Positions 1 to 64,000 of a stretch of DNA of 64,000 bases are shown in pieces (the stretch's first letter is position 1; each line of letters opens with the position of its first letter). The stretch is from contig CANMMR010000003.1 in NCBI GenBank assembly GCA_947499095.1, positions 248,001 to 312,000 on the forward strand, given 5' to 3'. The notes beneath the pieces are model-generated. The model was not told the DNA's origin. It worked only from the letters and a program-made list of their open reading frames with translations, and made no database searches. Position numbers and translations under genes: made by a program. Source of the DNA: an uncultured Erythrobacter sp. (GTDB taxonomy: Bacteria; Pseudomonadota; Alphaproteobacteria; Sphingomonadales; Sphingomonadaceae).

Positions 1-897
1 GGCCATTTCGCGCTCGAACAAGCGCGCTTTCAGCATGTTCATCGCGGTGGCGCGGTTCTTGTGCTGGCTGCGGTCGTTCTGGCTGGCGACGACGATCCCG
101 GTCGGCTGGTGAGTGATGCGAACCGCGGAGTCGGTCGTGTTGATGTGCTGTCCACCCGCACCGCTGGCGCGGTAGGTGTCGATCTTGAGGTCGGCGGGAT
201 TAATCTCGATATCGATGTCGTCGTCGATCACCGGATAGACCCAGACCGAGCTGAAGCTGGTGTGGCGCCGCGCGCTGCTGTCATAGGGGCTGATGCGGAC
301 GAGGCGGTGGACGCCGCTTTCGGTCTTCGCATAGCCATAGGCATTGTCGCCCTTTACCAACAACGTGGCGGACTTGATGCCCGCCTGGTCGCCCGCCTGG
401 TATTCGACCGTCTCGACCTTGTAGCCGCGCTGTTCGGCCCAGCGGGCGTACATGCGGAAAAGCATTTCCGCCCAGTCCTGGCTTTCGGTTCCGCCAGCCC
501 CTGCGTGGATTTCGATATAAGTGTCGTTGCCGTCGGCTTCGCCCGAAAGCAGCGCCTGCACCTTGTCGCGATCGGCCCGCTCGGCGAGGCCTTCCAGCGA
601 GGAGAGCCCTTCGCCCACGACCTCGTCGTCGCCCTCGGCCTCGCCCATCTCGACGAATTCGATGGCGTCGGACATTTCGCTCTCGATTTCGCGCACGGTG
701 GTAATCGCGGTTTCGAGACGCTTTTGCTCCTGCGTGATTGCCTGCGCCTGCTTGGGATCGTCCCACAGCGCCGGATCCTGCACGCGCGCGTCGAGTTCGT
801 CGAGGCGGCGCAGAGCGCGCTCCCAGTCGAGCGACTGGCGGACGAGCGCAAGCGCGGCTTCGATCCTCTCGATATGGGCCTGCCCTTCGGCACGCAT
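1..897 (-). CDS. prfB: Peptide chain release factor 2, C-terminus beyond window
   Basis: Release factor 2 ends translation at UGA and UAA codons. The reading frame is open from ATG at 897 to the window edge (299 codons), so the C-terminus is missing. The GGQ peptidyl-hydrolysis motif is present in SGAGGQHINTTDSAVR. The stop-recognition tripeptide reads SPY (in RISPYDSSARRHTSF) where E. coli RF2 has SPF, a conservative change. No in-frame TGA occurs near the start, so the autoregulatory +1 frameshift of E. coli prfB is absent. It lies downstream of mrcA on the same strand with an 89-bp gap, an order common in alphaproteobacteria, and is probably co-transcribed with amiC-mrcA. Confidence 0.95.
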   Translation of the reverse strand, partial: MRAEGQAHIERIEAALALVRQSLDWERALRRLDELDARVQDPALWDDPKQAQAITQEQKRLETAITTVREIESEMSDAIEFVEMGEAEGDDEVVGEGLSSLEGLAERADRDKVQALLSGEADGNDTYIEIHAGAGGTESQDWAEMLFRMYARWAEQRGYKVETVEYQAGDQAGIKSATLLVKGDNAYGYAKTESGVHRLVRISPYDSSARRHTSFSSVWVYPVIDDDIDIEINPADLKIDTYRASGAGGQHINTTDSAVRITHQPTGIVVASQNDRSQHKNRATAMNMLKARLFEREMA

Positions 898-986
898 GGC
901 GAATTCCTTTAAAACTTGCGGCAAATGACTTGCCACCGCCCCCTAACGCGCGGGGAGCGATTGTAAAGCTGGGGAGCCGGTGGCGG

Positions 987-3497
987 CTAGTAGATACCGC
1001 CCTGTTCCTCGACGAAATCGTCGGGGCGCTCCACTTGGCGAGTGGAAGCCGCACGTTGGCTCGGACCCTGCCTTGCACGGCGGATCAGTTCGAGGATCTC
1101 GTTGCGCTTGGCGGCGATCACATCGGAGCGGGTGGAGCGCGGCGGTTCGGTATCCGGCTTGAAAGCCTCCCAGATGATCGCCGCCTTCGGATCGTCGGAC
1201 GGTGTGCCATCGAACACGCGCTTGCCCGTACGCCGGTCGACCTTGACCATGCGCACGCCGGGCGGGGCGACGAAATCTTCCGCATTCCAGCGCTCGCGCG
1301 TGGCCTCCACAAAACGCTTCATGATCGGCGCAGCGGTATTGCCGCCCTGCACCCAGCCACCCAAATTGCGCGGCTGGTCGAAGCCCACATACATGCCCGC
1401 AACGATGTCCGGCGTGCCGCCCACGAACCAGGCATTGGTCGGGCCATTGGTGGTTCCGGTCTTGCCGAACAGCGGCAGCTCGAGGCTGCGCAGGCGCACG
1501 GCGGTGCCGCGGGTCACGACGCCCTGCAGCATGTGCACGACCTGGAACGCGGTGCGCGGATCGAGGACCTGCTTTCCGCGGGGCTCGAAGCGCGGCATCG
1601 GCTGGCCGTCCCACTGCTCCATATTACAGCCGGTGCATTCGCGATTGTCGGAGCGGAAGATCACCTTGCCGCGGCGGTCCTGCACGTAATCGATGACAGA
1701 GCCATCGGTCTGCCGGCCCCAGTTGGCCAGCGCGGCGTAGCCGTTCACCATGCGTGCGACCGTCGTGTCTCCGGCGCCCAACGCGAAGGAGTAATACGGT
1801 TCGTAATCGCCGATCCCGACGCGCTTGATGGTCTTGACCACATTGTCCATGCCGGTCGTGTCGGCGATATGGATGGTCATCAGATTGCGGCTCTGTTCGA
1901 GCCCCCAGCGCATGGTGTGCACACCGCCGCCGCCGCCGCCGAAGTTGCGGAAGCATTTCTCGCCGAGGTTGGCGCCCTGCCAGACGCAGAAGGTCTGGTC
2001 TGGCACCTCGGTCGCCGGGGTCATGCCGTGGTCGAGCGCGGAAGCGTAGACGAAGGGCTTGATCGTCGAGCCGGGCTGGCGCTCGGCCTGCGTCGCGCGA
2101 TTGAATGCGCCGAGGCGGCTATCGAACCCGCCCTGCATCGCAAGCACACGGCCCGTCTGCGGCGCCTGCGCCAGGAAACCGCCCGAAATCTCCGGCACGC
2201 CCCGCAGGCGGTAGCCATCGCCGGATTGTACTGCGGCTACCACATCGCCCAGCTTGAGCGAAGAGGGCGCGCCGATGAGAGGATAATCCGCGCCATCGGT
2301 AAAGCCGATCGTCGGCGACGAACCGGTCGCGGTGATCACGCCGATGCGCCAGTCTTCGTAATTGATCGAGAGATTGGACGAGGCGAGTTGCGAATGCAGG
2401 TCGCCGTTCTCGGGATTGAGCGTGGCGACAGGACCGGTAAATCCGCGATTGCCGTGATAGCTGATCAACTGCGCGCGCAGCGCATCGCGCGCGGCATCCT
2501 GCAGCTCCGTATCCAGCGAAGTCCGCACCCACAGCCCGCCAGCGTACACGCTGTTGCCGCCGTCATCGGCAGTTTCGCCGAAGCGGTCGATGAGCTGACG
2601 GCGGACTTCTTCGAGGAAATAGCCGGCATCCGCCGATCGCTCGCTGCGCTGCTGAACGAGGCCGAGCGGCTGTGCCTTGGCGCGGCTCGCCTCTGCCGCC
2701 GTCACAAAGCCGTTTGCCTGCATCTGGTCGAGCACGAAATCGCGCCGGACCAGCGCCAGTTCGCGATAGCGCTCGCGGCCGTAGCGTTCGGGCGCCTTCG
2801 GCAGGATCGCGAGGAATGCGGTCTCGTGCAGGTCGAGATCGCCGACGTCCTTGTCGAAATAGGCCCGCGCTGCAGCCTGCACACCGAAGCTTCGCCGACC
2901 AAGCGGGATCTCGTTGAGATAGAGCTCGAGGATTTCCTGCTTGGTCAGCACGCTCTCGATGCGCGTCGCCAGGATCATTTCCTTGAGCTTGCGAGTGATC
3001 GAATACTCGTCGCCCAGCAGCAGGTTCTTCGCGACCTGCTGCGTGATGGTCGATCCGCCGACAGCGCGCTCGTCCGAACCGAATTTCGTTGCGTAATCGA
3101 CCACGGCGTTCAGCGTGCCCGTCAGGTCGACGCCGCCATGGCTGAAGAAGGTTTTGTCTTCGGCCGAGAGATAGGCCTCGATCATCTGCTCGGGGAAGTC
3201 GCCATATTGCAGCTGCACGCGCCGCTCGCGGGCGTAGGAATGGACGATCTCGCCATCGACTCCGCGCACCACGGTCGGCAGCGGCGTCTCGTAGTCGAGC
3301 AGGCTTTCCGCATCCGGCAGATTTCGCGCCAACGTCGCCCAGGCGAGCACCAGCAGAACGACGGCCACGCCGGCGGTATAGCTGACGACTCGCAGCTTGC
3401 GATTGGTGGCCCAATTGTCCTTGAACCAGACGATCAACCGCCGCGGATCGTCGGTCAGCCGGTGGCGATAATACTGGATTGGGGTAGCGTCGGACAT
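987..3497 (-). CDS. mrcA: Penicillin-binding protein 1A, bifunctional peptidoglycan synthase
   Basis: Class A PBP of 836 aa that polymerises glycan strands and cross-links peptides in the periplasm. One membrane anchor lies near residues 38-56. The GT51 glycosyltransferase domain shows EDKTFFSHGGVD (catalytic Glu113) and GGSTITQQ (147-154). The transpeptidase domain has the acylated serine in STIK (Ser477) and the KTGT box (679-682). Between them is an OB-like insert typical of PBP1A. The length matches the family. It sits 67 bp downstream of amiC and upstream of prfB on the same strand. Start chosen: ATG at 3497 (MSDATPIQYY), which places a short cytoplasmic tail before the anchor. Confidence 0.95.
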   Translation of the reverse strand: MSDATPIQYYRHRLTDDPRRLIVWFKDNWATNRKLRVVSYTAGVAVVLLVLAWATLARNLPDAESLLDYETPLPTVVRGVDGEIVHSYARERRVQLQYGDFPEQMIEAYLSAEDKTFFSHGGVDLTGTLNAVVDYATKFGSDERAVGGSTITQQVAKNLLLGDEYSITRKLKEMILATRIESVLTKQEILELYLNEIPLGRRSFGVQAAARAYFDKDVGDLDLHETAFLAILPKAPERYGRERYRELALVRRDFVLDQMQANGFVTAAEASRAKAQPLGLVQQRSERSADAGYFLEEVRRQLIDRFGETADDGGNSVYAGGLWVRTSLDTELQDAARDALRAQLISYHGNRGFTGPVATLNPENGDLHSQLASSNLSINYEDWRIGVITATGSSPTIGFTDGADYPLIGAPSSLKLGDVVAAVQSGDGYRLRGVPEISGGFLAQAPQTGRVLAMQGGFDSRLGAFNRATQAERQPGSTIKPFVYASALDHGMTPATEVPDQTFCVWQGANLGEKCFRNFGGGGGGVHTMRWGLEQSRNLMTIHIADTTGMDNVVKTIKRVGIGDYEPYYSFALGAGDTTVARMVNGYAALANWGRQTDGSVIDYVQDRRGKVIFRSDNRECTGCNMEQWDGQPMPRFEPRGKQVLDPRTAFQVVHMLQGVVTRGTAVRLRSLELPLFGKTGTTNGPTNAWFVGGTPDIVAGMYVGFDQPRNLGGWVQGGNTAAPIMKRFVEATRERWNAEDFVAPPGVRMVKVDRRTGKRVFDGTPSDDPKAAIIWEAFKPDTEPPRSTRSDVIAAKRNEILELIRRARQGPSQRAASTRQVERPDDFVEEQGGIY

Positions 3498-3564
3498 ATC
3501 TGGGTAGCGCCTTTAGCACGGGCTTTCTGCATATCGCCAGAACAAGAATGGCCCGATGATGCGA

Positions 3565-4422
3565 TTATTGCTGCCGGGCGAAATAGATACGGATGGCCCG
3601 CGCCATGGTTTGGGCGAATTGCTCACGTCCCTCTGCCGAGCCGAGCCGTTCGGCCTCTGCGGCATTCGTGATGAATCCGCTCTCGAAAAGAACTGACGGA
3701 ACGTCGGGCGCGCGCAGAACCTTCAGCGCCGCCGAGCGGATCGCCTGCGGATGGAAACGCAGCACGCCTTCGCCTTCGCGCCGGATCAGCCGGGCGAACT
3801 CTGCCGACTGCTCCTGCGTGCGACGCTGCGACAGTTCGACGAGGATCGTACTCACCGTATCGCTTTGGTCTGACAGATTGACGCCGTTGAGCCTGTCGGA
3901 GGCATTCTCGCGTTCGGCGAAGCGGGCGGCGGCGTGGCTCGATGCCTCGTTGGATAGCGTGTAGATGCTGGCGCCCTCCACCTCGCTTGCATCGCCTGCG
4001 CTGTCGGCGTGGATGGACAGAAACAGGTCGGCATTGAGCCGACGCGCGATCTCGAACCGTTCGGCATGGAGGAGATAGCGGTCGTCGTCGCGGGTCAGCG
4101 CGACCCGCACGCCGCCCTGCTCCTCAAGCTCATGCTTGAGCGCGAGCGCCAGCGACAGGACGAGCGATTTCTCCACCAGCCCCTGTCCCGACGCACCAGG
4201 GTCGTGTCCGCCATGGCCCGCATCGATCACCACCAGCGGCAGGGCTTCATCGCCCGAAACGTTCGGCAAATCGAGATCTTCGGAAGCGCTCGGCAAGGTC
4301 ACGCGCTGGACATATGCGCGGCCAAGTTCGGAGACAGGAAAGCGCTGCGAAGTCAGCGCCAGTCCCACGACGAGGACCATCGGAATTGCAAGAAGCAGCA
4401 GGATTTGCGTGCGCGGTGCCAT
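3565..4422 (-). CDS. amiC: N-acetylmuramoyl-L-alanine amidase, Amidase_3 family
   Basis: Zinc amidase that cleaves the amide bond between MurNAc and the stem peptide, used in daughter-cell separation. The 285-aa product has an N-terminal hydrophobic segment (about 7-23) that is a signal peptide or anchor, then an Amidase_3 domain. Zinc ligands are visible: His70 in DAGHGGHDPGA, Glu84 in VEKS and His138 in SIHADS. The catalytic Glu247 is in LFESGF. An AMIN targeting domain, present in E. coli AmiC, is not seen, so the symbol reflects the alphaproteobacterial annotation habit rather than strict orthology. It is the first gene of the amiC-mrcA-prfB run. Confidence 0.9.
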   Translation of the reverse strand: MAPRTQILLLLAIPMVLVVGLALTSQRFPVSELGRAYVQRVTLPSASEDLDLPNVSGDEALPLVVIDAGHGGHDPGASGQGLVEKSLVLSLALALKHELEEQGGVRVALTRDDDRYLLHAERFEIARRLNADLFLSIHADSAGDASEVEGASIYTLSNEASSHAAARFAERENASDRLNGVNLSDQSDTVSTILVELSQRRTQEQSAEFARLIRREGEGVLRFHPQAIRSAALKVLRAPDVPSVLFESGFITNAAEAERLGSAEGREQFAQTMARAIRIYFARQQ

Positions 4423-4871
4423 TTATGGTGAATCGTTAGGGCTTTCTTGCCGCTCCGCGCAATATGGTTGCCGTTGGAAACCCACGGTGCTAGCGATAGC
4501 GTATCGGCTGTCCGGTGCCTCCGATCGGCGCGAAACGCGCGACGAAGAGGGACATTCGGGCCTGCCGCCCACCGATCCGCAGCCGTTCGGCAATCAGGAT
4601 CGCAACGAATACAGGTTGATGCAGGACATGCTCCGTTCCTCCCCGGCAAACGCAGAACTGGCCCCGCGCCGGGACGCGTTTGCGTCGGGCCGGACAGCGC
4701 TGGATACGCGCAGAGCAGTCTCCGCAGTCACGAATACCCGGCCCCGCGCACATCTGCATGACGGCCGGTCCATCAACGCCGCGGCTCCGGACTACGGACG
4801 CGGAAATCCCAACATGATGCGCCGCGCGGACGACGGGCCTGCCCCGCCCCGCTGCGGCTGGAGACAATTAC
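4423..4871. other. Non-coding region between amiC and rne, probable long rne leader
   Basis: This 449-bp divergent intergenic region is the only long non-coding stretch in the window. No ORF in it looks like a protein. It holds a candidate rne promoter at 4468-4496 and a short perfect hairpin at 4673-4686 (GACGC, loop GTTT, GCGTC). Transcription from that promoter would give a leader of about 370 nt. In E. coli the rne leader is of similar length and mediates RNase E autoregulation. Whether this unrelated sequence does the same is inference. The amiC promoter must also lie here, but I could not pick one out. Confidence 0.5.
4468..4496 (+). promoter_or_regulatory. Candidate sigma-70 promoter for rne
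   Basis: TTGCCG at 4468-4473, a 17-bp spacer, then TAGCGA at 4491-4496. The -35 hexamer and spacing are good; the -10 is weak. Predicted start is near 4503, about 370 bases before the rne ATG. Confidence 0.3.
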
Positions 4872-7658
4872 ATGGCAACGCGCATGCTTATCGATGCGCG
4901 CCACCAGGAAGAAACCCGGGTGGCGGTCCTCAAGGGAAACCGGATTGAGGAGTTCGATTTCGAATCTGCCGATCACAAGCAGATCAAGGGCAATATCTAT
5001 CTCGCGAAAGTAACCAGGGTCGAACCGTCGCTTCAGGCGGCCTTCGTCGACTTCGGTGGCAATCGCCACGGATTCCTCGCTTTCAGCGAAATTCATCCCG
5101 ACTATTACCAGATCCCGAAGGAAGATCGCGAGGCGCTGCTCGCCGCCGAGGCTGAGGCTGCCGAAGAAGAAGCCCGTCTGCGCGCCGAAGAGGAAGAGCG
5201 CGGCGAAATGCCCGGCGACGAATATGACGCCGAGGACGAAAGCGCCGAAGCTCTCGCCGAAGACCTCGCCGAGGACGGTCTCGAAGAAGTCGACACTTCC
5301 GACAAGGACAAGGTTTCCACCATCGAGGAAGGCCAACTCGACAGCGACGACGACGAGGATGACGACGACGATAGCGAAGAGGACGACGACGATTCCGGCA
5401 ACCAGCGCCGCGGACGCGGTCGCAAGGGTCGTGGTCGCCGCCAGGGCAAGGGCGGCCGCAGCCGCGCCAAGGAAGTCGACGATGCGCGCGCCAAGCGCAT
5501 GGCGCTGCGTCGCCGCTACAAGATCCAGGACGTCATCCAGCGCCGCCAGGTGCTGCTCGTGCAGGTCGTCAAGGAAGAACGCGGCAACAAGGGCGCGGCA
5601 CTGACCACCTATCTCAGCCTCGCCGGACGTTACACCGTGCTGATGCCGAACAGCAGCCACGGCGGCGGCATCTCGCGCAAAATTTCCAGCGCGTCCGACC
5701 GCAAGCGCCTCAAGCAGGTCGTCAATGATCTCAGCCTGCCGAAAACCATGGGCCTGATCGTTCGCACTGCCGGCCTCAGTCGCACCAAGACCGAGATCAA
5801 GCGCGACTTCGACTATCTCGCCCGCCTGTGGGACGAGATCCGCGAACGCACCCTGTCTTCCGCCGCGCCGGCGCTGATCCATTCGGACAGCGACCTGATC
5901 AAACGCGCCATCCGCGACATCTACAATCGCGAGATCGAGGAAGTCGTCGTCGAGGGCGAGGACGGCTACAAGTCGGCCAAGGAATTCATGAAGCTGCTGA
6001 TGCCCAGCCACGCGCGCCGGGTGAAGCAATATGCCGACCCCGTGCCGCTGTTCCAGCGCTACGGGGCGGAAGACCAGCTCAAGGCGATGTACGATCCTGT
6101 CGTGCAACTGAAGAGCGGCGGCTACCTCGTGATCAACCCGACCGAGGCGCTGGTGTCGATCGATATCAACTCGGGCCGCTCCACCAAGGAGCACAATATC
6201 GAGCAGACGGCGCTCCATACCAATCTGGAAGCTGCGCGCGAAATCGCCCGGCAGTTGCGCCTGCGCGACATGGCCGGCCTCGTCGTCATCGACTTCATCG
6301 ACCAGGAGCATCACTCCAACACCCGCAAGGTCGAAAAGGCCATGAAGGAAGCGCTCAAGAACGACCGTGCGCGCATCCAGGTGGGCCGCATTTCGAGCTT
6401 CGGCCTGATGGAAATGAGCCGTCAGCGCCTGCGCACCGGTGTGCTTGAAGCGACCACGCGGGACTGCCCGCATTGCGACGGCACCGGCCTGGTGCGGACA
6501 GCATCCTCCGCTGGCCTTTCGGCCTTGCGTCTGATCGAAGACGAGGCCGCCAAGGGCAAGGGATCGATCATCACGCTGGCTGCCAGCACCGAAGCATCGG
6601 TCTATCTGCTCAACGAGAAGCGCGCCGATCTGATGGAGATCGAGGAGCGTTACGGCGTGACCGTCGTCGTCCGTCCGGAAGGCGAAGACGAAGGCGCGAA
6701 GATGAGCGTGTCGAGCTCCGGCCCTCGCCCAACCAACGTGCCCAAGTTCGAAACTCTCGTCGAGGACGATGAGGACGAGGTCGACACCGAGGCCTTCGAC
6801 AATGACGATGAAGACCAGGACGAGGACGACAACGATCGTCCCCGCAAGAAGCGTCGCCGCCGTCGCGGTGGTCGTGGCCGCAACAAGCGCCGCGACGAAA
6901 ACGGTGCAGACGACGACAGCGACGATAACGACGATGAGGAAGACGAGACTTCCGAGGATAACGGCGAAGACAAGCCCAAGAAGCGGCGCCGCCGTGGAGG
7001 ACGCCGTCGTGGCGGTCGCGGTCGCGGAAACCGCAACGATGCTGGCGATGAGGCCGAAAACCTCGAACAGGTATCGGAACAGGTCGTAGACGACATGGCC
7101 GTGGTCGCCGGTCCGGAAGACAGCTCGGAAACCGCGGAAGCCGCTGCCGAGGACAATGCGCCGAAACCGAAGAAACGCACCCGCAAAGCGAAAAAGGCCG
7201 ACGACGAGTCGACCGACGAAAGCGCAGCAACGGAGGAAAAGCCGAAGGCCAAGCGCACACGCAAGCCGAAGGCGGAGAAGCCCGAGGCGGAGAAGTCCGA
7301 GGCGGAAACCCCATCCGACGCCGATTCCGAGGACAAGCCGAAGCCCAAGCGTACTCGCGCGAAGAAAGCGGCGCCCAAGAAAGCGGATAGCAAGGCTTCC
7401 GACGAAGTGGCCGAACAGGTCACCGAAGACATGGCGGTCGTCGCCGGTCCGGAAGGCACTCCTGAAACTGCCGAGGCCGCTGCCGAAAAGAAACCCGCCC
7501 GCAAGCCGCGTGCGAGCAAGGCGAAGGCGAAGCCCAAGTCCGATGCCGACGCTGCGCCCGAGACGAGCGCTGCGCCGGAAGCGGAAGAGTTCGCCGGAAT
7601 CGTCGAAACGGCCAAGCCCCGCAAGGGCTGGTGGCAACGGACCTTCGGCGACAGCTAA
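4872..7658 (+). CDS. rne: Ribonuclease E, endoribonuclease and degradosome scaffold
   Basis: RNase E of 928 aa, which makes the initiating cuts in mRNA decay and processes rRNA and tRNA precursors. The N-terminal S1 domain is interrupted by an acidic then Arg/Gly-rich insert (about 83-215). Catalytic metal-binding aspartates are D431 in SIDINSG and D474 in VIDFIDQ, spaced 43 apart exactly as D303/D346 of E. coli. The zinc link CPHC is at 532-535. The C-terminal half (about 620-928) is low-complexity, alternating DE-rich and KR-rich blocks, as expected of a disordered scaffold. It contains a 28-residue segment repeated at 734-761 and 846-873. Start ATG 4872 gives the family-typical MATRMLIDA. 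Confidence 0.96.
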   Translation: MATRMLIDARHQEETRVAVLKGNRIEEFDFESADHKQIKGNIYLAKVTRVEPSLQAAFVDFGGNRHGFLAFSEIHPDYYQIPKEDREALLAAEAEAAEEEARLRAEEEERGEMPGDEYDAEDESAEALAEDLAEDGLEEVDTSDKDKVSTIEEGQLDSDDDEDDDDDSEEDDDDSGNQRRGRGRKGRGRRQGKGGRSRAKEVDDARAKRMALRRRYKIQDVIQRRQVLLVQVVKEERGNKGAALTTYLSLAGRYTVLMPNSSHGGGISRKISSASDRKRLKQVVNDLSLPKTMGLIVRTAGLSRTKTEIKRDFDYLARLWDEIRERTLSSAAPALIHSDSDLIKRAIRDIYNREIEEVVVEGEDGYKSAKEFMKLLMPSHARRVKQYADPVPLFQRYGAEDQLKAMYDPVVQLKSGGYLVINPTEALVSIDINSGRSTKEHNIEQTALHTNLEAAREIARQLRLRDMAGLVVIDFIDQEHHSNTRKVEKAMKEALKNDRARIQVGRISSFGLMEMSRQRLRTGVLEATTRDCPHCDGTGLVRTASSAGLSALRLIEDEAAKGKGSIITLAASTEASVYLLNEKRADLMEIEERYGVTVVVRPEGEDEGAKMSVSSSGPRPTNVPKFETLVEDDEDEVDTEAFDNDDEDQDEDDNDRPRKKRRRRRGGRGRNKRRDENGADDDSDDNDDEEDETSEDNGEDKPKKRRRRGGRRRGGRGRGNRNDAGDEAENLEQVSEQVVDDMAVVAGPEDSSETAEAAAEDNAPKPKKRTRKAKKADDESTDESAATEEKPKAKRTRKPKAEKPEAEKSEAETPSDADSEDKPKPKRTRAKKAAPKKADSKASDEVAEQVTEDMAVVAGPEGTPETAEAAAEKKPARKPRASKAKAKPKSDADAAPETSAAPEAEEFAGIVETAKPRKGWWQRTFGDS

Positions 7659-7676
7659 GCCCCGAGCAGATTGCCT

Positions 7677-7721
7677 GAACGAAAGCGCCCCGGCCCTGCA
7701 AAGGGTCCGGGGCGTTTGTTC
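7677..7721. terminator. Intrinsic terminator after rne, shared with convergent gene
   Basis: The core stem CGCCCCGG (7686-7693) pairs with CCGGGGCG (7707-7714). It extends inward as CCCT/AGGG with one bulged base and is followed by TTTGTT. The flanks GAAC...GTTC add outer pairing. It lies between the convergent rne and methyltransferase genes and probably ends both transcripts. Confidence 0.75.
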
Positions 7722-7736
7722 AAAGGCTCGCCCGGA

Positions 7737-8372
7737 TCACGCGCCTTCCTTGCGCGCGACGCCCCATTCCATCCAGCCCATCACCTTCGGCGCTTTCGGC
7801 AGATAGGCTTGCCCCAGCGGTTCGACCGCGAAGCCGGCCCCGCGCAGTGCCGACCCTATCGGCCGTGTGAGGTGGCACCCACCGGCCATCGGCTTCCAAA
7901 CGGGTTCGATCCGCTCCTGCCATTTCGCCACGCCCGCATCTGGCGAACGCCCATGCTCGAGAAACAGCAAGCGGCCTCCCGGACGCAGGATGCGCCGCAT
8001 TTCCGACAAGACCTTGGCCTGATCGTCCACCGAACACAGCGTGTAAGTGCACACGACCGTATCGAAACTGCTGTCCTGGAACGGTATGGCTTCGCCAACA
8101 CCCTGCCGCAGATCGACCGCCCAGCCCTTGCGTTCGGCTTCGGCACGGGCACCGTCGAGCAGCTTGCCATGCGGATCGATCCCGCTGAAGGCCGTCACCT
8201 GCTCCGTATTGTAGAGTTTCTGGTTGAGGCCCCCGCCGCAGCCGAGCTCGAACACGTGCCCGCGAGCGAGCGGAACGACCATACGGCGACGGTCCTCGAT
8301 TTCCGGCTGGCCGCAGGCATAGGTGATCAGCCGCGGCATGAGGTGCGCATCGTACCAGCTTTTCAGTCCCAC
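7737..8372 (-). CDS. Class I SAM-dependent methyltransferase (METTL7-like), GTG start
   Basis: A 211-aa soluble methyltransferase. Motif I is FELGCGGGLN (about 41-50). It is followed by the acidic ribose-binding SGIDPHG and by VVCTYTLCSVDD, then LRPGGRLLFLEHG (post-motif III). This is the architecture of the small METTL7/UbiE-like group; the substrate is unknown. A longer frame reaches 8432, but I place the start at GTG 8372 because GGAGAGGAG sits about 8 nt upstream and the preceding residues do not resemble the family. It is convergent with rne and divergent from the ATP-grasp gene. Confidence 0.8.
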   Translation of the reverse strand: MGLKSWYDAHLMPRLITYACGQPEIEDRRRMVVPLARGHVFELGCGGGLNQKLYNTEQVTAFSGIDPHGKLLDGARAEAERKGWAVDLRQGVGEAIPFQDSSFDTVVCTYTLCSVDDQAKVLSEMRRILRPGGRLLFLEHGRSPDAGVAKWQERIEPVWKPMAGGCHLTRPIGSALRGAGFAVEPLGQAYLPKAPKVMGWMEWGVARKEGA

Positions 8373-8512
8373 CGCCGGCTCCTCTCCCGCGAAGTCGATA
8401 AAACAAGCTATCGCGTTTCCGGCGTGCGGCAAGCGGTTTCTCGCGCGCAGAAAACGGTAGCAGTGCCGGACTGCGCGGCGTATTGGCGGCGAAAATCATA
8501 GACGGGCACGAC

Positions 8513-9532
8513 ATGACCAAACCGATTTCCCCGCTTCGCATTCCCGAGGAAGCCAAGGACCGCATCCGCACGCTGTTCATGGCCAAGCACGCCCTGTTCG
8601 GCGGCGGGATGCACCCTGAAGACGGTAATCACGCCATCTATCATCACGAGGTCCGCACCACCCTGGAAGGGCTGGGCCTCAATCTCGAATTCGCCAATCA
8701 CTACGAAGTGCTGTTCGAGAAGCCCGACGTGGACTTCGTGTTTCCGCTGCTCAATCGCGGCGGCTTCGTGAACAGCGAGATGCTGATTCCGATCCTGTGC
8801 AACAAGCACGCCATTCCCTATCTCGGCGCGATGCCCTTTCTGCGCGGACTGGGCGACGACAAATCGGTGTCGAAGCTCGTCTGCGAACATGCTGGCGTGC
8901 CGACGGCGCCCTGGTTCTGTTACCGCCGCGGCGCTCCCATCCGCGAGGGCGACCTTCCCGCGAAGGACGCCGGCCGCTGGGTGATCAAGCCCAATGCATC
9001 GTCCGCGAGTTGGGGCATCACCGACGCGAGCACTTGGGTCGAAGTGGCGAATGCGGTCTGGCACATCCACACCGAGGGTCACGATGCGATCGTCGAACCT
9101 TATCTCAACGGTTACGATGTCCAATGCGCCTTCATCACCATCGAGGACGAGCCGATCGCCCTCCCCATGTTGTGGTACGAGCGCGAGGATACCCAGCGCC
9201 TGTGGACCTATTACGAAAAGCGCGACCTGGTCGAGAACAAGGAGAAGGCGGCGCTCAAGCGCTTCGACGACCCCGACCTCGCGCCGAAGATCGAGGCCAT
9301 GGCGCGCAAGGTCGCGCAGGAATTCGTGCCCTTCGATTACGGGCGGATCGAGTTCCGGCTCGATCTCGAAACCGGCGACATCAACTTCATCGAGATCAAT
9401 CTCAACTGCAATCTGTGGTCGGAGAAGGTCATGGCCAAGGCTGCGGCGAAAGCCGGGTTCAGCCATTCAGATCTGCTCGAAACACTGCTCGCCGAATCGT
9501 GGCGGAGGAACGGACTCATCGCTGCTGGCTGA
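8513..9532 (+). CDS. ATP-grasp ligase, D-alanine-D-alanine ligase-like, orphan
   Basis: A 339-aa protein with an ATP-grasp fold. A preATP-grasp region (residues 1-110) contains VDFVFPLLNRGGFVNSEM, which resembles the D-Ala-D-Ala ligase N-domain. Then come the ATP-binding WVIKPNASSASWGI, the segment DAIVEPYLNGYDV, and the metal-binding FIEINLNCN. Such enzymes join a carboxylate to an amine through an acyl phosphate. It is not in a cell-wall cluster and is probably not the main Ddl; substrates are unknown. A TTG at 8483 would add ten residues, but ATG 8513 is preferred because MTKPISPLR opens the conserved part. It is divergent from the methyltransferase. Confidence 0.75.
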   Translation: MTKPISPLRIPEEAKDRIRTLFMAKHALFGGGMHPEDGNHAIYHHEVRTTLEGLGLNLEFANHYEVLFEKPDVDFVFPLLNRGGFVNSEMLIPILCNKHAIPYLGAMPFLRGLGDDKSVSKLVCEHAGVPTAPWFCYRRGAPIREGDLPAKDAGRWVIKPNASSASWGITDASTWVEVANAVWHIHTEGHDAIVEPYLNGYDVQCAFITIEDEPIALPMLWYEREDTQRLWTYYEKRDLVENKEKAALKRFDDPDLAPKIEAMARKVAQEFVPFDYGRIEFRLDLETGDINFIEINLNCNLWSEKVMAKAAAKAGFSHSDLLETLLAESWRRNGLIAAG

Positions 9533-9725
9533 GTTGTGCGCAAATATCGCCGACGGATAGCACGTTCGTCATATTGCGCGGACACCCCCCGCGACTTCAG
9601 ATATGTTGCCCGAACTGCGTGAAAAAGCGGTGAACGCCCTTGCCACCGCCTGACCGATGGTTAGGATGCGGTTACTTGGTGCTTGCTGCACCAAGGGGCG
9701 TATTTTCACATTTTGGGAGGGGTCC

Positions 9726-11396
9726 ATGCCGCGCCATAACGTGCTGTCCGAAGGGGCAGACTATCTCTACACGCACACCTGCACAGACGCTTGCGATCAC
9801 GGCAGCGAACTGCGCGAGCAGATCACGCTCGACACCTTGCTCGACTACGATACCGGCGCGCTGGCCGAGGACTTCAACCTCGACAATTTCGGCGGCTTCG
9901 GCTTCGGATACCGCGGCAAGCTGATTGCCGATCTCGATCAGGTCGTCGACCAGATCTTCTCGGGCAATTCGCACAACATCACCGGCAGCAACCGGATCAC
10001 CTACACCTTCCTGCAGGGCGACAACCTCGTCGGCCTTTACAACAACCCGCAGTACGGTTTCGGTGCCAGCAATGGCGCTGCGCCTTTCACCGCTGCCCAG
10101 CAGGATGCCGCCCGCGCATCGATCGCCCTGTGGGACGATCTGATCGCGCCCGAATTCGTGGAGAGTAACGGCCGCGGTGCCGACATCCAGTTTGCGAACA
10201 GCTGGGATCCTGCGCAGGCTTACGCCTATTACCCCGAATACGGCTTCACGAACGCTCGCGGCTACAATTTCTTCGGTGATGTCTTTGTCGCCGATCCCCG
10301 CAGCTACTTCGACGCCGACGGCACGCTTCTCCACGAAGGGAATTACTCCAATGGCGACCTGAGTTTCGGTGGTTACGGCGCGACGACGCTTACCCACGAA
10401 ATCGGTCATGCGATCGGCCTCAGCCACCCTGGGGCCTACAATGGTGCTGGCGCAACGACCTATCTCGACCAGGCCGAATATGCCCAGGATTCCGAGCAAT
10501 ATTCGATTATGTCGTATTGGGACGCATCGGAAACCGGTGCGCGCATCGTCAACTGGGGAACGTTCTTCTTCAGCAATCCGCAGACGCCGCTGCTGCATGA
10601 TGTCTACACCATCCAGCAGGTCTACGGCGCCGATCCCACCACCCGCGCCGACGATACCACCTATGGCTTCAACTCGACCGCAGATCGTGCGGTGTTCGAC
10701 TTCACGCAGAACGAGCATCCGTATCTCACGATCTACGACGCCGGCGGGATCGACACGATCGATCTGTCGGGCTTCGAAGCCAGCGTGCTGATCGATCTGC
10801 GCGACGGCCAGTTCTCCTCAGCCGGTCAAGGCAACATCACCACTGCCGACCAGGCAGAGGCTCTGGAATCGCTCAATGACGCGATCGAGGTCGCCTATGG
10901 CCTCGTGGACTACTACGCGCCTGCCGATCAAGCGACGATCGACAGCGTCACCAGCCGATACATGGGCCTCAATGCCCGCGACATCGCTGCCGATACCGGG
11001 CATGCCGGCGTCGAGGCGATGCAGTACCAGAACATCTCGATCGCCTACGGCACCGAAATCGAGAATGCGGTCGGCACCGACTATCGCGACGTCATCATCA
11101 CCAACGAGCAGGACAATGTCCTGACCGGTAACGGCGGTGCTGACGTATTCGTGTTCGCGTCCGACGAGCGTCTGTTCACGGACAGCTTCACTAATGGCGG
11201 AACCGACATCATCACCGACTTCGAAGAGGGTATCGATACGGTCGACCTTTCGGGCCTCGGCATCACCGAAGCCTCGACCCTTACCGCAATCGACAATCGC
11301 CTGGAAATCGACATCGACAGCGATGGCGTGATCGACCAGACGATCATCTTCGAAGACCTCGATGCGATCCCGGTTGGCGATATCCTGTTCGGCTGA
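9726..11396 (+). CDS. Serralysin-like M10 zinc metalloprotease
   Basis: A secreted metzincin protease of 556 aa. The zinc site HEIGHAIGLSH spans residues 224-234, with catalytic Glu225 and the Met-turn SIMSYW at Met262. The C-terminal beta-roll region has IDTIDLSG, one RTX-like NGGADVF and TDFEEGIDTVDLSGLG. There is no Sec signal peptide, consistent with type I secretion through the C-terminus, but no ABC/MFP exporter genes are in the window. About 66 residues (near 370-435) interrupt the beta-roll domain. The start ATG 9726 is favoured over ATG 9657 by GGGAGGGG at 9715-9722. It is monocistronic, with a strong terminator following. Confidence 0.88.
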   Translation: MPRHNVLSEGADYLYTHTCTDACDHGSELREQITLDTLLDYDTGALAEDFNLDNFGGFGFGYRGKLIADLDQVVDQIFSGNSHNITGSNRITYTFLQGDNLVGLYNNPQYGFGASNGAAPFTAAQQDAARASIALWDDLIAPEFVESNGRGADIQFANSWDPAQAYAYYPEYGFTNARGYNFFGDVFVADPRSYFDADGTLLHEGNYSNGDLSFGGYGATTLTHEIGHAIGLSHPGAYNGAGATTYLDQAEYAQDSEQYSIMSYWDASETGARIVNWGTFFFSNPQTPLLHDVYTIQQVYGADPTTRADDTTYGFNSTADRAVFDFTQNEHPYLTIYDAGGIDTIDLSGFEASVLIDLRDGQFSSAGQGNITTADQAEALESLNDAIEVAYGLVDYYAPADQATIDSVTSRYMGLNARDIAADTGHAGVEAMQYQNISIAYGTEIENAVGTDYRDVIITNEQDNVLTGNGGADVFVFASDERLFTDSFTNGGTDIITDFEEGIDTVDLSGLGITEASTLTAIDNRLEIDIDSDGVIDQTIIFEDLDAIPVGDILFG

Positions 11397-11424
11397 CCCG
11401 AGACGAGTTGAACCTGCCCGAAAT

Positions 11425-11461
11425 AAAACCGCCTCGCGCCACCCAGCGCGGGGCGGTTTTT
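11425..11461. terminator. Bidirectional intrinsic terminator
   Basis: The left arm AAAACCGCCTCGCG (11425-11438) pairs with CGCGGGGCGGTTTT (11447-11460) with only one G-T wobble, followed by more T. Runs of A and T at the two ends make it functional in both directions. It lies between the protease and the convergent SDR. Confidence 0.85.
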
Positions 11462-12187
11462 CTATGCCGGGATCACCTCGCCAGCGTAGTCGAAAATCTT
11501 GCCGCTGTCCGAAGGCTCGAGCCTGGAGATGACTTCGAGCAGGTTCGCAGCAGCTTCACCCGGGGCAATCAGCTGCCCATCGGGCAGGTTCGACTGAAAC
11601 GGCTCGGAAAGTCGCGTATCGACCGTGCCCGGATGAAGGCCGGCGACCACCGCTTGCTTGTGCGTGCGGGCCAGTTCGATGGCGAAATTCTGCAACAGCA
11701 TGTCGAGCGCCGCCTTGCTGGCGCGATAGCTATGCCAACCGCCAAGACGATTGTCGGTAATCGAGCCGACGCGGGCCGAAAGAGCCGCAAACACGCAGCG
11801 CTCCTTCCGATCGAACAGCGGCAGCATGTGCTTGGCAACAATTGCCGGACCGATAGTGTTGAGCAGGAAAACCCGCTGCATAGCATCCTGGTCGAGGGAA
11901 CGATAACTGCGCTCGGGCCCGGTGCCGTCGTCCAGTGTCAGCACGCCGCTGGCGACGATGACGAGGTCGGGCGGTGCGTCGCTCATGGCGTCCGCCGCCT
12001 CGGCGATGCTGGTTTCGTCGTCCAAATCGAAGGCAAAGGAGTGCGCCCCCGCAATTCCGGGATCGCCCGAACGACACCCTGCCCAGACCTCCGCGCCCTG
12101 CTCCACCAGCGCCTCTGCGAGTGCACGCCCGATGCCGCCGCTGGCTCCGAACACGGCGGCTCTGTGAATTTGCTTTCCTACGTCCAT
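11462..12187 (-). CDS. Short-chain dehydrogenase/reductase
   Basis: A 241-aa Rossmann-fold oxidoreductase. The nucleotide-binding loop is GASGGIGRA (about 14-22), and the catalytic pair Tyr/Lys is in HSYRASKAA. The segment VASGVLT corresponds to the structural NAG motif. LHPGTVDTRLS follows the catalytic lysine, as in the CsgA-like SDR group. The substrate cannot be told from sequence. It stands alone, convergent with the protease and divergent from sdhB. Confidence 0.85.
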   Translation of the reverse strand: MDVGKQIHRAAVFGASGGIGRALAEALVEQGAEVWAGCRSGDPGIAGAHSFAFDLDDETSIAEAADAMSDAPPDLVIVASGVLTLDDGTGPERSYRSLDQDAMQRVFLLNTIGPAIVAKHMLPLFDRKERCVFAALSARVGSITDNRLGGWHSYRASKAALDMLLQNFAIELARTHKQAVVAGLHPGTVDTRLSEPFQSNLPDGQLIAPGEAAANLLEVISRLEPSDSGKIFDYAGEVIPA

Positions 12188-12284
12188 CCTATCGGACTAG
12201 ACCGATCGCAAATGGGGATTGTTCCCTCGCCCCGCGCAGAATTCGGCCATTCTTGCAATCTCGCTTTTTTCGGCCCTGGACTGT

Positions 12285-12302
12285 GGTCCATGCGGTCCAT
12301 GT
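12285..12302. repeat. Tandem 9-bp direct repeat upstream of sdhB
   Basis: GGTCCATGC at 12285-12293 is followed at once by GGTCCATGT at 12294-12302, about 110 bp before the sdhB start. It could be a regulator site or chance. Nothing else stands out in the 222-bp SDR/sdhB intergenic region. Confidence 0.4.
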
Positions 12303-12409
12303 CTTCGATCCTGTTGGACACAGTGTGCAGGAATTGCAGCATCCTCGGCCTTGCGCCACTCGCATGAACCGCTAGATGGGTGGCAGAAAGCAACAGGAAC
12401 GATTGCGCA

Positions 12410-13192
12410 ATGGCGACCTTCACCCTTCCCAAGAATTCGAGGATCACCGGCAAAGGCCGCGCCCACAGTGCTGACGGCGGTTCTCGCATCCGCAAGTTCA
12501 AGATCTACCGTTACGATCCCGACACCGGCGAAAACCCGCGTTACGACACGTTCGAGCTCGACCTCGACGATTGCGGACCCATGGTTCTCGACGCGCTGTT
12601 CAAGATCAAGAACGAAGTCGACCCGACGCTGACCTTCCGTCGCTCCTGCCGCGAAGGCATTTGCGGATCGTGCTCGATGAACATGAACGGTCGTAACGGC
12701 CTCGCCTGCACCACGGCGATCGAGGACCTCAAGGGCGAAATTCGCATCACCCCGCTGCCGAGCATGGACGTGATCAAGGACCTCGTGCCCGATTTCACGC
12801 ATTTCTATGCGCAATATGCCAGCATCCGCCCCTGGCTGCAGACCGTCTCGACCACGCCGAGCGGCAAAGAACGGCTCCAGTCGCCCGAACAGCGCGAGCA
12901 GCTCGACGGGCTGTACGAGTGCATCCTGTGCGCCTGCTGCTCCACCGCCTGCCCCAGCTATTGGTGGAACAGCGACAAGTTCCTCGGCCCCGCGATCCTG
13001 CTGCAGGCCTATCGCTGGCTGGCCGACAGCCGCGACGAGATGACGGGCGAGCGGCTCGATCAGCTCGAAGACCCGTTCCGCCTCTATCGCTGCCACACGA
13101 TCATGAACTGCGCGAACGTGTGCCCCAAGGGCCTCTCGCCCGCCAAGGCGATCGCCGAAACCAAGAAGATGATCGCCGAACGCGCGATCTGA
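12410..13192 (+). CDS. sdhB: Succinate dehydrogenase iron-sulfur subunit
   Basis: SdhB, 260 aa, carries electrons from the FAD subunit to ubiquinone in complex II on the inner membrane. The [2Fe-2S] ligands lie in [12 protein letters not shown] and the downstream Cys of GLACTT. The [4Fe-4S] and [3Fe-4S] ligands lie in [13 protein letters not shown] and [17 protein letters not shown]. Start ATG 12410 ([10 protein letters not shown]) is preferred over an upstream in-frame codon at 12380; AGGA lies 11 nt ahead. The other subunits (sdhC, sdhD, sdhA) are not adjacent; an unrelated SDR on the opposite strand lies upstream. It begins a three-gene run with the thioesterase and zapE. Confidence 0.97.
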
Positions 13193-13193
13193 C

Positions 13194-13661
13194 GTGCTGC
13201 CGGACGAGGTCTTCGATCACGGGCCCGACCCTGACAATCCGGGCTGGCGGCACTGGAACCTGAAGGACCAGTCGCTGTTCAACGGCGCGGTGATGGGCAA
13301 GATGATCACCCGCGTCGATGACGATGGCAGAGCGCGACTGCGCATGTTTCCCGAGCGGCGACACGAGAACCTGCAGGGCATCATCCACGGCGCGGTCACG
13401 CTCTCGCTGATCGACATCAGCCTGTTCACGACCATGCACACGATCGGCAGCGGGAATGCCGGACCGTCGGTGACGGTCGAGCTCTCCTCCCAATTCGTCG
13501 GGGGTGGCCAGCCCGATCGCCCGCTCGATGCGGTGTGCGAGATCGTGCGCGAGACCGGCAGCATGGTGTTCGTGCGCGGTACCGTCGAGCAGGAGGACCA
13601 CACCGTCGCCAGCTTCTCCGGCATCGTGAAGAAGATGCATCGCCGCCCGACCCCGCAATGA
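13194..13661 (+). CDS. PaaI-type hotdog-fold thioesterase
   Basis: A 155-aa hotdog protein. The signature segment is ENLQGIIHGAVTLSLIDI, in which the HG-G motif followed by an acidic residue forms the acyl-CoA thioesterase site of PaaI/YbgC-like enzymes. SVTVELSSQFV is the following beta strand. It probably hydrolyses an acyl-CoA or aryl-CoA of unknown identity. The GTG start at 13194 begins one base after the sdhB stop. Its own stop overlaps the zapE start by 4 bp, so the three genes are translationally linked. Confidence 0.8.
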   Translation: MLPDEVFDHGPDPDNPGWRHWNLKDQSLFNGAVMGKMITRVDDDGRARLRMFPERRHENLQGIIHGAVTLSLIDISLFTTMHTIGSGNAGPSVTVELSSQFVGGGQPDRPLDAVCEIVRETGSMVFVRGTVEQEDHTVASFSGIVKKMHRRPTPQ

Positions 13662-14773
13662 GCGGTATGCTCGCGCGTTACGAGCGGCTGGTCGAAGCCG
13701 GCGAGCTGCGCTCGGACCCGGACCAGCGCCGCGCGGCCGAGCGGCTCGATCGCCTGCAACGCGAATTGCAGGCGGAAACGCCCGGCGGCATCCTCTCGCA
13801 GCTTTTCCGGCCGAAGAAAACGCGGCCGCAGGGCGTCTACATGTGGGGCGGCGTCGGGCGCGGCAAGTCCATGCTGATGGACCTGTTCGTCGCAACGCTG
13901 GAGATCGAACAGAAGCGCCGCGTCCACTTCCACGAATTCATGCTCGAGGTCGACCGCCGCATGCGCGAGCGGCGCGAGACCGATCCGGGCGACCCCACCG
14001 GCAAGGTCGCGCGCGACATTGCCAAAGACGTCCGCTGCCTCGCTTTCGACGAGATGGTCGTCACCAACACGGCCGATGCCGCGATCATGAGCCGGTTGTT
14101 CACCGCGCTGATCTGCGACGAGGGGCTGGCTGTGGTCACAACCAGCAACCGCCCTCCCCGCGATCTCTACAAGGACGGCCTCAACCGCTCGCTCTTTCTG
14201 CCGTTCATCGACCTGGTCGAGGCGGAGTTCGACGTGCTGCCGCTCAACGGCCCGACGGACTACCGGCTCGACCGGCTCGGGGATATCGACACCTGGCACT
14301 CGCCGCTCGGCGACGAGGCGACCGCGCAGGTGCGCGAGGCGTTCTTCCGCCTCACCGATTACAAGCCCGAGGATGCTGCCTCGGTGCCGAGCGCGGAGCT
14401 GGACCTTGGCGGTGGGCGAACCCTCCACATCCCGCGCAGTTTCAAGGGCGTCGCCGTCTTCAGCTTCAAGCGGCTGTGCGGCGAAAACCGCGGGGCTGCC
14501 GACTACCTCGCCATCGCCCATGCCTATCACAGCGTGATCGTGGTCGGCATCCCGGCCATGTCGCCCGACAACCAGAACGAAGCGATCCGGTTCACCAAGC
14601 TGATCGACGCGCTGTACGAGAACAACGTCAAACTGTTCGCTACCGCCGCTGCCGAGCCGGAAGACCTTTATACGGCAGGCGAAGGGTCGTTTGAGTTCGA
14701 GCGCACGGTCAGCCGACTCAAGGAAATGCAAAGCGCCGAATACATGGCGCGCGGCCACGGCCTGGCCGACTGA
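13658..14773 (+). CDS. zapE: Cell division protein ZapE, AFG1-like ATPase
   Basis: A 371-aa P-loop ATPase of the AFG1/LACE1 family. In E. coli, ZapE binds FtsZ and supports division under stress; mitochondrial relatives act in complex IV turnover. Walker A is GGVGRGKSMLMD and Walker B is CLAFDEM. The sensor-like TTSNRPPRDLYKDGLNR is family-specific. ATG 13658 overlaps the thioesterase stop as ATGA. An upstream open frame back to 13535 runs through the thioesterase and lacks family similarity. Confidence 0.92.
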   Translation: MSGMLARYERLVEAGELRSDPDQRRAAERLDRLQRELQAETPGGILSQLFRPKKTRPQGVYMWGGVGRGKSMLMDLFVATLEIEQKRRVHFHEFMLEVDRRMRERRETDPGDPTGKVARDIAKDVRCLAFDEMVVTNTADAAIMSRLFTALICDEGLAVVTTSNRPPRDLYKDGLNRSLFLPFIDLVEAEFDVLPLNGPTDYRLDRLGDIDTWHSPLGDEATAQVREAFFRLTDYKPEDAASVPSAELDLGGGRTLHIPRSFKGVAVFSFKRLCGENRGAADYLAIAHAYHSVIVVGIPAMSPDNQNEAIRFTKLIDALYENNVKLFATAAAEPEDLYTAGEGSFEFERTVSRLKEMQSAEYMARGHGLAD

Positions 14774-14780
14774 CCTGGCC

Positions 14781-16679
14781 TCAGCCGCTCGGCTTGAGGT
14801 GTCGCAGCGAGCGCTCCAGCATCAGCAATTGCCACAGCACCCGGCTATTGTCGGACCGGCCCGCAATATGCGCCTCCGCCAGTTGCGCGAGCTTCTTGCG
14901 AGCAAACCATCCGCTCCCGACCAGAAGCTCGCTCGATGCGACCGAGCGCGCCGCATCCGCAAGCGGCCCGCGAAACCACTCGGCGATGGGGGTGACGAAA
15001 CCCTGCTTCGGCCGATAGAGGATGTCGTCCGGCAGGTAGCGCTCCATCGTGTGCTGCATCAACCACTTGCCCGTCATGCCACGGTAACGCTGGCGATGCG
15101 GCAGGCGTGCGGCGAATTCGATGAAGCGATGGTCGAGCAAGGGTTCGCGCGCCTCGAGGCCGACGGCCATGCTCGTACGTTCGGTCTTGGTCAGGATGTC
15201 GCCGGGCAGCCAGAATTTGAGATCGGCATATTGTGCCCTGTCCAGCCCATTACGCGCCGGAGCTTCGCGCATCAGTTTCTCGAACGGCTGCTCCGCGCGA
15301 TACTCTCCGCGATCGCGGATCATAGCCTCGCCGTAGAGCGCAGTTCTTTGCTCGGGCGCGAGAATTGCGAGCGCGCGCGCGTAACCTGCCTCGCCGCTCT
15401 GAGCAAGCGACAGCAGTGTCGTCTTGGCCCTCAGCGGACGTGGCGCCCAGTCGGCTTTCGGCCAGATGCTTCCAAGTGCACCGAACACCGGCTCGCGTAG
15501 GAACTGCGGCAGGACCGCGCGTGCTTGCTCTTCGCGCGCATGAAACAGCTGGCGGCGGTATCCTGCCAGCGCTTCGTCCGCGCCGTCGCCGGACAGCGCC
15601 ACCGTCACATGCTCTCGCGCCAGCTCACATACGCGCAGCGTCGGCAAAGCGCTCGCATCGGCAAACGGCTCGTCGAATATACCCGCGATGCGATCGATCT
15701 CGTCGAACTGGTCGGCCGATACGATCCGCTCGTGATGATCGGTGGCGAAGAGCTCCGCCACCTTGCGGGCATGCACCGTCTCGTCCACGCCCGCCACGTC
15801 GAACCCGATGGAGCAACTGGTGACCGGCTGGGCGCTCGCCTCACTCATCAACGCGACCACGGACGAGCTGTCCACGCCGCCCGAGAGGAACGCGCCCAGC
15901 GGCACGTCGGCGACCATCCGGCTTGTCACGCCTTCGCGCATCAAGTGAAGCAGCTCGGCGGAGTGCTCGTTCTGCGAACCCCTTGATCGCTCGGCGAAGC
16001 TGACGTCCCACCACTGCACCGGCACGCCGGGTGTGCGACCGTGCTCGAGCAGCTGGTAATGCCCCGCCGGAAGCTTGCGAACGCCGCGCAGGATCGCGCG
16101 GTGATCCGGCACATAGCCCCAGGTCATGAAATCCTCGATCGCCATCGGGTCGATCGTTCGCCTGAGCAGCGGATTGGCCAGCAGGCCCTTCAATTCACTT
16201 GCGAAGGCCAGCGCGCCTCCCGGCAGTTCCGCAATATAGAGCGGTTTAACCCCCAGCCGGTCGCGCGCCAGGAACAGCTGCCGTGTCTCGCAATCGTAGA
16301 GCGCGAAGGCGAACATGCCGTCGAGCCGTTCGAGGCATCTCGGCCCCCATTTCCGCCATGCGGCGAGGATCGTCTCGGTGTCGCCATCGGTGCGGAATTG
16401 TGCCCCGCCGTGCTCCAGCTCGCGGCGCAGCTCGCGGTAATTGTAGATCTCGCCGTTGAAGACGATGACCGCGCGCCCGTCCGCCGAATGCATCGGCTGG
16501 GGAGAACCGGCGAGATCGATGATCGAGAGCCGCCGATGGCCGAGGCCGATGCCCGGGGCGGTCCAGACACCCGCGCCGTCCGGGCCGCGATGCGCGAGCG
16601 CATTCGTCATCGCCTCGACCCGTTTGGGGTCGACCGGCTTCACCGTCTCGTAATGGAAAATACCCGCGATCCCGCACAT
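14781..16679 (-). CDS. Glutamine amidotransferase, asparagine synthase-like, XrtA system-associated
   Basis: A 632-aa two-domain enzyme. The N-terminal class II glutaminase starts with Cys2 (MCGIAGIF) and holds RRLSIIDL and VFNGEIYNY. The C-terminal synthetase has the PP-loop FLSGGVDSSSV. This matches the asparagine-synthase-like amidotransferases regularly found next to exosortase A, which are thought to amidate a sugar or carboxylate of the exopolysaccharide; the acceptor is unknown. It is the last gene of the minus-strand EPS run, 11 bp after xrtA, with AGGA about 9 nt before its ATG. It is not needed to explain asparagine synthesis. Confidence 0.88.
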   Translation of the reverse strand: MCGIAGIFHYETVKPVDPKRVEAMTNALAHRGPDGAGVWTAPGIGLGHRRLSIIDLAGSPQPMHSADGRAVIVFNGEIYNYRELRRELEHGGAQFRTDGDTETILAAWRKWGPRCLERLDGMFAFALYDCETRQLFLARDRLGVKPLYIAELPGGALAFASELKGLLANPLLRRTIDPMAIEDFMTWGYVPDHRAILRGVRKLPAGHYQLLEHGRTPGVPVQWWDVSFAERSRGSQNEHSAELLHLMREGVTSRMVADVPLGAFLSGGVDSSSVVALMSEASAQPVTSCSIGFDVAGVDETVHARKVAELFATDHHERIVSADQFDEIDRIAGIFDEPFADASALPTLRVCELAREHVTVALSGDGADEALAGYRRQLFHAREEQARAVLPQFLREPVFGALGSIWPKADWAPRPLRAKTTLLSLAQSGEAGYARALAILAPEQRTALYGEAMIRDRGEYRAEQPFEKLMREAPARNGLDRAQYADLKFWLPGDILTKTERTSMAVGLEAREPLLDHRFIEFAARLPHRQRYRGMTGKWLMQHTMERYLPDDILYRPKQGFVTPIAEWFRGPLADAARSVASSELLVGSGWFARKKLAQLAEAHIAGRSDNSRVLWQLLMLERSLRHLKPSG

Positions 16680-16690
16680 GGGCCGGCGTC

Positions 16691-17680
16691 CTAGCCGAGG
16701 TGAGCGACGGCGGCAAAGGCGATTGCGACGGCGAGCATGATGGCGACGATGAAGCTCGCTGAAATCTTCTTTCGCTCGAACGCCGTGACGACAGGCATCG
16801 CCTCGATCTCGGCGAGCGACCAGCCGGCATCTTCGGGATCACGCTCGAACCAGCGCCAGGCCACGCCGAGGACGAGAGCGATAACGATGCCGAAAAAGAA
16901 CCAGCCGTAAACGATATGATCGAAGCTCCCGGCGGCCTCCGCGCCCACGTACTGAGCAATGAAGATCGTCGCCCAGGCGCGGATCCCGTTGGCGATGATC
17001 GGCACGATGACGCAGGCGAGCATGAGCCACGCGCGCCGGGTCCAGCTTTCGAAGCAGGTAAACGCCACCAGCGTGCCGAGCGCCACCATTGCGATAAGGA
17101 ATTTTACGCCCGAACAGGCTTCCGCCACGATGAAGAGGCCGGCGGGCGTGTCGATATAGATGCCGTCGGATATCATGGCGACGCCGCTCGCTTCCGTCAG
17201 CCGTGTCGCGAGATGCGCGGTGATGGTCTGCAGCTGCGGGATGATCTCGTCGCCGAAGGGCACGAGGAAGCACGAATAGGCGATAGGCAGCGCGAGGATA
17301 AGGCTCACCCGCAAACCCAACAGTGCGATGGCGGCCCCCTGAAACGTCATCACCGCGCCAGACTGCGCGAACAGGTTGATATCGAGCCCTCGGCCGCCGA
17401 GCCAGACGAGAAAGCCTGCCCCGAACCACGCCAGAGCCGGCCACCAGCCTTCGGGGACAAATGCAGCAAGGTCGTTACGCTTGATCCAGACAAGCCATGC
17501 GATGATCGCCGGGATCAGGAGGATATGGCTGTAGGTGTCGATATTCCACCACTGGTGGGCCATCTGCGCCCATTCTTCGAAGGTCACGACAAACAGCAGC
17601 AACCAGACCAGCCCGAGCTGAGCCAATCGATTGCTCCAGGCCTTTGCAGGCGCAGCATCCAGAGCGATTTCAGGCGGCAT
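16691..17680 (-). CDS. xrtA: Exosortase A, without an EpsI domain
   Basis: A 329-aa integral membrane transpeptidase-like protein that is expected to cleave PEP-CTERM sorting signals. The proposed catalytic residues are visible: Cys189 in EACSGVKFLIAM, Arg234 in NGIRAWATIF and His255 in DHIVYGWFFF. About eight membrane segments are predicted by eye, plus a final one at 306-327. Many XrtA proteins continue into an EpsI/DUF3485 domain. Here the protein stops just after the last helix, and the next gene (asnB-like) starts 11 bp on. It overlaps the glycosyltransferase gene by 11 bp. Confidence 0.9.
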   Translation of the reverse strand: MPPEIALDAAPAKAWSNRLAQLGLVWLLLFVVTFEEWAQMAHQWWNIDTYSHILLIPAIIAWLVWIKRNDLAAFVPEGWWPALAWFGAGFLVWLGGRGLDINLFAQSGAVMTFQGAAIALLGLRVSLILALPIAYSCFLVPFGDEIIPQLQTITAHLATRLTEASGVAMISDGIYIDTPAGLFIVAEACSGVKFLIAMVALGTLVAFTCFESWTRRAWLMLACVIVPIIANGIRAWATIFIAQYVGAEAAGSFDHIVYGWFFFGIVIALVLGVAWRWFERDPEDAGWSLAEIEAMPVVTAFERKKISASFIVAIMLAVAIAFAAVAHLG

Positions 17681-18893
17681 CCCGCCCTGCCTTCCCTGGA
17701 GCTAGGATCTGAGGAAGTTCGGCGTATATGCTTTCCCAGCTCATATTCTCGAACACGAACCGGCGCGCCGCCGCCCCCATACCGCGTGCCGCCGCGAGAT
17801 CGGTCGCAAGCTGTTCGATCCGCTCCACCCACAGATCTGGATCGGGCTTGACGACCGCAAAATGCACATCGCTCTCCGCATCGATGCCGTTCGCCGCGCC
17901 CGGCGTCAGCAGCACCGGTCGCGCCATCGCCATGGCTTCGAGGACCTTGTTCTGGACGCCCCGCGCGATCATCAGCGGCGCCGCCACGACATCGGCGGCT
18001 TTCAGGAACGGGCGTACATCGGGCACTTCGCCCCACACACGCGTCCCCGATTCACCGTGGCGATCTTTCAAGGCAGCCGTCGGCGCCCGGCCGACGATAT
18101 GGAAACGTGCGCGCGAGAAGCGCTGGCGGAGACGCGGCATCACCGCGTCGATCATCCACTCGGCTGCCGCGATATTCGGGGCGTAGTCCATCTGTCCGGT
18201 GAAGACGATCTGCGGGTCCTCGGCCTCGACCAGCTCCTCCTGACCGGCCACGCCGATCGGATCGAAGAAATCGGCGTCGATCCCGTTGCCGAGCGGGCGG
18301 ATGTCCGTGCCGGACAGATTGTCGAGATTGACCGAGAGCAAATTTGCCTCAGCGCTGCTGATCAGCAGCAGGCGGTCGGCGCGATGGGCAAGGCGCGCCT
18401 CTTCGCGCGCCAGCAGCCGCGCCTCGCGACCGTTGAGCCACTTTCGCTCTCCAGCCTCGGCGTAGGCGGCAAATTTGGCGCTATCGACGTCGCACAGATC
18501 GATCACGACATGGCCGTGATAATCGTCAGGGATGTATTGCCCCATCTGCCCAGAGAATACGAAGATCGTATCGATGCGGTGATTTCCGAGTGTCTTGTGG
18601 ACGTAGCGGCGCATGGCCTCATGCTCGAAGGCCGCGAGACTTACCGGCTTGCTGGCGAGCACCGCTTGGATTCCCGCCAGCGGCAGCGGCTTGTTGCGCT
18701 CGATCAGGGCATGGGTCTTTGCAATTTCGGCCAACGCACCCTTTTGCATTAGATCGGTCTCAGTCTCCGCAAACGTCCCGACATGCACCGGCCCGAGGCG
18801 CGCAAGCCCCTTCAAAAGATGGTGAGAGCGTATCTTGTCTCCACGATCGGGCGGGAACGGGACGCGGTGCGCTAGGAAGAGAATGTCGCCCAT
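17670..18893 (-). CDS. Glycosyltransferase, exosortase/PEP-CTERM-associated, GT-B fold
   Basis: A 407-aa GT4-like glycosyltransferase of the type that accompanies exosortase A loci. The N-domain begins GDILFLAHRVPFPPDRGDK (acceptor loop). The C-domain has IVFTGQMDYAPN and the donor-binding stretch ARGVQNKVLEAMAMARPV, with the conserved Glu. It probably adds a sugar to the lipid-linked EPS repeat unit. Start ATG 18893 (MGDILFLAH) is used; the longer open frame upstream overlaps the FemAB gene without similarity. It is 14 bp downstream of FemAB and overlaps xrtA. Confidence 0.88.
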   Translation of the reverse strand: MGDILFLAHRVPFPPDRGDKIRSHHLLKGLARLGPVHVGTFAETETDLMQKGALAEIAKTHALIERNKPLPLAGIQAVLASKPVSLAAFEHEAMRRYVHKTLGNHRIDTIFVFSGQMGQYIPDDYHGHVVIDLCDVDSAKFAAYAEAGERKWLNGREARLLAREEARLAHRADRLLLISSAEANLLSVNLDNLSGTDIRPLGNGIDADFFDPIGVAGQEELVEAEDPQIVFTGQMDYAPNIAAAEWMIDAVMPRLRQRFSRARFHIVGRAPTAALKDRHGESGTRVWGEVPDVRPFLKAADVVAAPLMIARGVQNKVLEAMAMARPVLLTPGAANGIDAESDVHFAVVKPDPDLWVERIEQLATDLAAARGMGAAARRFVFENMSWESIYAELPQILAPGKAGRDAA

Positions 18894-18907
18894 GGCCAGC
18901 GGTGCCC

Positions 18908-19969
18908 TTAGCCGAGACCGCGGGCGATCGGCGGGCCGATGCGATTGGCAAGCGCCAGCGGCATCCGCTTCCACAATTCGATCTTGGCGGAATAGCCCGC
19001 ATCGGTCGGGTCGATATTGCGCGCTTCGCTGCCCGGCGCGCTCCAACTGCGATAGACCAGCGGTTCGGGCTCGAAGCCCCAGTTCTTCTTGAAATTAAAT
19101 GGGCCGCTACCGGTCTTCGAGCGACCGAAATCGAAGCGCGTGCAGCCCTTGCGCCGCGCGTGGAGCATCAACTCGTAATACATGCGCTCGTTGCCACGCA
19201 GATTGCGCGCGGCGAAGGTCCCGCCGCCCCAGAACGGCATCACGGTGCCATCGTGATAGAGCGACAGCACGCTCGCGCTCGGTCTCCCGCCGTGACTCAC
19301 GGTGAGGATGTCGGCATCGGCGCCGAAGCGGTCGAGCACCGCATCGAACAGGCTGCGCGGGAAGACCGGCGTGCCGAGATTGTGCACGCTTTCGGCATAA
19401 ACGGCATAATGCGCTTCGCGAATCTGCTCGTTGCTGCCGACGGTTATGGTGAAATCGTTGGCGAGACCTTTGCGGACTTCCGCCCTCGCCTTGCGCGGGA
19501 TGGCGAGAAGTTGCGCGTCATCGTCCTCGGCAAGATCGCGCGCAAAATTGGCGTGCTTGCCCTTGATCGTGTCCCAGTCGCCGGGCGCAACCGCCTCGCG
19601 CAATTCGATGCTCGGCACACACCGGCGCTGGGCGAGTTCGGTGGCTGCGTGGGCGAGGAGATCGATGTCGCACTCGCGCGAAACCAGCATTCCGCCGCCG
19701 ACTCCGAACCCGCTCGATACCAGCGCCCGCCCGAACAAGGGTGAGTGGACGAGCGTCAGCGGGAGCCAGCCAGATAGGGTCGTCCCCCGTTCGAGAACGA
19801 TCCCGTACGCCGGATTGCCCGTGCCCTCTGCTATGGCGGAAAGCCACAGGGGGCGCTGGAAGACGCTGCCGCCGTGCTCGTCTACGAAGCGCTCGATCCG
19901 CGCGACTTCAGCCGCATCGCCGAAATCGACCGCACGCAGGTTGGCACTATGCGTCACCGGCGCGTTCAT
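18908..19969 (-). CDS. FemAB-family protein, PEP-CTERM system-associated
   Basis: A 353-aa protein with the duplicated GNAT fold of FemAB/FemX peptidyltransferases. The second half holds SVLSLYHDGTVMPFWGGG, RGNERMYYELMLHARRKGCTRFDFGR and FNFKKNWGFEP, which are the family signatures. FemAB enzymes transfer amino acids from aminoacyl-tRNA; in exosortase loci the role is unknown and may be acyl or aminoacyl decoration of the polysaccharide. ATG 19969 overlaps the deacetylase stop by 4 bp. A much longer open frame upstream is a shadow of the deacetylase. Confidence 0.87.
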   Translation of the reverse strand: MNAPVTHSANLRAVDFGDAAEVARIERFVDEHGGSVFQRPLWLSAIAEGTGNPAYGIVLERGTTLSGWLPLTLVHSPLFGRALVSSGFGVGGGMLVSRECDIDLLAHAATELAQRRCVPSIELREAVAPGDWDTIKGKHANFARDLAEDDDAQLLAIPRKARAEVRKGLANDFTITVGSNEQIREAHYAVYAESVHNLGTPVFPRSLFDAVLDRFGADADILTVSHGGRPSASVLSLYHDGTVMPFWGGGTFAARNLRGNERMYYELMLHARRKGCTRFDFGRSKTGSGPFNFKKNWGFEPEPLVYRSWSAPGSEARNIDPTDAGYSAKIELWKRMPLALANRIGPPIARGLG

Positions 19970-20838
19970 GCCGCCCAGTCGAGGCTGCGCGCAGCTTCTC
20001 GCTTCGCCAGTTCGTCCATCCGTCCCCACGCAAATTCGCCGAGCAGGTCGGACAGCTTGTCCTCCATGCGCGAAAGGTTGGTGTAGTGCCGCAGGCGCGA
20101 GCGCATCGGCGCTCCGGCGACGCGCGGCTGGTCGGGATCGACTTCCCAGGGGTGGAAATAGAAGACCGCCGGACGGCGATCCTGCCGGTTCACTTGCCGG
20201 ATGGCCCAGCGGCTGAAGGCGTAGGGTAGAACTCGGAAAAAGCCGCCACCGCCCGCAGCTAGTCGCCGGCCTCTGAATACCGCCGTGGTCACCGGAATCT
20301 CGACCAGATCGCTGCCGGATACGGGATTGAACGCGAACCTCGGCGCTTCGCGCCAACCATAGTGATCATGGACCACCGGAGCGACGCTGGAGGAATAGGC
20401 ATAGCCGTGCTCGGCCAGCGCCTCGTGCGCCCAGGGATTGCGGGCGTCGATGGAGAAGCTCGGCGCGCGATAACCGGTTACTGCTATGCCGCCTGCGTCT
20501 TCCAGGATGGCTCGCGCCTTGGCGAGGTCGTCGGCAAATTCCTGCCGGGTGAAAGTGAACACGCGCGTGTGATCGTAGCCATGACTGGCGAGTTCATGTC
20601 CGCGCTCGACGATGGCGCGCATCGCCGCGGGATTGCGCTGCGCCACCCAGCCCAGCGTGAAGAAGGTCGCTTTTACGCCGGCGGCGTCGAACAGGTCGAG
20701 GATGCGCGCGACATTGTCGCCCACGCGCAGCTGGAGCGAATCCCAGTCCTCGCGCTTGATCGTGTGTTCGAAGGAGCCGACCTGGAACCAATCCTCGACA
20801 TCGACCGACAGGCCGTTGACGATGCTGTGCTGTGTCAC
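19966..20838 (-). CDS. Polysaccharide deacetylase with DUF3473, XrtA system-associated
   Basis: A 290-aa NodB-type carbohydrate esterase. The catalytic base is in LSVDVEDWFQ and the metal-binding histidines in GHELASHGYDH. GYRAPSFSI and the late FYFHPWEVDPDQPR complete the site. The C-terminal DUF3473 extension marks the subgroup found with exosortase A. It probably removes N-acetyl groups from the EPS. No signal peptide is seen, so it may act on the lipid-linked unit in the cytoplasm. It is 17 bp after the ATPase gene. Confidence 0.9.
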   Translation of the reverse strand: MTQHSIVNGLSVDVEDWFQVGSFEHTIKREDWDSLQLRVGDNVARILDLFDAAGVKATFFTLGWVAQRNPAAMRAIVERGHELASHGYDHTRVFTFTRQEFADDLAKARAILEDAGGIAVTGYRAPSFSIDARNPWAHEALAEHGYAYSSSVAPVVHDHYGWREAPRFAFNPVSGSDLVEIPVTTAVFRGRRLAAGGGGFFRVLPYAFSRWAIRQVNRQDRRPAVFYFHPWEVDPDQPRVAGAPMRSRLRHYTNLSRMEDKLSDLLGEFAWGRMDELAKREAARSLDWAA

Positions 20839-20855
20839 ACGCCCCTCCCGAAGTG

Positions 20856-22046
20856 TCAGGCCGCTGCGCGCGTCGCCTGGCTCTCGAAATAGTCTATCAT
20901 CATCGTGAGCACGTGTCGCAGCGATTGTTCCTGCTCGTCGAGGCGACGCTCGATGGCTTCGAGGCGCTTGTCGGCATCCTGCGGCAGCGCGCCGCCTGCC
21001 TGATCGCGCGAGGCGGCGAGTTTCTGCACCTCGCGGCGCATCGCGGCCATGTGCTTGTCGCGCTCTGCAAACGCCTTTTCGATGGCCTCGATCTGGTGAT
21101 CGAGCAGCCCCTTGTCGCGCGCTTCCGAACTGGTTGGCACTTGCTCGCTGCGTGCACGAGCGATCGCCTCGGCGGCCGGGAGATCGCGGTCCGGGCGCGG
21201 CTTGGCGACAGTCTCGCTGTGCGCCTCGGGCGAATTATCGCCGTTCATCTCCTCCAGCACCGCTCCGAGCATGTCGGCTTCGAGCACCGACTGTTCTTCC
21301 ACCGCACCCATCAGCAGCAGCCGGGTCATCACCTGATTGATCTTGCGCGGGATGCCGCCCGTAGCCTTGTGCAACTTCACCCAGATGCCGCCGTCGATCT
21401 CGGGATTGCCGTCCCATCCGACATGCGCCAGACGATGCTCGACATAGGGCTCGATTTCGCCCGGCTGCATCGGTTCGAGATGATGCGCGGCAATGACGCG
21501 CTGGCGCAATTGCTCGAGCTCTTCCGACTGCGCGAGCAGGTGCTTGAATTCGGGCTGGCCAAGCAGGAGCGTCTGCAGCAGCGGATGCGAGCCGAGCTGG
21601 AAGTTCGACAGCATGCGCAGCTCCTCGAGCGCGCCGATGGAAAGGTTCTGCGCCTCGTCCACGATCAGCAGCACGCGGCGACCGTTGCGGGCTTCTTCGT
21701 GCAGGAACAGCTCGATTGCAGCTAGCGCTGCTGCCTTGTCGCCGCCCTCGATGTCGAGGCCGAAGCTGCGCGCGGCGACGTGGATCATCTCGTCGTCGTC
21801 CAGCGCGCTTGTCACGACTTCGCCCACCGTCATGCGTTCGTCGTCGAGCTTTTCCTTCAGATGCGCGACGAGCGTGGACTTGCCCGATCCGACCTCGCCG
21901 GTGATGACGACGAAGCCCTCGCCCTGGTTGAGCCCATAGCCGAGATAGCTCAACGCCTTTTTGTGCGTGACGCTTTCGAAGTAGAACGCCGGGTCGGGCG
22001 TCAGCTGGAAAGGGCGCTCGCGAAAGCCGTAATAATCTTCGTACAT
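20856..22046 (-). CDS. XrtA system-associated AAA ATPase, ExeA/GspA-like
   Basis: A 396-aa P-loop ATPase of the type found in exosortase A loci. Walker A is GEVGSGKST (50-58) and Walker B is LLIVDEAQ (126-133). The N-terminus MYEDYYGFRERPFQLTPDP is diagnostic of the ExeA-like group. The last 90 residues are charged and predicted coiled-coil (RDKHMAAMRREVQKLAASR). No peptidoglycan-binding domain or membrane segment is seen. A role in assembly or energising of the export complex is inference. It is 12 bp after the outer-membrane barrel gene. Confidence 0.88.
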   Translation of the reverse strand: MYEDYYGFRERPFQLTPDPAFYFESVTHKKALSYLGYGLNQGEGFVVITGEVGSGKSTLVAHLKEKLDDERMTVGEVVTSALDDDEMIHVAARSFGLDIEGGDKAAALAAIELFLHEEARNGRRVLLIVDEAQNLSIGALEELRMLSNFQLGSHPLLQTLLLGQPEFKHLLAQSEELEQLRQRVIAAHHLEPMQPGEIEPYVEHRLAHVGWDGNPEIDGGIWVKLHKATGGIPRKINQVMTRLLLMGAVEEQSVLEADMLGAVLEEMNGDNSPEAHSETVAKPRPDRDLPAAEAIARARSEQVPTSSEARDKGLLDHQIEAIEKAFAERDKHMAAMRREVQKLAASRDQAGGALPQDADKRLEAIERRLDEQEQSLRHVLTMMIDYFESQATRAAA

Positions 22047-22058
22047 GCTGCGTCCTTA

Positions 22059-23726
22059 TCAGAAGTCGTAGCGCAGGCCGAGCAGCGCGGAGGCGGTGAG
22101 GAACTCGTCGGGTGACGCTTCCGGATCGATCATGGTAAGCGCCACCGCGGCCCGTGCCGAGAGATTGCGCCATACCTGCTCGGTATAGGAAGCCGATGTG
22201 CCAAGTGTGAAAGCATCGCCGAGCGAGCTGGCACCGCTCTCGAACCAGTTGGCGTAGGTGTTGAGGGAATAATTGCCCCGGCCAAACGGCCCTGCGAGAT
22301 TTGCCGACACGAACACGCTTTCGTCGACGATACCGTCGGCGAGTTCGAGGATCGTGCCCGGCGCGCCGATGAAGCGGCGGCGGTCGTATCCGGCACCGAT
22401 CCCTGCGACTGTGCGGCCCATTTCATGCGTGTAGCTTACCACGGCACCGCGCCCGCGGAAGACCGAGGACCGCACCGAACCGAGCGCACCGTCGATGCAG
22501 CCCAGCCCGTCCAGGCTGTTTACGCAGCCGGTGATGTCGCCCGTCACGGGGTCGCGGACGACTTCGAAATCGGTCGGCAGTGCGGCCAGCGCATTGTTCA
22601 GGCGGCCGCCGAAACCCTGAATGCTGTCGTATACGCCGATGCCCAGCGTGCTGCGGCTGCTCGGGGCCCAGGTGAAGCTGCCGTAGAAAGTTTCACTGTC
22701 GTAACGGTGTCCGAAGGTCGCCTGCAATTCCGTGCGGCTGCTCGGACGCCAGATCACGCCGACGTCCCAGATCAGCCCGTCCGCCTCGTAGGCGATGGTG
22801 CGCGGGCTGCTTTCATCGGTGATGAAGCGGCCATCGTTGCCACGCACCGGATCTCCGTCCGCATCGCGCAGGACATCGCGGCTGGACACTTCGACATCCT
22901 CAATCCCTGCACCGAAGACCACCGCGAGGGTGGGCGTGACGGGCACCGTGACATCGCCGCGAACGTAAACATCGCGGACGCGCTGATCGAGGTTGGAGAT
23001 GTCTTCTTGGTAGAAGCCAGCGCCGACTCCCACGCCGACAGGCAGCCCTGCGCGTCCCGGCGCGATCCCGGCACGCACATTCGCGCTATGGCTGACGCTG
23101 TCGTCGAAAATATCGACCGGCTGGCCGCCGGCGCTGACGAAATCCGGTCCATCGACGCGCGTGTAACCGATCCGGTAATTGGCGGACACGTCCACGCCCT
23201 CGACCTGCGTCTGCAGCGTCGGGCCGGCATAGACCGAGTAGGTCTGGGTGGTGAGATCGTCCGCAGCGAGTCGCGTGATGATCGAGCGGCCCGAGCCATC
23301 GACGCTCGTCCGCGTGGCGAGCGCTCCGGCCTCGACCGTCAGCACATTCGGAACTACCGAAGCATAGGCCCGGGCGATGCCGGTCAGCGTGTCGGAATCC
23401 GCGCCATCGGATTGGTGGGCGAAGTTCCGCTCGTAGCGCAGCGAGACGGCAGCGCCGGTATTGCGCCCCTGCACCGAAGCATCGACGCCGGCGGCAAGCT
23501 GCGTGTAGGTCAGCACATCGTCGCCCGGCGTGATCTGCCAATTCGCGATCGTGCTCGCCTCGATATAGGGATCGATTCGCGCGCGGCGCGAGGCGCGGCT
23601 TTCCGAGCGGCTCTCGGCCACATCGGCACCGGCATCGCGACTCTGCTGCGCCATGGCCGGGCTGGCCAGTGGCAGCACGCCCGAGAGCGCGAGAGCTGCG
23701 AGAGCTAGCCACGCCTTACTGGTCAC
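22059..23726 (-). CDS. Outer-membrane beta-barrel protein, PEP-CTERM system-associated, GTG start
   Basis: A 555-aa protein with a signal peptide (SKAWLALAALALSG...SPAMAQQ, cleavage about residue 28) and a long run of amphipathic beta strands ending LLGLRYDF, the usual outer-membrane C-terminal aromatic. It fits the outer-membrane protein group linked to exosortase A loci and may serve as the polysaccharide conduit. I choose GTG 23726 because GGAGAG lies 7 nt upstream; ATG 23741 gives a Shine-Dalgarno-poor alternative. The start lies inside the last codons of the kinase gene (11-bp overlap), implying coupling. Confidence 0.82.
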   Translation of the reverse strand: MTSKAWLALAALALSGVLPLASPAMAQQSRDAGADVAESRSESRASRRARIDPYIEASTIANWQITPGDDVLTYTQLAAGVDASVQGRNTGAAVSLRYERNFAHQSDGADSDTLTGIARAYASVVPNVLTVEAGALATRTSVDGSGRSIITRLAADDLTTQTYSVYAGPTLQTQVEGVDVSANYRIGYTRVDGPDFVSAGGQPVDIFDDSVSHSANVRAGIAPGRAGLPVGVGVGAGFYQEDISNLDQRVRDVYVRGDVTVPVTPTLAVVFGAGIEDVEVSSRDVLRDADGDPVRGNDGRFITDESSPRTIAYEADGLIWDVGVIWRPSSRTELQATFGHRYDSETFYGSFTWAPSSRSTLGIGVYDSIQGFGGRLNNALAALPTDFEVVRDPVTGDITGCVNSLDGLGCIDGALGSVRSSVFRGRGAVVSYTHEMGRTVAGIGAGYDRRRFIGAPGTILELADGIVDESVFVSANLAGPFGRGNYSLNTYANWFESGASSLGDAFTLGTSASYTEQVWRNLSARAAVALTMIDPEASPDEFLTASALLGLRYDF

Positions 23727-24774
23727 GGGACGTCTCTCCATAACCGTAATAGCTGCCGAAACGGCGCCCACTGGGGCTGAAGGTGGTGTCGTTGAGCAGC
23801 AGCTTGATGTCCGGACATGCGGACAGCAGATCGACGGCGTCTTCCAGAGCAGCGCGCCCCGTCTGGCCGCTGCGCGCGACGAGCAGGGCCTGGCCGACAT
23901 GTTTGGCCAGCTCGGCTGCAGGTGTCGCGGCCAAGGCAGGCGGACTGTCGAAGATGACGAAGCGGTTCGGAGCGCCCCGGGTGAGGCGGTTCAGCACTTC
24001 CCAAGTGCGTTCGCTGGCGAGATATTCGCTGTCGCGCCCGGTGCGTTCGCCCGCGGGCAGCACCCAAAGGCCGAGAATGTCCGTACCCACCACGAAGTCT
24101 TCGACCTGCGCCGAGGGATCCGCCAGCACGTCCATGAAACCCCTGCCTGCCTCCAGCCCGAGCTTGGACATGATCGAAGGCTTGCCGAAATCGGCGTCGA
24201 TGAGCAGCACTTCCGTATCCCGCTCGGCCGCCATGGCGATGGCGAGATTGAGCGCGCAGAAGGTCTTGCCTTCATTGGGATGAGGCGAGCAGATCAGCAC
24301 CCGGCGCGCTGCTGCGCTCGCTTCCGCCTTGGCGGCTGCCAGCACCTGGCGCTTCACGATGCGGAATTCTTCCAGCAGGGTGGAGGCGCCGCCGTCCGGG
24401 TCGATCAGACCCTGCTCGCTAAGGAAGGAGCGGACGACTTCTCGCTTTTCCCCGCTGAAGCGGACCGAAGGAACCTCGGGTTCCTGCGCTGCCATGCTGG
24501 CCGCAGTCACCGGAGCCGTTGTGGGAGCAGTCTCAGCCTTCTCGCCGATGTAGTCCGATGCACGACGCTTCGGCGTTGGCTCCGGTGGAGCCTCCGAAGC
24601 GGCGCGCTTGGGGGCAAATTTCTTCGCCTTGTCGCTATCGAGCCCCTTCGGAACTGCGGCAGGCCGCAGATTGTCGAGGCCGAAGGCACCGCTCGCCCGT
24701 TCGAGCAGCGAAGCGCGATCCGGCTTGGCCTGCTTTTCCGGTGGCGTGATCTTGGTGGGTTTGTTCACTGACAC
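23716..24774 (-). CDS. BY-kinase-like ATPase, CpsD/CapB family, XrtA-associated
   Basis: A 352-aa cytoplasmic ATPase that partners the Wzz-type chain-length protein and probably controls EPS polymerisation by tyrosine phosphorylation. A disordered Pro/Ala/Lys-rich N-terminus covers about 1-105. Walker A is SPHPNEGKT (163-171), Walker A' LLIDADFG (190-197) and Walker B FVIFDSP (272-278). The C-terminus has a short tyrosine cluster (Tyr342, 343, 345) that may be autophosphorylated. It follows the Wzz gene by 10 bp, as in two-protein BY-kinase systems. Confidence 0.88.
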   Translation of the reverse strand: MSVNKPTKITPPEKQAKPDRASLLERASGAFGLDNLRPAAVPKGLDSDKAKKFAPKRAASEAPPEPTPKRRASDYIGEKAETAPTTAPVTAASMAAQEPEVPSVRFSGEKREVVRSFLSEQGLIDPDGGASTLLEEFRIVKRQVLAAAKAEASAAARRVLICSPHPNEGKTFCALNLAIAMAAERDTEVLLIDADFGKPSIMSKLGLEAGRGFMDVLADPSAQVEDFVVGTDILGLWVLPAGERTGRDSEYLASERTWEVLNRLTRGAPNRFVIFDSPPALAATPAAELAKHVGQALLVARSGQTGRAALEDAVDLLSACPDIKLLLNDTTFSPSGRRFGSYYGYGETSRDQ

Positions 24775-24784
24775 ATTCCCCCCT

Positions 24785-26305
24785 TCAGGCGACCGAGCCG
24801 ACCTGGATGACTTCCACGACCAGCAGCAGCAGGCAGACGCCTGCCAAGGCCCCGCTGGCAGCGAAAAACTTCTTGAGCTGCACCCGCTGGCGACGTCGGT
24901 CGGCCGCCGTGATCGAGCGCGAGATCGTGCCGATGACCGGCATGTCGAGCACGCGTTCCAGCTTCTCCGAGGTGGTGAAACTGGAACGCAGCTGCCCCAT
25001 CACGAACGCCACGGCCGCGCCAGCGGCGAACCCGGCCAGCAGCACTACCACCAGCAACAGCGGGCGGTTGGGTGCGGCCGGCTTGGTCGGCGCGGTCGGC
25101 GGATCGATCACTTCGAACTGGAACGCACTGCGCTCGGTCTCGACCTGGCCGCGCAGGCGCATTTCCTCGCGGTCCTTGAGCAGCTCGTCATACTTGTCCT
25201 TGAGGACCTCGTAGTCGCGGCTGATGCGGTTGGCCTCGGCAGCTACGGCGGGTTCTTCCGCCTGGTTGGCGATGAGGCGCGAGATGTCGGACTGCAGCGC
25301 GGCTTTGCGTGCCTGCAGCGCCTGGTAATTCGCCTGACGCTCCGACCGCATCGCGACGAGCGAGGTGTAAGCCGGGTTTGCCGCGCCGCCGGCTCCGGAC
25401 GGCTCCCTCGCCGCCTGCTCGCGCAGGGACGCAACCTGGCGCTGCTGGGCCTGGATATCCGGGTGGCTATCGGTCAGGCCGCGGGCGCGCATTGCGGAAA
25501 GCTGCGATTGGGCCTGTGCCAGAGCTGCACGCGCGCCACCCTCCGCGCCGAAAGTCGCGATGGTGCGCGGCGTGCTGGAAATCTGGCCGTCGATCGCGGC
25601 GAGCGAACTGGAGGCCGCAGCAATGTCGCTATCGACGTCGCGCATTTCGTCACGCATCGCATTGATTCGCGTCGTGACGGTGCCGACGCCGCCGATCAGT
25701 TCGGGGTTCTGCGCTTCGAAGGCAAGGCGGCGCTGTTCGGCAGCCTCCAGCTCCTGCTTACGCTCGTCGAGCTGCTGGTCGAGGAAAGCGAGCGTATCGG
25801 CGACCTGGCCGCGATTGCCCGCGACATTTTCCTCGCGGAAAATGTCGATCAGCTTCTGAACCACGTCCTGCGCAAGCGCGGCATTTTCCGCATCGGTCAT
25901 CGAGGAATTGCCGATCGTCGCGGTCAGTTCGAACAGATTGTCCTCGGTACTCACGACACCGACATGGTCGGTCAGGCTATCGACGGCCGACTGCATTTCG
26001 CGCTGGGTGTTCACATCCTCGCCCAGCTGCGTTGCGCGGACGACTTTCTCGAGGTTGACCGCGCTGGTCAGCGTCTGACGGACCTTGGTGATCGCCTGCC
26101 GCCCTTCGCCAGAAATCTCGAGCTGCTTGGAGAGCACGTCGTCGAGCTCGACATAGATCCGCGCGCGGCTTTCGTAGCTGTTCGGGATGGTCGCCACAAA
26201 CAGCCAGCCCACGATGCAGACGCCCCAGGCGACGGCGAGCGCCAGCCAGCGGCGGTTCCACACCGTATGCAGCGCGCTGCGGATCTCGTCGAAGACTTCC
26301 TGCAT
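24785..26305 (-). CDS. Wzz-type chain-length determinant, XrtA system
   Basis: A 506-aa inner-membrane polysaccharide co-polymerase. The N-terminal membrane segment is at about 20-39. A large periplasmic region rich in coiled coil (about 160-400, with DQQLDERKQELEAAEQRR) follows. The PTAPTKPAAPN proline motif and second membrane segment lie near 408-435. A third hydrophobic stretch at about 480-500 is a usual feature of this subgroup. It sets EPS chain length together with the kinase just downstream. Confidence 0.9.
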   Translation of the reverse strand: MQEVFDEIRSALHTVWNRRWLALAVAWGVCIVGWLFVATIPNSYESRARIYVELDDVLSKQLEISGEGRQAITKVRQTLTSAVNLEKVVRATQLGEDVNTQREMQSAVDSLTDHVGVVSTEDNLFELTATIGNSSMTDAENAALAQDVVQKLIDIFREENVAGNRGQVADTLAFLDQQLDERKQELEAAEQRRLAFEAQNPELIGGVGTVTTRINAMRDEMRDVDSDIAAASSSLAAIDGQISSTPRTIATFGAEGGARAALAQAQSQLSAMRARGLTDSHPDIQAQQRQVASLREQAAREPSGAGGAANPAYTSLVAMRSERQANYQALQARKAALQSDISRLIANQAEEPAVAAEANRISRDYEVLKDKYDELLKDREEMRLRGQVETERSAFQFEVIDPPTAPTKPAAPNRPLLLVVVLLAGFAAGAAVAFVMGQLRSSFTTSEKLERVLDMPVIGTISRSITAADRRRQRVQLKKFFAASGALAGVCLLLLVVEVIQVGSVA

Positions 26306-26320
26306 GCCCCCGCTCTACGC

Positions 26321-26962
26321 CTAGAAGGTGCTTTCCGGGATGATGATGACATCGCCCGGTTGCAGCAGCACGTTCGCATCGCTGTCGCCGCGTTTGAGCA
26401 GATCGGTCAGCCGCAGCGAATATTCGCGCTGGCGGCCTTGCTGCTTGTCGAAGCGGATCAGCTTGGCGCGGTTGCCGGCGGCGAATTCGCTGAGGCCCCC
26501 GACTGCGATCATCGCGTCGAGCACGGTCATGTTCGCGCGATAGGGCAACGAGGCCGGCTGTTCGGTCGCGCCGACGATGCGGATCTGCTGACTGAAGGTG
26601 CCGGCGAACTCGTTGACGATTACCGACACGAGCGGATCCTCGATATACTCGCTCAGCTGCAGTCGAATGTCCTCCTCCAGCATGGACGGCGTCTTGCCGA
26701 CGGCGGGCATGTCCTTGACCAGCGGGATGGTGATGCGTCCGTCGGGGCGGACCTGGATCTTCTCTGCGCCCAGCTCGGGATTGCGCCATACATGGATCGT
26801 CAGCTCGTCGAGCGGACCGATGATGTATTCCTCGCCCGGACCTTCCTGCATTGCAACGAAGGTCGCGGGCGGCAATTCGTCACCCGTGGTAGTGCATCCG
26901 CCCAAGGCGAGCGTAGCGGCCATGCAGCCGCCGATCAGCCTGGTGGTATAGCTCAATCGCAT
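26321..26962 (-). CDS. Polysaccharide export lipoprotein, Wza-like
   Basis: A 213-aa outer-membrane lipoprotein. The signal peptide ends in the lipobox LGGC (Cys about 23), then the Poly_export domain (EYIIGPLDELTIHVWRNPEL) and an SLBB domain (VGATEQPASLPYRANMTVLDAM), ending with LQPGDVIIIPES. It forms the periplasm-to-surface part of the export channel. Start ATG 26962 is used, with GGGGAC upstream; residues encoded further up lack similarity. It is the first gene after a promoter-like site and leads the Wza-Wzz-kinase set. Confidence 0.9.
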   Translation of the reverse strand: MRLSYTTRLIGGCMAATLALGGCTTTGDELPPATFVAMQEGPGEEYIIGPLDELTIHVWRNPELGAEKIQVRPDGRITIPLVKDMPAVGKTPSMLEEDIRLQLSEYIEDPLVSVIVNEFAGTFSQQIRIVGATEQPASLPYRANMTVLDAMIAVGGLSEFAAGNRAKLIRFDKQQGRQREYSLRLTDLLKRGDSDANVLLQPGDVIIIPESTF

Positions 26963-27052
26963 CGATAGGTCCCCATGGGTCAGCAGGGGCCCTCGGACAC
27001 ACTGTGTGACCGCTATGCCCCATTTCGCAGGCTCTATGTGCTGCAAAAGGTG

Positions 27053-27080
27053 AATATAGCGTTATCCATACAGCGCCAAA
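27053..27080 (-). promoter_or_regulatory. Candidate promoter for the Wza-to-AsnB run
   Basis: Read on the minus strand: -35 TTTGGC (27075-27080), 16-bp spacer, -10 TATATT (27053-27058). Predicted start is near 27046, 84 nt before the Wza ATG. It lies in the only sizeable gap (179 bp) of the minus-strand locus. No terminator is visible between the decarboxylase gene and this site, so read-through is also possible. Confidence 0.45.
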
Positions 27081-27141
27081 GCGCCTGATTCCCGCGGGTT
27101 TACCTTCATTTTGCCGCCCGTCCTAAAGCGGGACTCGCTCT

Positions 27142-28368
27142 TCAGACCAGAATTTCGGATGCCGGGCCTTGACCGAGAAAGGCGCTGGGCGACGCGCTCG
27201 CGCCATAGGCTCCGGCACAGAAAACGGCGACGATATCGCCGACCTCGGCGCGCGGCAGGCGCGCCTTGTCGGCGAGCCGGTCGAGCGGGGTACACAGGCA
27301 GCCGACGACATTAACCTCTTCCTGCGGCTCCGCGTCGAACCGCGTGGCGATGGCGACCGGATAATTCCGCCGTACGACCGTGCCGAAATTGCCCGATGCC
27401 GCGAGCTGGTGGTGCAGGCCGCCATCGGTAACCAGATAGGTCTCGCCGTAGCTTTCCTTGCGGTCGACAATGCGGGTCAAATACACGCCCGCTTCGCCGA
27501 CGAGATAGCGTCCGAGTTCGAGGAAGAACTCCGTATCCTGCAGGCTGGCTGGCAAGGCGGAGAAGCGCTCGTCCAAAGCAGCCCCGACGGCTGCGATATC
27601 GAGCGGTTCGTCCCCGGCGAAATAGGGAATGCCGAAGCCGCCACCCATGTTGAGCTTGGGCAAGCCGACGCCCGCGTCATCGGTGATCCGTGCGGCAAGT
27701 TCCAGCACCTTGGCCTGCATGTCGATGACCGCCTCGGCCGAAAGCGCTTGGCTGCCGGTGAAGATATGCAGCCCGCGCCATTCGCAGCCCGCATCGACGA
27801 TTTCGCGAGCCAGCGCCGGAACGTGGCTGGCATCGATGCCGAAGGGCTTTGGTCCGCCCCCCATCTTCATGCCGGACCCCTTGAGGTCGAAATCGGGGTT
27901 CACGCGGATGGCAAGTCGCGGCGTTGTGCCGAGCCGTTCGGCGATGGCCAGCGCCCGCCGCGCTTCATTGGCGCTTTCGAGGTTCAGTGTGACACCCGCC
28001 CCGATTGCCGCCTCTAGTTCGCGATCACGCTTTCCGGGACCGGCAAAGCTGACTTTGGAAAGGTCGAAGCCGATCGCCTCGACCATCTCGAGTTCGCCAC
28101 CCGACGCGATGTCCAAGCCGTCGGCAAGGGTCGAAATGTGCTCAAGGACAGGTCGGAAGCTATTGGCTTTGATCGCATAATTGATCTTTATCCGATCCGG
28201 CATGGCATGGCGGAGATCGGCTATCCGTTGTGTGATCAGGTCTTGCGAATAGACGAACAAAGGTGTTTCGCCGGCCTGCTCGACCAAAGCGGAAACCGCT
28301 TCTCCGCCGATCGCCAGTTCGCCTTTAACAGCATCGAAACCCGCCGGAACGGGACCAAGCGGTTTCAT
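27142..28368 (-). CDS. PLP-dependent decarboxylase, exosortase A system-associated
   Basis: A 408-aa fold-type III PLP enzyme related to diaminopimelate and ornithine decarboxylases. The Schiff-base lysine is Lys67 in NYAIKANS. The phosphate-binding loop is MGGGFGIPY, and the active-site Cys is in VGCLCTPLDRL. DGGLHHQLAASGNFG is characteristic of the exosortase-linked group. The substrate is unknown; it may decarboxylate an amino acid loaded on or destined for the carrier protein encoded nearby. Its ATG overlaps the ligase stop by 4 bp. Confidence 0.88.
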   Translation of the reverse strand: MKPLGPVPAGFDAVKGELAIGGEAVSALVEQAGETPLFVYSQDLITQRIADLRHAMPDRIKINYAIKANSFRPVLEHISTLADGLDIASGGELEMVEAIGFDLSKVSFAGPGKRDRELEAAIGAGVTLNLESANEARRALAIAERLGTTPRLAIRVNPDFDLKGSGMKMGGGPKPFGIDASHVPALAREIVDAGCEWRGLHIFTGSQALSAEAVIDMQAKVLELAARITDDAGVGLPKLNMGGGFGIPYFAGDEPLDIAAVGAALDERFSALPASLQDTEFFLELGRYLVGEAGVYLTRIVDRKESYGETYLVTDGGLHHQLAASGNFGTVVRRNYPVAIATRFDAEPQEEVNVVGCLCTPLDRLADKARLPRAEVGDIVAVFCAGAYGASASPSAFLGQGPASEILV

Positions 28369-29879
28369 GCGCCCACCTCTAGCGCCAGGGCAGCGCGGTC
28401 GATCTTGCCGTTCGGATTGAGCGGCAGCGTTTCGCGCCAGTCGATAGTGTGCGGTTGCATGAAATTCGGCAAATCCCTCTTGAGCGCCTTCTCTAGCGAT
28501 GTTTGCGCGTCCTGCGCACCCGGCTGCGCCCGAACGACCAGATGGATCGCTTGTCCGAGCCTTTCGTCAGGCACACCCAGCGCCACCGCTTCAGCGACAA
28601 GACCGGTAGCGCGCGCTGCGTCCTCAAGTTCCTGCGGGCTGATCCGGTTGCCCGCGCTCTTGATCATCGCATCGCGGCGACCGACGAAATAGAGCAAGCC
28701 ATCGGCATCACGCTTGACCCGGTCGCCGGACCAGACCGCCGTGCCGCCATATTCGGACATGGCGGGCGCCGACCGGAACCGCTCGCGTGTTCGCTCTTCG
28801 TCCTGCCAATAGCCCTGCGCGACCAGCGGGCCGCAATGGACCAGTTCGCCCTCCTCGCCCGGCGCGCACAGCTCGCCCATGTCGTCGATGACGAGAATTT
28901 CCGCAAACGGAATTGCCTTGCCCATCGACGTTGGGTGCGATGCGACAAGTGCCGGATCGAGATAGGTCGAACGGAAAGCCTCGGTCAGGCCGTACATCGG
29001 GAAAATCCTTGTTTCCGGCAGGATAGACAGCAGGTCTTCCACAAGCTGCGAAGTGAGTGCGCCGCCCGAATTGGTGATGCGGCGCAAGGTCGATACCGCA
29101 TCATCCGGCCAATCGACTTCGGTCAGTTGCACCCAGAGCGGCGGAACGCCAGCCAGTGTCGTCACCCGATGCTTTCCGCAAGCCTTGGCTACATCGCGGG
29201 GAAATAGATAATCGAGGGGCACCACGCTGCCGCCTGCATACCAGGTCGATAACAGCTGGTTCTGTCCGTAATCGAAACTGAGCGGCAGGACCGCCAGCGT
29301 CACGTCGTCCGCCGCCATTCCGAGATAGTGGGCAACCGAAACCGCTCCAAGCCAGAGGTTGGCGTGGCTCAGCATCACGCCCTTGGGCGCGCCTGTCGAT
29401 CCGCTGGTGTAGAGGATCGCGGCCAGATCGTCGGGATCGTGCTGCGAAGGTCCGAGTGTCGCCGCAGCATCTTCCGCCTCGCTAAATACGGCGCTTTCCT
29501 CCAGCAATTCGCAATCAGACGGAACGTCGCCCTCTTCGAGCGTTGCGAGCCGAGCCTTCGTCCCCATCAGCAGCACCGCACCACTGTCGCTCAGGATATG
29601 CGCAACCTGCGCGCGCTTGAGCAGGGGATTGATCGGCACATGCACCATCCCTGCCCGCCCCGCCGCGAGCGGAAGCAGGCACGTGAGTTCGCCCTTCGCC
29701 GCCCAGCTTGCAACGCGCGCGCCGGGCTCTGCCTTGCCGGCAAGCCACCCGGCCAGCAGCGAAACGCGTGTCCGTAGATCGGCATAGGTAAGCGTCCGGT
29801 CCCGCAGCACCAGCGCAGAGGCCTGTGCATCGCCTCTCTCGGTCAGTTGATCGAGCGGGTACGGCGTGGGATCAGGCAT
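28365..29879 (-). CDS. Acyl-CoA/ACP ligase (AMP-forming), exosortase A system-associated
   Basis: A 504-aa adenylate-forming enzyme. The P-loop is LYTSGSTGAPKGV, the adenine motif MYGLTEAF and the hinge region YFVGRRDAMIKSAGNRISP. The catalytic lysine is in LNPNGKIDR. It belongs to the ligases that occur with exosortase A. Because a dedicated acyl carrier protein gene lies in the divergent arm, ACP is a plausible acceptor rather than CoA (inference). The start at 29879 leaves only 26 bp to the divergent acetyltransferase gene. Confidence 0.88.
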   Translation of the reverse strand: MPDPTPYPLDQLTERGDAQASALVLRDRTLTYADLRTRVSLLAGWLAGKAEPGARVASWAAKGELTCLLPLAAGRAGMVHVPINPLLKRAQVAHILSDSGAVLLMGTKARLATLEEGDVPSDCELLEESAVFSEAEDAAATLGPSQHDPDDLAAILYTSGSTGAPKGVMLSHANLWLGAVSVAHYLGMAADDVTLAVLPLSFDYGQNQLLSTWYAGGSVVPLDYLFPRDVAKACGKHRVTTLAGVPPLWVQLTEVDWPDDAVSTLRRITNSGGALTSQLVEDLLSILPETRIFPMYGLTEAFRSTYLDPALVASHPTSMGKAIPFAEILVIDDMGELCAPGEEGELVHCGPLVAQGYWQDEERTRERFRSAPAMSEYGGTAVWSGDRVKRDADGLLYFVGRRDAMIKSAGNRISPQELEDAARATGLVAEAVALGVPDERLGQAIHLVVRAQPGAQDAQTSLEKALKRDLPNFMQPHTIDWRETLPLNPNGKIDRAALALEVGA

Positions 29880-29905
29880 CGAGGCTCCGGAGCGAGGACG
29901 AACGG

Positions 29906-30895
29906 GTGACTATCGAGGTCAGCTATCACGAGACGGTTAGCAAACTGCAAGAGTTTGCCCAGTTTGCGCGTGGACCTTTCGACCGGCCGGAATGGTACGC
30001 CCTGCTCGAACAAGGCGGAATGGAGCCGATTATCGCGGTCGCACGCAGCAGGCATCGCATTGCTGTCCTACCCCTGATGGCGGCAGAAGATGGCCTGACG
30101 AGCCTCGTCAACTGGTTCAGCTTCACCTGGCGGCCACTCGGCCGCGGCGATGAACTGGTCGACGAAATACTGGCAACGATGGCGAAAGATCTACGCAACC
30201 GCGCATCCGCCATCACGCTCGCGCCGCTCCCGGACGAGGACGGAAGCGCTTCGCGGCTCGAACAGGCATTTCGCAAGTCTGGATGGGCAGTCATTCGCGA
30301 GCAGTGCGACGAGAACCACGTGCTGCATGTCGAGGGAAGAAGCTTCGCGGAATACTGGGCCTATCGCCCCGGTCAGATGCGGACCACGCTGAAGCGCAAG
30401 GCGAAGAAGGTCGATGTCGAAATCCTGACCCGCTTCGACGAGCGAGCCTGGGAAGACTACCGGATCGTTTACAGGAACAGCTGGAAACCCGCGGAGGAGC
30501 GCGCTGACATCCTCGAAGCCTTCGCCCGGATGGAAGGCGCTGCTGGCCGCATTCGCCTCGGCATCGCCCGCGCAGAAGGCGGGCCAGTGGCGGCGCAATT
30601 CTGGACGGTCGAGAATGGCACGGCCTACATCCACAAGCTGGCGCATACCGAGGCGGCGAAACCACTCTCCGCCGGTACTACGCTAAGCGCGGCGCTGTTC
30701 AAGCACGCGATCGATGTCGACGGGGTCGAACTGATCGATCTCGGTACCGGCTCGGATGGCTACAAGCGCGACTGGATGGAGACGGTCCGACCGCGCTACA
30801 AGCTCGAGTGCTATGACTGGCGCAACCCCCGCAGCTGGAAGCGCATCGCCAAGGCCGCGGCGCGCCGCCTTGCACGCGGCAATTCGCAGCGCTAA
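29906..30895 (+). CDS. GNAT acetyltransferase, CelD/BcsL-like, GTG start
   Basis: A 329-aa protein with a FemAB/CelD-type GNAT fold. The C-terminal half shows GPVAAQFWTVENGTAYIHK, then SAGTTLSAALFKHAID and IDLGTGSDGYKRDWM, typical of acyltransferases in polysaccharide loci. It may N- or O-acylate a sugar, possibly from the neighbouring ACP. Start GTG 29906 is preferred, with GAGG nine bases upstream. It opens the plus-strand arm (acetyltransferase, ACP, two hydrolases). Confidence 0.8.
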   Translation: MTIEVSYHETVSKLQEFAQFARGPFDRPEWYALLEQGGMEPIIAVARSRHRIAVLPLMAAEDGLTSLVNWFSFTWRPLGRGDELVDEILATMAKDLRNRASAITLAPLPDEDGSASRLEQAFRKSGWAVIREQCDENHVLHVEGRSFAEYWAYRPGQMRTTLKRKAKKVDVEILTRFDERAWEDYRIVYRNSWKPAEERADILEAFARMEGAAGRIRLGIARAEGGPVAAQFWTVENGTAYIHKLAHTEAAKPLSAGTTLSAALFKHAIDVDGVELIDLGTGSDGYKRDWMETVRPRYKLECYDWRNPRSWKRIAKAAARRLARGNSQR

Positions 30896-30932
30896 GGGCA
30901 ACGCCTCGCGACGCAGGGGATACGCAAGCTAC

Positions 30933-31235
30933 ATGACCGCCGGGACCGCCACAGCAGAGCCGACTGGGCCGAGCCGCAGCGCTATCGACACGACCCTGCG
31001 CGCCATCCTGCGCGATGTGCTTGCGCTGGAAGAGAGCCAGGTCGAAGCTTTCGACGCCGACACCGGCTTGTTCGGCCATTTGCCCGAACTCGACTCCATG
31101 GCGGTTGCGGGCCTCTTCACCGAGATGGAAGACCGGCTCGACATCGTGATCGACGACGACGACGTGGATGGCGAGATGCTCGAAACCTATGGCGGTCTGC
31201 TTGCCTTCGCCGAGGCGAAGACGGTCGAGAGCTGA
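30933..31235 (+). CDS. Acyl carrier protein, exosortase locus
   Basis: A 100-aa acidic carrier protein. The phosphopantetheine site is Ser55 in PELDSMAVAG, the DS[LM] signature. The flanking helices (AIDTTLRAILRDVLAL and FTEMEDRLDIVIDDDDV) match the PP-binding domain. It is not the fatty-acid AcpP: the N-terminus is longer and the context differs. It probably receives an acyl or aminoacyl group from the ligase at 28365-29879. A phosphopantetheinyl transferase must be supplied from elsewhere. Confidence 0.85.
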   Translation: MTAGTATAEPTGPSRSAIDTTLRAILRDVLALEESQVEAFDADTGLFGHLPELDSMAVAGLFTEMEDRLDIVIDDDDVDGEMLETYGGLLAFAEAKTVES

Positions 31236-31243
31236 CGGGTACG

Positions 31244-31924
31244 GTGTATAGCAGCTGGCCCTGCCCGATGCCTTCCGGGGCGACGGCGGATGAGGTGCTG
31301 CTGGGCTTCGATCTCAAGCGCGAGCACCGCTTGCTGGTGCTGATGCCGCTGTTCAATGAGGCTAGCAAGATGCGCCGGCAAATCGTTGAAACGATGCGCA
31401 TTCTCGATCAGTCGGGCGTCGATTGCTTCTGCCCCGACCTGGCGGGCTGCAACGAAAGCCTTGCGCCGCATTCGGAGCAGAGCCTCTCCGGCTGGCGGGG
31501 CGCCGCTGCAAGCGCGGCGGCGCATGTGTGGGCTACGCATGTGCTCGGCGTGCGGTCTGGCTCTCTGGTGGCGCCTGGAGACTTGCCCGGCTGGGCATAC
31601 GAGCCTGTAAAACCAAGCGCCGTCCTTTCCCGCCTTGCACGGGCGGAACAAATATTCGCCCGCGAAGCCAATCAGGCTGTCACTGCAAAAGAACTGATCG
31701 CCGAAGGTTGCGAGAACGGCGTTACACTGGCGGGCTGGCCCTTCGGAGCGGATCTCATTAACGAGCTGGCCGCGAGCGAATTGGCCTCGTCCCCACACCA
31801 CCGGCTCATAACGCAAGAAGAGATTGGCGGAAGCCCCCTCTGGCTGCGCGCGGAGCCCGGCTTCGATCCAGCACAGGCCAAGGCACTGGCCGCGATCATC
31901 GTCGAACGGATGGGTCTGTCATGA
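31244..31924 (+). CDS. Exosortase A-associated hydrolase 2, alpha/beta fold, atypical nucleophile
   Basis: A 226-aa alpha/beta-hydrolase-like protein that begins at GTG 31244, 8 bp after the ACP gene. LLVLMPLFNEASKMRRQ is the first strand and oxyanion region, typical of the second hydrolase in exosortase A loci. At the nucleophile elbow the sequence is GVRSG (102-106), so the central position is Arg104 rather than Ser. It is slightly shorter than relatives as I recall them. Catalytic activity is uncertain; it may bind an acyl chain or pair with hydrolase 1. Its stop overlaps the next start (ATGA). Confidence 0.72.
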   Translation: MYSSWPCPMPSGATADEVLLGFDLKREHRLLVLMPLFNEASKMRRQIVETMRILDQSGVDCFCPDLAGCNESLAPHSEQSLSGWRGAAASAAAHVWATHVLGVRSGSLVAPGDLPGWAYEPVKPSAVLSRLARAEQIFAREANQAVTAKELIAEGCENGVTLAGWPFGADLINELAASELASSPHHRLITQEEIGGSPLWLRAEPGFDPAQAKALAAIIVERMGLS

Positions 31925-32712
31925 GCAGGCTCCCGCTGACCTTCGAATGCCAGGACAAGCGCTGCGGCGCCACGCTGGACAGTGCCCCCGGCACCACCGG
32001 CCTGCTGATGGTAAGCGGAGGAAACGAGGTGCGCGCGGGCGCTTTCACCGGCGCGTCGCGGATCGCCGGCGAGATCGCCGCGAAGGGCTTTCCGGTCTTC
32101 CGCTTCGACCGTCGCGGGGTCGGCGATAGCGAGGGCGAAAACCGCGGCTATCGCAAGTCGCGCAAGGATATCGCCGCAGCCTTGCTCGCCTTTCGGGCTC
32201 TTGCCCCGCAGGTCGAGCGCGTGGTCGCTTTCGGGAATTGCGATGCGGCAACCGCGCTCATGCTGGCGAGCGGTGCGGAGTGCGACGCCCTGGTGCTGAG
32301 CAATCCCTGGGTGATCGACGACGAGACCGATACCACGCCCTCGCCCGCCGCTCTCCGGTCCCGCTATGCCAGCAAGCTGACCAATCCTGCCGAGCTGAAG
32401 CGACTGTTCACCGGCAAGGTCGACTTGAGAAAGCTGGTGCGAGGGCTCGGCCGGGCGGCCCAGCCACGGCCCGCCTCCTCAACCCTTGCCGAGGAGGCCC
32501 GGGAAGGGCTTGCCGCTTTCCTCGGGCCGGTAACGATCCTGCTCGCCGAAAACGATCGCACCGCGATGCATTTCGCCGAGCAGTGGGACAGCTCGGACAC
32601 GCGCATCCGCCGCTGCCCGAATGCGGGCCATGCTTATGCGGGTGATGCGGCGCATGGCTGGCTGCGGGCGCAATTGCTCGAAGCGCTGAGAGCCTATCCG
32701 CGAGTAAAGTAG
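31921..32712 (+). CDS. Exosortase A-associated hydrolase 1, alpha/beta fold, Cys nucleophile
   Basis: A 263-aa alpha/beta hydrolase. The elbow reads FGNCDAA with Cys107 at the nucleophile position. RFDRRGVGDSEG matches the strand-4 loop, and the late His is in PNAGHAYAG. Hydrolases with Cys nucleophiles (for example dienelactone hydrolase) act on esters or thioesters, so release or editing from ACP is possible (inference). It is coupled to hydrolase 2 by a 4-bp overlap. Its 3' end overlaps the convergent RNA methyltransferase gene by 19 bp. Confidence 0.78.
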   Translation: MSRLPLTFECQDKRCGATLDSAPGTTGLLMVSGGNEVRAGAFTGASRIAGEIAAKGFPVFRFDRRGVGDSEGENRGYRKSRKDIAAALLAFRALAPQVERVVAFGNCDAATALMLASGAECDALVLSNPWVIDDETDTTPSPAALRSRYASKLTNPAELKRLFTGKVDLRKLVRGLGRAAQPRPASSTLAEEAREGLAAFLGPVTILLAENDRTAMHFAEQWDSSDTRIRRCPNAGHAYAGDAAHGWLRAQLLEALRAYPRVK

Positions 32713-33908
32713 CTGGTCAGCTCGACATGGGTCGACCAGCGGAACTGGCCCACCGGGCGCAGTTTTTCGAGCTGGAAACCCGCATCGACCAGCGTGCGTG
32801 CATCCTTGGCCCAGCTGGCCGGATTGCAGCTGACATAGGCGACGCGGCTGGCTTCGCTTGCCGCAATCTGCGCGATCTGCTCGCGCGCGCCTGCACGCGG
32901 GGGGTCGAGCAGGAGCGCGCCGAACCGACTTGCCTCATCAGGCTGCAAGGGATTGCGGAACAGGTCGCGGTGCATCGCATGGACGGGAAGGCCGCGCGCA
33001 TTGGCTGCGGATTTGCAAGCGAGATGCGCATCGCGCGCGGCCTCTACGGCCAGCACCTTGGCAGGACCAGCCAGCGCGAAAGCGAAAGTGCCGAGCCCTG
33101 CGAACAGATCGGCGATGGTGTTCGCGCTCTCCAAGTATGCCATGGCATCCTGCACCAGGGCATTCTCGCCGTCCGTGGTGGGTTGGAGAAAGCTGCCGTG
33201 CGGGAATGCGACCGGAGCCTGACCGAGCGTCACCGTGGCCGGTTGCGGCTCCCACTGTGTTTCCGCGCCGTATCTCCGATCGAGCGACAGTCGCGCCAAA
33301 CGGTGGTCCCGCGCGAAATCGAGGAACGCTTCGGTGGCCGCCAGACCTTCGGCCTCGATCCCCTTGACCGCGCAATCGACACCCTGATCGACCATAGTCA
33401 ACTCGACATCGACCGGCTGGCGGTCGGCATAAGTGGCTATCAGCTGCCTAAGCGGGTGCACCAGTGCCTCGAGGTCCGGCAGGAGGACCGGACACTCCCG
33501 CAGGTCGACGATCCGATGCGAGCGCGCTTCGCGAAACCCCAGCACTGCACTCTTGCCCTTCCGCAACCCATGGAGCGTCGCGCGGCGACGCGTGGCCGGC
33601 GGCGAAAGGTGCGTGGGCAGTACCTCTTGCGCCTCGATGCCCTGCCCCTGCGCTGCATGCAGCACGCGGTCGGTGACGAACTGGCGCAGAGCGTCCTCAT
33701 CGGCGTGTTGAAGTTGGCAGCCACCACACCCCTTGTCCTGCGCCACGACGAAGTGGCGGCACGGCGGTGAGACATGCTGCGGTCCTGCGTCGAGCGTGCC
33801 ATCTGGCAACACGACGTCACCGGGGACAGCGCCGGTGACATGACGACCGGAGGCCGTGACGCCGTCGCCGCGGGCGGCAATGCGCTTGATCGGCTCGCCT
33901 TCGATCAC
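32694..33908 (-). CDS. Class I SAM-dependent RNA methyltransferase, TrmA/RlmD family
   Basis: A 404-aa 5-methyluridine-type RNA methyltransferase. Iron-sulfur cysteines are Cys50, Cys61 and Cys64 (PCRHFVVAQDKGCGGCQLQ), with a likely fourth in RECPVLL. FLQPTTDGENALV and NTIADLFAGLGTFAFAL form the SAM site. DPPRAG and VSCNPASWAKD carry the catalytic Cys. The N-terminal TRAM domain is short. Substrate could be 23S rRNA or tRNA; I cannot assign RlmC, RlmD or TrmA. It overlaps the nnr gene by 4 bp. Confidence 0.85.
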   Translation of the reverse strand: MIEGEPIKRIAARGDGVTASGRHVTGAVPGDVVLPDGTLDAGPQHVSPPCRHFVVAQDKGCGGCQLQHADEDALRQFVTDRVLHAAQGQGIEAQEVLPTHLSPPATRRRATLHGLRKGKSAVLGFREARSHRIVDLRECPVLLPDLEALVHPLRQLIATYADRQPVDVELTMVDQGVDCAVKGIEAEGLAATEAFLDFARDHRLARLSLDRRYGAETQWEPQPATVTLGQAPVAFPHGSFLQPTTDGENALVQDAMAYLESANTIADLFAGLGTFAFALAGPAKVLAVEAARDAHLACKSAANARGLPVHAMHRDLFRNPLQPDEASRFGALLLDPPRAGAREQIAQIAASEASRVAYVSCNPASWAKDARTLVDAGFQLEKLRPVGQFRWSTHVELTSYFTRG

Positions 33909-35290
33909 AGGTATGCCGCCATGGCATGCTTCACAGCGCGCGCCAGATTGCTGGCCGAGAAAGCCGGGGAGGCCCGTCTAGCGGCCTCGTTATGCAGCCA
34001 GACCGCTTCCTCGCAAGCGCGCATCGTGTCCGAATGGACCGCCACTCGTGACGCCACGATGCCGGCGAGAACATCGCCACTGCCTGCCACCGAGAGCCAG
34101 CTCGATCCGCGCGGGAAAAAGCGCATGCCCCCACGGCCAGCGAGCAAGGTGTCGGGTCCCTTGGCGAGCACTGTCATTCCCGTGACGTCACGTAGCAGAC
34201 GCGTGCGGTCGATTTTGCTGTGCGCCGTGACGTCGAAACTTTCGCACAGCGCCGCAAGCTCGCCCTCATGCGGAGTCAGGCAGAGCTTCGTGACGTCGAT
34301 TCCGTTGAGCATATCCGGGCGCAGGAGATGCAGAGCGTCTGCATCGAGAACGCATGATTGGCCGCTTCCCAAGACGCTTGAAAGCCGGTCGCGCGCCTCG
34401 TCATCCCGGCCAAGTCCGGGCCCGATCAACACTGCCGATATCCGGTCATCTTTGAGCACCGTGTCGAGGTCCTGCTCGATCACCAAATCCGCCGGTGCAT
34501 CGGGATGCGAGTGTTCGCTCACCAGCTTCACATAGCCTGCCCCCGCATGCATTGCGGCCTCGGCAGATAGGAGCGGAGCGCCTGGCATGGCGCCTGCAAC
34601 AACCCCCAACAGCCCGCGCCGGTATTTATGGCTGTCTGCCGCCGGCGCTGTCAGTCGCGGCGGCAACACCATTCGATCGTTTGCCTCGTCCAGCGCCAGG
34701 CCGATCGGTACGCAGCGCAATGCGCCCATCGACGTCATCGCGGGCATCAGGAAATGGGCTTGCTTCCAGGCTCCGAGCGCGAGCGTAAGGTCGTATCGCG
34801 GGAGCGGGCCGAGGACCGATCCCGTGTCACTTTGGACCGAACTCGGAACATCGATCGCGATTTTAAAACAATTGCTTGTGACGACTTCTGCGAGCAGTGT
34901 CGCAAATTCGCCTTTGACATCCCTCGATAACCCGTAACCGAACAGGCAATCGACGACGACCGGATCGGTCAGAGCCGCGCGTTCAAGGATTTCACCCTCG
35001 AAGGCGGCCCGTGCCTTGCGCGCCGTTTCGCTTTTCGGCTCCACCGGAGCGAAGACGCGCACCTTGTAGCCCTTCGCATGCAGGCAGTCGGCGATGACGT
35101 AACCGTCCCCGCCATTGTTACCCGGACCGCAGAGCACGGTGACGGGTCGGCCCGCAGCCATCCGCGTGACCCATCGGGCCGCACCTTTGCCGGCCCGCTG
35201 CATCAGCTCCCATTCGCTGATCCCGCCATTCATTGCGGCTTGCTCGGCCGCGCGCATGGTTTCGACGCTGAGGACTGCAGTCGAACTCAT
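33905..35290 (-). CDS. nnr: Bifunctional NAD(P)H-hydrate epimerase / ADP-dependent dehydratase
   Basis: A 461-aa fusion that repairs hydrated NAD(P)H. The N-terminal YjeF_N epimerase (about 1-200) has CGPGNNGGDGYVIA. The C-terminal ribokinase-like dehydratase (about 215-461) has LLGVVAGAMPGAPLLSAEAA, LTPHEGELA and the ADP site SVAGSGDVLAGIVA. Domain order matches bacterial Nnr. Its start overlaps the upstream lipoprotein gene's stop as ATGA and its stop overlaps the RNA methyltransferase start. Confidence 0.93.
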   Translation of the reverse strand: MSSTAVLSVETMRAAEQAAMNGGISEWELMQRAGKGAARWVTRMAAGRPVTVLCGPGNNGGDGYVIADCLHAKGYKVRVFAPVEPKSETARKARAAFEGEILERAALTDPVVVDCLFGYGLSRDVKGEFATLLAEVVTSNCFKIAIDVPSSVQSDTGSVLGPLPRYDLTLALGAWKQAHFLMPAMTSMGALRCVPIGLALDEANDRMVLPPRLTAPAADSHKYRRGLLGVVAGAMPGAPLLSAEAAMHAGAGYVKLVSEHSHPDAPADLVIEQDLDTVLKDDRISAVLIGPGLGRDDEARDRLSSVLGSGQSCVLDADALHLLRPDMLNGIDVTKLCLTPHEGELAALCESFDVTAHSKIDRTRLLRDVTGMTVLAKGPDTLLAGRGGMRFFPRGSSWLSVAGSGDVLAGIVASRVAVHSDTMRACEEAVWLHNEAARRASPAFSASNLARAVKHAMAAYL

Positions 35291-35643
35291 TGTGAGGCCG
35301 GTGCCGGGAAATTGTATTTGTCGTTGCCAATGGTCACATAAATCCTGCCGTCGCGTATCTCGCTACGCGCAGTCTCGAACCCGTCGACGCTCGCGAAACC
35401 GTCACCGCGTTCGACGAGGCGACGGAAGCCGCCGTCGGGATGGCGGATGACGAGGACATTGGCCCCGCCGACGCGCGCGGTTTCGAGGCGGCAGTCGTCG
35501 GACCAATCGCCCTCGCCCTCGAGCGCGCAAAGCAACGGCTCGGCACCTTCCTCGGCCACGCCCTGCCCCTCCGAGCAGGCGCCGAGAATTGCAGCAAGAC
35601 ACAGCGCTGCCGTGGCAATGTAGGGAGAGGGGCGAAATTTCAT
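35287..35643 (-). CDS. Small predicted lipoprotein, unknown function
   Basis: A 118-aa protein not recognised. The N-terminus is a lipoprotein signal with lipobox LGAC (Cys about 23). The mature part has two cysteines (LLCALEG and DDCRLE) that could form a disulfide, then a beta-rich region (VLVIRHPDGGFRRLV, EIRDGRIYVTIGNDKYNFP). Similar small lipoproteins of unknown role occur in sphingomonads as far as I recall. It lies between ilvD and nnr and overlaps nnr by 4 bp. Confidence 0.7.
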   Translation of the reverse strand: MKFRPSPYIATAALCLAAILGACSEGQGVAEEGAEPLLCALEGEGDWSDDCRLETARVGGANVLVIRHPDGGFRRLVERGDGFASVDGFETARSEIRDGRIYVTIGNDKYNFPAPASQ

Positions 35644-35681
35644 GCCTAGCGGCTGCCACGACCGGCCGTGCGGGGCAAGCC

Positions 35682-37538
35682 TCAGCGGCGCCTGATCTGC
35701 GAAACGTCCCGGATCGCGCCGCGCGCCGCCGAAGTTGTCATTGCGGCATAGGCCTTCAGCGCATCGGTCACCCGGCGCTCGCGCGGAGCGGCGGGAGCCC
35801 AGCCATCGTCGCCCTTCGCCTCCATCGCGGCGCGTCGGCGACCGAGGTCTTCGTCGGAGACCTCCAGCGTGATGGTGCGATTGGGGATGTCGATGGCGAT
35901 GATATCGCCCTCTTCGACCAGCCCGATCGCTCCGCCTTCAGCCGCCTCGGGCGAAACATGTCCGATTGAAAGGCCCGAGGTCCCCCCGGAAAAACGCCCG
36001 TCGGTAAGCAGCGCGCAGGCCGCGCCAAGGCCCTTCGATTTCAGATAGCTGGTCGGGTAGAGCATTTCCTGCATCCCCGGCCCACCGCGTGGCCCTTCGT
36101 AGCGGATGACGACCACGTCGCCCTCCACCACCTGGCCGGTCAGGATGGCGGTTACGGCATCGTCCTGGCTTTCGTAAACCTTGGCCGGGCCGGAGAACTT
36201 CAAGATGCTCTCGTCCACCCCTGCGGTCTTCACGATACATCCGTCTCGCGCGATATTGCCGTAGAGCACGGCAAGACCGCCATCCTGGCTGAAGGCATGC
36301 TCGGCGCTGCGGATGACGCCGTTCTCGCGGTCGAGGTCGAGTTCTTCCCAGCGGCGCGACTGGCTGAAGGCGGTCTGCGTCGGCACGCCGCCAGGCGCGG
36401 CCGAGTAGAATTCGCGCACCTTGTTGTTCTTGGTGCGGCCGATGTCCCAATCGTCCAGCGCGTCGCCCATGGTCGGGCTGTGCACGGTCGGGAGCGCCGT
36501 ATGAAGCAGACCCGCCTTCTCCAGCTCGCCGAGGATCGACATGATGCCGCCTGCGCGGTGGACGTCTTCCATGTGCACGTCGCTCTTGGCCGGAGCGACC
36601 TTGGACAGGCATGGCACCTTGCGGCTGAGCCGGTCGATGTCTTCCATGGTAAAGTCGACCCCCGCTTCGTTCGCTGCGGCGAGTAGGTGCAAGACAGTAT
36701 TGGTCGAGCCACCCATCGCGATGTCGAGGCTCATCGCATTCTCGAAGGCTTCGAAACTGGCGATTGTGCGCGGCAGAACGCTTTCGTCGTCCTCTTCGTA
36801 ATAACGCTTGGCGAGCGTCACCACGAGCCGTCCCGCCCGCTCGAACAGGCTCTGGCGGTCGGAGTGTGTGGCGAGAGTCGAGCCGTTGCCGGGCAGCGAC
36901 AAGCCCAGCGCCTCGGTAAGGCAGTTCATCGAATTGGCGGTGAACATGCCCGAGCAGCTGCCGCAGGTCGGGCAGGCGTTCTGCTCGATCGCGGTCACTT
37001 CCTCGTCGGTGTAGCTTTCGTCCGCGGCGGCCACCATCGCGTCCACCAGATCCAGCGCGACTTCCTTGCCCTTCACCACGACCTTGCCCGCCTCCATCGG
37101 TCCGCCGCTGACGAACACCGCCGGGACGTTCAGCCGCATCGCCGCCATCAGCATGCCCGGCGTGATCTTGTCGCAGTTGGATATGCACACCATCGCATCC
37201 GCGCAGTGGGCGTTGACCATATATTCGACGCTGTCGGCGATCAGGTCGCGGCTCGGCAGCGAATAGAGCATGCCGTCGTGGCCCATCGCAATTCCGTCAT
37301 CGACCGCGATGGTGTTGAATTCCTTTGCCACGCCCCCCGCCGCCTCAATTTCGCGCGCGACGAGCTGGCCGAGGTCCTTCAGGTGGACATGTCCAGGGAC
37401 AAACTGGGTAAAACTGTTCACGACCGCGATGATCGGCTTGCCGAAATCGCCCTCTTTCATCCCAGTCGCGCGCCACAATCCGCGCGCGCCGGCCATGTTG
37501 CGGCCATGGGTGGTGGTGCGGGAGCGGTAGGCAGGCAT
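35682..37538 (-). CDS. ilvD: Dihydroxy-acid dehydratase
   Basis: IlvD, 618 aa, dehydrates 2,3-dihydroxy acids in valine, leucine and isoleucine synthesis. Cluster-binding cysteines lie in [11 protein letters not shown] and [19 protein letters not shown]. The substrate/Mg region is [18 protein letters not shown], and the C-terminal [16 protein letters not shown] is family-diagnostic. Length and start ([17 protein letters not shown]) are standard. The 91 bp upstream of its start show nothing notable. Confidence 0.97.
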
Positions 37539-37629
37539 GGCGGGTCTCTCTTTGCTTCGGCAGCAAGCCTAGCAGACGGGAGTGCCTACGCTAACGGTAG
37601 ATTGCCGCGAGGGCGGCCAAGCCTGACTA

Positions 37630-38355
37630 TCAGACCTCGAGCGCGACGCGCCCCAGCACATCGGCCAGCATCACCGCCCAGCGCGCCTGACCGGCAGGCG
37701 TGTCGATCTGATCCTGCCGGATCTCGACCGTGCAATAGGGGATGCCGTTCGCCTCGGCATGCCGGTCCATGGTGGCGTTGAGCTGTTTGCCCGAATAGGG
37801 CTCGTTATCGCCCACGGTCAGTCCCTGCTCACCGAACAGGCGGATCGCGTGGCGCGCTGCCGTATCGTCCTGGTTGTAGAGCAGAGCGACCTCCCACGGA
37901 CGCTCTTCGTCACTGCTGGCGAGGCTGGGCGTGAAGCTGTGCAGGGCGATGATCATCTTCGGCCTGGCATCCGCAATGAAGCTCGCCAGCGCGGTGTGGT
38001 AGGGCCGGTGATAGAGTTCGAGGCGCTTCTCGACATCGGCGCCGATATTGCCGGGGATAAGGTGCCCGTCGCTTTCGGTCGGCACGACGGCAGGCTCGTC
38101 TTCCTTGCGGTGGAAATCGCAGACCAGGCGACTGACGGTGGCGATGTGGGCGGGGATATTGTGGCGGCGCGCGAGGCGGTCGGCGATGCCGCCTACGCCG
38201 ATATCGACGGCGATGTGATCGTTCAGCAGCTTGCGATCGATCCCGAGATCGATGTCCGCCGGCACGAAATTGGAGGCGTGGTCCGCCACGCAGATCAATC
38301 CGCCGGGGCGGATCGTGTCCATACCAACCTGGCGGTACGGAAGGCCGTCGATCAT
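37630..38355 (-). CDS. N-formylglutamate amidohydrolase-like protein
   Basis: A 241-aa member of the FGase family. VADHASNFVPADIDLG, SRLVCDFHRKEDEP and SFTPSLASSDEERPWEVALLY are its conserved blocks, and metal ligands are probably in the His/Asp/Glu of these. Enzymes of this family hydrolyse N-formylglutamate in histidine use, but no hut genes are nearby, so the substrate may differ. ATG 38355 overlaps the ispE stop by 4 bp; a longer open frame is a shadow of ispE. Confidence 0.82.
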   Translation of the reverse strand: MIDGLPYRQVGMDTIRPGGLICVADHASNFVPADIDLGIDRKLLNDHIAVDIGVGGIADRLARRHNIPAHIATVSRLVCDFHRKEDEPAVVPTESDGHLIPGNIGADVEKRLELYHRPYHTALASFIADARPKMIIALHSFTPSLASSDEERPWEVALLYNQDDTAARHAIRLFGEQGLTVGDNEPYSGKQLNATMDRHAEANGIPYCTVEIRQDQIDTPAGQARWAVMLADVLGRVALEV

Positions 38356-39164
38356 CTGAGGTTCCCTTGCATCTGCCACCAGCGGGGATGGTCGGCGGCG
38401 ATGCATGCCGCGGCCTCGTCCCGCGCTGTTTCGTTCTCGAACAGCGCGAAACACGTCGCGCCCGAACCTGACATACGGGCGAGAAACGGCGAAGTTCCGC
38501 GCATTGCGGCGAGCACACCGGCGATTTCGGGGCACAGTTCGATGGCAGGCGCTTCGAGGTCGTTGCGGCCTTCCAGGGCGATGACCCGCGCATCGCCCTG
38601 CGGCATCGGCCCGCGGTCCGCGCCGTCCCATGCCTTGAACACGGGACCGGTCGACAGCGGCAGGCGCGGGTTGACCAGCAGTACGGGGGTTCCGGCAAGA
38701 CTGTCGTCCGCCGGCTCGAGCTCGGTACCCGTCCCGCGCCCGATGCAGGTGCGGCTCTCGACGCAGGCAGGGACATCGGCGCCGAGCGCGGCGGCACGCT
38801 CCTGCCAGTCGTCGGGCAGACCGAACCGCTCGCGAACGATGCGGAACACAGCCCCGGCATCCGCCGACCCCCCACCCAGCCCCGCCGCGACCGGCAGGTT
38901 TTTTTCGAGCGTGATCGCGAGCCCTTCGGCGCGCGGCAGCTTGCCGAGCGCCTTGGCGACGAGATTGTCGAACGGATCGTCGAGCCCGCCTGCAAACTCG
39001 CCGAGAACCTTCACGCTGTCCTGCTCCGCGCTACTGGCGCTCAGGAAATCCCCGGCATCGACGAAGGCGAACAGCGTTTCGAGTTCGTGATAGCCGTCCT
39101 CCCGCCGCCTGCGAACATGCAGCGCGAGGTTGATCTTGGCATAGGCGGTTTCGTTCGTCGCCAA
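38352..39164 (-). CDS. ispE: 4-diphosphocytidyl-2-C-methyl-D-erythritol kinase
   Basis: A 270-aa GHMP kinase of the MEP isoprenoid pathway. AYAKINLALHV is the N-terminal substrate motif, PVAAGLGGGSADAGA the ATP loop and MSGSGATCFALF the third GHMP motif. Downstream coupling to the amidohydrolase gene (ATGA) suggests co-expression without an obvious functional link. Confidence 0.95.
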   Translation of the reverse strand: MATNETAYAKINLALHVRRRREDGYHELETLFAFVDAGDFLSASSAEQDSVKVLGEFAGGLDDPFDNLVAKALGKLPRAEGLAITLEKNLPVAAGLGGGSADAGAVFRIVRERFGLPDDWQERAAALGADVPACVESRTCIGRGTGTELEPADDSLAGTPVLLVNPRLPLSTGPVFKAWDGADRGPMPQGDARVIALEGRNDLEAPAIELCPEIAGVLAAMRGTSPFLARMSGSGATCFALFENETARDEAAACIAADHPRWWQMQGNLR

Positions 39165-39166
39165 TG

Positions 39167-39424
39167 TCAGCTCGGTTCTTTAAGTATTGGGTCTTCGCGC
39201 CATACCGCCCTGTCATGCCAGTAGCGGATACAACTGGGTGCAGGATTGCAGACTAGCTGAAACCAGAACGTGTCGCCCCATATCTCCTTGGTGCCCTGCG
39301 TAATGCCTCCAATAAACAGCGCTGAATTGGCTCGTTCAACGTTTTGGACCGGCCAAACCAAGTCGCGTCCGGATAGCCTGATCGTGACCTTTCCGTCCCA
39401 ATCGTCAACGGGTTCATACTGCAA
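39167..39424 (-). CDS. Small orphan protein, lower GC, start uncertain
   Basis: At least 85 aa, not recognised. The sequence is rich in Trp and mixed polar residues (DDWDGKVTIRLSGRDLVW, GDTFWFQLVCNPAPSCIRYW), which looks like genuine protein. Base composition is visibly poorer in GC than both neighbours. No ATG is available: TTG 39424 is listed, but the frame stays open upstream, and a CTG in HLRVKAPSAFKG preceded by GAGG would lengthen it by about 27 residues. It sits between ETF-QO and ispE on the same strand, 2 bp before ispE. It could be a recent arrival or a decayed gene. Confidence 0.5.
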   Translation of the reverse strand: MQYEPVDDWDGKVTIRLSGRDLVWPVQNVERANSALFIGGITQGTKEIWGDTFWFQLVCNPAPSCIRYWHDRAVWREDPILKEPS

Positions 39425-39494
39425 ATCGTAGGCACCATTTGGTCCTTGGAATCGCCCCTTGAAAGCCGATGGCGCCTTAACTCGCAGATGCGCC

Positions 39495-41141
39495 TCACAT
39501 ATTCGGATAGTTCGGTCCGCCGCCGCCTTCGGGCGTGGTCCATTCGATGTTCTGGTTCGGGTCCTTGATGTCGCAGGTCTTGCAGTGGACGCAGTTCTGC
39601 GAGTTGATCTGGAACTTCGGCTCCTTGCCGTCCTCGACTATCCACTCGTAAACGCCCGCGGGGCAATAGCGGTTGGAAGGGCCGTCGAAGACCTCGAACT
39701 CACTCTCCCGCTGCAATTCGCGGTCGAGCACCTTGAGGTGGACCGGCTGGTCCTCCGCATGGTTGGTGTAGCTGAAGCTCACATTGGTCAGCTTGTCGAA
39801 GCTCAGCACGCCATCGGGCTTGGGATAGGCGATCGGCGTGTGCAGGTCCGCGCGCTCGAGCATCTCGTGATCGCGGTGATGCTTCATGCTGATCGGCAGG
39901 CCGATCTTGAGCGTGCGCATCCACATGTCGATGCCCGCCAGAACGGTGCCGATGTCCTCGCCCCATTTGGCGACGGCGGGCTGCGCGTTCTGGACCAGCT
40001 TGAGTTCCTTGGCGATCCAGCTGTCGCGCAGGTTCGCGTCGTACTCCATCAGCTCGGTGTGCTCGTGACCCTCGGCAATCGCCGCGGCGACGCTCTCGGC
40101 GGCCAGCATCCCGCTCTTCATCGCGGTGTGGCTGCCCTTGATGCGCGGCACGTTGACGAAGCCTGCCGCGCAGCCGATCAGCGCGCCGCCCGGGAAGGCG
40201 AGCTTGGGCACGGACTGCCAGCCGCCTTCGTTGATGACGCGCGCGCCATAGGCCACGCGCTTGCCGCCTTCGAGGATCGCAGCGACATCGGGGTGATGCT
40301 TCCAGCGCTGGAATTCCTGATAGGGCGAAACATAGGGGTTCTTATAATCGAGCGCGGTAACGAAGCCGATTGCGACCTGCCCGGCCGCCTGGTGGTAGAT
40401 GAAGCCGCCGCCCCAGGTGCCGGTCTCGCTCAGCGGCCAGCCCTGCGTGTGGATCACGCGGCCCGGCTCGTGCTTGGCGGGATCGATGTCCCACAATTCC
40501 TTGATGCCGAGGCCGTAGACCTGCGGCTGGCAATCCGCCTCCAGGTCGAACTTCGCCTTCATCTTCTTGGTAAGGTTGCCGCGCGCGCCTTCGGCGAAGA
40601 GCGTGTATTTCGCGTGGATTTCCATGCCGGGCTGATAATCACCCTTCTGGCTGCCGTCTTCGGCAATGCCCATGTCTTGCGTGACCACGCCGGACACCGC
40701 GCCATTATCGTCGAACAGCACTTCGGCAGCGGGAAAACCGGGGAAGACCATGACGCCCAGCCCTTCGGCCTGCTCGCCCAGCCAGCGGGTGAGATTGCCG
40801 AGCGAGCCGGTGTAATTGCCGTCGTTGCGCATGAAGGGCGGCAGCAGGACTTCCGCCATTTCGGACATACCGGTGCCGGACAGGACCCAGTGGTGATTCT
40901 CCGTCACCGGCGTTTCCGCCATCGGGCAATCCATGTCGCGCCAATCGGGCAAAAGCTCGTTCAGCGCCTTGGGATCGACCACTGCGCCCGACAGGATATG
41001 CGCGCCGACTTCGCTGCCCTTTTCGAGCACGACGACTTCCAGATCCTCGTTGATCTGCTTCAGCCGGATCGCTGCCGCCATCCCGGCGACCCCGCCGCCG
41101 ATGATGACGACGTCGCAGGGCATGGATTCGCGTTCGCTCAT
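39495..41141 (-). CDS. Electron transfer flavoprotein-ubiquinone oxidoreductase
   Basis: ETF-QO, 548 aa, passes electrons from ETF (fatty and amino acid oxidation) to ubiquinone at the inner membrane. The FAD site is DVVIIGGGVAGMAAAIRL. The C-terminal [4Fe-4S] domain has CPAGVYEW, NCVHCKTCDIKDPNQN and ends GGGGPNYPNM. GSHTAMKSGMLAAE is the second FAD contact. It is transcribed divergently from the glycosylase-like gene; an 80-bp gap holds both promoters. Confidence 0.96.
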   Translation of the reverse strand: MSERESMPCDVVIIGGGVAGMAAAIRLKQINEDLEVVVLEKGSEVGAHILSGAVVDPKALNELLPDWRDMDCPMAETPVTENHHWVLSGTGMSEMAEVLLPPFMRNDGNYTGSLGNLTRWLGEQAEGLGVMVFPGFPAAEVLFDDNGAVSGVVTQDMGIAEDGSQKGDYQPGMEIHAKYTLFAEGARGNLTKKMKAKFDLEADCQPQVYGLGIKELWDIDPAKHEPGRVIHTQGWPLSETGTWGGGFIYHQAAGQVAIGFVTALDYKNPYVSPYQEFQRWKHHPDVAAILEGGKRVAYGARVINEGGWQSVPKLAFPGGALIGCAAGFVNVPRIKGSHTAMKSGMLAAESVAAAIAEGHEHTELMEYDANLRDSWIAKELKLVQNAQPAVAKWGEDIGTVLAGIDMWMRTLKIGLPISMKHHRDHEMLERADLHTPIAYPKPDGVLSFDKLTNVSFSYTNHAEDQPVHLKVLDRELQRESEFEVFDGPSNRYCPAGVYEWIVEDGKEPKFQINSQNCVHCKTCDIKDPNQNIEWTTPEGGGGPNYPNM

Positions 41142-41221
41142 GTCTCTCTCTTTTCGTCGCTAAATGTGTTGCGGATGCCTTGATTGCTGGGGAGTTAGAG
41201 GTCAAGACCTGCGCCGACACG

Positions 41222-42007
41222 ATGATGCAGGCAGATACCCCCGAAACCCGCGATTTCGACGCAGCCGAGGCGCTGGAAGGGGCGATCGCGTGGTGGCGCG
41301 AGGCGGGGGTCGATTTCGACTATTCCGAAACGCCCACCGAATGGCTGGCAGAGCCGGAGAGCGACGATGCCGTAGCGGCTCCGAAACCCGCTGCCCCGCC
41401 ACCGCCGCCGCCTGCCACGCCGCTCTCCCGCGCATTGCAGCAGGATGCGGGCCCGCCCATCGGCGGTGCGCGTGAGAACTGGCCCGCAAGTCTCGAAAAA
41501 TTTCGCGAATGGTGGATGACCGAGCCGACGCTGGCCGAAGGATCGCTCGACCGCCGGGTACCGCCGCGCGGGGCAGCGGGTGCGAAACTTTGCATCCTCG
41601 TCCCGCAACCCGAGCCGGATGACGCCGAGGGTCTGCTAACCGGCGGCACGGGCAAGCTTCTCACCGCCATGCTGCAAGCGATGGGCATTAGCGCGCACGA
41701 GGTTTACATCGCGAGCGCTCTCCCCGCGCCCATGGCGATGCCGGAATGGAGCTCGCTTGGCGCACGCGGCTTGGGCGACGTGACGCGCCACCATCTGGCG
41801 CTCGCCGCGCCTGAGCGCGTGCTCGCGATCGGCCGGGCGCAACTGACGCTCTTCGACATCGCCCCCGAGAAGGTGCGCGACCCGCTGGTGCTTGAGTGCG
41901 GCGACAAGACCCTGCCCCTCCTCGCCGCCCCCGATTTTTCGCAGATTGCCCGAAGCGCCGCGCGGCGCGCGAACTTGTGGCATCGCTGGCTGGAATGGAC
42001 TGCATGA
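41222..42007 (+). CDS. Uracil-DNA glycosylase superfamily-like protein, degenerate
   Basis: A 261-aa protein. The C-terminal 150 residues align by eye with family 4 UDGs: LCILVPQPEPDDAEG in place of the GExPG motif A, then TGKLLTAMLQAMGI and EVYIASALPAP. The cysteines that bind the [4Fe-4S] cluster are absent (only two Cys remain), and the catalytic HPS-type motif is missing. The N-terminal 100 residues are a Pro/Ala-rich acidic linker (APPPPPPA). It is probably catalytically inactive. ATG 41222 is used; TTG 41180 would extend it. The stop overlaps the next start (ATGA). Confidence 0.65.
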   Translation: MMQADTPETRDFDAAEALEGAIAWWREAGVDFDYSETPTEWLAEPESDDAVAAPKPAAPPPPPPATPLSRALQQDAGPPIGGARENWPASLEKFREWWMTEPTLAEGSLDRRVPPRGAAGAKLCILVPQPEPDDAEGLLTGGTGKLLTAMLQAMGISAHEVYIASALPAPMAMPEWSSLGARGLGDVTRHHLALAAPERVLAIGRAQLTLFDIAPEKVRDPLVLECGDKTLPLLAAPDFSQIARSAARRANLWHRWLEWTA

Positions 42008-43722
42008 CGATACGACCGACACTCGCCCTAGCCCTGGTGGCAGGAGCGATTTACGCCACCCCCGCCGCTGCCCAGCAAAGCAGCGTCGACTATTTCACCC
42101 GCTCGCATGCCGATGCCCTGCCGCGCCTGCTGTCGAGCGAGAATCGTGGCTATTACGGCTCGCTCTACGAGGCGATCGATGCGCGCAACTGGGACCGGGT
42201 GGAAATCCTGCTAGCGCAACGCGAGACCGGACCGCTGCACGGTTCGGCGCTGGCACATTACTACCTCCATCCCGAAAGCCCGCGCATTCCGCTGGAGCGG
42301 GTCGAGGCATGGCTGGCCTCATATCGCGACCTGCCGGATGCCGAGAACATCGTGCGGCTTGGCCAGACGCGCGGGCTGCAAGGGGACTACAATTTGCGCC
42401 GCGAGCAGCGCCTCGTGCGTCAGTCCGGTATCACCCGCCGCACCCTGCCGCGCACGATAAGCGACGGCACCATGCCGCAGGCGGTGAGCGAGGCGATTCT
42501 CGGCCATATCCGCAACGACGATCCCGACGGCGCGCGCCTGCTGCTCGACGGGGTCGACGCGACACTATCGTCCGAAGCGCGCGCCGAATGGCGGCAGCGG
42601 GTCGCATGGAGCTACTACATCGAGAACCGCGATGCGCAGGCCTCTGCAATCGCGGAGACTGTTCGCAACGGCGGCAGCGGAGCATGGGTCGCGGAAGGCG
42701 ACTGGGTGGCGGGCCTTGCCGCCTGGCGCCTCGGCGATTGCGCGCGTGCCGCGGCGGCTTTCGGGCGGAGTGCGGGTGTGGCGCATAATCCGGAACTGTC
42801 CAGTGCCGCCTATTACTGGGCCAGCCGTGCGCTCGTCCGGTGTCGTCAGCCCGAAGACGCTGCCGAACAATTGCGCGGTGCAGCGCGCTTTCCCGACACG
42901 CTCTATGGCATGATCGCGCACGAGCGGCTCGGGAAGCCCCTGCCCGATACGCATACCACGCCCGATTTGACGCAGGCCGACTGGCAGCGCCTTTCGCGGG
43001 AGGAAGCGGCGCGCAATGCCGTCATGCTTGCGGAAATCGGCCAGCGCGAACAAGCCGACGAAGCTTTGCGCTGGCTGGTCCGCACCGGCGACCCGGACGA
43101 TTTTGCAGCACTGGGCAGACTTGCGCGGGCACTCGGCCTCACCGGCACGCAGAATTTCATGGCGTACAACGCGCCCCCGCGCACCGGCTCTCCGCCGAGC
43201 CTCAAATATCCGGTCACCTTCCGCGAGCCCGTCGGCGGATGGCGTGTCGATCCGGCGTTGGCCTTTGCGCACGCCTTGCAGGAATCGAATTTCCGCGAGC
43301 GCGTGGTCAGCCCGGCAGGTGCCATCGGCCTGATGCAGATAATGCCGATCACACAGCGCGAATATGCCGCCTCCATCAACATGAGCAGCGGCGCGGATCT
43401 GAAGGACCCGGCAGTCAATCTCGCGTTCGGCCAGCGCACGCTCGAAGCGCTCGGATCGGCACCCTATACGCAGGGCAAGCTGCCCAAGGTGATGGCGGCC
43501 TACAACGCCGGCCCGACTCCGGTTGCGCGCTGGGAAAGCGAGGTCCGCGACCAGGACGATCCCCTGCTGTACATGGAATCGCTGCCCTATTGGGAGACGC
43601 GCAGCTATGTCGCCATCGTGATGCGTAATTACTGGATGTACCTGCGCCAGGCGGCCGCGCCTGCCCCCAGCCGGATCGACCTCGCCGAGAACGAATGGCC
43701 GCAATTCCCCCGCGCGAATTAG
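42004..43722 (+). CDS. Soluble lytic murein transglycosylase family protein
   Basis: A 572-aa periplasmic enzyme with a signal peptide ending ATPAAAQQ. A superhelical alpha domain (about 30-400) with TPR-like repeats (AAAAFGRSAGVAHNPELSSAAYYWASRAL) precedes the SLT domain. Catalytic Glu is in AHALQESNFRERVVSPAGAIG; LMQIMP and YNAGPTPVARW complete the signature. It cleaves peptidoglycan to anhydromuropeptides. ATG 42004 overlaps the preceding stop; MDCMTIRP nine bases earlier is an alternative. Confidence 0.92.
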   Translation: MTIRPTLALALVAGAIYATPAAAQQSSVDYFTRSHADALPRLLSSENRGYYGSLYEAIDARNWDRVEILLAQRETGPLHGSALAHYYLHPESPRIPLERVEAWLASYRDLPDAENIVRLGQTRGLQGDYNLRREQRLVRQSGITRRTLPRTISDGTMPQAVSEAILGHIRNDDPDGARLLLDGVDATLSSEARAEWRQRVAWSYYIENRDAQASAIAETVRNGGSGAWVAEGDWVAGLAAWRLGDCARAAAAFGRSAGVAHNPELSSAAYYWASRALVRCRQPEDAAEQLRGAARFPDTLYGMIAHERLGKPLPDTHTTPDLTQADWQRLSREEAARNAVMLAEIGQREQADEALRWLVRTGDPDDFAALGRLARALGLTGTQNFMAYNAPPRTGSPPSLKYPVTFREPVGGWRVDPALAFAHALQESNFRERVVSPAGAIGLMQIMPITQREYAASINMSSGADLKDPAVNLAFGQRTLEALGSAPYTQGKLPKVMAAYNAGPTPVARWESEVRDQDDPLLYMESLPYWETRSYVAIVMRNYWMYLRQAAAPAPSRIDLAENEWPQFPRAN

Positions 43723-43734
43723 GAGTCCGGCACG

Positions 43735-44262
43735 ATGGCGATCGACGAAAGCCGCAAGTTCAAGCCGGTCAGCATCGCCCTGCTGACCGTGTCGGACAGC
43801 CGCAGGCTGGCCGACGACACTTCGGGCGACATCCTCGCCGAACGGATCGAAGCCGCCGGACACAGCCTTGCCACTCGCGAGATCAGCCGCGACAGCACTG
43901 AGGAAATCGCTGCACACCTGCACCGCTGGATCGACGACGAAACGATAGATTGCGTCATTACCACCGGCGGCACCGGGCTAACGGGCCGCGACGTCACGCC
44001 TGAAGCGCTGGACCGGGTGAAGAGCAAGGACATCCCCGGTTTCGGCGAGCTGTTCCGCTGGCTGAGCTATAAGACCATCGGCACCAGCACAGTGCAGAGC
44101 CGGGCCTGCGGCGTGGTGGCGCGCGGGACCTACATCTTCGCCCTGCCCGGATCGAACGGCGCGGTGAAGGATGGCTGGGATATGATCCTCGCAGAGCAGC
44201 TCGACAGCCGCAACCGCCCCTGCAACTTCGTCGATCTCATGCCGCGCCTGCGCGAGCGATAA
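43735..44262 (+). CDS. moaB: Molybdenum cofactor biosynthesis protein B
   Basis: A 175-aa MoaB/MogA-fold protein of molybdopterin metabolism. LLTVSDSRRLADDTSG, the MPT-binding CVITTGGTGLTGRDVTPEA and FALPGSNGAVKDGW are all conserved. Length fits MoaB rather than MoeA or a fusion. It is 12 bp after the transglycosylase gene. No other moa genes are in the window. Confidence 0.9.
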   Translation: MAIDESRKFKPVSIALLTVSDSRRLADDTSGDILAERIEAAGHSLATREISRDSTEEIAAHLHRWIDDETIDCVITTGGTGLTGRDVTPEALDRVKSKDIPGFGELFRWLSYKTIGTSTVQSRACGVVARGTYIFALPGSNGAVKDGWDMILAEQLDSRNRPCNFVDLMPRLRER

Positions 44263-44313
44263 GAACGCTACCGTTCCTCGCGCGTCCTTCGGGCACGCAC
44301 CCGGGGGAGCAAA

Positions 44314-44664
44314 CTGTTTGAGATAACGGCCTTTTCGACGCAGACGCTGCTGATTCTTTCCGGCGGAGCCGCCGTGCTGATCGCGCTGGTGGGTACGCGC
44401 ATGGCGGGGCTGGCGGACACGTTGGCCGACCGCACGGGCTTCGGTGAAGCGCTCGTCGGATCGGTGCTGCTTGGCGCAGGCACGAGCATCGCCGGCATCG
44501 TGACATCCGCCAGCACGGCGGCGAGCGGCGCGCCCGATCTGGCCGTGTCCAATGCGATGGGTGGGATCGCCGCCCAGACCATGTTTCTGGCGGTGGCCGA
44601 TGTCGCGTATCGCAAGGTCAATCTGGAGCATGCAGCGGCCAGCCCGGTAAATCTCGGTCAGTGA
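44314..44664 (+). CDS. Na+/Ca2+ exchanger-like protein, N-terminal half, CTG start
   Basis: 116 aa. It contains a membrane segment ([19 protein letters not shown]) and the first alpha repeat of a CaCA antiporter ([40 protein letters not shown]). The frame ends at TGA 44662-44664 after NLGQ, where relatives continue without a break. GGGGGAG at 44303-44309 is 4 nt before CTG 44314; the first conventional start in this frame, GTG 44374, would remove the first helix. The conserved Glu of the usual GTSLPE motif is missing here (GTSIAG). It may be a half-gene or the front of a frameshifted gene. Confidence 0.6.
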
Positions 44665-45347
44665 CGGTGCTGATCATCCTCACGATTCTGCCGATCATGG
44701 TCTGGGTGTCGCCTCACTTCGCCATTGTCGGCGTCAATCCGCTGACTCCGGTGCTGGTCATGGTCTACCTCGTCGGTCTTCATAACGCGCACCGGATCAA
44801 GCAGCGACCGATGTGCCTGCCGCGGAAGACCGATGCCACGCGCGACGAGGACGACGACGAGTGTGACGGCCGGCGGCCTCTCGCCCTGCTGTTCGCGATC
44901 CTCGGGGGCATGGTCGCCGTGGTTGGCTTATGCGGCTATGTCGTGGGCACTGCCGGACTGGAACTCTCCGGCAGGCTCGGCATATCGCAGGGCGTCGTCG
45001 GGGCGCTTGGCACTGCCATCGTCACTTCCCTGCCGGAGCTGGTCACCACCATCGCCGCGGTCCGCAAGGGGGCGTTGCAGCTGGCGGTTGGCGGGATCAT
45101 CGGCGGCAACCTGGTCGACGCGCTGTTCATCGCCGCCAGCGACGTCGCCTATCGCGAAGGCAGCATCTACAATGCGATGAGCGAGCGCAGCGTCTTCTGG
45201 ATCTCGCTATCGATCCTGATGACCGGCATCCTCCTGTTAGGCCTGCTCCGGCGCGAGCGACAGGGGCCCGGCGGGATCGGCTGGGAATCGGTCTTGCTGA
45301 TCGGCTTGTGGCTCGGCGGAGCTGCTCTACAGATTTCGCTCGGCTGA
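44661..45347 (+). CDS. Na+/Ca2+ exchanger-like protein, C-terminal half
   Basis: 228 aa, GTG 44661 overlapping the first half's stop by 4 bp in another frame. [14 protein letters not shown] continues the helix expected after the first half. A charged cytoplasmic loop ([17 protein letters not shown]) follows, then the second alpha repeat with [20 protein letters not shown] and [13 protein letters not shown]. The acidic SLPE motif is intact. Together the halves give about 345 residues, a normal CaCA length. One extra base at the junction would fuse them. Confidence 0.65.
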
Positions 45348-45351
45348 CCTC

Positions 45352-45381
45352 TCGACAGACGCGCTTGTTCCATTTATGTTC
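45352..45381 (+). promoter_or_regulatory. Promoter with LexA (SOS) box upstream of radical SAM gene
   Basis: -35 TCGACA (45352-45357), 17-bp spacer, -10 TATGTT (45375-45380). The direct repeat GTTC-CATTTAT-GTTC at 45367-45381 is an exact match to the alphaproteobacterial LexA operator GTTC-N7-GTTC and covers the -10. The expected transcription start (about 45387) coincides with the ATG, so the mRNA may be leaderless. Confidence 0.75.
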
Positions 45382-45386
45382 TATCG

Positions 45387-46472
45387 ATGGACAAGCGGAT
45401 GGAGCCAGCCATCGCCGGGCGAGGCGCGCAATCGGCCAGCGTGCCGACGCGCTTCGGCCTCGCCACGCGCGAGACCGACGGAGACTGGCGCGATCACATG
45501 GAGACGCTGGACGGGCCGCCGGTGAAGTTGCGGACGCATGTGACGGAAGAGCGTCCACGAACGATCCTCAGCTTCAACCAGTCGCCGGACATCATCTTCG
45601 ACCGCTCGATCAATGCCTATCGCGGCTGCGAGCATGGCTGCGTCTACTGCTTCGCGCGGCCGACGCATGCCTATCACGACCTGTCGCCTGGGCTGGATTT
45701 CGAGACGCAGCTCTTCGCGAAGCCCAATGCGGCGGAGATCTTGCGCGCCACGTTGGCCAAACCGAAATACCGCCCGAAGCCGATCGCGATGGGCACGAAT
45801 ACCGATCCCTACCAGCCTATCGAGCGCGATTACCGGATCACGCGTTCGGTGCTGGAGGTGTGCCTCGATGCGCGGCATCCCGTGACGATCACGACCAAGT
45901 CCGACCGCGTGCTCGACGATCTGGACCTGCTTGCCGAAATGGCCGAGCGCAGGTTGGTGGCAGTGGCGATCTCGGTCACGACGTTCGATCCCAAGCTTTC
46001 CGGCAAACTCGAACCGCGCGCGGCATCGCCTGCCAAGCGTTTGCAGGCACTAGGTAAATTATCCGACGCCGGCGTGCCGACGCATTGCTCGGTGGCTCCG
46101 GTCATCCCCGCGATCACGGACGAATTCATGGAAGAGATCGTCCAGCGCGCTGCAGCGATGGGTGTCGACAGTTGCGGCTGGATCCCGCTGCGCCTGCCGC
46201 ATGAAGTCGCCCCGCTGTTCCGCGAATGGCTCTCGGTCCACTATCCCGAGCGCGGCGACAAGGTGATGAGCATCGTGCAGTCCATCCGCAGCGGCAAGGA
46301 CAACGATCCGAACTTCTTCAGCCGCCTGCGCCCAACCGGCGTCTGGGCCGACCTCTTCCGCGCCCGCTTCCGCCTTGCCTGCAAGCGCGCCGGCATCGGC
46401 AAGACGAAGTTCGAGCTGGACTGCACGCAGTTCCGGCCGCCAGCTGTGGGCGGGCAGTTACGGTTGTTTTAA
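45387..46472 (+). CDS. PA0069-family radical SAM protein, SplB-like
   Basis: A 361-aa radical SAM enzyme. The cluster motif is CEHGCVYC (Cys81, 85, 88) followed by FARPTHAY. Other family blocks are MGTNTDPYQPIE, TKSDRVLDDLD and SVAPVIPAITD. It is related to spore photoproduct lyase-type enzymes but the substrate is unknown. The LexA box immediately upstream suggests a DNA-damage role. ATG 45387 has no Shine-Dalgarno, in keeping with a leaderless message. Its stop codon lies in a terminator hairpin. Confidence 0.88.
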   Translation: MDKRMEPAIAGRGAQSASVPTRFGLATRETDGDWRDHMETLDGPPVKLRTHVTEERPRTILSFNQSPDIIFDRSINAYRGCEHGCVYCFARPTHAYHDLSPGLDFETQLFAKPNAAEILRATLAKPKYRPKPIAMGTNTDPYQPIERDYRITRSVLEVCLDARHPVTITTKSDRVLDDLDLLAEMAERRLVAVAISVTTFDPKLSGKLEPRAASPAKRLQALGKLSDAGVPTHCSVAPVIPAITDEFMEEIVQRAAAMGVDSCGWIPLRLPHEVAPLFREWLSVHYPERGDKVMSIVQSIRSGKDNDPNFFSRLRPTGVWADLFRARFRLACKRAGIGKTKFELDCTQFRPPAVGGQLRLF

Positions 46473-46498
46473 CCTCCCCGGTCCGGAGAGGTTAAAAC
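46466..46498. terminator. Bidirectional terminator containing both flanking stop codons
   Basis: GTTTTAACCTCCCCGG (46466-46481) pairs with CCGGAGAGGTTAAAAC (46483-46498), one mismatch, with the innermost bases forming the loop. A and T runs at both ends allow termination either way. The TAA of the radical SAM gene (46470-46472) and the TAA of the convergent DUF1330 gene (46492-46494) are both inside the arms. Confidence 0.75.
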
Positions 46499-46920
46499 CC
46501 CTCGCCCGCCTCGCCCGGTGCAAACCGCACCAGCCTGCTATCCAACAGCGCTGCCGTCCGGTTCACGACCGCCTTCTGGTAGTCCGGGTCCTTGATCATC
46601 TCGAAGAATGCGCCGCTGTTCGGATATTGCGCCACGAAGCCGTCGTGCCAGCGCCGGTCGTCCGGCCCTGTCACCATGGTCTGGAAAGCGCCGCGCCACA
46701 CGATCGAGCCGCCCACGCGGCGGAAGATCGGGCCGCTGTTCTTGCCATATTCCTCATAGGCGCGGCGGCCTGTCCAGCCGTTGCCGTGATGCTCGTGCCC
46801 ATCGGGATACTCGGCCTCATCGCGGTAGAGCAGCAGGTTGAGCATGTGGATCGGCTCGTCGCGCGGCAGGGCCTTGAAAGCGTCGAAATTGGCGCGGCTC
46901 GGGTCGATGTAATTGGTCAA
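46492..46920 (-). CDS. DUF1330 family protein
   Basis: A 142-aa protein of the dimeric alpha-beta barrel type. EPIHMLNLLLYRDEAEYPDG, YGKNSGPIFRRVGG and FVAQYPNSGAFFEMIKDPDYQ are DUF1330 blocks. Function is unknown; family members are small cytoplasmic proteins. It is single, ending in the shared terminator. The gap upstream holds the cut-off tail of the DUF411 gene. Confidence 0.8.
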   Translation of the reverse strand: MTNYIDPSRANFDAFKALPRDEPIHMLNLLLYRDEAEYPDGHEHHGNGWTGRRAYEEYGKNSGPIFRRVGGSIVWRGAFQTMVTGPDDRRWHDGFVAQYPNSGAFFEMIKDPDYQKAVVNRTAALLDSRLVRFAPGEAGEGF

Positions 46921-46944
46921 ATAGTCTCTCCGTAATCGATCGTG

Positions 46945-47025
46945 CTAGTGATTGTGGGCTTCGGCTGTCCCCTCATGGGTCGCCCATACGCGGTGCTTCC
47001 CGTCGCGCATGATCAGGACAGTCTG
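46945..47025 (-). pseudogene. Detached C-terminal codons of the DUF411 gene
   Basis: Directly after the TAA at 47026-47028, the same frame continues for 26 sense codons (QTVLIMRDGKHRVWATHEG, then TAEAHNH) to TAG at 46945-46947. The piece reads as the beta strand and His-rich tail that DUF411 proteins carry. With it the product would be about 155 aa, a usual length for the family. A one-base change of a Tyr codon to TAA explains it. Confidence 0.65.
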
Positions 47026-47412
47026 TTAGGTCTGGCTGCGCCCCGCCACCTCCATGCCCGGAGAGCCGATGGGCATGCCCGGCACGGCGAGGCCGACGGC
47101 ATCCGGCTTCCCGTCGAGCAGGCGCCGTATGTCTTCGGCGGGCACATGGCCTTCGATGGCATACCCTTCGACCGTCGCGGTGTGGCAGCTGCGCAGATTG
47201 GCGGGTACGCCTGCTGCATCCGCGACCGGCGTAGTATTCTCGACATCGCGCACGGTCATCTCGAAACCAGCATCGCGCATCCGCTCGATCCATTCGCTGC
47301 AGCAGCCGCACCACGGGGTCTTCGCTACGTCGATGGTACTGGCGGAGGCGGCCTGCGCGCAGGCGATCAAAGCCAGCGGGGCCAGTGCGAAAACAGGGCG
47401 AAAGCGAGGCAT
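47026..47412 (-). CDS. DUF411 periplasmic metal-binding protein, truncated by TAA
   Basis: 128 aa to the first stop. The signal peptide (residues 1-24) is followed by the metal-binding CGCC (Cys35, 37, 38) in KTPWCGCCSEW and by Cys76-His77 in LRSCHTATV. GMPIGSPGMEV is the conserved late block. DUF411 proteins are often linked to copper handling. The TAA at 47026-47028 comes before the usual C-terminal strand; see the remnant at 46945-47025. The fold core is kept, so the short product may still function. Confidence 0.8.
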   Translation of the reverse strand: MPRFRPVFALAPLALIACAQAASASTIDVAKTPWCGCCSEWIERMRDAGFEMTVRDVENTTPVADAAGVPANLRSCHTATVEGYAIEGHVPAEDIRRLLDGKPDAVGLAVPGMPIGSPGMEVAGRSQT

Positions 47413-47453
47413 TTGAAAACTCCTTGAAAAGTCCTGCGAGCGACTGTCGCAGC

Positions 47454-47942
47454 TTATCTATGCAAGGCTAGCTGCATGTAAACTGTATCGAGCCGCCGTC
47501 CGAATTTCATGCCGACCTGCCGCATCCGCCCTGCCTCGACGAAGCCGAGCTTGCCGTGCAGAGCGACCGAGGCCGGCTCACCGCCGCCGATCACTGCGAT
47601 CATTTGCTCGAAACCGGCTTCTTGAGCTGCATCGACCAGCGCCGTCAGCAGGATCGCGCCAAGGCCCGAACCGCGCTGCGAGTCGGCGATGTAGATGCTG
47701 TTCTCACAGGTATGCGCATAGGCCGCGCGGTCGCGGAATTGCGTTGCATAGGCATAGCCTGCCACTTCGCCGCCCCGCTCCACCACCAGGAACGGCCAAC
47801 CACGCGCAACGACCGCGTCGATCTTCTCGCGCCAGAATGCCTCGTCCGGAGCCATGGTATCGAAGGTCGCCGTGCTGTGCGCAACATGGTGTGCATAGAT
47901 CGCCTGCACCGCAGCGGCATCCTCCGCCACTGCGGTACGCAC
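47454..47942 (-). CDS. GNAT N-acetyltransferase, phosphinothricin acetyltransferase-like
   Basis: A 162-aa GNAT. IYAHHVAHSTATFDT, YAYATQFRDRAAYAHTCENS, QRGSGLGAILL (acetyl-CoA loop) and ALHGKLGFVEAGRMRQVGMK all match the PAT/Bar/MnaT group, which acetylates amino-acid analogues such as methionine sulfone. Start is uncertain: GTG 47942 gives VRTAVAEDA, 7 bp after the ligase stop; the longer frame lies within the ligase. Confidence 0.82.
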   Translation of the reverse strand: MRTAVAEDAAAVQAIYAHHVAHSTATFDTMAPDEAFWREKIDAVVARGWPFLVVERGGEVAGYAYATQFRDRAAYAHTCENSIYIADSQRGSGLGAILLTALVDAAQEAGFEQMIAVIGGGEPASVALHGKLGFVEAGRMRQVGMKFGRRLDTVYMQLALHR

Positions 47943-47949
47943 AACGACG

Positions 47950-49554
47950 TCAGGCGAGCGTATAGTCGCTGAACCGATCGCGCAGGTCCTTCTTGCTGAT
48001 CTTGCCGGTGGCGGTGTGCGGGATGTCGTCGACGAATTCGACCGCATCGGGCAGCCACCATTTGGCGACCTTGTCGGAGAGGAAGTTTACCACTTCTTCC
48101 GCCGTACAGTCCTTGCCTTCTTTCTTGACCACGAAAAGCACCGGGCGCTCGTCCCACTTCGGGTGGAACATGCCGACGCAGGCCGCCTCGGCCACGGCCG
48201 GATGGCCCACGGCGGCGTTCTCCAGCTCGACCGAACTGATCCATTCGCCGCCGGACTTGATGACGTCCTTGGTGCGGTCGGTGATCTGCATCGTGCCGTC
48301 CGGATGCAGGATGGCGACATCGCCGGTGTCGAACCAGCCATCAGCTGTCAGTGCGTCTTCTTCGGCCTTGAAATAACGCTTCACCACCCACGGACCGCGA
48401 ATTTGCAGCGCGCCCGAGGCTTCGCCATCACGCGGCAGGACCTTGGTGCGATCGTCGAGATCGACCGTGCGCAGTTCCACGCCGAAGATCGGGCGGCCCT
48501 GCTTCATCGTCTTCTCGACCTTTTGTTCGAAGGTCATCTCGTCCCAATCCGCAGTCGGACCGCCGACCGTGCCAATGGGCGAGGTTTCCGTCATGCCCCA
48601 GGCGTGCTGGACGCGGGTGCCGTTCTTCATCAGCCGCTCGATCATGAAGCGCGGGGCGGCCGATCCGCCGATGGTCGCTGCGCGCAGCTTGGGCAGTTCG
48701 ATGTCGTTGGCATCGCAATACTGGAAATGAGCGAGCCAGACGGTCGGCACGCCGGCGCTGTCGGTCACGCCTTCCTTCTTCATCATTTCGTCGAGGACGG
48801 CCGGATCGTTGACTGCGCTGAACACGAATTTGATCCCCGCCATCGCGCCGGCGTAGGGCAGGCCCCAGCTGGCCGCATGAAACATCGGAACGACCGGAAG
48901 CATGACCGACGACGCGCTGAAATTGAATGTGCTCGGCTGCAAGCCGGCGAGCGCGTGGAGCACTGTGGAGCGATGCTCGTACTGCACGCCCTTGGGATTG
49001 CCGGTGGTGCCGCTGGTGTAGCAGATCATGCAGGGATCGCGCTCGTCGCCCGCGACCCACTCGAACTCCCCGTCCTGCGCGCCGATCCAGTCCTCGAACG
49101 CCGTGACGTCGCTGCCTTCGGGCGGATCGAAGCAGATATAGTGTTCGACCGTCGGCCACTGGTCGCGCATCTTGTCGATGATCGGCTGGAAGGCCGCATC
49201 GTAGAGCATCACCTTATCCTCGGCATGGCCGACGATATATTCCAGCTGCTCTTCGAACAGGCGCGGGTTGCAGGTGTGGAGCACGCCGCCCATCCCCGCG
49301 ACCCCGAACCAGCTGACGAGGTGGCGCGCATGGTTCATCGCGAGGCTCGCGACCTTGTCCCCCGGCTTGAGGCCGAGCGCCTGCAGCGCCTGCGCCATCT
49401 TGCGCGCATCGCGGTGGATGCCTGCCCAGTCGGTGCGCGTCTCGCTGCCATCGGCCCAGCGGGTCACGATTTCGCGGTTGGGGGCTTCTCTCGCAGCATG
49501 GTCGATCACATGCGAAATCCGCATGGTCCAATCCTGCATGGCGCCTAACGACAT
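47950..49554 (-). CDS. Fatty-acid CoA ligase, AMP-forming
   Basis: A 534-aa acyl-CoA synthetase. The P-loop is [13 protein letters not shown], motif A5 [10 protein letters not shown], hinge [18 protein letters not shown] and catalytic lysine in HTATGKISK. The size and the AWTS-like [11 protein letters not shown] region fit medium- to long-chain acyl-CoA synthetases of the alkK/fadK2 type. Start [15 protein letters not shown] at 49554; Met7 or Met11 could also be used. It is 20 bp after dnaE. Confidence 0.88.
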
Positions 49555-49574
49555 ATGCTCTCCTCTCGCCGATT

Positions 49575-52500
49575 TCAGGCGACGAGGCGCAAGTTTGCCT
49601 TCCCCCGTCGCGCGGTCAGCTGCACCTTGGCAAGGCCGGGCACGCTTGCCAAGCGTTCAGCGAGCTCTCCACCGATGGAAAATGCACGGCCGAGGCGCAT
49701 CACCGGCGGATCGGGATCGCCCGTGTGCAGCGTCGCCATCACCTCGTCGCCGCCCTCGCCAGCGGTTTGCAAGGCCAGCGCCAGTTCCGTCAGCGCGTCG
49801 ACGCTCTCGACTTCAAGCGTGAGCAGCATCGCCATGCTGCCCTTCACCGCATCCAATGGCACGGCGCCGCGCACCGTGATCCGCGGCGGTTCGTCGGGAC
49901 TCGGACTGTCGAGCTCGACGTCGAGCTTCACACAGGTCTGGTTCTCCGCCCATTCGAGGAAGCGGTCGACCATCCCCTCCTCGAAACAGGCGGCGCTGAA
50001 CTGGCCGGAACTGTCGGAGAAATCGGCGCGGATGAAAGGCTTGCCGCGCTTGGTGGTGCCCTTGCTCGCCTTCTCGACCATGGCCGCCATCACCGCGCCA
50101 GCGCGGCCGCCGGGAGGCGCGCCGCTGGCCATCAGCGAGGCATAGCTGCGCGCACCTTGCGCGCTCGCAACGGTGCGCCAGGCTTCGACCGGATGCTCGG
50201 CGAAGTAGAAGCCGAAATTCTCCTTCTCCCGCGCCATCTGCTCCGCGCGCGGCCAGGGATCGGCATCCTTGAGGCGCAGCGTGTCCTCGCTCGCCGCATC
50301 GTCGCCGCCGAACAGCGCCGCCTGCCCGCTCGACCGCTCGCGCTCGGCAGCGTCCGCGATAGCGAGCAGCATGTCGGCATTCGCGAACAGCTTCGCCCGA
50401 TTGGTCTCGAATTCGTCGAGCGCGCCGGCCGAGATCAGCGCTTCCAGCTGGCGCGAATTCATCGAGCCCTTGGGCAGCCGCTCGAACAGGTCCTGCAGGC
50501 TCTCGAACTTTCCGCTGACCTCCCGCTCGTGGACGATCGCTTCCATCGCCCGTTCGCCGACATTGCGAATGCCTGCCAGCGCATAGCGCACGGCATAGCC
50601 ATCGTCGGTCTGCTCCACGCTGTACTCGGCCTCGGAGTAATTCAGCGCGGGCGGCAGCACCTTGATCCCGCTGCGCCGCGCATCGTCCACGAACACCGCC
50701 AGCTTCTCCGACTGGTGCATGTCGAAGCACATGGATGCAGCGAAAAACTCTTCCGGATAATGCGCCTTGAGCCACGCCGTCTGGTAGGCGAGCAATGCGT
50801 AGGCGGCGGCGTGGGACTTGTTGAAGCCGTAGCCCGCGAACTTGTCGATCAAGTCGAACAGCGCATTCGCCTCGGCCTTCTCGATGCCGCTGACTTCCTT
50901 GCACCCCTCGACGAACCGCTCGCGTTGGGCGTCCATCTCGGCCTGGACCTTCTTGCCCATGGCGCGGCGCAGCAAGTCGGCATCGCCGAGGGAGTATCCG
51001 GCGAGGATCTGCGCGGCCTGCATCACCTGTTCCTGATAGACGAAAATGCCGTAGGTCTCGGCCAGGATGCCCTCGAGCTTGGCGTGCGGATATTCGATCG
51101 CGACCTCGCCCGCCTTGCGCTTGCCGAACAGCGGGATGTTGTCCATCGGGCCCGGACGATAGAGCGAGACGAGCGCGATGATGTCGCCGAAATTTGTCGG
51201 CTTCACCGCCGTCAGCGTCCGGCGCATGCCTTCCGATTCCAGCTGGAACACGCCGACCGTGTTGCCCGCTTTCATCAGCTCGTAGACCTTGGGATCGTCG
51301 AGCGGGAGCGTCGAGAGGTCGATATCGATCTCTCGCCGCTTGAGCAGGTCGGTGGCCTTCTTGAGAACCGACAGCGTCTTCAATCCGAGGAAGTCGAATT
51401 TAACGAGGCCGGAGCTTTCGACATTCTTCATGTCGTATTGCGTCACCGGCATGTCCGAGCGCGGGTCACGATAGAGCGGTACGAGCTGCGCCAGCGGCCG
51501 GTCGCCGATCACGACGCCCGCCGCGTGGGTCGAGCTGTTGCGCGGGAAGCCCTCCAGCTGCATCGCGAGATCGACGAGGCGCTTTACCTCATTGTCGTTG
51601 TCGTATTCGCGCTTGAAGTCTGCCGCCCCGTTCAGCGCACGCGGCAGCGTCCAGGGGTCGGTCGGGTGGTTGGGCACCATCTTGCAGAGGCGATCCACAT
51701 GGCCGTAGCTCATCTGCAAAATGCGGCCCGTATCGCGCAGCACTGCGCGGGCCTTCAGCTTACCGAAGGTGATGATCTGCGCGACATGATCGTGGCCGTA
51801 TTTCTGCTGGACGTAGCGGATCACCTCGCCGCGCCGCGTTTCGCAGAAGTCGATGTCGAAGTCGGGCATCGACACACGCTCGGGGTTGAGGAAGCGTTCG
51901 AACAGCAGGCCGAGCTGGATCGGATCGAGATCGGTGATCGTCAGCGCCCAGGCGACGAGGCTGCCCGCACCCGAGCCACGGCCCGGGCCGACGGGAATGT
52001 CCTGATCCTTGGCCCATTTGATGAAGTCGGCAACGATCAGGAAGTAGCCGGGGAAGCCCATCTGGTTGATGATGTCGACTTCGAACTTCAACCGGTCGAA
52101 ATAGACCCTGCGCTCCTCTTCCGACATCTCGCCATAGGGGGCCAGCCGGGCTTCGAGGCCCTTACGCGCGTCCTCTTCCAGCGCTCGCGCTTCGCCTTCC
52201 AGATCGCCTGCAAGGCTGGGCAAGATCGGATCGCGATAGGGCGGCGCGTAGGCACAGCGTTGCGCGAGAACGATCGTGTTCTCCACCGCCTCGGGAAGGT
52301 CGGCAAAGGCCTCGTCCATCATGTGGTACGTCTTGACGTAGCTCTCCGGATTGGAGCGCGGGCGCTCCTCCGCATCGACATGGGTGGAACCGGCGATGCA
52401 CAGCATCGCGTCATGCGCCTTGTGCATATGCGGCTCGGCATAGTTTGCAGGATTGGTGGCGATCAGGGGCAGGTCACGCGCATAGGCGAGATCGACCAGC

Positions 52501-53051
52501 GCCTCTTCGGCGCGCTGCTCCACCTCGTTCCCGCGCCGTGCAAGCTCGATATAGAGGCGGTCCGCAAACAGCGCTTGCAGCCGGTCCAGCGCAGCTTCGG
52601 CATGGCTCTGCTGACCTTCCGCGAGCAACCTCGTTACCGCGCCCTCGCTTGCGCCGGTCAGCGCCAGCAACCCGTCGGTATGCCCTTCGAGGTCCGCCAA
52701 CGCGACGTGCGGTTCGAACTCCAGCGGGCGCTCGAGATGCGCTTTGGAGACCAGATGACATAGATTGTCGTAGCCCGTCTCGTCCTGCGCATAGAGCGGC
52801 AGGTAATCGACCTGCTTGCCCTCCGCATCGCGCGCCACGCCCAGCAGCGTTCCGATGATCGGCTGGACACCTTCCGCCTTGCACGCATTGGCAAACATCA
52901 CTGCGCCATAGAGGCCGTTGCGGTCGGCAATTGCGATCGCCGGGAAGCCGCGCTCCTTCGCCAGCTTGGCCATCGCCTTGGGATCGATCGCCCCTTCAAG
53001 CATGGAATAGGCAGACAGCACGCGCAATGGGACGAAAGGCTTGTAGCTCAT
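49575..53051 (-). CDS. dnaE: DNA polymerase III alpha subunit
   Basis: The 1158-aa replicative polymerase. The N-terminal PHP domain (1-280) lacks the first metal histidines: RVLSAYS and IADRNGLYG replace the VHS and DHGN-type motifs, so PHP exonuclease activity is unlikely. Polymerase aspartates are in MPDFDIDF (Asp399, Asp401) and KFDFLGLKTL. GFNKSHAAAYALLAYQTAWLKAHYP is conserved. An OB domain and C-terminal tau-binding region follow. Length and the absence of imuA/imuB neighbours indicate DnaE1, not the error-prone DnaE2. Confidence 0.95.
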   Translation of the reverse strand: MSYKPFVPLRVLSAYSMLEGAIDPKAMAKLAKERGFPAIAIADRNGLYGAVMFANACKAEGVQPIIGTLLGVARDAEGKQVDYLPLYAQDETGYDNLCHLVSKAHLERPLEFEPHVALADLEGHTDGLLALTGASEGAVTRLLAEGQQSHAEAALDRLQALFADRLYIELARRGNEVEQRAEEALVDLAYARDLPLIATNPANYAEPHMHKAHDAMLCIAGSTHVDAEERPRSNPESYVKTYHMMDEAFADLPEAVENTIVLAQRCAYAPPYRDPILPSLAGDLEGEARALEEDARKGLEARLAPYGEMSEEERRVYFDRLKFEVDIINQMGFPGYFLIVADFIKWAKDQDIPVGPGRGSGAGSLVAWALTITDLDPIQLGLLFERFLNPERVSMPDFDIDFCETRRGEVIRYVQQKYGHDHVAQIITFGKLKARAVLRDTGRILQMSYGHVDRLCKMVPNHPTDPWTLPRALNGAADFKREYDNDNEVKRLVDLAMQLEGFPRNSSTHAAGVVIGDRPLAQLVPLYRDPRSDMPVTQYDMKNVESSGLVKFDFLGLKTLSVLKKATDLLKRREIDIDLSTLPLDDPKVYELMKAGNTVGVFQLESEGMRRTLTAVKPTNFGDIIALVSLYRPGPMDNIPLFGKRKAGEVAIEYPHAKLEGILAETYGIFVYQEQVMQAAQILAGYSLGDADLLRRAMGKKVQAEMDAQRERFVEGCKEVSGIEKAEANALFDLIDKFAGYGFNKSHAAAYALLAYQTAWLKAHYPEEFFAASMCFDMHQSEKLAVFVDDARRSGIKVLPPALNYSEAEYSVEQTDDGYAVRYALAGIRNVGERAMEAIVHEREVSGKFESLQDLFERLPKGSMNSRQLEALISAGALDEFETNRAKLFANADMLLAIADAAERERSSGQAALFGGDDAASEDTLRLKDADPWPRAEQMAREKENFGFYFAEHPVEAWRTVASAQGARSYASLMASGAPPGGRAGAVMAAMVEKASKGTTKRGKPFIRADFSDSSGQFSAACFEEGMVDRFLEWAENQTCVKLDVELDSPSPDEPPRITVRGAVPLDAVKGSMAMLLTLEVESVDALTELALALQTAGEGGDEVMATLHTGDPDPPVMRLGRAFSIGGELAERLASVPGLAKVQLTARRGKANLRLVA

Positions 53052-53095
53052 GCGAGCAAGTTAAGCCTTTTGCATGGATTCGGAAGGCTCCGGGA

Positions 53096-53115
53096 GCGCT
53101 GTTTCTCCACAGCGC
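53096..53115. repeat. Perfect inverted repeat between dnaE and small membrane gene
   Basis: GCGCTGT (53096-53102), loop TTCTCC, ACAGCGC (53109-53115). It follows the membrane-protein gene on the minus strand. There is no T run, so it is at best a weak or Rho-assisted terminator. Confidence 0.4.
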
Positions 53116-53124
53116 GTCGAGAAA

Positions 53125-53445
53125 TCAGCCTTCGCGGATCTTCTTGCGTGTATCGCGGATCGTCGAGAAGGCGCCGTAGATCACCAGCGCGGCCAGGAAG
53201 ATCCAGACCCACACCGGAATATTGAGTCCCGCGATCGCCAGATAGAGATAGGCGGACACGAAGAAGAACCCCGCCAGCATGGTCGGCAGCACAGTCGATT
53301 GACCCGCCCGGGCACGCTTCACCAGCCAGCCGATCGACAGCAAAAAGAAGGGGATCGCCCCGACGTAGATCCCGCCGAAAATGTAGGGATTAACGCCATA
53401 TTCGGCGCCGAGGGTGAGAAACCACTGGTTGATATCGGCGAGCAT
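53125..53445 (-). CDS. Small integral membrane protein, unknown
   Basis: A 106-aa protein with three predicted membrane helices (about 18-41, 56-72 and 76-92). It starts MLADINQWFLTLGAEYGVNPY and ends with a basic tail (TIRDTRKKIREG), which suggests a cytoplasmic C-terminus. No functional motif is recognised. It is 31 bp after the glutathione peroxidase gene on the same strand. Confidence 0.7.
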   Translation of the reverse strand: MLADINQWFLTLGAEYGVNPYIFGGIYVGAIPFFLLSIGWLVKRARAGQSTVLPTMLAGFFFVSAYLYLAIAGLNIPVWVWIFLAALVIYGAFSTIRDTRKKIREG

Positions 53446-53476
53446 GACCGGTCTTTCGTAGCGCGACAGCCTCTGG

Positions 53477-53956
53477 TTACAGCAGCTTCTCGATTTCCTT
53501 CGCAATGCCTTTTGGCGCATCGGCCGGGCCGTAGCGCTTCACGACATTGCCTTCGCGGTCGATCAGGAACTTGGTGAAATTCCACTTGATCGTCTTCGAG
53601 CCCATCAGCCCGGGCGCCTCCGCCTTCATCCAGTCGAACAGCGGGCTGGCGTCGTCGCCGTTCACGTCCACCTTGGCCATCAACGGAAAGGTAAGGCCGA
53701 AATTGACTTTGCAGAATTGCTCGATCTCGTCCGCATCGCCCGGCTCCTGATTGCCGAACTGGTTGCAGGGAAAGGCCAGCACTTCGAAGCCCTGGTCGCC
53801 ATAGCGCTGGTATAGCTCCTCCAACCCGTCATATTGCGGCGTGAACCCGCATTTGCTGGCCGTGTTCACCACCAGCAGGACCTTGCCGAGCTTCTCTTGC
53901 AAATCGAGCGGCTCGCCCTTGCTGGTCGACACGGTGAAATCGGCAATCGTGGTCAT
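53477..53956 (-). CDS. Glutathione peroxidase family protein, Cys type
   Basis: A 159-aa thiol peroxidase. The active-site Cys is in NTASKCGFTPQYDGLE, the Gln/Trp partners in AFPCNQFGNQEPG and IKWNFTKFLID. The second Cys (FPCNQFG) fits the thioredoxin-dependent mechanism common in bacterial members. It has no signal peptide. It is 11 bp after the small gene at 53968-54246. Confidence 0.93.
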   Translation of the reverse strand: MTTIADFTVSTSKGEPLDLQEKLGKVLLVVNTASKCGFTPQYDGLEELYQRYGDQGFEVLAFPCNQFGNQEPGDADEIEQFCKVNFGLTFPLMAKVDVNGDDASPLFDWMKAEAPGLMGSKTIKWNFTKFLIDREGNVVKRYGPADAPKGIAKEIEKLL

Positions 53957-53967
53957 TCGATGTTCCC

Positions 53968-54246
53968 TCAGCTGCGCGGAAAATCGTCGCGTGCGGCCAG
54001 CTCGGCGATTTCTTCCGCGTGATATTCGCGGTCGCCCAGCTTCTCGATGTAATAGGCGCCGCGTTCATCAGGGCTCATCAGCATAATGTGCCGGATAAGG
54101 TCGGCGAAGGTGCCCTGACGCAGGCCCTTGGCACCGTCGAACACGCCATCACCATCGCCGACACGGTGCAGGCTGGCGCGGTCGTCCCACTGGATGCCCG
54201 GGCGATGGGTGTCTTCGGCGCGATAGGTGCTGGGGTGGTCGGTCAT
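53968..54246 (-). CDS. Small conserved-looking cytoplasmic protein, unknown
   Basis: A 92-aa, charged, soluble protein. ATG 54246 has a strong Shine-Dalgarno (AAAGGAGA). The central part FADLIRHIMLMSPDERGAYY and end EIAELAARDDFPRS suggest short helices. No family is recognised. It precedes the glutathione peroxidase gene and follows lolD. Confidence 0.65.
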   Translation of the reverse strand: MTDHPSTYRAEDTHRPGIQWDDRASLHRVGDGDGVFDGAKGLRQGTFADLIRHIMLMSPDERGAYYIEKLGDREYHAEEIAELAARDDFPRS

Positions 54247-54295
54247 ACTGGTAATCTCCTTTGCCCGCCCAACGGATGAAAACGCGCTGCGTTTC

Positions 54296-54982
54296 CTATT
54301 CGAGCAAGCCTTCGTGCAGCCGCACCACGCGATCCATGCGCGCGGCCAGGCGCTCATTATGCGTGGCGATCAGCGCGGCGCTGCCCTCACCGCGAACAAG
54401 CGCGAGGAATTCACCGAGCACGCGGTCGCTGGTGGCCTCATCGAGATTGCCGGTCGGCTCGTCGGCGAGGACCAGCGCGGGGCGATTGGCAAGTCCTCGG
54501 GCGACGGCCACACGCTGCTGCTCGCCGCCGGAAAGCTGGCTGGGCCGGTGGTCGAGGCGGTGCTCCAGCCCGAGCGCCGACAGAAGCTGGCGGGCCCTTG
54601 TTTCGGCAACATTGCGCGGTTTACCGGCAACGAGCTGCGGCAGGACCACGTTCTCGACCGCATCGAAGTCGGGCAGCAAATGGTGGAATTGGTAGACGAA
54701 GCCGAGATGCTCCCGCCGCAGGATGGTGCGCGCATGCGGGTCGGATTTTTCCGCCGAATTGCCCGCAATCACGATTTCGCCGCCGAAACCGCCTTCCAGC
54801 AGGCCGACCGCCTGAAGCAGCGTGGACTTGCCCGAGCCGGACGGGCCGAGGAGTGCGACGATCTCTCCAGGGCGGACCGTGAGGTCGACACCGCGGAGCA
54901 CGTCGATCCGCACGCCGCCCTGCTCGAAGCTGCGCGTGAGGTCCTTGAGCTCGACCACCGGTTGCACGCCGCGACTATTCAT
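54296..54982 (-). CDS. lolD: Lipoprotein-releasing ABC transporter ATP-binding protein
   Basis: A 228-aa ABC ATPase. Walker A is [10 protein letters not shown]-loop [12 protein letters not shown], signature [15 protein letters not shown], Walker [14 protein letters not shown]. The FHHLLPDF segment is typical of LolD. With LolC it extracts outer-membrane lipoproteins from the inner membrane. Start ATG 54982 overlaps the lolC stop by 8 bp. Confidence 0.93.
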
Positions 54983-56216
54983 ACCGCAGCACCTGTACCG
55001 GATCGGTACTCGCCGCCTTCCACGCGGGGTAAAGCGTGGCGAGGAAGCTGAGCACCAGCGCGAGGCCGACAATCATTGCGACTTCGACCGGATCGGTCTT
55101 GGAGGGAAGCGTGGTTAGAAACCGCACCTGCGGGTCCCATAGCTCCACCCCGGTCGCCCAGCCGATCGCCGTGGTGATCTGCTGGCGGAAGGTCAGGACG
55201 ATGAACCCGAAGATAAGGCCGGCGACGGTGCCGATCGCTCCGACCGTAAAGCCGGTCGTCACGAAAATCTTCATCAGGCTCCGCCGCGTCGCGCCCATGG
55301 TTCGCATGATTGCAATGTCGCGGGTCTTCGCCCGCACAAGCATAACGAGGCTCGAAAGAATATTGAAAGCCGCCACCAAGACCATGAAACTCAAGGCGAA
55401 TGCCATTGCGACGCGTTCGACCTGCAAAGCTTCGAACAGGGTCGAATTGATCGTCTTCCAGTCGGCCACCACCGCCCTGCCCTGAACGGCGCGCTGGACC
55501 GGCTCGAGGATTTCGCCGACCTCGTCCGGGTCTTCGACGGTCACTTCGATCATGCTCACCGTATCGCCGAGCAGCAGCAGTGTCTGCGCATCCTCCATCG
55601 GCATCACTACGAAAGCGCCGTCGTAATCATAGACGCCGACTTCGAATATCGCCGCGACTTCGTAGCCGATCTGGCGCGGGACGGTGCCGAAGGGCGTAGA
55701 GCGTCCCTGCGGATTGATAATCGTGATCGTGTCGCCGACACGTGCGCCGATGTTTTCGGCCAGCCTTACGCCGATGGCCACGCGGCTCGCCCCAGGTTCC
55801 AGTCGGGCGATATTGCCGCTGACGACCTTGTCCCCGAGGTCGGTGATATCGTCCGCTGTATTGCCGCGAACGAGGATCGCCTCCACCCGGCCGTTGAAGC
55901 TGGTCAGCAGCGGTTGTTCGATCAGCGGGCTGGCATCCACCACGCCCGGCGTTTCCTGCACGTTCTGAAGGATATTCTCCCAGTCCTCCATCTTTCCGCC
56001 ATAGGCTTGCACGATCGCATGGCCGTTCAGCCCCACGATCTTGTCGAGCAATTCGGCGCGGAAGCCGTTCATCACGCTCATCACGATGACCAGCATGGCG
56101 ACCGACAGCATCACCACGGTGATGGAGATACCGGCGACCAGCGCGATGAAGGCCTCGCTCCTGCCGGGAAGCAGGTAACGCTTGGCAATCGTCCATTCGA
56201 AAGGAGAGAGGATCAG
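54975..56216 (-). CDS. lolC: Lipoprotein-releasing ABC transporter permease, probable CTG start
   Basis: A LolC/LolE-type permease of 413 aa with four membrane segments: one near 20-45 ([20 protein letters not shown]) and three after residue 270. A large periplasmic domain lies between. [19 protein letters not shown] and [14 protein letters not shown]-like coupling sequence ([16 protein letters not shown]) are present. Relatives begin MILSPFEW; here that Met aligns with CTG 56216, with AAGG six bases upstream. ATG 56336 would add 40 unlikely residues. A single permease gene is typical of alphaproteobacteria. Confidence 0.85.
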
Positions 56217-56407
56217 ACCGGCCCTTATCTGTCGCAGGGTATTCGCGAGTGGTGGAGAGGCGTTTAGGCAGGCGAAGCTGTCTGTGCAATGAAATCGTGC
56301 CACAGCCTCGACGCAATCCCTCCGCGCTCGTCGCACCGGCCTTGTAATCGCGCCGTAACATCGCCATTGGGACGCGCATCCCGATTGCTGGCGCGGACAG
56401 GCCCCCG

Positions 56408-57880
56408 ATGAACTTCACCCACCCGTTTCATGACGAGGATGGCGACAAGCTGCGCGAAGAGTGCGGCGTGTTCGGCGCGATCAACGCGACCGATGCTGCC
56501 GCCGCCACCGCGCTCGGCCTTCATGCCCTGCAGCATCGCGGCCAGGAAGCCGCCGGGATCACCAGCTTCGATGGCGCGGAGTTCTTCACCCGGCGCGGCA
56601 TCGGCCATGTGGCGGAAAACTTCTCCAGCCAGGAAGCGATCGCCGAATTGCCCGGTACGATGGCGGCGGGCCATGTGCGCTATTCCACCACCGGCGGATC
56701 GGGCCTGCGGAATATTCAACCGCTCTATGCCGATCTCGCCAGCGGCGGCTTTGCGGTGGCGCATAACGGTAATATCTCGAACGCCGGCATGCTGCGCGAC
56801 GATCTGGTTCGCCGCGGTTCGATCTTCCAGTCGACCAGCGATACGGAAGTCATCATCCACCTCGTCGCGACCAGCCGCTATCCCACGATCATGGACCGGC
56901 TGATCGACGCGCTGCGCCTGCTCGAAGGTGCCTACGCGCTGATCGTGATGACGCCCGAAGGGATGATCGCCTGCCGTGACCCACTCGGCATCCGGCCGCT
57001 GCAGATGGGTAGGATCGGCGATGCGACCGTCTTTGCCTCCGAAACGGTGGCCTTCGATGTCGTCGGCGCCGAATTCGTCCGCCAGGTCGAACCGGGCGAG
57101 GTGATCAAGGTCGATTTCGACGGCAATGTCGATTCGCTCCATCCCTTCGGCAATCACGCTCCGCGCCCCTGCATTTTCGAGCATGTCTATTTCAGCCGTC
57201 CGGATTCTGTGTTCGACGGGCGCAGCATCTACGAGGCGCGAAAGGCGATCGGCGCGGAACTGGCCCGCGAGAAGCCGGTCGAGGCCGATCTCGTCATCCC
57301 GGTGCCCGACAGCGGCGTGCCCGCCGCCATCGGCTATGCGCAGGAATCGGGTATTCCCTTCGAGCTCGGCATCATCCGCTCGCACTATGTCGGGCGCACC
57401 TTCATCCAGCCGAGCGACGGCGCGCGCCACGCAGGCGTGAAGCGCAAGCACAATGCCAACCGCGCGCTGGTCGAGGGCAAGCGCATCGTGCTGATCGACG
57501 ACTCCATCGTGCGCGGCACCACCTCGATGCAGATTGTCGAGATGATGCGCGATGCCGGCGCGATCGAAGTGCATTTCCGCGTCGCCAGCCCGCCGACGGC
57601 GCATAGCTGCTTCTACGGGGTCGATACGCCCGAGCGCAGCAAGCTGCTTGCCGCGCGGATGGATGTCGAACCGATGCGCGAATTCATCAAGGCGGACAGC
57701 CTGGCCTTCGTGTCGATCGACGGGCTCTATCGCGCGGTGGGCGAGAAGCCGCGCAATTCCAGCTGCCCGCAGTTCTGCGATGCCTGTTTTACCGGCGATT
57801 ATCCGACCTCGCTGACCGACCTTGCGCGGCGCGAGGATAAGCAGCGACAGCTCACCTTTCCCGTAGAGGCTGCCGAATGA
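56408..57880 (+). CDS. purF: Amidophosphoribosyltransferase
   Basis: PurF, 490 aa, makes phosphoribosylamine, the first step of purine synthesis. The catalytic Cys19 in EECGVFGA follows an 18-residue propeptide. The PRPP site is RIVLIDDSIVRGTTS. Cysteines in RPCIFEHVYFSRPDS, HSCFYG and CPQFCDACFTG match the iron-sulfur type known from Bacillus. It overlaps the next SDR gene by 4 bp and is divergent from lolC. Confidence 0.96.
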   Translation: MNFTHPFHDEDGDKLREECGVFGAINATDAAAATALGLHALQHRGQEAAGITSFDGAEFFTRRGIGHVAENFSSQEAIAELPGTMAAGHVRYSTTGGSGLRNIQPLYADLASGGFAVAHNGNISNAGMLRDDLVRRGSIFQSTSDTEVIIHLVATSRYPTIMDRLIDALRLLEGAYALIVMTPEGMIACRDPLGIRPLQMGRIGDATVFASETVAFDVVGAEFVRQVEPGEVIKVDFDGNVDSLHPFGNHAPRPCIFEHVYFSRPDSVFDGRSIYEARKAIGAELAREKPVEADLVIPVPDSGVPAAIGYAQESGIPFELGIIRSHYVGRTFIQPSDGARHAGVKRKHNANRALVEGKRIVLIDDSIVRGTTSMQIVEMMRDAGAIEVHFRVASPPTAHSCFYGVDTPERSKLLAARMDVEPMREFIKADSLAFVSIDGLYRAVGEKPRNSSCPQFCDACFTGDYPTSLTDLARREDKQRQLTFPVEAAE

Positions 57881-58590
57881 CCGACAAACCGCTGGACGGC
57901 CGTCTCGTCCTCGTTACCGGGGCGAGCAAGGGCATCGGTGCCGCGACGGCGAAGGCAGTTGCCGCCGCCGGAGCGCATGTCGTCCTGACCGCGCGCGACG
58001 TGCGTGGCCTCGAAACGGTCGAGGATGCGATTCACGACGCCGGTGGACAGTCGACGATCGCTCCGGTCGATCTCGCCGAGAGCGACGGCATCGCACGCCT
58101 TGCCTCGGCAATCGCAGGGCGCTGGGACAAGCTGGATGCACTTGTCATTTCAGCAGCTTATTTACCGACCCTCACACCGGTTACGCAGATCGATGGCAAG
58201 CAGTTCAGCCGGGCGATCACGGTCAATGTGCTAGCGACCCAGGCCTTGCTCGCGAATTTCGACCCGCTTTTGAAGCGCGCCGATGCCGGCCGCGTCTACG
58301 GCCTTACCAGCAGCGTCGGTGCCGATCCGCGCGCATACTGGTCCGCCTATGGCTCGACCAAGGCGGCCTTCGACAACCTCCTCGAATGCTATGCGGCGGA
58401 GGTGGAAAAGGTATCCAAGGTCCGCGTCGCCCTGATCGATCCGGGCGCGACTCGCACGGACATGCGCGCCAAGGCCTATCCCGGCGAGGATCCCAAGACG
58501 GTCAAATCGCCCGATGTCGTCGCAAATCGGCTCGTCGAGCTGCAAATTAACGATTTCGACGGCTTCTACCGAGAGCGTGTGGAAGGATGA
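57877..58590 (+). CDS. Short-chain dehydrogenase/reductase
   Basis: A 237-aa SDR coupled to purF (ATGA). The cofactor loop is GASKGIGAA, and catalytic Ser, Tyr and Lys are in LTSSVGADPRAYWSAYGSTKAA. DPGATRTDMRAKA is the usual post-catalytic segment. It is of the YciK-like kind. Linkage to purF seems positional; the substrate is unknown. Confidence 0.87.
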   Translation: MTDKPLDGRLVLVTGASKGIGAATAKAVAAAGAHVVLTARDVRGLETVEDAIHDAGGQSTIAPVDLAESDGIARLASAIAGRWDKLDALVISAAYLPTLTPVTQIDGKQFSRAITVNVLATQALLANFDPLLKRADAGRVYGLTSSVGADPRAYWSAYGSTKAAFDNLLECYAAEVEKVSKVRVALIDPGATRTDMRAKAYPGEDPKTVKSPDVVANRLVELQINDFDGFYRERVEG

Positions 58591-58707
58591 GTTAACCAAT
58601 AGCGGTCAGGACTTCGTAACCCGAACAGTCGAGATTCTGCGGATGTTCCTCTCGCGGGCGTGCGGGAGTTAAGAAAGCCGGAAATTTTCGCATTGGAAGG
58701 GCGCAAC

Positions 58708-59055
58708 ATGACCTATCAGACCCAGGACCGCTACCTGGTTGCCGCTCAGGAAGATCGCTGCGCACCGCGCACCAAGCTGACCATTCCCGGCCAGCTGCGT
58801 GCATCGGGCGGCCGCGCATTCCAGACGGTCATCCACGATCTCTCCATCTCGGGCTTCTCGGCAGCAGCGCTCAACCGCATGCACGAAGGCCAGATGTGCT
58901 GGCTGACCCTCCCCGGCCTCGAATCGCTGCAGGCGCAGGTCGTGTGGTGGGAAAACTGCATGGTCGGCTGCGCGTTCAACGAGCTGCTCTCGCCGATCGT
59001 CCACGACAACATCATCGCGCGCTACACCGGGGCCGGCAATTACCGCCCATACTAA
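58708..59055 (+). CDS. PilZ domain protein, probable c-di-GMP receptor
   Basis: A 115-aa single-domain PilZ protein. The c-di-GMP signature is complete: R-x3-R at Arg17/Arg21 (RCAPR) and D-x-S-x-x-G at 44-49 (DLSISG). VVWWENCMVGCAFNE is the second conserved strand. It may adjust motility or polysaccharide output. ATG 58708 is preceded by GGAAGG. No GGDEF/EAL gene is in the window. The 117 bp upstream show no clear promoter. Confidence 0.85.
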   Translation: MTYQTQDRYLVAAQEDRCAPRTKLTIPGQLRASGGRAFQTVIHDLSISGFSAAALNRMHEGQMCWLTLPGLESLQAQVVWWENCMVGCAFNELLSPIVHDNIIARYTGAGNYRPY

Positions 59056-59150
59056 GCCTTCGTTCTCGGTTTCTCGGGCAGGCAACCGCACAGACGCTTT
59101 GGCAGCGGCCTCAGGGCCCGGCCTGAACCGTGTTTTGAGTGCTCGTTGCC

Positions 59151-59181
59151 GGTGGCGGTGTCCCTAGCGGTCGCCGCCACC
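59151..59181. repeat. Inverted repeat between PilZ and serine hydrolase genes
   Basis: GGTGGCGGTG (59151-59160) pairs with CGCCGCCACC (59172-59181), 11-base loop. There is no T tract on either side. It sits between convergent genes and may be a Rho-assisted or weak terminator. Confidence 0.4.
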
Positions 59182-59188
59182 ACTGCAT

Positions 59189-60382
59189 TCAGTCGATATC
59201 CTTGGCGATTTTGCCGACGACTTCGCGAAAGCCGTTGCGGTTATCCGTGCTGGTCGCGGTCGGCCAGTTGCTCACCACGGCGACGACCAGATTGCTTTCC
59301 GGCACGATCGTGATCGCCTGCCCGAATATCCCTTGCGCGCCATAGGCCCCGGGGTAGGTCCACCACTGGTAGCCATAGCCATAGCCCGGCGCATTCGGGA
59401 AGCCGACCAGCGGCGAACCGGCCTCGGCGAACCAGCCATCGGGCACCACGCCCTTGCCGCCTTCCAGAGCGAACTGGCCCATGCGCGCATAGTCGGACAG
59501 GCGCAGCGAGAGGCAGCAGCCGCCTATATTGCCGCCGGTGAGGTCCTGCATCCAGAACAGCCTGCCTTCGAAACCTGCGGGCTCGACGATCTTCTCTGCC
59601 GCATAGGCTGCCAGCGACTTGCCCGTCGCCTGCTCCACGATCAGGCCGAGGAGGTTTGTCTCCAGAGTCTTGTAGACCCACTTCTCGCCCGCCGGGACTT
59701 CGCGGCGGAGACCCTTCGCATAGGTCACTGCCTGCGATTCCCCCGCAACGGGTGTGACCGAAAGCATCCGTGCGACATCGCTATTCGGGTCGGTGTAGTC
59801 CTCGTTCCACGCAACGCCCGATGTCATCGTGGCGATCTGGCCCACGGTCACGCCATCGTAAGCCGTGCCGACCAGCGCGGGAATGATCGAGGTCACCGGC
59901 GTATCGACGCTCTCGATCGCGCCGTCCGCAATGGCAGCGCCCAGCAGCGTCGAGGTGAAGCTCTTGGCGACCGAGAAGCTGGTCCAGCGATCGTCGGGCA
60001 TCATGCCGAGCCCGTATTCCTCGAAGCGGACAACGCCGTTATCGAGGACCATCACGCCAGCGGCCTGCGTTTTCGTCATGAAATCGCGGATGGCGACCTG
60101 CACGTCGCGCGACAGCGGCGGGCCCTCCCGGAACACGCGCGGATCGTTAGCGGGAGCGACTTCGAGGCCCGGAAAAAGACTTTCCATGTTGCGGAAGGCC
60201 GCCGAGCGGCGCGCATCGTCCCAGAACAGGATCGAGTCGCCCGGATCCATGCTCGCCATCCGTTCGGGCATGCTCTGCGTGACAGCCGGTGCTGCCGCGA
60301 CCGGCGAACCGCTATCGTAAGCCGTTGCGCAACCCGCCAGCGCGATCGCCAGGGTCGAAGCCAGAAGTGCTCGCATCCTCAT
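59189..60382 (-). CDS. Serine hydrolase, class C beta-lactamase/esterase fold, lipoprotein
   Basis: A 397-aa predicted lipoprotein (lipobox LAGC, Cys about 18). The beta-lactamase-like domain has SVAK as the S-x-x-K nucleophile (FSVAKSFTS) and VYKTLETNLLG near the Tyr position. It is related to EstB and 6-aminohexanoate-dimer hydrolase types rather than to true AmpC. A role in cell-envelope or ester turnover is likely, but the substrate is unknown. ATG 60382 overlaps the upstream stop by 4 bp; ATG 60376 is equally possible. Confidence 0.82.
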   Translation of the reverse strand: MRMRALLASTLAIALAGCATAYDSGSPVAAAPAVTQSMPERMASMDPGDSILFWDDARRSAAFRNMESLFPGLEVAPANDPRVFREGPPLSRDVQVAIRDFMTKTQAAGVMVLDNGVVRFEEYGLGMMPDDRWTSFSVAKSFTSTLLGAAIADGAIESVDTPVTSIIPALVGTAYDGVTVGQIATMTSGVAWNEDYTDPNSDVARMLSVTPVAGESQAVTYAKGLRREVPAGEKWVYKTLETNLLGLIVEQATGKSLAAYAAEKIVEPAGFEGRLFWMQDLTGGNIGGCCLSLRLSDYARMGQFALEGGKGVVPDGWFAEAGSPLVGFPNAPGYGYGYQWWTYPGAYGAQGIFGQAITIVPESNLVVAVVSNWPTATSTDNRNGFREVVGKIAKDID

Positions 60383-61632
60383 TCTCCCTCTTTCACCAGC
60401 GTAACCTGGTGCACATCGATCCCGCCACCGCGGAACCCGCCTTCGCAATACATCAGGTAATAGCGCCACAGCTCGCAGAATTCGCGGTCGAAACCGGCGG
60501 GCAAGCGGCCTTCGCGCGCCGCCGCATCGAAGTTCCGACGCCACGCTTTCAGCGTATCGGCATAATCGAGGCCGAAATCGTGCTCGTCCTGCCATGCAAG
60601 GCCGCGCTCTTCGGCCAGCCTGCGGAATTCGCTGGTGCGGATCAGCAGGCCGCCGGGAAAAATATAGGCCTGGATGAAGTCGGCGCTCGCCGCGTAATCC
60701 TCGAAGATGTCGTCGTGGATCGAGATATACTGGATCGCCGCGCGCCCGCCCGGTCTCAGATTGCGGGTGATGCAGTCCATAAAGGTGGGCCAGTATTCGC
60801 GGCCCAGCGCCTCGACCATTTCGACCGACACGATGGCGTCATAGCTGCCGGCGGTGTCGCGATAGTCCTGCTTGCGAAAGTCGATGGCGTTACTGTGGCG
60901 TGCCCTCGCCCAGTCGAGCTGCTCGCCCGAGAGGCTGATGGCGGTGACGTCACTGCCTCGCCGCACCAGATCGTCGGCAAGTGCGCCCCAGCCGCAGCCG
61001 ATCTCGAGCACCGTGGCGGCATCGCCGATGCGTGACGCCAGCGCGTCCCACTTGCGCTTCTGCGCCGCCTCCAGCCCGCCCGCCGTGACGTCGAGCCCGG
61101 CAGAATAGCTCATCGTCGGATCGAGCCACGCCTCGTAGAAATCATTTCCGAGGTCGTAATGCGCGCTGATGTTCTTCTGTGCACCCTCATGCGTGTTGCG
61201 ATTGAATAAATGCGCCAACTTCAGCGCATGGCGGAACGGCCCCTTCGCGCGTGCCGTATCGCCCAACCGCGTCGCATGCTGCATGAACAGGGCGAACAGC
61301 GGCACGGGGTCCGGGCTCCACCATTCGCCCGCTTCCCATGCCTGATACCAGCCGACCGAACCATTGCTCGCGAGCCGCAGCAGCGCGTTGTAGCTACGTA
61401 GCTCGACCGTGCATTCGAAACCCGGCGCGCGACCGCCGAGTGTGCGCGGCGTGCCGTCGGGCAGCGTACCGTGGATCGTGCCGCAGACCAGTGCCTGATC
61501 GATCCGGTCGAGGATCTTCACGACTCCGGGCGCAACCATTCTCGCGAACAGCCCGGGCCGCCTCGCGAAACGCTGCGCCCCTTCGGTCAACCGGATACCC
61601 CGGTCCGTTTCGTGTCGCATGCGCGTCGCCAT
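60379..61632 (-). CDS. Cyclopropane-fatty-acyl-phospholipid synthase family methyltransferase
   Basis: A 417-aa CFA-like SAM enzyme that modifies unsaturated acyl chains of membrane lipids. NISAHYDLGNDFYEAWLD and MSYSAG are the family entry motifs, LEIGCGWGALA is the SAM site, and IVSVEMVEALG and YIFPGGLL follow. The N-terminal 100 residues form the lipid-binding domain. Starts at 61632 or 61620 (MRHETDRG) are both possible. It is coupled to the downstream hydrolase gene. Confidence 0.88.
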   Translation of the reverse strand: MATRMRHETDRGIRLTEGAQRFARRPGLFARMVAPGVVKILDRIDQALVCGTIHGTLPDGTPRTLGGRAPGFECTVELRSYNALLRLASNGSVGWYQAWEAGEWWSPDPVPLFALFMQHATRLGDTARAKGPFRHALKLAHLFNRNTHEGAQKNISAHYDLGNDFYEAWLDPTMSYSAGLDVTAGGLEAAQKRKWDALASRIGDAATVLEIGCGWGALADDLVRRGSDVTAISLSGEQLDWARARHSNAIDFRKQDYRDTAGSYDAIVSVEMVEALGREYWPTFMDCITRNLRPGGRAAIQYISIHDDIFEDYAASADFIQAYIFPGGLLIRTSEFRRLAEERGLAWQDEHDFGLDYADTLKAWRRNFDAAAREGRLPAGFDREFCELWRYYLMYCEGGFRGGGIDVHQVTLVKEGE

Positions 61633-61703
61633 GCGAGGGCCTATGGAGTCGGCGCGCGAACCGTGCAAGACCCGGCCTTGCCGACATCGGGGAGATTAGC
61701 GGG

Positions 61704-62387
61704 ATGGCATTGCACATCGTCGGAGCGGCGCTGCCGCGCACCGGCACGCTCTCGCTGAAATTCGCGCTCGAGATGCTCGGTTTCGGGCGCTGCTATCACA
61801 TGAGCGAGCTGATCCTGCACCCCGAGCATCGCTGGCGCTGGACTTTCGCGCGAGCCCGGCCCGCGCTGCTCGATCCGCTGTGGGAGGACTACCCCGCCAC
61901 GCTCGATGCGCCGTCCTGCGCCTTGTGGAAGCCGCTGGCCAGGCGTTTCCCGCAAGCGAAGGTCATCCTGACGCGGCGCGATCCGGAACGGTGGTACGAA
62001 TCAGTAATGGAAACCGTCGGCAGTCCGGATCACGTCCGCTTCATGCTCCGCTCGCCTCTCGCGCCGGCGGCGCTGGCCAATCCGCCCTTCGGACTGCGGC
62101 TCGAACGCCGAGCGATGATCCGGCATTTCGAGCGCTATGGCGACGAGGTCCGCAAGACCATCGCAACCGATCGTTTGCTGGAGTTCGAGGCGAAAGACGG
62201 GTGGGAGCCGCTGTGCCGGTTTCTCGGAGTGCCGGTGCCCGAGCAACCCTTCCCGCACGTCAACGACCGCGATGCGATGAACGCGGCCGCCGCAGGCATG
62301 GATTTCTCGCAACTGACCTTAGCCGACGTACAGGAAGCCACCCGGCGATTTATCGACGCCCAGAGTCAGTCCTTGCTGTCCCGATAA
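61704..62387 (+). CDS. Sulfotransferase family P-loop protein
   Basis: A 227-aa protein with the PAPS loop GAALPRTGTLSLKFALE near the N-terminus and VILTRRDPERWYES as the 3'-phosphate site. It is of the short Sulfotransfer_4-type group; the acceptor is unknown. Start ATG 61704 with GGGGAG nine bases upstream. A long open frame upstream from 61338 is antisense to the CFA gene. Its last 22 bp overlap the convergent photolyase gene. Confidence 0.82.
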   Translation: MALHIVGAALPRTGTLSLKFALEMLGFGRCYHMSELILHPEHRWRWTFARARPALLDPLWEDYPATLDAPSCALWKPLARRFPQAKVILTRRDPERWYESVMETVGSPDHVRFMLRSPLAPAALANPPFGLRLERRAMIRHFERYGDEVRKTIATDRLLEFEAKDGWEPLCRFLGVPVPEQPFPHVNDRDAMNAAAAGMDFSQLTLADVQEATRRFIDAQSQSLLSR

Positions 62388-63766
62388 GCCTGCAGCGCCC
62401 GCTCGCGCGCTTCCTTGTGGCCGATCAGCTTCTCCGGATAATCCGCCGGCCGGTGCTCGTCGTCGGGATCGTGGATGTGCTCGTCGTCAAGATCGGCAAG
62501 CTCCGGCACGTATTCGCGGATATAGTCCGCCGCGTCAAACTTCTCGCTCTGGCTGAGCGGGGCCATGATGCGCGGGAACATGTTGCTGTCTACGCCTGTG
62601 CCGCTGACCCACTGCCAGTTGGTGCCGTTACTGGCATAATCGCCATCGACCAGCGTGTCCCAAAACCAGCGCTCGCCATGGCGCCAGTCGATCAGCAGGT
62701 GCTTGATCAGGAAACTGGCGGCGATCATGCGGACGCGGTTGTGCATCCAGCCGGTCTGCCATAACTGGCGCATACCGGCATCGACGATCGGATAGCCGGT
62801 CTGCCCCTGCTGCCAAGCTTCCAGTTCGGACTGGATCACGTGCCCGCGATTGGGATTCCGCCACAGCGTCTGCTCGTCGTAGTCGCGGTAGCTTTCTTCA
62901 GGGTATTTCGGGAACTGGCAGATGACGTTCTGCGCATAGTCGCGCCAGATCAGCTCTTTCTCGTAGACCTGCCACCCGTCGGAGCGCATGTCCTTCATGC
63001 GGTGCCAGATGCTGACCGGAGAAATTTCGCCCCAATGGAGGTGCGGCGACATCTTGGAGGTCGCATCCTCGCTCGGCAGATTGCGCCCGTCGTCATAGCC
63101 GCCGACGTGATCGGCCCACCAACCCAGCCGCTCGTGCGCCGCATCCTCGCCCACGGTCCAGAAATGGCGCAGGCCGCCTGCCCAATCGGGCTTGGTCGGC
63201 AGCAAATCCCAGTCGGAGAGGTCGTCGCTCTCCGGCATATCGGAGGGCTGCGAGATCGTGTCCGGTTCGGGCAGTTCGTCGCGCGGGGGCAGCAGTTCCT
63301 TCACCGCCTTCATGAAGGGCGTGTAGATCTTGTAGGGATCGCCGCCGCCGGTGCGCGCCGTTCCGGGGGGCAGGAGGTAGTTGCCGTCGTGCAGCACCAG
63401 CTCGCACTCGCTGTCCTTCAGCGCATCGTGCAAGTCTTCCTCGGCCTCGCGGTGCCAGGGTTCGTAGTGGCGGTTGGCGTGGATCGCACTCGCGCCCGTT
63501 TCCTGCGCGATGCCCTGCAGCACGGAGACGCTGTCGCCCCGGCGCAGCACGATCTGCGCATTGCGGCGGCCATAGCTTTTCGCGAGGTCCTCAAGCGAAT
63601 GGTGCAGCCACCAGCGATGCGCCCCGCCCAGCTTGCGGTCGCCCGCGCGTTCGTCATCGAGGATGTATACCGGGATCACCGGCCCTGCCTGCGCGGCGGC
63701 ATGGAGCGCGGGCTGGTCCTTCATGCGCAAGTCGCGCCGCAGCCAGACGATTTGTGGTGAAGCCAT
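62366..63766 (-). CDS. phr: Deoxyribodipyrimidine photolyase, class I
   Basis: A 466-aa light-driven DNA repair flavoprotein. The N-terminal alpha/beta antenna domain begins ASPQIVWLRRDLRMKD. The FAD domain has ELIWRDYAQNV, TGYPIVDAGMRQLWQTGWMHNR and VDGDYASNGTNWQWVSGTG. NWQW and the tryptophan chain match CPD class I enzymes. No LexA box is seen upstream; the start lies 27 bp after the partial gene at the right edge. Confidence 0.93.
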   Translation of the reverse strand: MASPQIVWLRRDLRMKDQPALHAAAQAGPVIPVYILDDERAGDRKLGGAHRWWLHHSLEDLAKSYGRRNAQIVLRRGDSVSVLQGIAQETGASAIHANRHYEPWHREAEEDLHDALKDSECELVLHDGNYLLPPGTARTGGGDPYKIYTPFMKAVKELLPPRDELPEPDTISQPSDMPESDDLSDWDLLPTKPDWAGGLRHFWTVGEDAAHERLGWWADHVGGYDDGRNLPSEDATSKMSPHLHWGEISPVSIWHRMKDMRSDGWQVYEKELIWRDYAQNVICQFPKYPEESYRDYDEQTLWRNPNRGHVIQSELEAWQQGQTGYPIVDAGMRQLWQTGWMHNRVRMIAASFLIKHLLIDWRHGERWFWDTLVDGDYASNGTNWQWVSGTGVDSNMFPRIMAPLSQSEKFDAADYIREYVPELADLDDEHIHDPDDEHRPADYPEKLIGHKEARERALQAYRDSKD

Positions 63767-63793
63767 GAAATCCCCTTTTGCGAGGCAACGGGA

Positions 63794-64000
63794 TCAGCGC
63801 GAGGGAAGTTCCTCGCACTGCACCTCGGGCAGCGCCACGGTAAAGCGGTCACGCGCACGCGGATCGTAGAAGCGCGCATCGCGGAGCAAGACAGAGCCAT
63901 CTTCTGTTCTTTCCAGAAATGGGGAGCGCGACCAGAAGAGGAAAGCCCGCGTCTGTGAATTAAGCTTGGCAATCCGGTCGAGATCGCAAAAATAGGCAAG
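63794..64000 (-). CDS. C-terminal fragment of a gene cut by the window edge
   Basis: An open frame of 68 codons plus TGA, with its start beyond the window. It reads AYFCDLDRIAKLNSQTRAF, then FWSRSPFLERTEDG and LLRDARFYDPRARDRFTV. The end resembles what I remember of YdjM/DUF457-type membrane metal-dependent hydrolases, but too little is present to be sure. It is followed 27 bp later by the photolyase gene on the same strand. Confidence 0.55.
   Translation of the reverse strand, partial: LAYFCDLDRIAKLNSQTRAFLFWSRSPFLERTEDGSVLLRDARFYDPRARDRFTVALPEVQCEELPSR

Follow-up and report, generated by a model that had tools for sequence, protein, structure and literature searches.

A study of 2012 (PMC3323433) predicted LexA sites upstream of splB for both Alpha- and Betaproteobacteria. 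Its available part takes the splB product for a photolyase, does not observe the trait in Gammaproteobacteria and names no member of Sphingomonadales in the table on Alphaproteobacteria. The same part gives GTTC-N7-GTTC as the LexA motif of Alphaproteobacteria and CTGT-N8-ACAG as that of most beta- and gammaproteobacteria (PMC3323433). According to the accessible portions of later reports, SplB (COG1533) belongs to the SOS regulons of several groups, Bacteroidetes included (PMC8565304, 2021), a radical SAM protein belongs to LexA regulons of Gram-positive bacteria and Balneolaeota (PMC7739468), and radical SAM or SplB-like proteins have also been linked to the SOS response elsewhere (PMC3765255). 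The systems of PMC8565304 and PMC7739468, as far as those portions describe them, resemble the one studied here in having a radical SAM gene under LexA and differ from it in their LexA motifs. Closer still is the 2012 splB, for which the available part of PMC3323433 likewise places a LexA site before an SplB-like gene. In S. meliloti (L396, L398) and P. denitrificans (L397), the genes of the PA0069 family carry GTTC-N7-GTTC, and because both species stand in the table of PMC3323433, so far as it is available, the splB of that study is very probably the PA0069 family; SOS control of such a gene is therefore not new.

PA0069-family radical SAM enzymes are little studied, and hitherto unknown repair chemistry may well be found among SOS genes without an assigned function. 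A search of the open-licence literature did not find PA0069 as a member of the LexA regulon; reportedly, it is part of the P. aeruginosa LexA regulon published by Cirz in 2006. Nor did this literature yield a report of a leaderless architecture, of an extension to Sphingomonadales or Microbulbifer, or of the residue argument given below. What the present analysis adds are the members from Sphingomonadales, Microbulbifer and other non-alphaproteobacterial lineages, the distance between the -10 and the ATG, which is kept as the operator shifts, and evidence against a standard spore photoproduct lyase.

The source genome comprises 2.96 Mb in 25 contigs, and the window, meaning the whole stretch of 64,000 nucleotides that was analysed, corresponds to G000:C3:248001-312000. 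One of its genes encodes a radical SAM protein which scores 446.4 bits against NF033668 (curated cut-off 360) and thereby belongs to the PA0069 family (Table 1). The cysteines of its CX3CX2C cluster motif (C81, C85 and C88) are invariant in 41 of 41 relatives. A Na/Ca exchanger-like ORF (44661-45347) lies upstream on the same strand, and the 39-nt gap between the two reading frames holds both promoter hexamers, 17 nt apart, as well as the direct repeat. This upstream ORF is the second of a pair in 44374-45347 that overlaps by 4 nt; its similarity is to the C-terminal portion of Na/Ca exchangers, so that two genes of half size may together make up the antiporter. The exact GTTC-N7-GTTC repeat named in the original prediction was borne out, as was its position over the -10 of a well-spaced promoter, while the distance of 6 bp to the ATG had to be corrected to 5 nt.

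Table 1. Features of the PA0069-family locus in the window.
Feature	Position	Strand	Remarks
-35 hexamer TCGACA	45352..45357	+	promoter scan; conserved in 57 genus relatives
LexA-type operator GTTCCATTTATGTTC	45367..45381	+	exact GTTC-N7-GTTC direct repeat
-10 hexamer TATGTT	45375..45380	+	promoter scan; inside right part of operator
PA0069-family radical SAM gene	45387..46472	+	361 aa; NF033668 and Radical_SAM PF04055 matches

To describe the promoter, the region 45200-45600 was scanned, and a single promoter-like site was obtained, with 9 of 12 bases matching, compared with 0.1 such sites per shuffled sequence. Among the 57 genus relatives, the first T of the -35 is conserved in 98% and its third-base G in 67% at a fixed distance from the box, and the TAT of the -10, 17 nt from the -35, in 98-100%. 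No Shine-Dalgarno sequence is visible before the ATG, and SD-like words occur in only 2 of 130 cases. As a general rule, transcripts start about 7 nt after the -10. The -10 ends 6 nt before the ATG, within the 6-7 nt that, together with the lack of a Shine-Dalgarno sequence, characterize a leaderless message, and from its position the transcript start is predicted to lie on or next to the ATG at 45387. The proposed start on the ATG and the proposed leaderless message thus agree with the sequence and with the closeness of the -10 to the ATG in relatives, and we consider it likely that the PA0069-family message is leaderless.

The distance between box and first in-frame ATG was determined in 150 distinct upstream stretches, for which two sets of relatives were pooled and near-identical sequences dropped. 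It peaks at 5-6 nt (67 stretches) and at 23-24 nt (30 stretches), with smaller numbers elsewhere, and a single promoter layout for all relatives was rejected on account of these two main ranges. In the short-distance group the -10 is contained in the box, so that only the longer range provides independent evidence on the -10. Among the 57 stretches with the box 15-26 nt from the start, 39 contain, clear of the box, a hexamer that agrees with TATAAT in at least 4 of 6 bases and begins 10-14 nt before the start codon, mostly at -12, compared with 14 on average and at most 22 in shuffles; the other 18 loci do not follow this pattern of a -10 close to the ATG. Judged by these hexamers, the putative -10 holds its place relative to the start codon as the operator shifts, the pattern that leaderless messages should show. 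Its constant position emerged when the stretches were anchored on the ATG. Another layout for the longer range, in which the left GTTC with the preceding TT serves as -35 and the -10 follows 16-18 nt on, was tried and rejected; a control spacing scored higher.

The box could be real and the gene still be only weakly SOS-dependent, if much of its expression were read-through from the upstream antiporter gene. The shared strand and the short gap would allow this, and no terminator-like site was found in 45200-45600; against it, a promoter of its own and the box are kept among relatives with differing upstream sequence, and we regard substantial read-through as unlikely.

A second question concerns the enzyme, which had been called SplB-like. 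In a PDB fold search with a structure model built from 41 relatives (mean pLDDT 82.6, pTM 0.82), all six top matches are entries of spore photoproduct lyase (14-16% identity, TM 0.52-0.55, E 5.5e-08 to 5.7e-07), which assigns the modelled protein to the fold of this lyase. In spore photoproduct lyase, according to the available parts of the literature, Cys141 is the hydrogen donor, and Tyr99 and Tyr97 take part in the radical path (PMC3742179, PMC5368176). Cys141 is numbered C140 in the solved structure. The PA0069 family shares with the lyase family (PF20903) its closest PDB fold, the CX3CX2C motif and the Tyr97 position, which is Tyr in 41 of 41 relatives. Unlike the lyase, it has Phe at the Tyr99 position in 33 of 41 relatives (Tyr in 8; Phe89 in the protein of the window), and a conserved fourth, hydrogen-donor cysteine is absent from the alignment of the 41 relatives, where the three cluster cysteines are the only invariant ones and the next best cysteine column reaches at most 24 of 41. 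MAFFT misplaced the Cys141 loop, and the exact counterpart of Cys141 is therefore uncertain; a match of the TDP motif by eye gave Thr137.

Profile searches were performed as well. The SPL profile PF20903 did not match the window protein at E 0.1 or any protein of the genome at E 0.001, and 9 of the 41 relatives matched it weakly (best E 0.00091). A search of PDB sequences with the window protein returned nothing up to E 10, the family profile gave weak matches to NifB and SkfB only, and a profile comparison with true SPL aligned 109 columns in the second half. In the alphaproteobacterial genome G428 a true SPL gene (272 bits) and a PA0069 gene occur together (L262, L363), an argument for a division of tasks between the two. 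On the missing profile match and the residues, membership in the SPL family was rejected. The residue argument is no proof, because the lyase of C. acetobutylicum has its conserved cysteine elsewhere, at C74, according to the available parts of PMC3742179 and PMC5368176. Fold, cluster motif, Tyr97 position, weak SPL matches of some relatives and this displaced cysteine all speak for the reading in which the enzyme is spore photoproduct lyase and the SOS response controls repair of the spore photoproduct, as in the 2012 splB proposal; set against the replaced residues, the failed SPL match in window protein and genome and the co-occurrence in G428, it appears improbable. The modelled enzyme has the same fold as spore photoproduct lyase and probably does not carry out the same reaction by the known route; the SplB-like label holds for the fold and fails for the catalytic residues. 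The residues caution against trusting the usual labels of spore photoproduct lyase or photoreactivation, and they do not support the photolyase reading in the available part of PMC3323433.

To assess conservation of the box, a family search was carried out in 147 genomes. Matches were obtained in 120, of which 111, including the source genome, were examined (left out were G066, G072, G079, G092, G116, G117, G133, G143 and G145); as 59 of the 111 loci come from one genus, these relatives are not independent. The exact box lies within -200 to +90 of the aligned start in 105 of the 111 loci. In the 110 loci with usable upstream sequence, 14 other patterns matched 0-6 loci, and base shuffles gave a mean of 0.5 and a maximum of 3 matches. 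Conservation in relatives, one of the three tests singled out beforehand as able to overturn the original prediction, thus came out in its favour. Neither GTTC half varies among the 57 genus rows, base conservation drops sharply outside the box, and the flanks hold little shared information among relatives.

Six loci have no exact box in this range. Three of them (L047, L048 and L055) carry one further up, at -233 to -268, L038 has GTACTTGATTTGTTC at -239, L067 has GTTTCTGATATGTTC, with one mismatch, at -20, and in L104 the upstream sequence is absent. In L038, L047, L048 and L055 a small ORF of 39-44 aa, ending for example in RYVVIIDDEHIFLGEMF, precedes the PA0069 gene, and the LexA box lies upstream of both. 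This ORF, which gave no Pfam match over the cut-off, is present in 4 of 118 searched genomes of the order, all from order-family f4.

A scan of public genomes, in which the best 80 loci were kept, included some genomes already counted and consisted of 12 beta- or gammaproteobacterial or related loci and 68 others, or 67 after L234, which lacks upstream sequence, was set aside. The exact box was found within -200 to +90 in 59 of these 67 named relatives. Three of the remaining eight have exact boxes further up, at -208, -379 and -467, the last of which may be a chance match, as other ORFs intervene, and five have one-mismatch forms, three of them GTACTTGTTTTGTTC. The box has the form GTAC-N7-GTTC at four loci (L240, L254, L255 and L038), where it occupies its usual place or precedes the small ORF; by its sequence this is perhaps a lineage variant of the LexA site.

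We also analysed a phylum sample of 249 genomes, 88 of which had a match over the cut-off, scanning -300 to +90 at the best-scoring 30 of 46 loci from other alphaproteobacterial orders and at all 32 loci from outside the class. GTTC-N7-GTTC was present in 25 of the 30 loci of other alphaproteobacterial orders (five control patterns: 0-3) and CTGT-N8-ACAG in 23 of the 32 from outside Alphaproteobacteria (seven controls: none). Therefore, as read from these motifs, the operator of PA0069-family genes matches the lineage's own LexA code at most loci, though not at every one. The five alphaproteobacterial misses are four one-mismatch forms and one exact box at -385. Nine loci outside the class are without CTGT-N8-ACAG, and eight of them also without a one-mismatch form; one of the nine, L375, carries TTAGTAATAATACTAA, which resembles the xanthomonad LexA site. 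The 12 named beta- or gammaproteobacterial and related loci comprise five with CTGT-N8-ACAG and seven without, and eight other patterns matched none of the 12. CTGT-N8-ACAG is present at both Achromobacter loci and at all three Microbulbifer loci, the latter in contrast to the available part of PMC3323433. A LexA site is thus retained even where lineages differ in their LexA code, which is what one expects of a functional SOS gene.

Promoter constraint could account for part of the conservation of the box, which overlaps core promoter elements, and the conserved bases might be read as promoter elements or as the site of another regulator. We consider this very improbable: the GTTC halves are invariant whether the box lies 5-8 nt or 15-26 nt from the ATG, the same motif stands before lexA and recA of the source genome, and loci from outside the class have CTGT-N8-ACAG instead, which the available part of PMC3323433 gives as the LexA motif of most beta- and gammaproteobacteria. 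A single GTTC-N7-GTTC site is unremarkable on its own, with 2 exact matches in the window against a mean of 1.70 expected (at least 2 in 51 of 100 shuffles) and 75 in the genome, where the backwards control has 49, and its significance comes from conservation; with the box kept at the gene start while the flanks vary, and with the controls far below it, a chance match to a common eight-base pattern was rejected as having practically no probability.

By its sequence, its presence before lexA and recA in its own genome, its overlap with the promoter and its conservation, the box has the properties of an alphaproteobacterial LexA operator, and LexA control of the PA0069-family radical SAM gene is predicted with high probability. 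LexA bound to the operator would cover the -10 and keep RNA polymerase off; upon DNA damage, RecA-stimulated self-cleavage would remove LexA, and transcription would then begin at or beside the ATG, giving a leaderless message for a radical SAM enzyme with the predicted fold of spore photoproduct lyase. Its substrate would most likely be damaged or abnormal nucleic acid, handled by a way other than the known radical path of the lyase; we moderately favour a nucleic-acid substrate. Of the proposal that the gene is SOS-induced, the conserved LexA-type operator over the promoter stands, with induction being probable, and the novelty does not, given the splB of 2012. The wider reading, in which the PA0069 family is a core SOS member across much of Pseudomonadota, with an operator that tracks the LexA code of each lineage and a radical SAM enzyme that acts on some other lesion or abnormal base and is no spore photoproduct lyase, has in our estimate an even chance of being right. 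If it is true, photoreactivation under SOS control is the wrong reading of the PA0069-family gene.

Other LexA-type boxes of the genome were inspected as well. Its lexA scores 175 bits over the cut-off. Besides lexA and recA, the genes that follow this motif include radA, uvrD/pcrA, rmuC, a DinG/YoaA-like helicase gene, mmcB and rSAM_link_UDG. Some other genes preceded by it, a pyridoxamine-oxidase-like and a glyoxalase-like one among them, have no known part in repair. A crude gene caller placed 36 of 72 motif sites of the genome inside genes; because at least 2 of them (L031 and L173) actually lie just before a start, no enrichment figure is given for genic and intergenic sites.

As a yardstick, the best-scoring 30 loci each from 61-genome searches for recA and rSAM_link_UDG were used. 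The box was found at 28 of 30 recA loci (25 forward, 3 reverse) and at 29 of 30 rSAM_link_UDG loci, all in reverse and close before the ATG. The rSAM_link_UDG gene of the source genome (TIGR03916; L031, G000:C2, near 403249-404483) resembles the PA0069 gene in coding for a radical SAM protein and in having a LexA-type box immediately upstream of the ATG; it differs in belonging to another family and in its box, which has the opposite orientation and ends 2 nt before the ATG. Because a TATA-like stretch lies inside this box, its message may be leaderless too. SOS control of a UDG-based repair pair has already been published, according to the available part of PMC8565304. We assume that COG4277 of that report corresponds to TIGR03916.

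Finally, a box was found 78 nt upstream of a gene (L154/L033, G000:C4, near 154504-155265) that encodes a LexA/UmuD-type peptidase part and scores below the lexA cut-off; by this arrangement the gene is a possible second damage-responsive regulator.
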